DNA of 7,550 nt from positions 1 to 7,550 of the forward strand of contig JACMIS010000237.1 in the NCBI GenBank assembly GCA_014381035.1, given 5' to 3'. This DNA comes from Armatimonadota bacterium (GTDB taxonomy: Bacteria > Armatimonadota > Armatimonadia > Armatimonadales > Armatimonadaceae). Numbering within the stretch: position 1 is the first letter of the stretch; each line of letters opens with the position of its first letter. This document shows positions 1 through 7,550 of this stretch, piece after piece. Under the pieces are notes generated by a model. That model saw only the letters and a program-made list of their open reading frames with translations, did not search any database and was not told the origin of the DNA. Both the position numbers and the translations under genes were made by a program.

Positions 1-34
1 ACGAACGATTCCAACCACCCAATGCCCCAACAAC

Positions 35-1303
35 CTACTTCACCAGAAACGGGGTGTTCGCGGTCGCCGCCGTGTTGTTGGTGGCGTCGCGCACAGTGAC
101 GAAAAGCCGGTAGGGACCGGGCGCGGTCGGTGCGACAAAGGCGGCGGTGCCATCGGCGGATGTCAGGTTTTTGACCGCATCCAGCGGCTTTTGTCCGGGG
201 TCCGGCTTCGACTCCTCCACCTTCTCCGGGCGGATCACATACTCGTACTTCAGCGGCGACACCGAGCGGGCGACGCAGGTAGCCGTTTGTGCGGAACCGG
301 GCTTGACTTCCTTTTCCGAGACGCTTGCCATAAACGCCATGATGTCCGGCGCGGGGTTGGCGACCCATTTCCCTGTCCACAGATAAGAAACCGCGTCGGT
401 GGCGGCGAGCCGTTCTCCGGTGCCGGGAAGAAGCATTCCAAACCAGGTCGGCGTTCCTTCCATCTTGTCGCCCCACAGAAATGCGTACGAGCCGAGGCAT
501 TTCGGTTGATTCTGGATCGAGCGCATGTAACTCCCGAGGTACATGCGAGCTTTCTCGGTGGAGTTCGGCTCCAGCGCGACGCCCCAGGGGGTTTTACCGA
601 CTTCCCACGGACCGTTCGGGCCGAACTCGGTCACGATGTAAGGCTTCGTGATGCCCGATTCCTTGAGACGGTCTGCCAGCGAACTCAGTCCGCCGTAGGA
701 ATTGATGCCGATGATATCAATATCCGGGCAAAGATCCTGCACCGCCTTCGCCTTGTTGGCGTTGCCACCGATTTCCGCAGTGACGGTCATGGTGGGATGG
801 TTCGGGTCTTCCTTGTGCGCCATCGCGGCGAGTTCCTGAATCGCTTTCCATACCAGAGGATCGTTGCCGTCGCCTTCCATTTCGTTCCCGATGCCCCACG
901 CGAGCAGTGCCGGATGGTTTTTGAACTCGCGTACAGTGGCTTGCGCTTTCTCGAACTGCTCGCGCACCATCTTCGGGTCGTCGTACTTGAAGCCGTGTAC
1001 TTTATGCCCCAGCCAGATGCCGAGCGTCATGGTCAAACCCTGCGCGTGCGCGGCATCGAGATCACGTTTCGCGTTCTCCGCACCCCACGTGCGCACCGAA
1101 TTACCGCCCAGCGATTTCAGGAGCGGCAACTTTTCCGTTCCCCCGACCCCTTTAACGAAGTAGGGCTTACCATCCCGAGTCAATTGCCATGCCTCGCCTT
1201 TTTTGACGAGTTTGGTTGCTCCGGACGATTGCGCCTGTGCGGCGGCGATGCCGCCTGCCGCCAGAAGCCCCACACCCGCTCCCACGAATTCTCTTCGATT
1301 CAT
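35..1303 (-). CDS. Secreted clan GH-A TIM-barrel glycoside hydrolase (GH2 catalytic-domain-like / GH5-like)
   Basis: This 422-residue protein probably hydrolyses a beta-glycosidic bond in a plant or microbial polysaccharide outside the cytoplasm. It opens with a twin-arginine-like signal (MNRREFVGAG, then a hydrophobic stretch) and a likely cleavage site after AQA at residue 24. A TIM barrel spans about residues 40-312: VRTWG near 70, then WGIGNE with E141 as the likely acid/base, and IVTEFGPNG with E226 as the likely nucleophile. The spacing suits a retaining clan GH-A enzyme. Residues about 318-422 resemble an Ig-like beta-sandwich. The sugar-binding and jelly-roll domains of full GH2 enzymes are absent, so this is a catalytic domain plus a C-terminal accessory domain. 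The start has a good Shine-Dalgarno (GAAGG, 1311-1315) 7 nt upstream. It is the last gene of the DUF1559-lipoprotein cluster. The family and fold are clear, but the substrate cannot be read from sequence and the exact GH family is uncertain. Confidence 0.85.
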   Translation of the reverse strand: MNRREFVGAGVGLLAAGGIAAAQAQSSGATKLVKKGEAWQLTRDGKPYFVKGVGGTEKLPLLKSLGGNSVRTWGAENAKRDLDAAHAQGLTMTLGIWLGHKVHGFKYDDPKMVREQFEKAQATVREFKNHPALLAWGIGNEMEGDGNDPLVWKAIQELAAMAHKEDPNHPTMTVTAEIGGNANKAKAVQDLCPDIDIIGINSYGGLSSLADRLKESGITKPYIVTEFGPNGPWEVGKTPWGVALEPNSTEKARMYLGSYMRSIQNQPKCLGSYAFLWGDKMEGTPTWFGMLLPGTGERLAATDAVSYLWTGKWVANPAPDIMAFMASVSEKEVKPGSAQTATCVARSVSPLKYEYVIRPEKVEESKPDPGQKPLDAVKNLTSADGTAAFVAPTAPGPYRLFVTVRDATNNTAATANTPFLVK

Positions 1304-1320
1304 TTTTGTTCCTTCGAAAG

Positions 1321-1355
1321 GAAAGCGGGCGGGGCGATATGCCCCGCCCGCTTTC
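1321..1355 (-). promoter_or_regulatory. Perfect 15-bp GC-rich hairpin between the lipoprotein and glycosidase genes
   Basis: Two perfectly complementary 15-nt arms (1321-1335 and 1341-1355) flank a 5-nt loop. The hairpin starts 25 nt after the lipoprotein stop and ends 5 nt before the Shine-Dalgarno of the glycosidase. On the minus strand it is followed by CTTTC rather than a run of T, so it is a poor classical terminator. It may be a weak terminator or attenuator, an mRNA-stabilising or processing hairpin, or a structure limiting ribosome access. The stem is certain; the function is inferred. Confidence 0.7.
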
Positions 1356-1380
1356 GATCACCGCTATGTTATACGACGCC

Positions 1381-1647
1381 TTATCGTGCGGGACGCATCG
1401 CGGCCGCTCCCCGCTTCGACATATCCTCGCCGGGTTCGGGTGGCTTCCCCTGCGGCGGTAGTTTCGTCTCGGTGGAAACGTTGCCGTAAGGACTGGTGCC
1501 CCCGTTAGACGCGGCGGCGGTATTCTTCTGCACTTCCTCACGGACGGTCTTCTCGCCGTCGCCCTCGCCGCACCCGGTGCATAGACCAGCCAACGATAGC
1601 ATTATCGCGGCGAAACCGACACCGTGCAGATGCCTGATAACCGTCAT
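1381..1647 (-). CDS. Small putative lipoprotein of unknown function
   Basis: This 88-residue protein has a short basic N-terminus (MTVIRHLH), a hydrophobic segment at about residues 9-22 and a lipobox-like LCTGC with the acceptor cysteine at C26. The Cys at -3 is less usual than Leu or Val. The mature part is a low-complexity, probably disordered chain rich in Gly, Glu, Lys and Pro, with PPQGKPPEPGED near residues 64-75. No enzymatic motif is visible. The ATG directly abuts the TAA of the upstream prepilin-like gene, and a strong GAGGAGG Shine-Dalgarno lies 5 nt before it, so the two are almost certainly translationally coupled. Short lipoproteins after DUF1559 genes are a recurring arrangement in Planctomycetes and, as far as I know, Armatimonadota. 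A role as a membrane-anchored partner of the prepilin-like protein is possible but not shown. Confidence 0.75.
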   Translation of the reverse strand: MTVIRHLHGVGFAAIMLSLAGLCTGCGEGDGEKTVREEVQKNTAAASNGGTSPYGNVSTETKLPPQGKPPEPGEDMSKRGAAAMRPAR

Positions 1648-2457
1648 TTAATCCTCCTCGATGGTGAATTGCGGGCGGATACCGTTGGCGTTAACCTTCG
1701 CGAGGTTATCCAGACGCGTCCACTTCGCATGTCCATCTATGTACGCAGCGTTCATGCCGCCATTATGGCGACCCGGCGACTTCGACAGCATCGGTGGGTT
1801 CAGGTTCGGATAGAACGTCGCCGCGCAAGCGTTCTTATTTTCCCAGGCGATCTCGCCGATGCCCCATCCATCACCGCCGCCGCACGGGGGGACAAAGTAG
1901 GCGCGGTATTCCGCGAGCAGGATCGTATCGGCGACCTGTCCGACCGCGGCGAGCGATTGACCGAGCGGGTTGGTTGTCGGGGCGCCGTCCGGCCCGTTAT
2001 CTCCCCAGTACGTCGCGTTAGCCGCGTAAGAACCCGGCTCCGACACGCTGGCGAAGTACAACGGGTCGCCGTCCTTGGAGTTGGGTGGAGTCTGCTTGTA
2101 GGGGACAACACCGGCGTCACTGGGGCAGTTGTACACTTGTACGCTCTTTACATACGGATAGATGTGGTCCTGCCATCGCTGATCACCGGGCCAGGTGAAA
2201 CCGGACCAGGAGGGACCGACACCGCTCCAACCGGGCACGATCCGCTCATCATAGTCCTGCGTGTACTGCATCGCGCCGAGCCCGAGTTGCTTCATGTTCG
2301 ACAAACAGGACGCCTGACGTGCCTTGGCACGTGCCTGAGCGAAAACGGGAAACAGGATCGCGGCGAGGATCGCGATAATGGCTATCACGACGAGCAGTTC
2401 GATCAAGGTGAAGCCAGTTTGTTTGCGACCGGCGGTGGAAACGATTGTTTTCTGCAT
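1648..2457 (-). CDS. DUF1559 prepilin-like protein with H-X9-DG motif
   Basis: This 269-residue protein is a type IV pilin/type II pseudopilin-like surface protein. Residues 1-15 are a short basic leader ending in G15. Prepilin peptidase would cut before F16, followed by [20 protein letters not shown], with the conserved Glu at E20 (mature position 5). The segment 49-71 ([23 protein letters not shown]) and CPSD at 111-114 are typical of the DUF1559 family. Near the C-terminus, H231 followed by nine residues and D241-G242 forms the H-X9-DG motif. Length is normal. A Shine-Dalgarno (AGAAGGA) lies about 10 nt upstream of the ATG. No pilus-assembly genes are nearby, so export would depend on machinery encoded elsewhere. 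Such proteins occur in many copies per genome in Planctomycetes and Armatimonadota; their role is poorly known. Here it heads a coupled cluster with a lipoprotein and a secreted glycosidase. Confidence 0.93.
1653..1659 (-). promoter_or_regulatory. Shine-Dalgarno embedded in the last codons of the prepilin gene
   Basis: On the minus strand the final codons of the DUF1559 gene read GAG GAG GAT TAA, directly followed by ATG of the lipoprotein. The GAGGAGG formed there matches the anti-SD strongly at 5 nt spacing. It fixes the lipoprotein start and indicates translational coupling. Confidence 0.8.
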
Positions 2458-2481
2458 TGTTTTATTATCCTTCTAAACGAT

Positions 2482-2527
2482 TCCCGGCATCGGGAGTTCA
2501 AGTGCCGTTTAATCTTTGAGAAACGGC
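2482..2527 (-). promoter_or_regulatory. Two small hairpins in the leader of the prepilin-like gene
   Basis: The 83-nt gap between the lacI stop and the prepilin ATG holds a 7-bp stem (arms 2504-2510 and 2521-2527, 10-nt loop) and a 5-bp stem (2482-2486 and 2491-2495, loop GCAT). On the minus strand the T-run (CTATTTTT) precedes the first stem rather than following it, so this is not a standard terminator for lacI. I see no convincing sigma-70 or sigma-54 promoter and no copy of the lacI operator here. The pair may be a partial terminator or structured 5' leader; read-through from lacI into the prepilin cluster is possible. Confidence 0.4.
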
Positions 2528-2540
2528 AAAAATAGTATGA

Positions 2541-3578
2541 TTACGCGGTATCTCCCTCGATCAGTTGTACCGGCAGCATTGTTACCGGGGCTGCCGGTTC
2601 ATATCCCTCTTCTGTGCTAAACCGTGATTCGATCTGCGCGAAAAGTTGCTCCATCGCCTGTTCCGCGATCACATTCCAGTTCGCGGCTACCGTCAGCAAC
2701 CGGCGCGGGGTGAGTTTCGGGTCCAGCACGCCGTCAAAGCCCGCGATAGCCAGTCCGCCGGGAACACGGACCCCGGCTTGCCCGCACTCGCGGATCAGAT
2801 CATACGCTGTCAGGTCGTTCCAGCAACAGACGGCGGTTGGCGGGTTCGGCATCGCCCGAATATCCTCCAGCGCGGGACGCGTGTCCTCTATATCTATGGC
2901 GAATAACAGTGCTTCCGATTCCAGCCCGCGTTCCCGCATCTCGGTCAAAAACGCACCCATGCGCCGCTCGACGGACGCAAACCGGGTGCGCGGGTACATA
3001 TAACCGATGCGTCGGTGCCCCCGCTCCCACAGATGGGCGACCAGAGCGCGGGTGCCGGACTCGTCATCACAGACCAGCGACGGGATTCCGGGCAACGCAT
3101 CCGCGATAGCCACGACCGGCAACGCGTCGGATTCGGCGAGCCGCTCGGCAAGGGGGTCACCGGCATGGGTATGTAAAAACAGCCCATCCACCCGCCCGTC
3201 CATCAATTCGTTATAAATATCGTCAGGAGCGGTGCCCCGAGACACACTGTGCAACAGAACATCCATACGTCGCCGACTCGCCGCCTGTTGGAGGCTCCCG
3301 ATGATCGAGGCAAGGAACGCATTGCGGGCATCCACATAGCCGTATCCCGTGTAGAACCCGACGATATTGGTGCGGCGACGGCGGAGCGAGCGGGCGACGG
3401 CGTTCGGTCGGTATCCCATCTGCGCGGCGGCTTGCATGACACGGATGCGAGTATCCTCGGCGACGCGATGTCCGGTGGCTCCCGTCAGAATACGCGAAAC
3501 GGTCGGTTGCGACAATCCCAGAGCATTGCCGATGTCTTTCGCCGTGACCGCGCCGGTATTTCGTTCGCTTCTTCGCAT
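2541..3578 (-). CDS. LacI/GalR-family transcriptional regulator
   Basis: This 345-residue repressor-type regulator has the full family architecture. The N-terminal helix-turn-helix spans about residues 11-31 (VTAKDIGNALGLSQPTVSRIL, with recognition segment QPTVSRIL), followed by the characteristic MGYRPNAVARSL at 54-65 that forms the hinge helix. The periplasmic-binding-protein-like effector domain runs from about residue 71 (NIVGFY) to the end. It includes DGRVDGLFLH, a DDESGTRALVAHLWERGHRRIGY block at 171-193 and VRVPGGLAIAGFDG near 270-283, all typical. The effector is probably a sugar, but its identity is not visible. The Shine-Dalgarno is AAAGG at 3589-3593, 10 nt before ATG. Directly upstream are two copies of a palindromic site with central CG, so autoregulation is likely. 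The gene lies in line with the prepilin-lipoprotein-glycosidase cluster and diverges from topoisomerase IB. Confidence 0.95.
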   Translation of the reverse strand: MRRSERNTGAVTAKDIGNALGLSQPTVSRILTGATGHRVAEDTRIRVMQAAAQMGYRPNAVARSLRRRRTNIVGFYTGYGYVDARNAFLASIIGSLQQAASRRRMDVLLHSVSRGTAPDDIYNELMDGRVDGLFLHTHAGDPLAERLAESDALPVVAIADALPGIPSLVCDDESGTRALVAHLWERGHRRIGYMYPRTRFASVERRMGAFLTEMRERGLESEALLFAIDIEDTRPALEDIRAMPNPPTAVCCWNDLTAYDLIRECGQAGVRVPGGLAIAGFDGVLDPKLTPRRLLTVAANWNVIAEQAMEQLFAQIESRFSTEEGYEPAAPVTMLPVQLIEGDTA

Positions 3579-3591
3579 AAACGCTTCGCCT

Positions 3592-3613
3592 TTGTGTATT
3601 CGTATACGCAGAA
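3592..3613. promoter_or_regulatory. Operator-like repeat, copy 1 (proximal to lacI)
   Basis: A 22-bp sequence containing gtattcgtatacgcagaa is repeated with one difference at 3624-3645. Its core at 3594-3609 is an imperfect inverted repeat around a central CG, the usual symmetry of LacI-family operators. It lies between the predicted lacI start site and the ribosome binding site, so binding there would block elongation. Confidence 0.65.
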
Positions 3614-3623
3614 TAAAATCGCC

Positions 3624-3645
3624 TTGCGTATTCGTATACGCAGAA
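3624..3645. promoter_or_regulatory. Operator-like repeat, copy 2 (over the lacI start site)
   Basis: This is the second copy of the 22-bp repeat. Its core at 3626-3641 (gcgtat, tcgt, atacgc) is palindromic at 14 of 16 positions with a central CG. The period to copy 1 is exactly 32 bp, about three helical turns, placing the two on the same DNA face. It overlaps the predicted -10 edge and start site of the lacI promoter. Confidence 0.7.
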
Positions 3646-3673
3646 GATACAGCATGTTGTTATCTCCTGTCAA
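3644..3673 (-). promoter_or_regulatory. Sigma-70-type promoter of the lacI-family gene
   Basis: On the minus strand a perfect -35 TTGACA (complement of 3668-3673) is followed after 18 nt by TATCTT (complement of 3644-3649). Transcription would start near 3637, inside operator copy 2, giving a leader of about 59 nt. Confidence 0.6.
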
Positions 3674-3677
3674 GAGG

Positions 3678-3708
3678 TTGGTAAAAAATTCTTCATTCTG
3701 GGTACAAA
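3678..3708 (+). promoter_or_regulatory. Possible promoter of topoisomerase IB
   Basis: A -35-like TTGGTA (3678-3683) and a -10-like TACAAA (3703-3708) are 19 nt apart, longer than ideal. The expected start is at about 3715, on the first base of the GTG start codon, which would give a leaderless mRNA. This is a weak match and only tentative. Confidence 0.3.
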
Positions 3709-3714
3709 TCCGGT

Positions 3715-4800
3715 GTGAATAACGTCGAATCAACAAGTCAACAGGGGTGCGCGAACCGCGAAGCGGCGAAGTCCGCCGGGTTACGTTATGTCACCGACGG
3801 CAAGCCGGGCATCCGCCGCGTGGGGGAAACAAAGCAGGGTTTTCACTATATCGCCCCCGATGGCACGGCGATAAGCGACGAAGCGACGTTGGAACGGATC
3901 CGAAAAATCGGGATTCCTCCGGCATATACGGATGTGTGGATATGCCCCCACGCAACCGGACACCTGCAAGCGTCGGGACGCGACGCAAAGAACCGCAAGC
4001 AATACCGTTACCACGCGAAATGGCGCGAAGCCCGCGACGAAAACAAGTACGACCGCATGATGGCGTTCGGGGATGCCCTCCCCGCTCTCCGCGCCCGCGT
4101 CGCCGAGGATCTGGCACGACGCGGTCTGCCGCGTGAAAAAGTGCTTGCGACGGTGATACGCCTCTTGGAGACGACCCGGATTCGCGTCGGCAACGAGGAG
4201 TATGCGGAAGCCAACCAGCATTACGGGTTGACGACGCTACGCAACCGGCATGTGACCGTGGAAGGCGGGACCCTGCGCTTCTCATTCGTCGGTAAATCGG
4301 GCGTTCGGCACCGTCTGGAATTGAAAAGCCGCAAACTGGCAAAAATCGTGCAGAATGTGCGCGACCTGCCGGGTCAGGAACTGTTCCAATACGTGGACGC
4401 GGAAACCGGCGACATCAAACCGGTACACTCGGAAGACGTGAACGAATACCTGCGCGAAATCACCGGCGAATCGTTCTCCGCGAAAGATTTTCGGACGTGG
4501 TCGGGGACGGTACTGTGCGCGATGGAACTTGCCGCATTCGAGACCGCCCCGACGGCAACCGTGGCGAAAGAAAATGTCGTGCAGGCGATCCGCACGGTCG
4601 CCGCGCACCTCGGCAACACGCCATCCGTGTGCCGCAAGTGCTACGTCCACCCGGCGATCCTGGACACTTACACTGCGACGGGTTTTCCCGATTCGCTTCG
4701 GACGGTCCCTGCGGCGGACGCAGACGCGCTACCGAACGCCCTGTTGCCCGAAGAGCGGGCGGTGCTGCAATTTTTACGCAGTCAGGCAAAGTCGGGATAA
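3715..4800 (+). CDS. DNA topoisomerase IB (poxvirus/bacterial type)
   Basis: This 361-residue enzyme relaxes supercoils by transient single-strand cleavage through a 3'-phosphotyrosine. The N-terminal domain (about 20-105) carries LRYVTDGKPGIRRV, IPPAYTDVWICPHATGHLQASGRDAKNRKQYRYH and the WREARDENKYDRM segment typical of bacterial members. The catalytic domain holds R157 (TRIRVGNEEYA), K194 (FVGKSG), R260 (KDFRTWSGT), N301 (LGNTP, where vaccinia virus has His) and the nucleophile Y310 (CRKCYVHP). All expected residues are present, so it should be active. GTG at 3715 is the only ATG, GTG or TTG between the upstream in-frame stop and the conserved N-terminus. No good Shine-Dalgarno precedes it. 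Bacterial TopIB genes are patchily distributed, which is usually explained by horizontal transfer. It is followed 7 nt later by an Imm35-like gene and may share its transcript. Confidence 0.95.
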   Translation: MNNVESTSQQGCANREAAKSAGLRYVTDGKPGIRRVGETKQGFHYIAPDGTAISDEATLERIRKIGIPPAYTDVWICPHATGHLQASGRDAKNRKQYRYHAKWREARDENKYDRMMAFGDALPALRARVAEDLARRGLPREKVLATVIRLLETTRIRVGNEEYAEANQHYGLTTLRNRHVTVEGGTLRFSFVGKSGVRHRLELKSRKLAKIVQNVRDLPGQELFQYVDAETGDIKPVHSEDVNEYLREITGESFSAKDFRTWSGTVLCAMELAAFETAPTATVAKENVVQAIRTVAAHLGNTPSVCRKCYVHPAILDTYTATGFPDSLRTVPAADADALPNALLPEERAVLQFLRSQAKSG

Positions 4801-4807
4801 TCCAACC

Positions 4808-5140
4808 ATGAATCAAATGTTTTACGCCGACTGCGAGCCGATTTTTACCCTTACCCTCCCCGTGACAGAGGAGGCGGCTTACGAGGCGGTCTCCGAGTAT
4901 CTGGCATCTATTACCTATGGTATGGAGATGGTCATCCACAACAAGCCGTCTGGGAATCTGTGGATGTACTACTACCAGTCCGCCGGATATATAAGAACCC
5001 AGGATATTTCACAGGCACTCGCGGGAAACGCGCCGATCCTGATAGACACCATCACGGGCGAAGCGTTCGTCACCGGAACCGCAGAGCCAATCGAGGAATA
5101 CATCGCCGCATACAGACGTCGTCAGGAACCGGAACAATAG
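4808..5140 (+). CDS. Imm35/YrhB-like small protein (orphan immunity-type)
   Basis: This 110-residue cytoplasmic protein has no signal peptide or membrane segment. A helical segment at about 19-35 (VTEEAAYEAVSEYLASI) leads into LWMYYYQSAGYIRTQDISQALAGNAPILIDTITGEAFVTGTAEPIEEYI (residues 51-99, quoted in parts: WMYYYQSAGYI, ALAGNAPILID, TGEAFVTGTAEPIEEY). That pattern is what I recall for the Imm35 (YrhB-like) family of predicted immunity proteins of polymorphic toxin systems. I know of no strong evidence for its biochemical role. ATG is at 4808, 7 nt after the topoisomerase stop; the Shine-Dalgarno is poor (GGGA overlapping that stop), suggesting coupling. No toxin gene is adjacent, so it is an orphan; domestication or a function unrelated to toxins is possible. 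The reading frame stays open upstream inside the topoisomerase gene, but that part is a shadow. Confidence 0.7.
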   Translation: MNQMFYADCEPIFTLTLPVTEEAAYEAVSEYLASITYGMEMVIHNKPSGNLWMYYYQSAGYIRTQDISQALAGNAPILIDTITGEAFVTGTAEPIEEYIAAYRRRQEPEQ

Positions 5141-5204
5141 TTACACTCTCGCGTTCTGACAAATCTAAAAAAATAAATTAAAACTTTTTCGCGATGTGAC
5201 ACGA

Positions 5205-5221
5205 TTGGCACGCATCCTGCA
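5205..5221 (+). promoter_or_regulatory. Sigma-54 (RpoN) -24/-12 promoter
   Basis: TTGGCACGCATCCTGCA has GG at 5207-5208 and GC at 5219-5220 separated by exactly 10 nt. It matches the consensus TGGCACG-N4-TTGC(A/T) at all but one position (C for the first T of the -12 box). The start site would be close to 5232. An AT-rich stretch (about 5160-5191) just upstream could aid bending, for example by IHF or HU. No activator site is identifiable. Confidence 0.75.
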
Positions 5222-5231
5222 AACAGTAATA

Positions 5232-5297
5232 ATCGCACGAGAAACACCATGACTTGCCCGACTTGTGAACCTTCTGGTTCACGTCGGGCTTTTTTTT
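5232..5297 (+). ncRNA. Candidate sigma-54-dependent small RNA, about 66 nt
   Basis: The interval runs from the start site expected for the sigma-54 promoter to the end of the T-run of an intrinsic terminator. It would give about 24 nt of A/C-rich, probably unpaired 5' RNA followed by the terminator hairpin, a layout typical of trans-acting small RNAs. The only ATG (5249) opens a frame that runs through the terminator and into the antisense of the sirtuin gene, so a peptide product is unlikely. It lies between convergent genes (Imm35-like on plus, sirtuin on minus). It is not similar to any RNA family I recognise. The alternative is that the hairpin simply terminates the topoisomerase-Imm35 transcript. 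Confidence 0.5.
5256..5297 (+). terminator. Strong intrinsic terminator (plus strand)
   Basis: Arms gcccgac + gtgaacc (5256-5262 and 5265-5271, with a 2-nt TT bulge) pair with ggttcac + gtcgggc (5276-5289) around a TTCT loop. That is 14 bp in total, followed by eight T (5290-5297). It would end both the candidate small RNA and any read-through from the Imm35-like gene. On the minus strand no T-run follows, so it should not terminate the sirtuin operon efficiently. Confidence 0.9.
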
Positions 5298-5309
5298 GCG
5301 ACACCGTGT

Positions 5310-6137
5310 TCACACCAACGCGGCAATCCGGGTCAGGGCGTCGAGCGACCCGAACGGCAATCCGACGCACACGCCGCGCGCGGGCAAAGCGCAGTCACGC
5401 GGGTTGATACGAATCAGCGTCGCCGCGGTCGCGTCCGCCACACGCTCCGCGAGAAGCCGGACTGTCGGTATCGCCCGTCCCGCGCCGATCTCGACCACGG
5501 CGATCTTCCCGTGGTTACCGAGTACTTGTGTCAGCCACGATTCCAATTCCCGTTCCTGTGCTTCCGAGCGGGTGTGCTGCCACCGCCAGTCGTTGAACAT
5601 CAGCACATTCGGACGGGCGATTTGCAGGCAGTTCGGGCAATGGGGAAGTTTACCGGAAGCGCGAAGCGTCGCCGTGTCTACAACAACCGCGTCGTCATCC
5701 GCGCTCCAGATTTCCCACGAACAGCCATACAAACATTGCAAATGATGGATCGAGCCGTGGCACTCCGCGATACGACCGGCATCGAAGTCTGCCTTCTGAA
5801 ACTGCCCGTCCACATTGGAGGTAAACACGAAACTGCCAAACGGTTTGGCGCCCGCCCATTGTTTGAGTAGCGAAAAGCCCGGATGCGGAACCGTGGCGCG
5901 ATATAGGTTCAGCCGGTGCCCGTAAAACCCCCACGCCAGCGCGGGATTCTCATAAAACATCTCCGGACTCGCGATCTGTGTGAACGGTATGCCCGCGTCA
6001 CGCAGGGGCGGGTAAGCTTCCCAGAATCCGTCGTCGCCGCGAAAGTCGGGCAAGCCGGAATCTACGCCGATACCCGCGCCCGCACAGATCAGGAGAGCGT
6101 CGGCGTCTCGGATGGCATCAGCGGCTTGTTGGAGCAT
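5310..6137 (-). CDS. Sir2-family (sirtuin) NAD-dependent protein, atypical subgroup
   Basis: This 275-residue protein belongs to the sirtuin superfamily, which uses NAD+ to remove acyl groups or transfer or hydrolyse ADP-ribose. The Rossmann and NAD motifs are GAGIGVDSGLPDFRG (20-34) and TSNVDGQF (106-113), where most sirtuins have TQNID. The catalytic histidine is H127 (ECHGS). Four zinc-type cysteines, C135, C139, C167 and C170, are present. RPNVLMFNDWRW (175-186) replaces the usual RPxVVxFGE, and EIGAGRAIPT (216-225) replaces GTS, so it is a divergent subgroup and the exact reaction is uncertain. It starts 18 nt after the RNA ligase stop, with GAGAGGT overlapping that stop as a weakly placed Shine-Dalgarno, so the two form an operon. 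It could be a regulatory deacylase, an ADP-ribosyl-modifying enzyme or an NADase; a standalone 275-residue sirtuin fits the first best. Confidence 0.9.
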   Translation of the reverse strand: MLQQAADAIRDADALLICAGAGIGVDSGLPDFRGDDGFWEAYPPLRDAGIPFTQIASPEMFYENPALAWGFYGHRLNLYRATVPHPGFSLLKQWAGAKPFGSFVFTSNVDGQFQKADFDAGRIAECHGSIHHLQCLYGCSWEIWSADDDAVVVDTATLRASGKLPHCPNCLQIARPNVLMFNDWRWQHTRSEAQERELESWLTQVLGNHGKIAVVEIGAGRAIPTVRLLAERVADATAATLIRINPRDCALPARGVCVGLPFGSLDALTRIAALV

Positions 6138-6155
6138 TTCGGTTTATTGTACCTC

Positions 6156-7193
6156 TCAGTCCCGCTCCGCCAGCAGGTACCGGTTGCTGATCGCCTTGAA
6201 CGATAACCGCCCGCCGAGCGTGGAACTGAACGTTTCCGTCCGGGGGCGAATCACGATCCCCTCGCGCTCGTTTTTCGTGCCGGGGTACTTGCCCTCCGCC
6301 AGAAGGAGCAGTTCCTCCTGCGTGTGTGCGAACGATTCGCCGGTCTCGATAGTCTCCACTGCCGGGATGTTATTCGCCCGTAAAAACGCACGTGCGTCGT
6401 CGTGGTTCAGATAGTTTCCCGCCGCAAAGTCGTATACGTTGAATACGAAAAGTGCGATCTCGGACAAGCCGAGCGGGTTCTTTTGCACACCGGGACCGAC
6501 GATCTCGCCCTGAATGGCAATGTCCAGGTTCTTTCGCAGTGCCGCTTCGATGTCGTATTTTCGCGCCATGTTCCAGTACGGGTTGTTTCCGTCTCGTAAC
6601 GACTGGTTGCGGCTGGCGACATGGAACTCGCCGGTGCGCGGGTCGATCACGAACGTCGCCGATGTACCGTCGTACTTGAGTGTCGCCACATACGACTTGC
6701 CACGCAGTTCGTCCAAAACCGGCGGCACACTTTGCACGCGCATTTCGTCGGTTTTCGGCACCATCGGGGGGAACGGTCCGCGCCAATCGCCCATGTTGCT
6801 TGGTGCCGGTGGCTCGTACTTGCCGACGCCGAGCGTTTCGGTCAGGTCGTCGCCTTCCACCGCCGCGTCGCCGATCTCGGGGAACGCCGGTAGTGGCATA
6901 AACAAACCCTGTGACAACGCGCCGCGCAACCGCATCGTTCGGATACGGAACTTGTCCGGTCGCGAGACGGTCTCACCCTCCACCGTGGCTTTCGGCGTCC
7001 ACAGAAAGCGGAACCGCTCGTCGTCGGGCGGAATCGCATCGATCTCGAAAAAGACGCCGAGGCTTCCCGGCACGAACTCGCCTTTTTTCGTGACGCATTG
7101 CCAGCCATTGATTCGCACCAACTCAATCGCGTCGGCGTTCAAGATAGGTTCGATGCCGATTACCCGTTGCACACTAGCTAATTTTCTTTGCAT
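6156..7193 (-). CDS. RNA ligase, DRB0094 (Deinococcus Rnl) type
   Basis: This 345-residue ATP-dependent ligase matches the Deinococcus radiodurans DraRnl family in length and layout. An N-terminal OB-fold-like domain covers about 1-130 (ASVQRVIGIEPILNADAIELVRING at its start), and the nucleotidyltransferase domain follows. Motif I is KYDGTS with adenylated lysine K173. SRNQSL (194-199), IQGE with E230, LFVFNVYDF (248-256), EGIVIRP (311-317, motif IV) and SFKAIS with K333 (motif V) are all intact. The characterised family member seals nicks in duplexes where the 3'-OH strand end is RNA. A strong Shine-Dalgarno, AGGAG, lies 7 nt upstream (complement of 7201-7205) and settles the start. The sirtuin follows closely downstream and two tRNA-Arg genes lie upstream in the same direction, which suggests but does not prove an RNA-repair setting. 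Confidence 0.95.
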   Translation of the reverse strand: MQRKLASVQRVIGIEPILNADAIELVRINGWQCVTKKGEFVPGSLGVFFEIDAIPPDDERFRFLWTPKATVEGETVSRPDKFRIRTMRLRGALSQGLFMPLPAFPEIGDAAVEGDDLTETLGVGKYEPPAPSNMGDWRGPFPPMVPKTDEMRVQSVPPVLDELRGKSYVATLKYDGTSATFVIDPRTGEFHVASRNQSLRDGNNPYWNMARKYDIEAALRKNLDIAIQGEIVGPGVQKNPLGLSEIALFVFNVYDFAAGNYLNHDDARAFLRANNIPAVETIETGESFAHTQEELLLLAEGKYPGTKNEREGIVIRPRTETFSSTLGGRLSFKAISNRYLLAERD

Positions 7194-7325
7194 ATTGGTG
7201 CTCCTAGCAGTTTAAGGCAGAGATGAACGGGGGACAGGAAACAGCAAGAGAAGAAGGCGCACAATAATCGTACTACCTCCAGCCCCTACTATTCCCCGCC
7301 CCCGTTGCCCCTCCGTTACTCATAA
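7194..7325 (-). promoter_or_regulatory. Ligase leader region with G-quadruplex motif
   Basis: This 132-bp spacer separates the tRNA genes from the RNA ligase. It is strand-asymmetric: about 7214-7259 is purine-rich and about 7271-7318 pyrimidine-rich on plus. On the minus strand four G-tracts (complements of 7308-7311, 7299-7303, 7294-7297 and 7283-7286) are joined by loops of 4, 1 and 7 nt, fitting a canonical G-quadruplex. I find no convincing -35/-10 pair and no tRNA terminator with a T-run. The Shine-Dalgarno of the ligase is at 7201-7205. Confidence 0.5.
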
Positions 7326-7397
7326 TGGTCCCGGCAGGAATCGAACCCGCACGGTGACGTTAGAAGCGTCATGCCCTATCCGTTAGACGACGGGAAC
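7326..7397 (-). tRNA. tRNA-Arg (anticodon TCT)
   Basis: This 72-nt cloverleaf reads on the minus strand. D arm GTCT-AACGGATA-GGGC, anticodon stem TGACG/CGTCA with loop CTTCTAA (anticodon TCT, reading AGA), a 4-nt variable loop, T stem GCGGG/CCTGC and T loop TTCGATT. The acceptor arms GTTCCCG and CGGGACC pair except for a T-C mismatch at 2-71; shifting the 5' end to 7398 would give full pairing with one bulged T instead. The discriminator base is A and CCA is not encoded. It lies 36 nt downstream of the second tRNA-Arg. Confidence 0.92.
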
Positions 7398-7433
7398 CAG
7401 CGATGTGATCTTCTTTTCTACCCGACAACCGAG

Positions 7434-7506
7434 TGTTCCCGGCAGGAATCGAACCTGCAATCTCGACGTTCGAAGCGTCGCGCCGTATCCGTTGGGCTAC
7501 GAGAAC
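7434..7506 (-). tRNA. tRNA-Arg (anticodon TCG)
   Basis: This 73-nt cloverleaf reads on the minus strand. Acceptor arms GTTCTCG/CGGGAAC (one G-T pair), D arm GCCC-AACGGATA-CGGC with the last pair open, anticodon stem CGACG/CGTCG with loop CTTCGAA (anticodon TCG, reading CGA), variable loop AGATT, T stem GCAGG/CCTGC and T loop TTCGATT. The discriminator is A and CCA is not encoded. The tandem arrangement with tRNA-Arg(TCT) suggests one precursor transcript. Confidence 0.95.
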
Positions 7507-7550
7507 AGAGCATTATTTCGGACCGTGAACGGTTCCGCTGTGCGCCTTCG

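What the first reader, a model, noticed from the sequence alone, without database searches (positions are those of the whole stretch)
5205..5297. Sigma-54 promoter driving a putative 66-nt small RNA between convergent genes
Seen: an almost perfect -24/-12 element (GG-N10-GC, 5207-5220) with a 14-bp, T8 intrinsic terminator whose T-run ends about 65 nt after the expected start. No sensible gene lies between. Known: sigma-54 promoters need an enhancer-binding activator and often control conditional small RNAs. Inferred: an inducible trans-acting small RNA with a roughly 24-nt unpaired 5' seed (about 5232-5255). I recognise no described RNA family here.
Basis: partly seen in the sequence, partly recalled or inferred. 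Interest (0 to 1): 0.75.

Follow-up and report, generated by a model that had tools for sequence, protein, structure and literature searches.

The report
Sigma-54 small RNA family in Armatimonadota
A short stretch between two genes looks like the gene of a small regulatory RNA, switched on by a special sigma factor; related bacteria keep the same RNA and switch, and the one relative in which the switch is gone shows no sign of the proteins that would work it.

Summary
Window 5205-5297 carries an 11-of-12 match to the sigma-54 -24/-12 consensus, a mostly unpaired 24-nt leader and a 14-pair hairpin followed by T8. It belongs to a conserved RNA family without a match in Rfam 15. I accepted 11 copies: the window plus ten in seven relatives. 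One copy lies just downstream of a pepF-like M3 peptidase gene in all seven; the window's copy is a second one, between topoisomerase IB/Imm35 and Sir2, shared with two of them. The core GCACGAGAA is exact in 10 of 11, while the hairpin shows compensatory changes. GG-N10-GC sits 13-14 nt before the core in 10 of 11. Six of seven relatives have a strong sigma-54 activator match; five intact ones scanned show no HTH domain. The seventh, whose copy lacks -24/-12, shows neither activator nor rpoN. rpoN was also not found in two fragmented MAGs that keep the promoter, and the window's own genome is not held. Best reading: a sigma-54-dependent, probably Hfq-assisted, base-pairing sRNA, working like Qrr or GlmY but matching neither family. 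Targets are not established.

The parts
5206..5221 (+). sigma-54 type -24/-12 promoter TGGCACGCATCCTGCA (GG 5207-5208, GC 5219-5220)
   Evidence: 11 of 12 consensus positions, best site in the window; GG-N10-GC 13-14 nt before the core in 10 of 11 copies
5205..5233 (+). overlapping sigma-70-like site (TTGGCA-N17-AATAAT), possible second promoter
   Evidence: -10-like letters not seen by eye in several relatives
5232..5297 (+). predicted small RNA, about 66 nt (start inferred 12 nt after the -12 GC)
   Evidence: 11-copy family; no transcript data
5232..5255 (+). 5' segment, predicted mostly unpaired; core GCACGAGAA 5235-5243
   Evidence: 22 of the first 23 positions identical in five copies; mean unpaired probability 0.89 for nt 3-17 when the RNA ends at the T-run; partly paired with the U-run in the longer fold
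5256..5289 (+). terminator hairpin, 14 pairs with a 2-nt bulge
   Evidence: folds; 5 of 14 pairs with a change on both sides among five sequences, 0 of 500 shuffles reach that
5290..5297 (+). T8 run (termination; possible Hfq-binding tail)
   Evidence: sequence; Hfq encoded in 7 of 7 relatives; binding not tested
3715..4800 (+). topoisomerase IB gene, conserved upstream neighbour of this copy
   Evidence: Pfam PF01028 and PF21338; synteny
4808..5140 (+). Imm35 gene, immediate upstream neighbour; not found beside the G002 copy
   Evidence: PF15567
5310..6137 (-). Sir2-family gene, convergent downstream neighbour
   Evidence: PF02146; synteny in L001 and L002

Best explanation
The element is a gene for a roughly 66-nt small RNA in an Armatimonadota bacterium. 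RNA polymerase with sigma-54 starts near 5232 and is activated by the lineage's apparently single NtrC-type activator, a response regulator beside a histidine kinase that has no recognisable DNA-binding domain and so probably acts from solution without an enhancer. Transcription ends at the hairpin and T8. The RNA's nearly invariant 5' segment (core GCACGAGAA) then pairs with mRNAs, probably with Hfq on the U-tail. Shown here by sequence comparison: conservation of promoter spacing, seed and hairpin, presence at a second locus, and joint absence of promoter, activator match and rpoN match in one relative. Inferred: transcription, sigma-54 dependence, activation from solution, Hfq binding and pairing with mRNAs.
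For: Two unlinked loci in one genome carry the same 5' segment. In 7 of 7 relatives one copy follows the pepF-like gene by 58-138 nt. GG-N10-GC lies 13-14 nt before the core in 10 of 11 accepted copies. Of the five copies found with transcript-only models (L101, L102, L104, L113, L127) four have it, against 1.7% of random positions (P about 4e-7). L113 and L127 had weak E-values (0.012, 0.071) and were accepted partly on seeing the promoter, but both then proved to follow pepF; counting only the three clear finds it is 2 of 3. Changes on both sides in 5 of 14 hairpin pairs. Strong activator match in 6 of 7 genomes; the five intact proteins are Response_reg + Sigma54_activat + AAA_lid_14 with no HTH match at E 0.001. 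G019, the one accepted copy without -24/-12, has only weak AAA matches (best 4.1e-9) and no rpoN match. Hfq in 7 of 7.
Against: rpoN was not found in G001, the closest relative, nor in G014, although both keep promoter and activator; they are fragmented MAGs, so I read this as missing sequence, which is not shown. The joint absence rests on one lineage, G019. A possible further G014 copy, L114, has GTAGAAACACC and a hairpin but no GG-N10-GC that I can see; I left it out, and with it the promoter count would be 10 of 12. A sigma-70-like site overlaps the promoter. Genome-wide, sigma-54-like sites are not clearly above the reversed-pattern control (site/control: G001 42/35, G002 33/48, G012 36/22, G013 44/13, G014 20/29, G019 8/18, G020 15/21). 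Complementary sites are not clearly enriched at translation starts (11 of 146 against 4.8% of random positions and 4 of 92 for shuffled patterns). In one search one measure, further pair types, is no better than shuffles (283 of 500). No expression data.
Confidence: 0.7

Rival explanations
1. [quoted passage not shown]
For: TTGGCA-N17-AATAAT overlaps the site in the window. -10-like letters GATAAT, TATAAT and TATGAT are seen in G001a, G001b and G002b. [quoted passage not shown] In G019, which lacks -24/-12, the RNA sequence persists and would need another promoter.
Against: By eye no -10-like element stands before the core in G002a, G013, G012 and G014a, where GG-N10-GC is present. In the window a sigma-70 start about 7 nt after AATAAT would fall inside the conserved core.
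Confidence: 0.3
2. The hairpin is only the terminator of the upstream gene, and the conserved 5' part is a 3'UTR element or a processed 3'UTR-derived RNA of pepF and topoisomerase IB/Imm35.
For: Ten of eleven copies lie shortly after one of these genes on the same strand, pepF in 7 of 7 relatives (for G014b none of the six query proteins matched). The hairpin can also end upstream transcription.
Against: The same 5' segment occurs after two unrelated genes in one genome. Conservation starts where -24/-12 predicts the start. At the G002 copy no Imm35 was found and the RNA stays.
Confidence: 0.12
3. The conserved 5' segment acts by binding a protein, not by pairing with mRNAs.
For: Strong constraint on a short motif in 11 copies, and no clear enrichment of complementary sites at translation starts.
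Against: A linear 5' stretch followed by a terminator is a usual layout of base-pairing sRNAs (recalled). Two strongly complementary sites span start codons (L330/L376 at -28.0, L223/L378 at about -25 kcal/mol), but they were found by searching for that complement.
Confidence: 0.2
4. Short coding gene or leader peptide starting at ATG 5249.
For: ATG at that column in five copies; the frame stays open over the 20 codons read in the three copies of the topoisomerase/Sir2 locus.
Against: The column is TTG, ATC or other codons in the remaining six copies; the frame stops after 8 codons in G002b, 17 in G001b and 10 in G012. It runs through the terminator; no Pfam match.
Confidence: 0.03

Closest known systems
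Qrr small RNAs of Vibrio (LuxO/sigma-54)
   Same: Short sRNAs, several copies per genome, sigma-54-dependent, NtrC-type response regulator as activator (abstracts listed; rest recalled)
   Different: No Qrr match in Rfam at E up to 5; 24-nt linear 5' segment plus one hairpin, unlike the several-hairpin Qrr fold (recalled); other phylum; activator without recognisable DNA-binding domain
GlmY/GlmZ of enterobacteria
   Different: No family match; GlmY/GlmZ are longer and more structured (recalled)
Class Ic sigma-54 activators without DNA-binding domain (Helicobacter/Campylobacter FlgR, Chlamydia CtcC)
   Same: Activator domain without DNA-binding domain (passages of PMC3162934, and PMC7482065); FlgR is called the only such activator of Campylobacter
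   Different: Other phylum and other known roles; I recall no sRNA output described for them

Membership tests
sigma-54-dependent promoter | GG-N10-GC with TGGCAC/TTGC context about 12 nt before the start | tested here: met
   11 of 12 in the window; GG-N10-GC in 10 of 11 accepted copies
sigma-54-dependent promoter | rpoN in the host genome | tested here: inconclusive
   Own genome not held. Among the seven RNA-bearing relatives PF04963 found in 4 (G002, G012, G013, G020), not in G001, G014, G019
sigma-54-dependent promoter | activator (PF00158) in the lineage | tested here: met
   Strong match in 6 of 7 relatives, G013's as two overlapping pieces at contig ends; only weak AAA matches in G019. 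Own genome not testable
base-pairing small RNA | own promoter-like element, intrinsic terminator, conserved accessible segment | tested here: met
   accessibility is lower in the longer fold
base-pairing small RNA | demonstrable mRNA targets | tested here: inconclusive
   11 of 146 complementary sites at translation starts against a 4.8% background; two strong single-genome candidates
base-pairing small RNA | Hfq in the genome | tested here: met
   7 of 7 relatives; binding not testable with these tools
Qrr (Rfam) | match to the Qrr covariance model | tested here: not met
   Window 4800-5700 has no Rfam match at E up to 5 except mir-2954 at E 4.9 at 4918-4947 on the other strand, outside the element; none at gathering score in seven relative loci
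GlmY/GlmZ (Rfam) | match to the family models | tested here: not met
DNA-binding-domain-less activator (class Ic) | Sigma54_activat domain without HTH | tested here: met
   5 of 5 intact proteins scanned show no HTH at E up to 0.001; G013's pieces were read, not scanned

The most novel reading that the evidence does not exclude
A lineage of Armatimonadota runs a minimal sigma-54 circuit: one kinase and one activator without DNA-binding domain work its sigma-54 promoters from solution, and a duplicated, highly conserved sRNA is a core output, turning an enhancer-free signal into post-transcriptional control. In a relative that lost the circuit (G019) the RNA gene was kept and rewired to another promoter.
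Probability: 0.35. Interest if true: 0.7.

Novelty: new variant of a known kind. Interest (0 to 1): 0.57.

Why it matters
In the library searched, only one paper holds both 'Armatimonadota' and 'sRNA', once each, and Rfam 15 shows no such family. The find gives a compact, testable sRNA family with a predicted sigma factor, an apparently single predicted activator and a natural loss case, and it would be an example of a sigma-54 activator without DNA-binding domain controlling an sRNA.

Tried and rejected
Leader peptide at 5249: not kept outside the closest copies. Plasmid origin: no match. Viral contigs: ten matches to promoter plus core; by eye none shows a hairpin with T-run in the 65 bases after it (L388 ends early), read as chance. 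Wider spread in the phylum: the promoter-plus-core pattern gave 13 matches in 11 of 291 genomes, 8 of them these RNAs and 5 chance-like (G051, G197, G224, G225, G246), against 5 for the reversed pattern. G047 was dropped as a terminator without core or promoter.

Model R2 over 40 genomes gave 29 matches at E up to 1 in 20 of 40 genomes. I accepted 9; the other 20 were read and dropped, mostly bare terminators. L114 (G014) is ambiguous: it has GTAGAAACACC but no GG-N10-GC seen. Strict filters were used for all 291 genomes and permissive ones for 40 only, so seven genomes is a lower bound. L188 (second G014 copy) was found through its promoter and is no independent test of it.

Targets: 12-base complement with up to one mismatch in five genomes (155 matches, list cut; three listed G012 rows not fetched on their own), 146 distinct sites, including the RNA genes' own opposite strands; no clear enrichment at translation starts. 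pepF, kinase and activator starts gave no outstanding pairing in the stretches fetched (which prints only -12 kcal/mol or lower). The ranking is biased, because many loci were fetched for carrying the complement, and holds duplicates. L330 pairs over 8 + 10 bases across its start codon.

The sigma-70 scoring used a window that stops short of the core, so it missed AATAAT and TATAAT; I relied and on reading. In that call G020's RNA was cut at a T-run in its loop, so its fold there is not valid.

Full report
Observation. Between the Imm35 gene (ends 5140) and the convergent Sir2 gene (ends 5310) the window carries TGGCACGCATCCTGCA, GG at 5207-5208 and GC at 5219-5220. It scores 11 of 12 against TGGCACGN4TTGCW, the best of 15,068 16-mers of both strands. 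From 5232 follow 24 bases, a 14-pair hairpin (5256-5289) and T8 (5290-5297). Ending at the T-run, the RNA's 5' part is unpaired (mean probability 0.89); with three more bases part of it pairs with the U-run (z -6.95). A sigma-70-like pair overlaps the promoter. The best relatives of the window's topoisomerase IB are Armatimonadota MAGs, L001 (82% identity) and L002 (65%). Its own genome is not held.

A conserved RNA. L001 and L002 carry the element in the same place, and both genomes carry a second copy elsewhere. In these five copies 22 of the first 23 positions are identical, while the hairpin changes with compensation: 5 of 14 pairs have a change on both sides, reached by none of 500 shuffles, and sliding the pairing leaves 42% or fewer of cells paired against 96%; the count of further pair types is no better than shuffles. 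With five related sequences this is support, not proof. A model of the transcript alone (R1) over 291 genomes of the phylum added G012, G013 and G019 (a G047 match was dropped). A second transcript-only model (R2) over 40 of those genomes added G020 and G014. A second, weaker G014 copy appeared in the promoter search. In all I accept 11 copies: the window and ten in seven relatives; an ambiguous L114 is left out. The string TGCACGAGAAACACC occurs 6 times in 291 genomes, each time in one of these RNAs. Rfam shows no match in the element and none at gathering score in seven relative loci.

Location. In 7 of 7 relatives one copy follows a pepF-like gene on the same strand by 58-138 nt (the G002 fragment matches M3 oligoendopeptidase models below their cut-offs). 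The gene beyond differs: one that I read as a fatty-acid hydroxylase in G002, an M42-type peptidase in G012 and G013 (names by eye); the other four matched neither. The window's copy belongs to the second place, topoisomerase IB - (Imm35) - RNA - Sir2, shared with G001 and G002; no Imm35 was found at the G002 copy. The pepF-linked copy is therefore probably ancestral and the window's place a duplication; a pepF-linked copy in the window's own genome is expected but cannot be seen.

Promoter. GG-N10-GC lies 13 or 14 nt before the core in 10 of 11 copies. Of the five copies found by transcript-only models four have it, against 1.7% of random positions (about 4e-7 for four or more of five). That figure is flattering, because L113 and L127 had E-values of 0.012 and 0.071 and were accepted partly for their promoter; their place after pepF was seen later and speaks for them independently. 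The exception is G019. The promoter-plus-core pattern over 291 genomes gave 13 matches, 8 of them these RNAs, against 5 for the reversed pattern. Sigma-54-like sites alone do not stand out genome-wide from the reversed control in most genomes, so the argument rests on the fixed position before this RNA.

The regulator. PF00158 gives a strong match (E about 1e-66 or lower) in G001, G002, G012, G013, G014 and G020, and only weak AAA matches in G019 (best 4.1e-9). G013 has two strong pieces at contig ends that overlap over 503 bases at 96% identity; I take them as one gene in strain variants, but two genes are not excluded. The five intact proteins scanned are Response_reg - Sigma54_activat - AAA_lid_14 without an HTH match. 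A kinase-like ORF lies directly upstream in all six (read; two of the six scanned, both HisKA-HATPase_c). In G012, G013 and G014 a protein that looks to me like a polysaccharide chain-length protein lies downstream (by eye; the G012 one has no Pfam match). Activators of this build are known (FlgR, CtcC; passages). This would explain why I saw no shared motif upstream of the promoters. rpoN (PF04963) is found in G002, G012, G013 and G020, not in G001, G014 or G019. In G019, whose contigs reach 257 kb, activator match, rpoN match and -24/-12 are missing together. In G001 and G014 rpoN is missing from the hits although activator and promoter are there, which I attribute to incomplete MAGs without proof.

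Mechanism. The best reading is a sigma-54-dependent base-pairing sRNA. Shown: conservation, spacing, covariation, gene content. Inferred: transcription, sigma-54 use, Hfq binding (Hfq is encoded in 7 of 7) and pairing. Target search: 146 distinct sites with at most one mismatch to TGTTTCTCGTGC, 11 of them at translation starts against 4.8% of random positions, no clear enrichment. Two sites span start codons with strong pairing: G001:C687, a protein without Pfam match that I read as membrane-anchored (L330/L376, -28.0 kcal/mol), and G019:C18, a protein with a ligand-gated-channel domain (L223/L378, about -25). They are leads only: they were found by looking for the complement and lie in different genes.

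Known and new. [quoted passage not shown] Paper searches for Armatimonadetes or Armatimonadota with small RNA, sigma-54, sRNA or riboswitch terms (listings of at most 15, 1 and 12 papers) showed none describing it; most subscription journals are not in the library. I call it a new variant because the family is unmatched and its likely activator has no DNA-binding domain; if the activator link fails, it is a new member of a known kind.

Noticed in passing
L188 315-400 / L377 (G014:C56): Second, variant copy in G014: TGGCACGGAAATTGCA, then ACACGAGAAAC and a GC-rich hairpin with a weak T-run; none of six neighbour proteins (pepF, topoisomerase IB, Imm35, Sir2 and two others) matched around it.
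   Followed up: partly
L114 (G014:C544:3662-3724, minus): Possible degenerate third G014 copy: GTAGAAACACC before a GC-rich hairpin and T5, no -24/-12 seen.
   Followed up: partly
L376 around 1072 (G001:C687) and L378 around 5684 (G019:C18): Translation starts with strong complementarity to the RNA's 5' segment; candidate targets in single genomes.
   Followed up: partly
L198, L209, L092: Sigma-54-like sites in front of genes that read like PilN, a polysaccharide-export protein and DnaK (names by eye from translations).
   Followed up: no
G012 and G013, many places: The 16-mer CGGCACGGGCTTTGCA recurs many times in both genomes, perhaps inside a repeated coding sequence; it inflates the sigma-54-like counts there.
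   Followed up: no
G012 and G013: The reversed control of TGTTTCTCGTGC is far more frequent there (190 and 106 matches) than in G001, G002 and G019 (16, 18 and 11), pointing to some repeated sequence.
   Followed up: no
window 6156-7193 and 7326-7506: An RNA ligase gene (PF09414 with PHA02142 OB-fold) lies next to two tRNA-Arg genes.
   Followed up: no
window 4808-5140: An Imm35 immunity-type gene; I noticed no toxin partner among the window's annotated neighbours.
   Followed up: no
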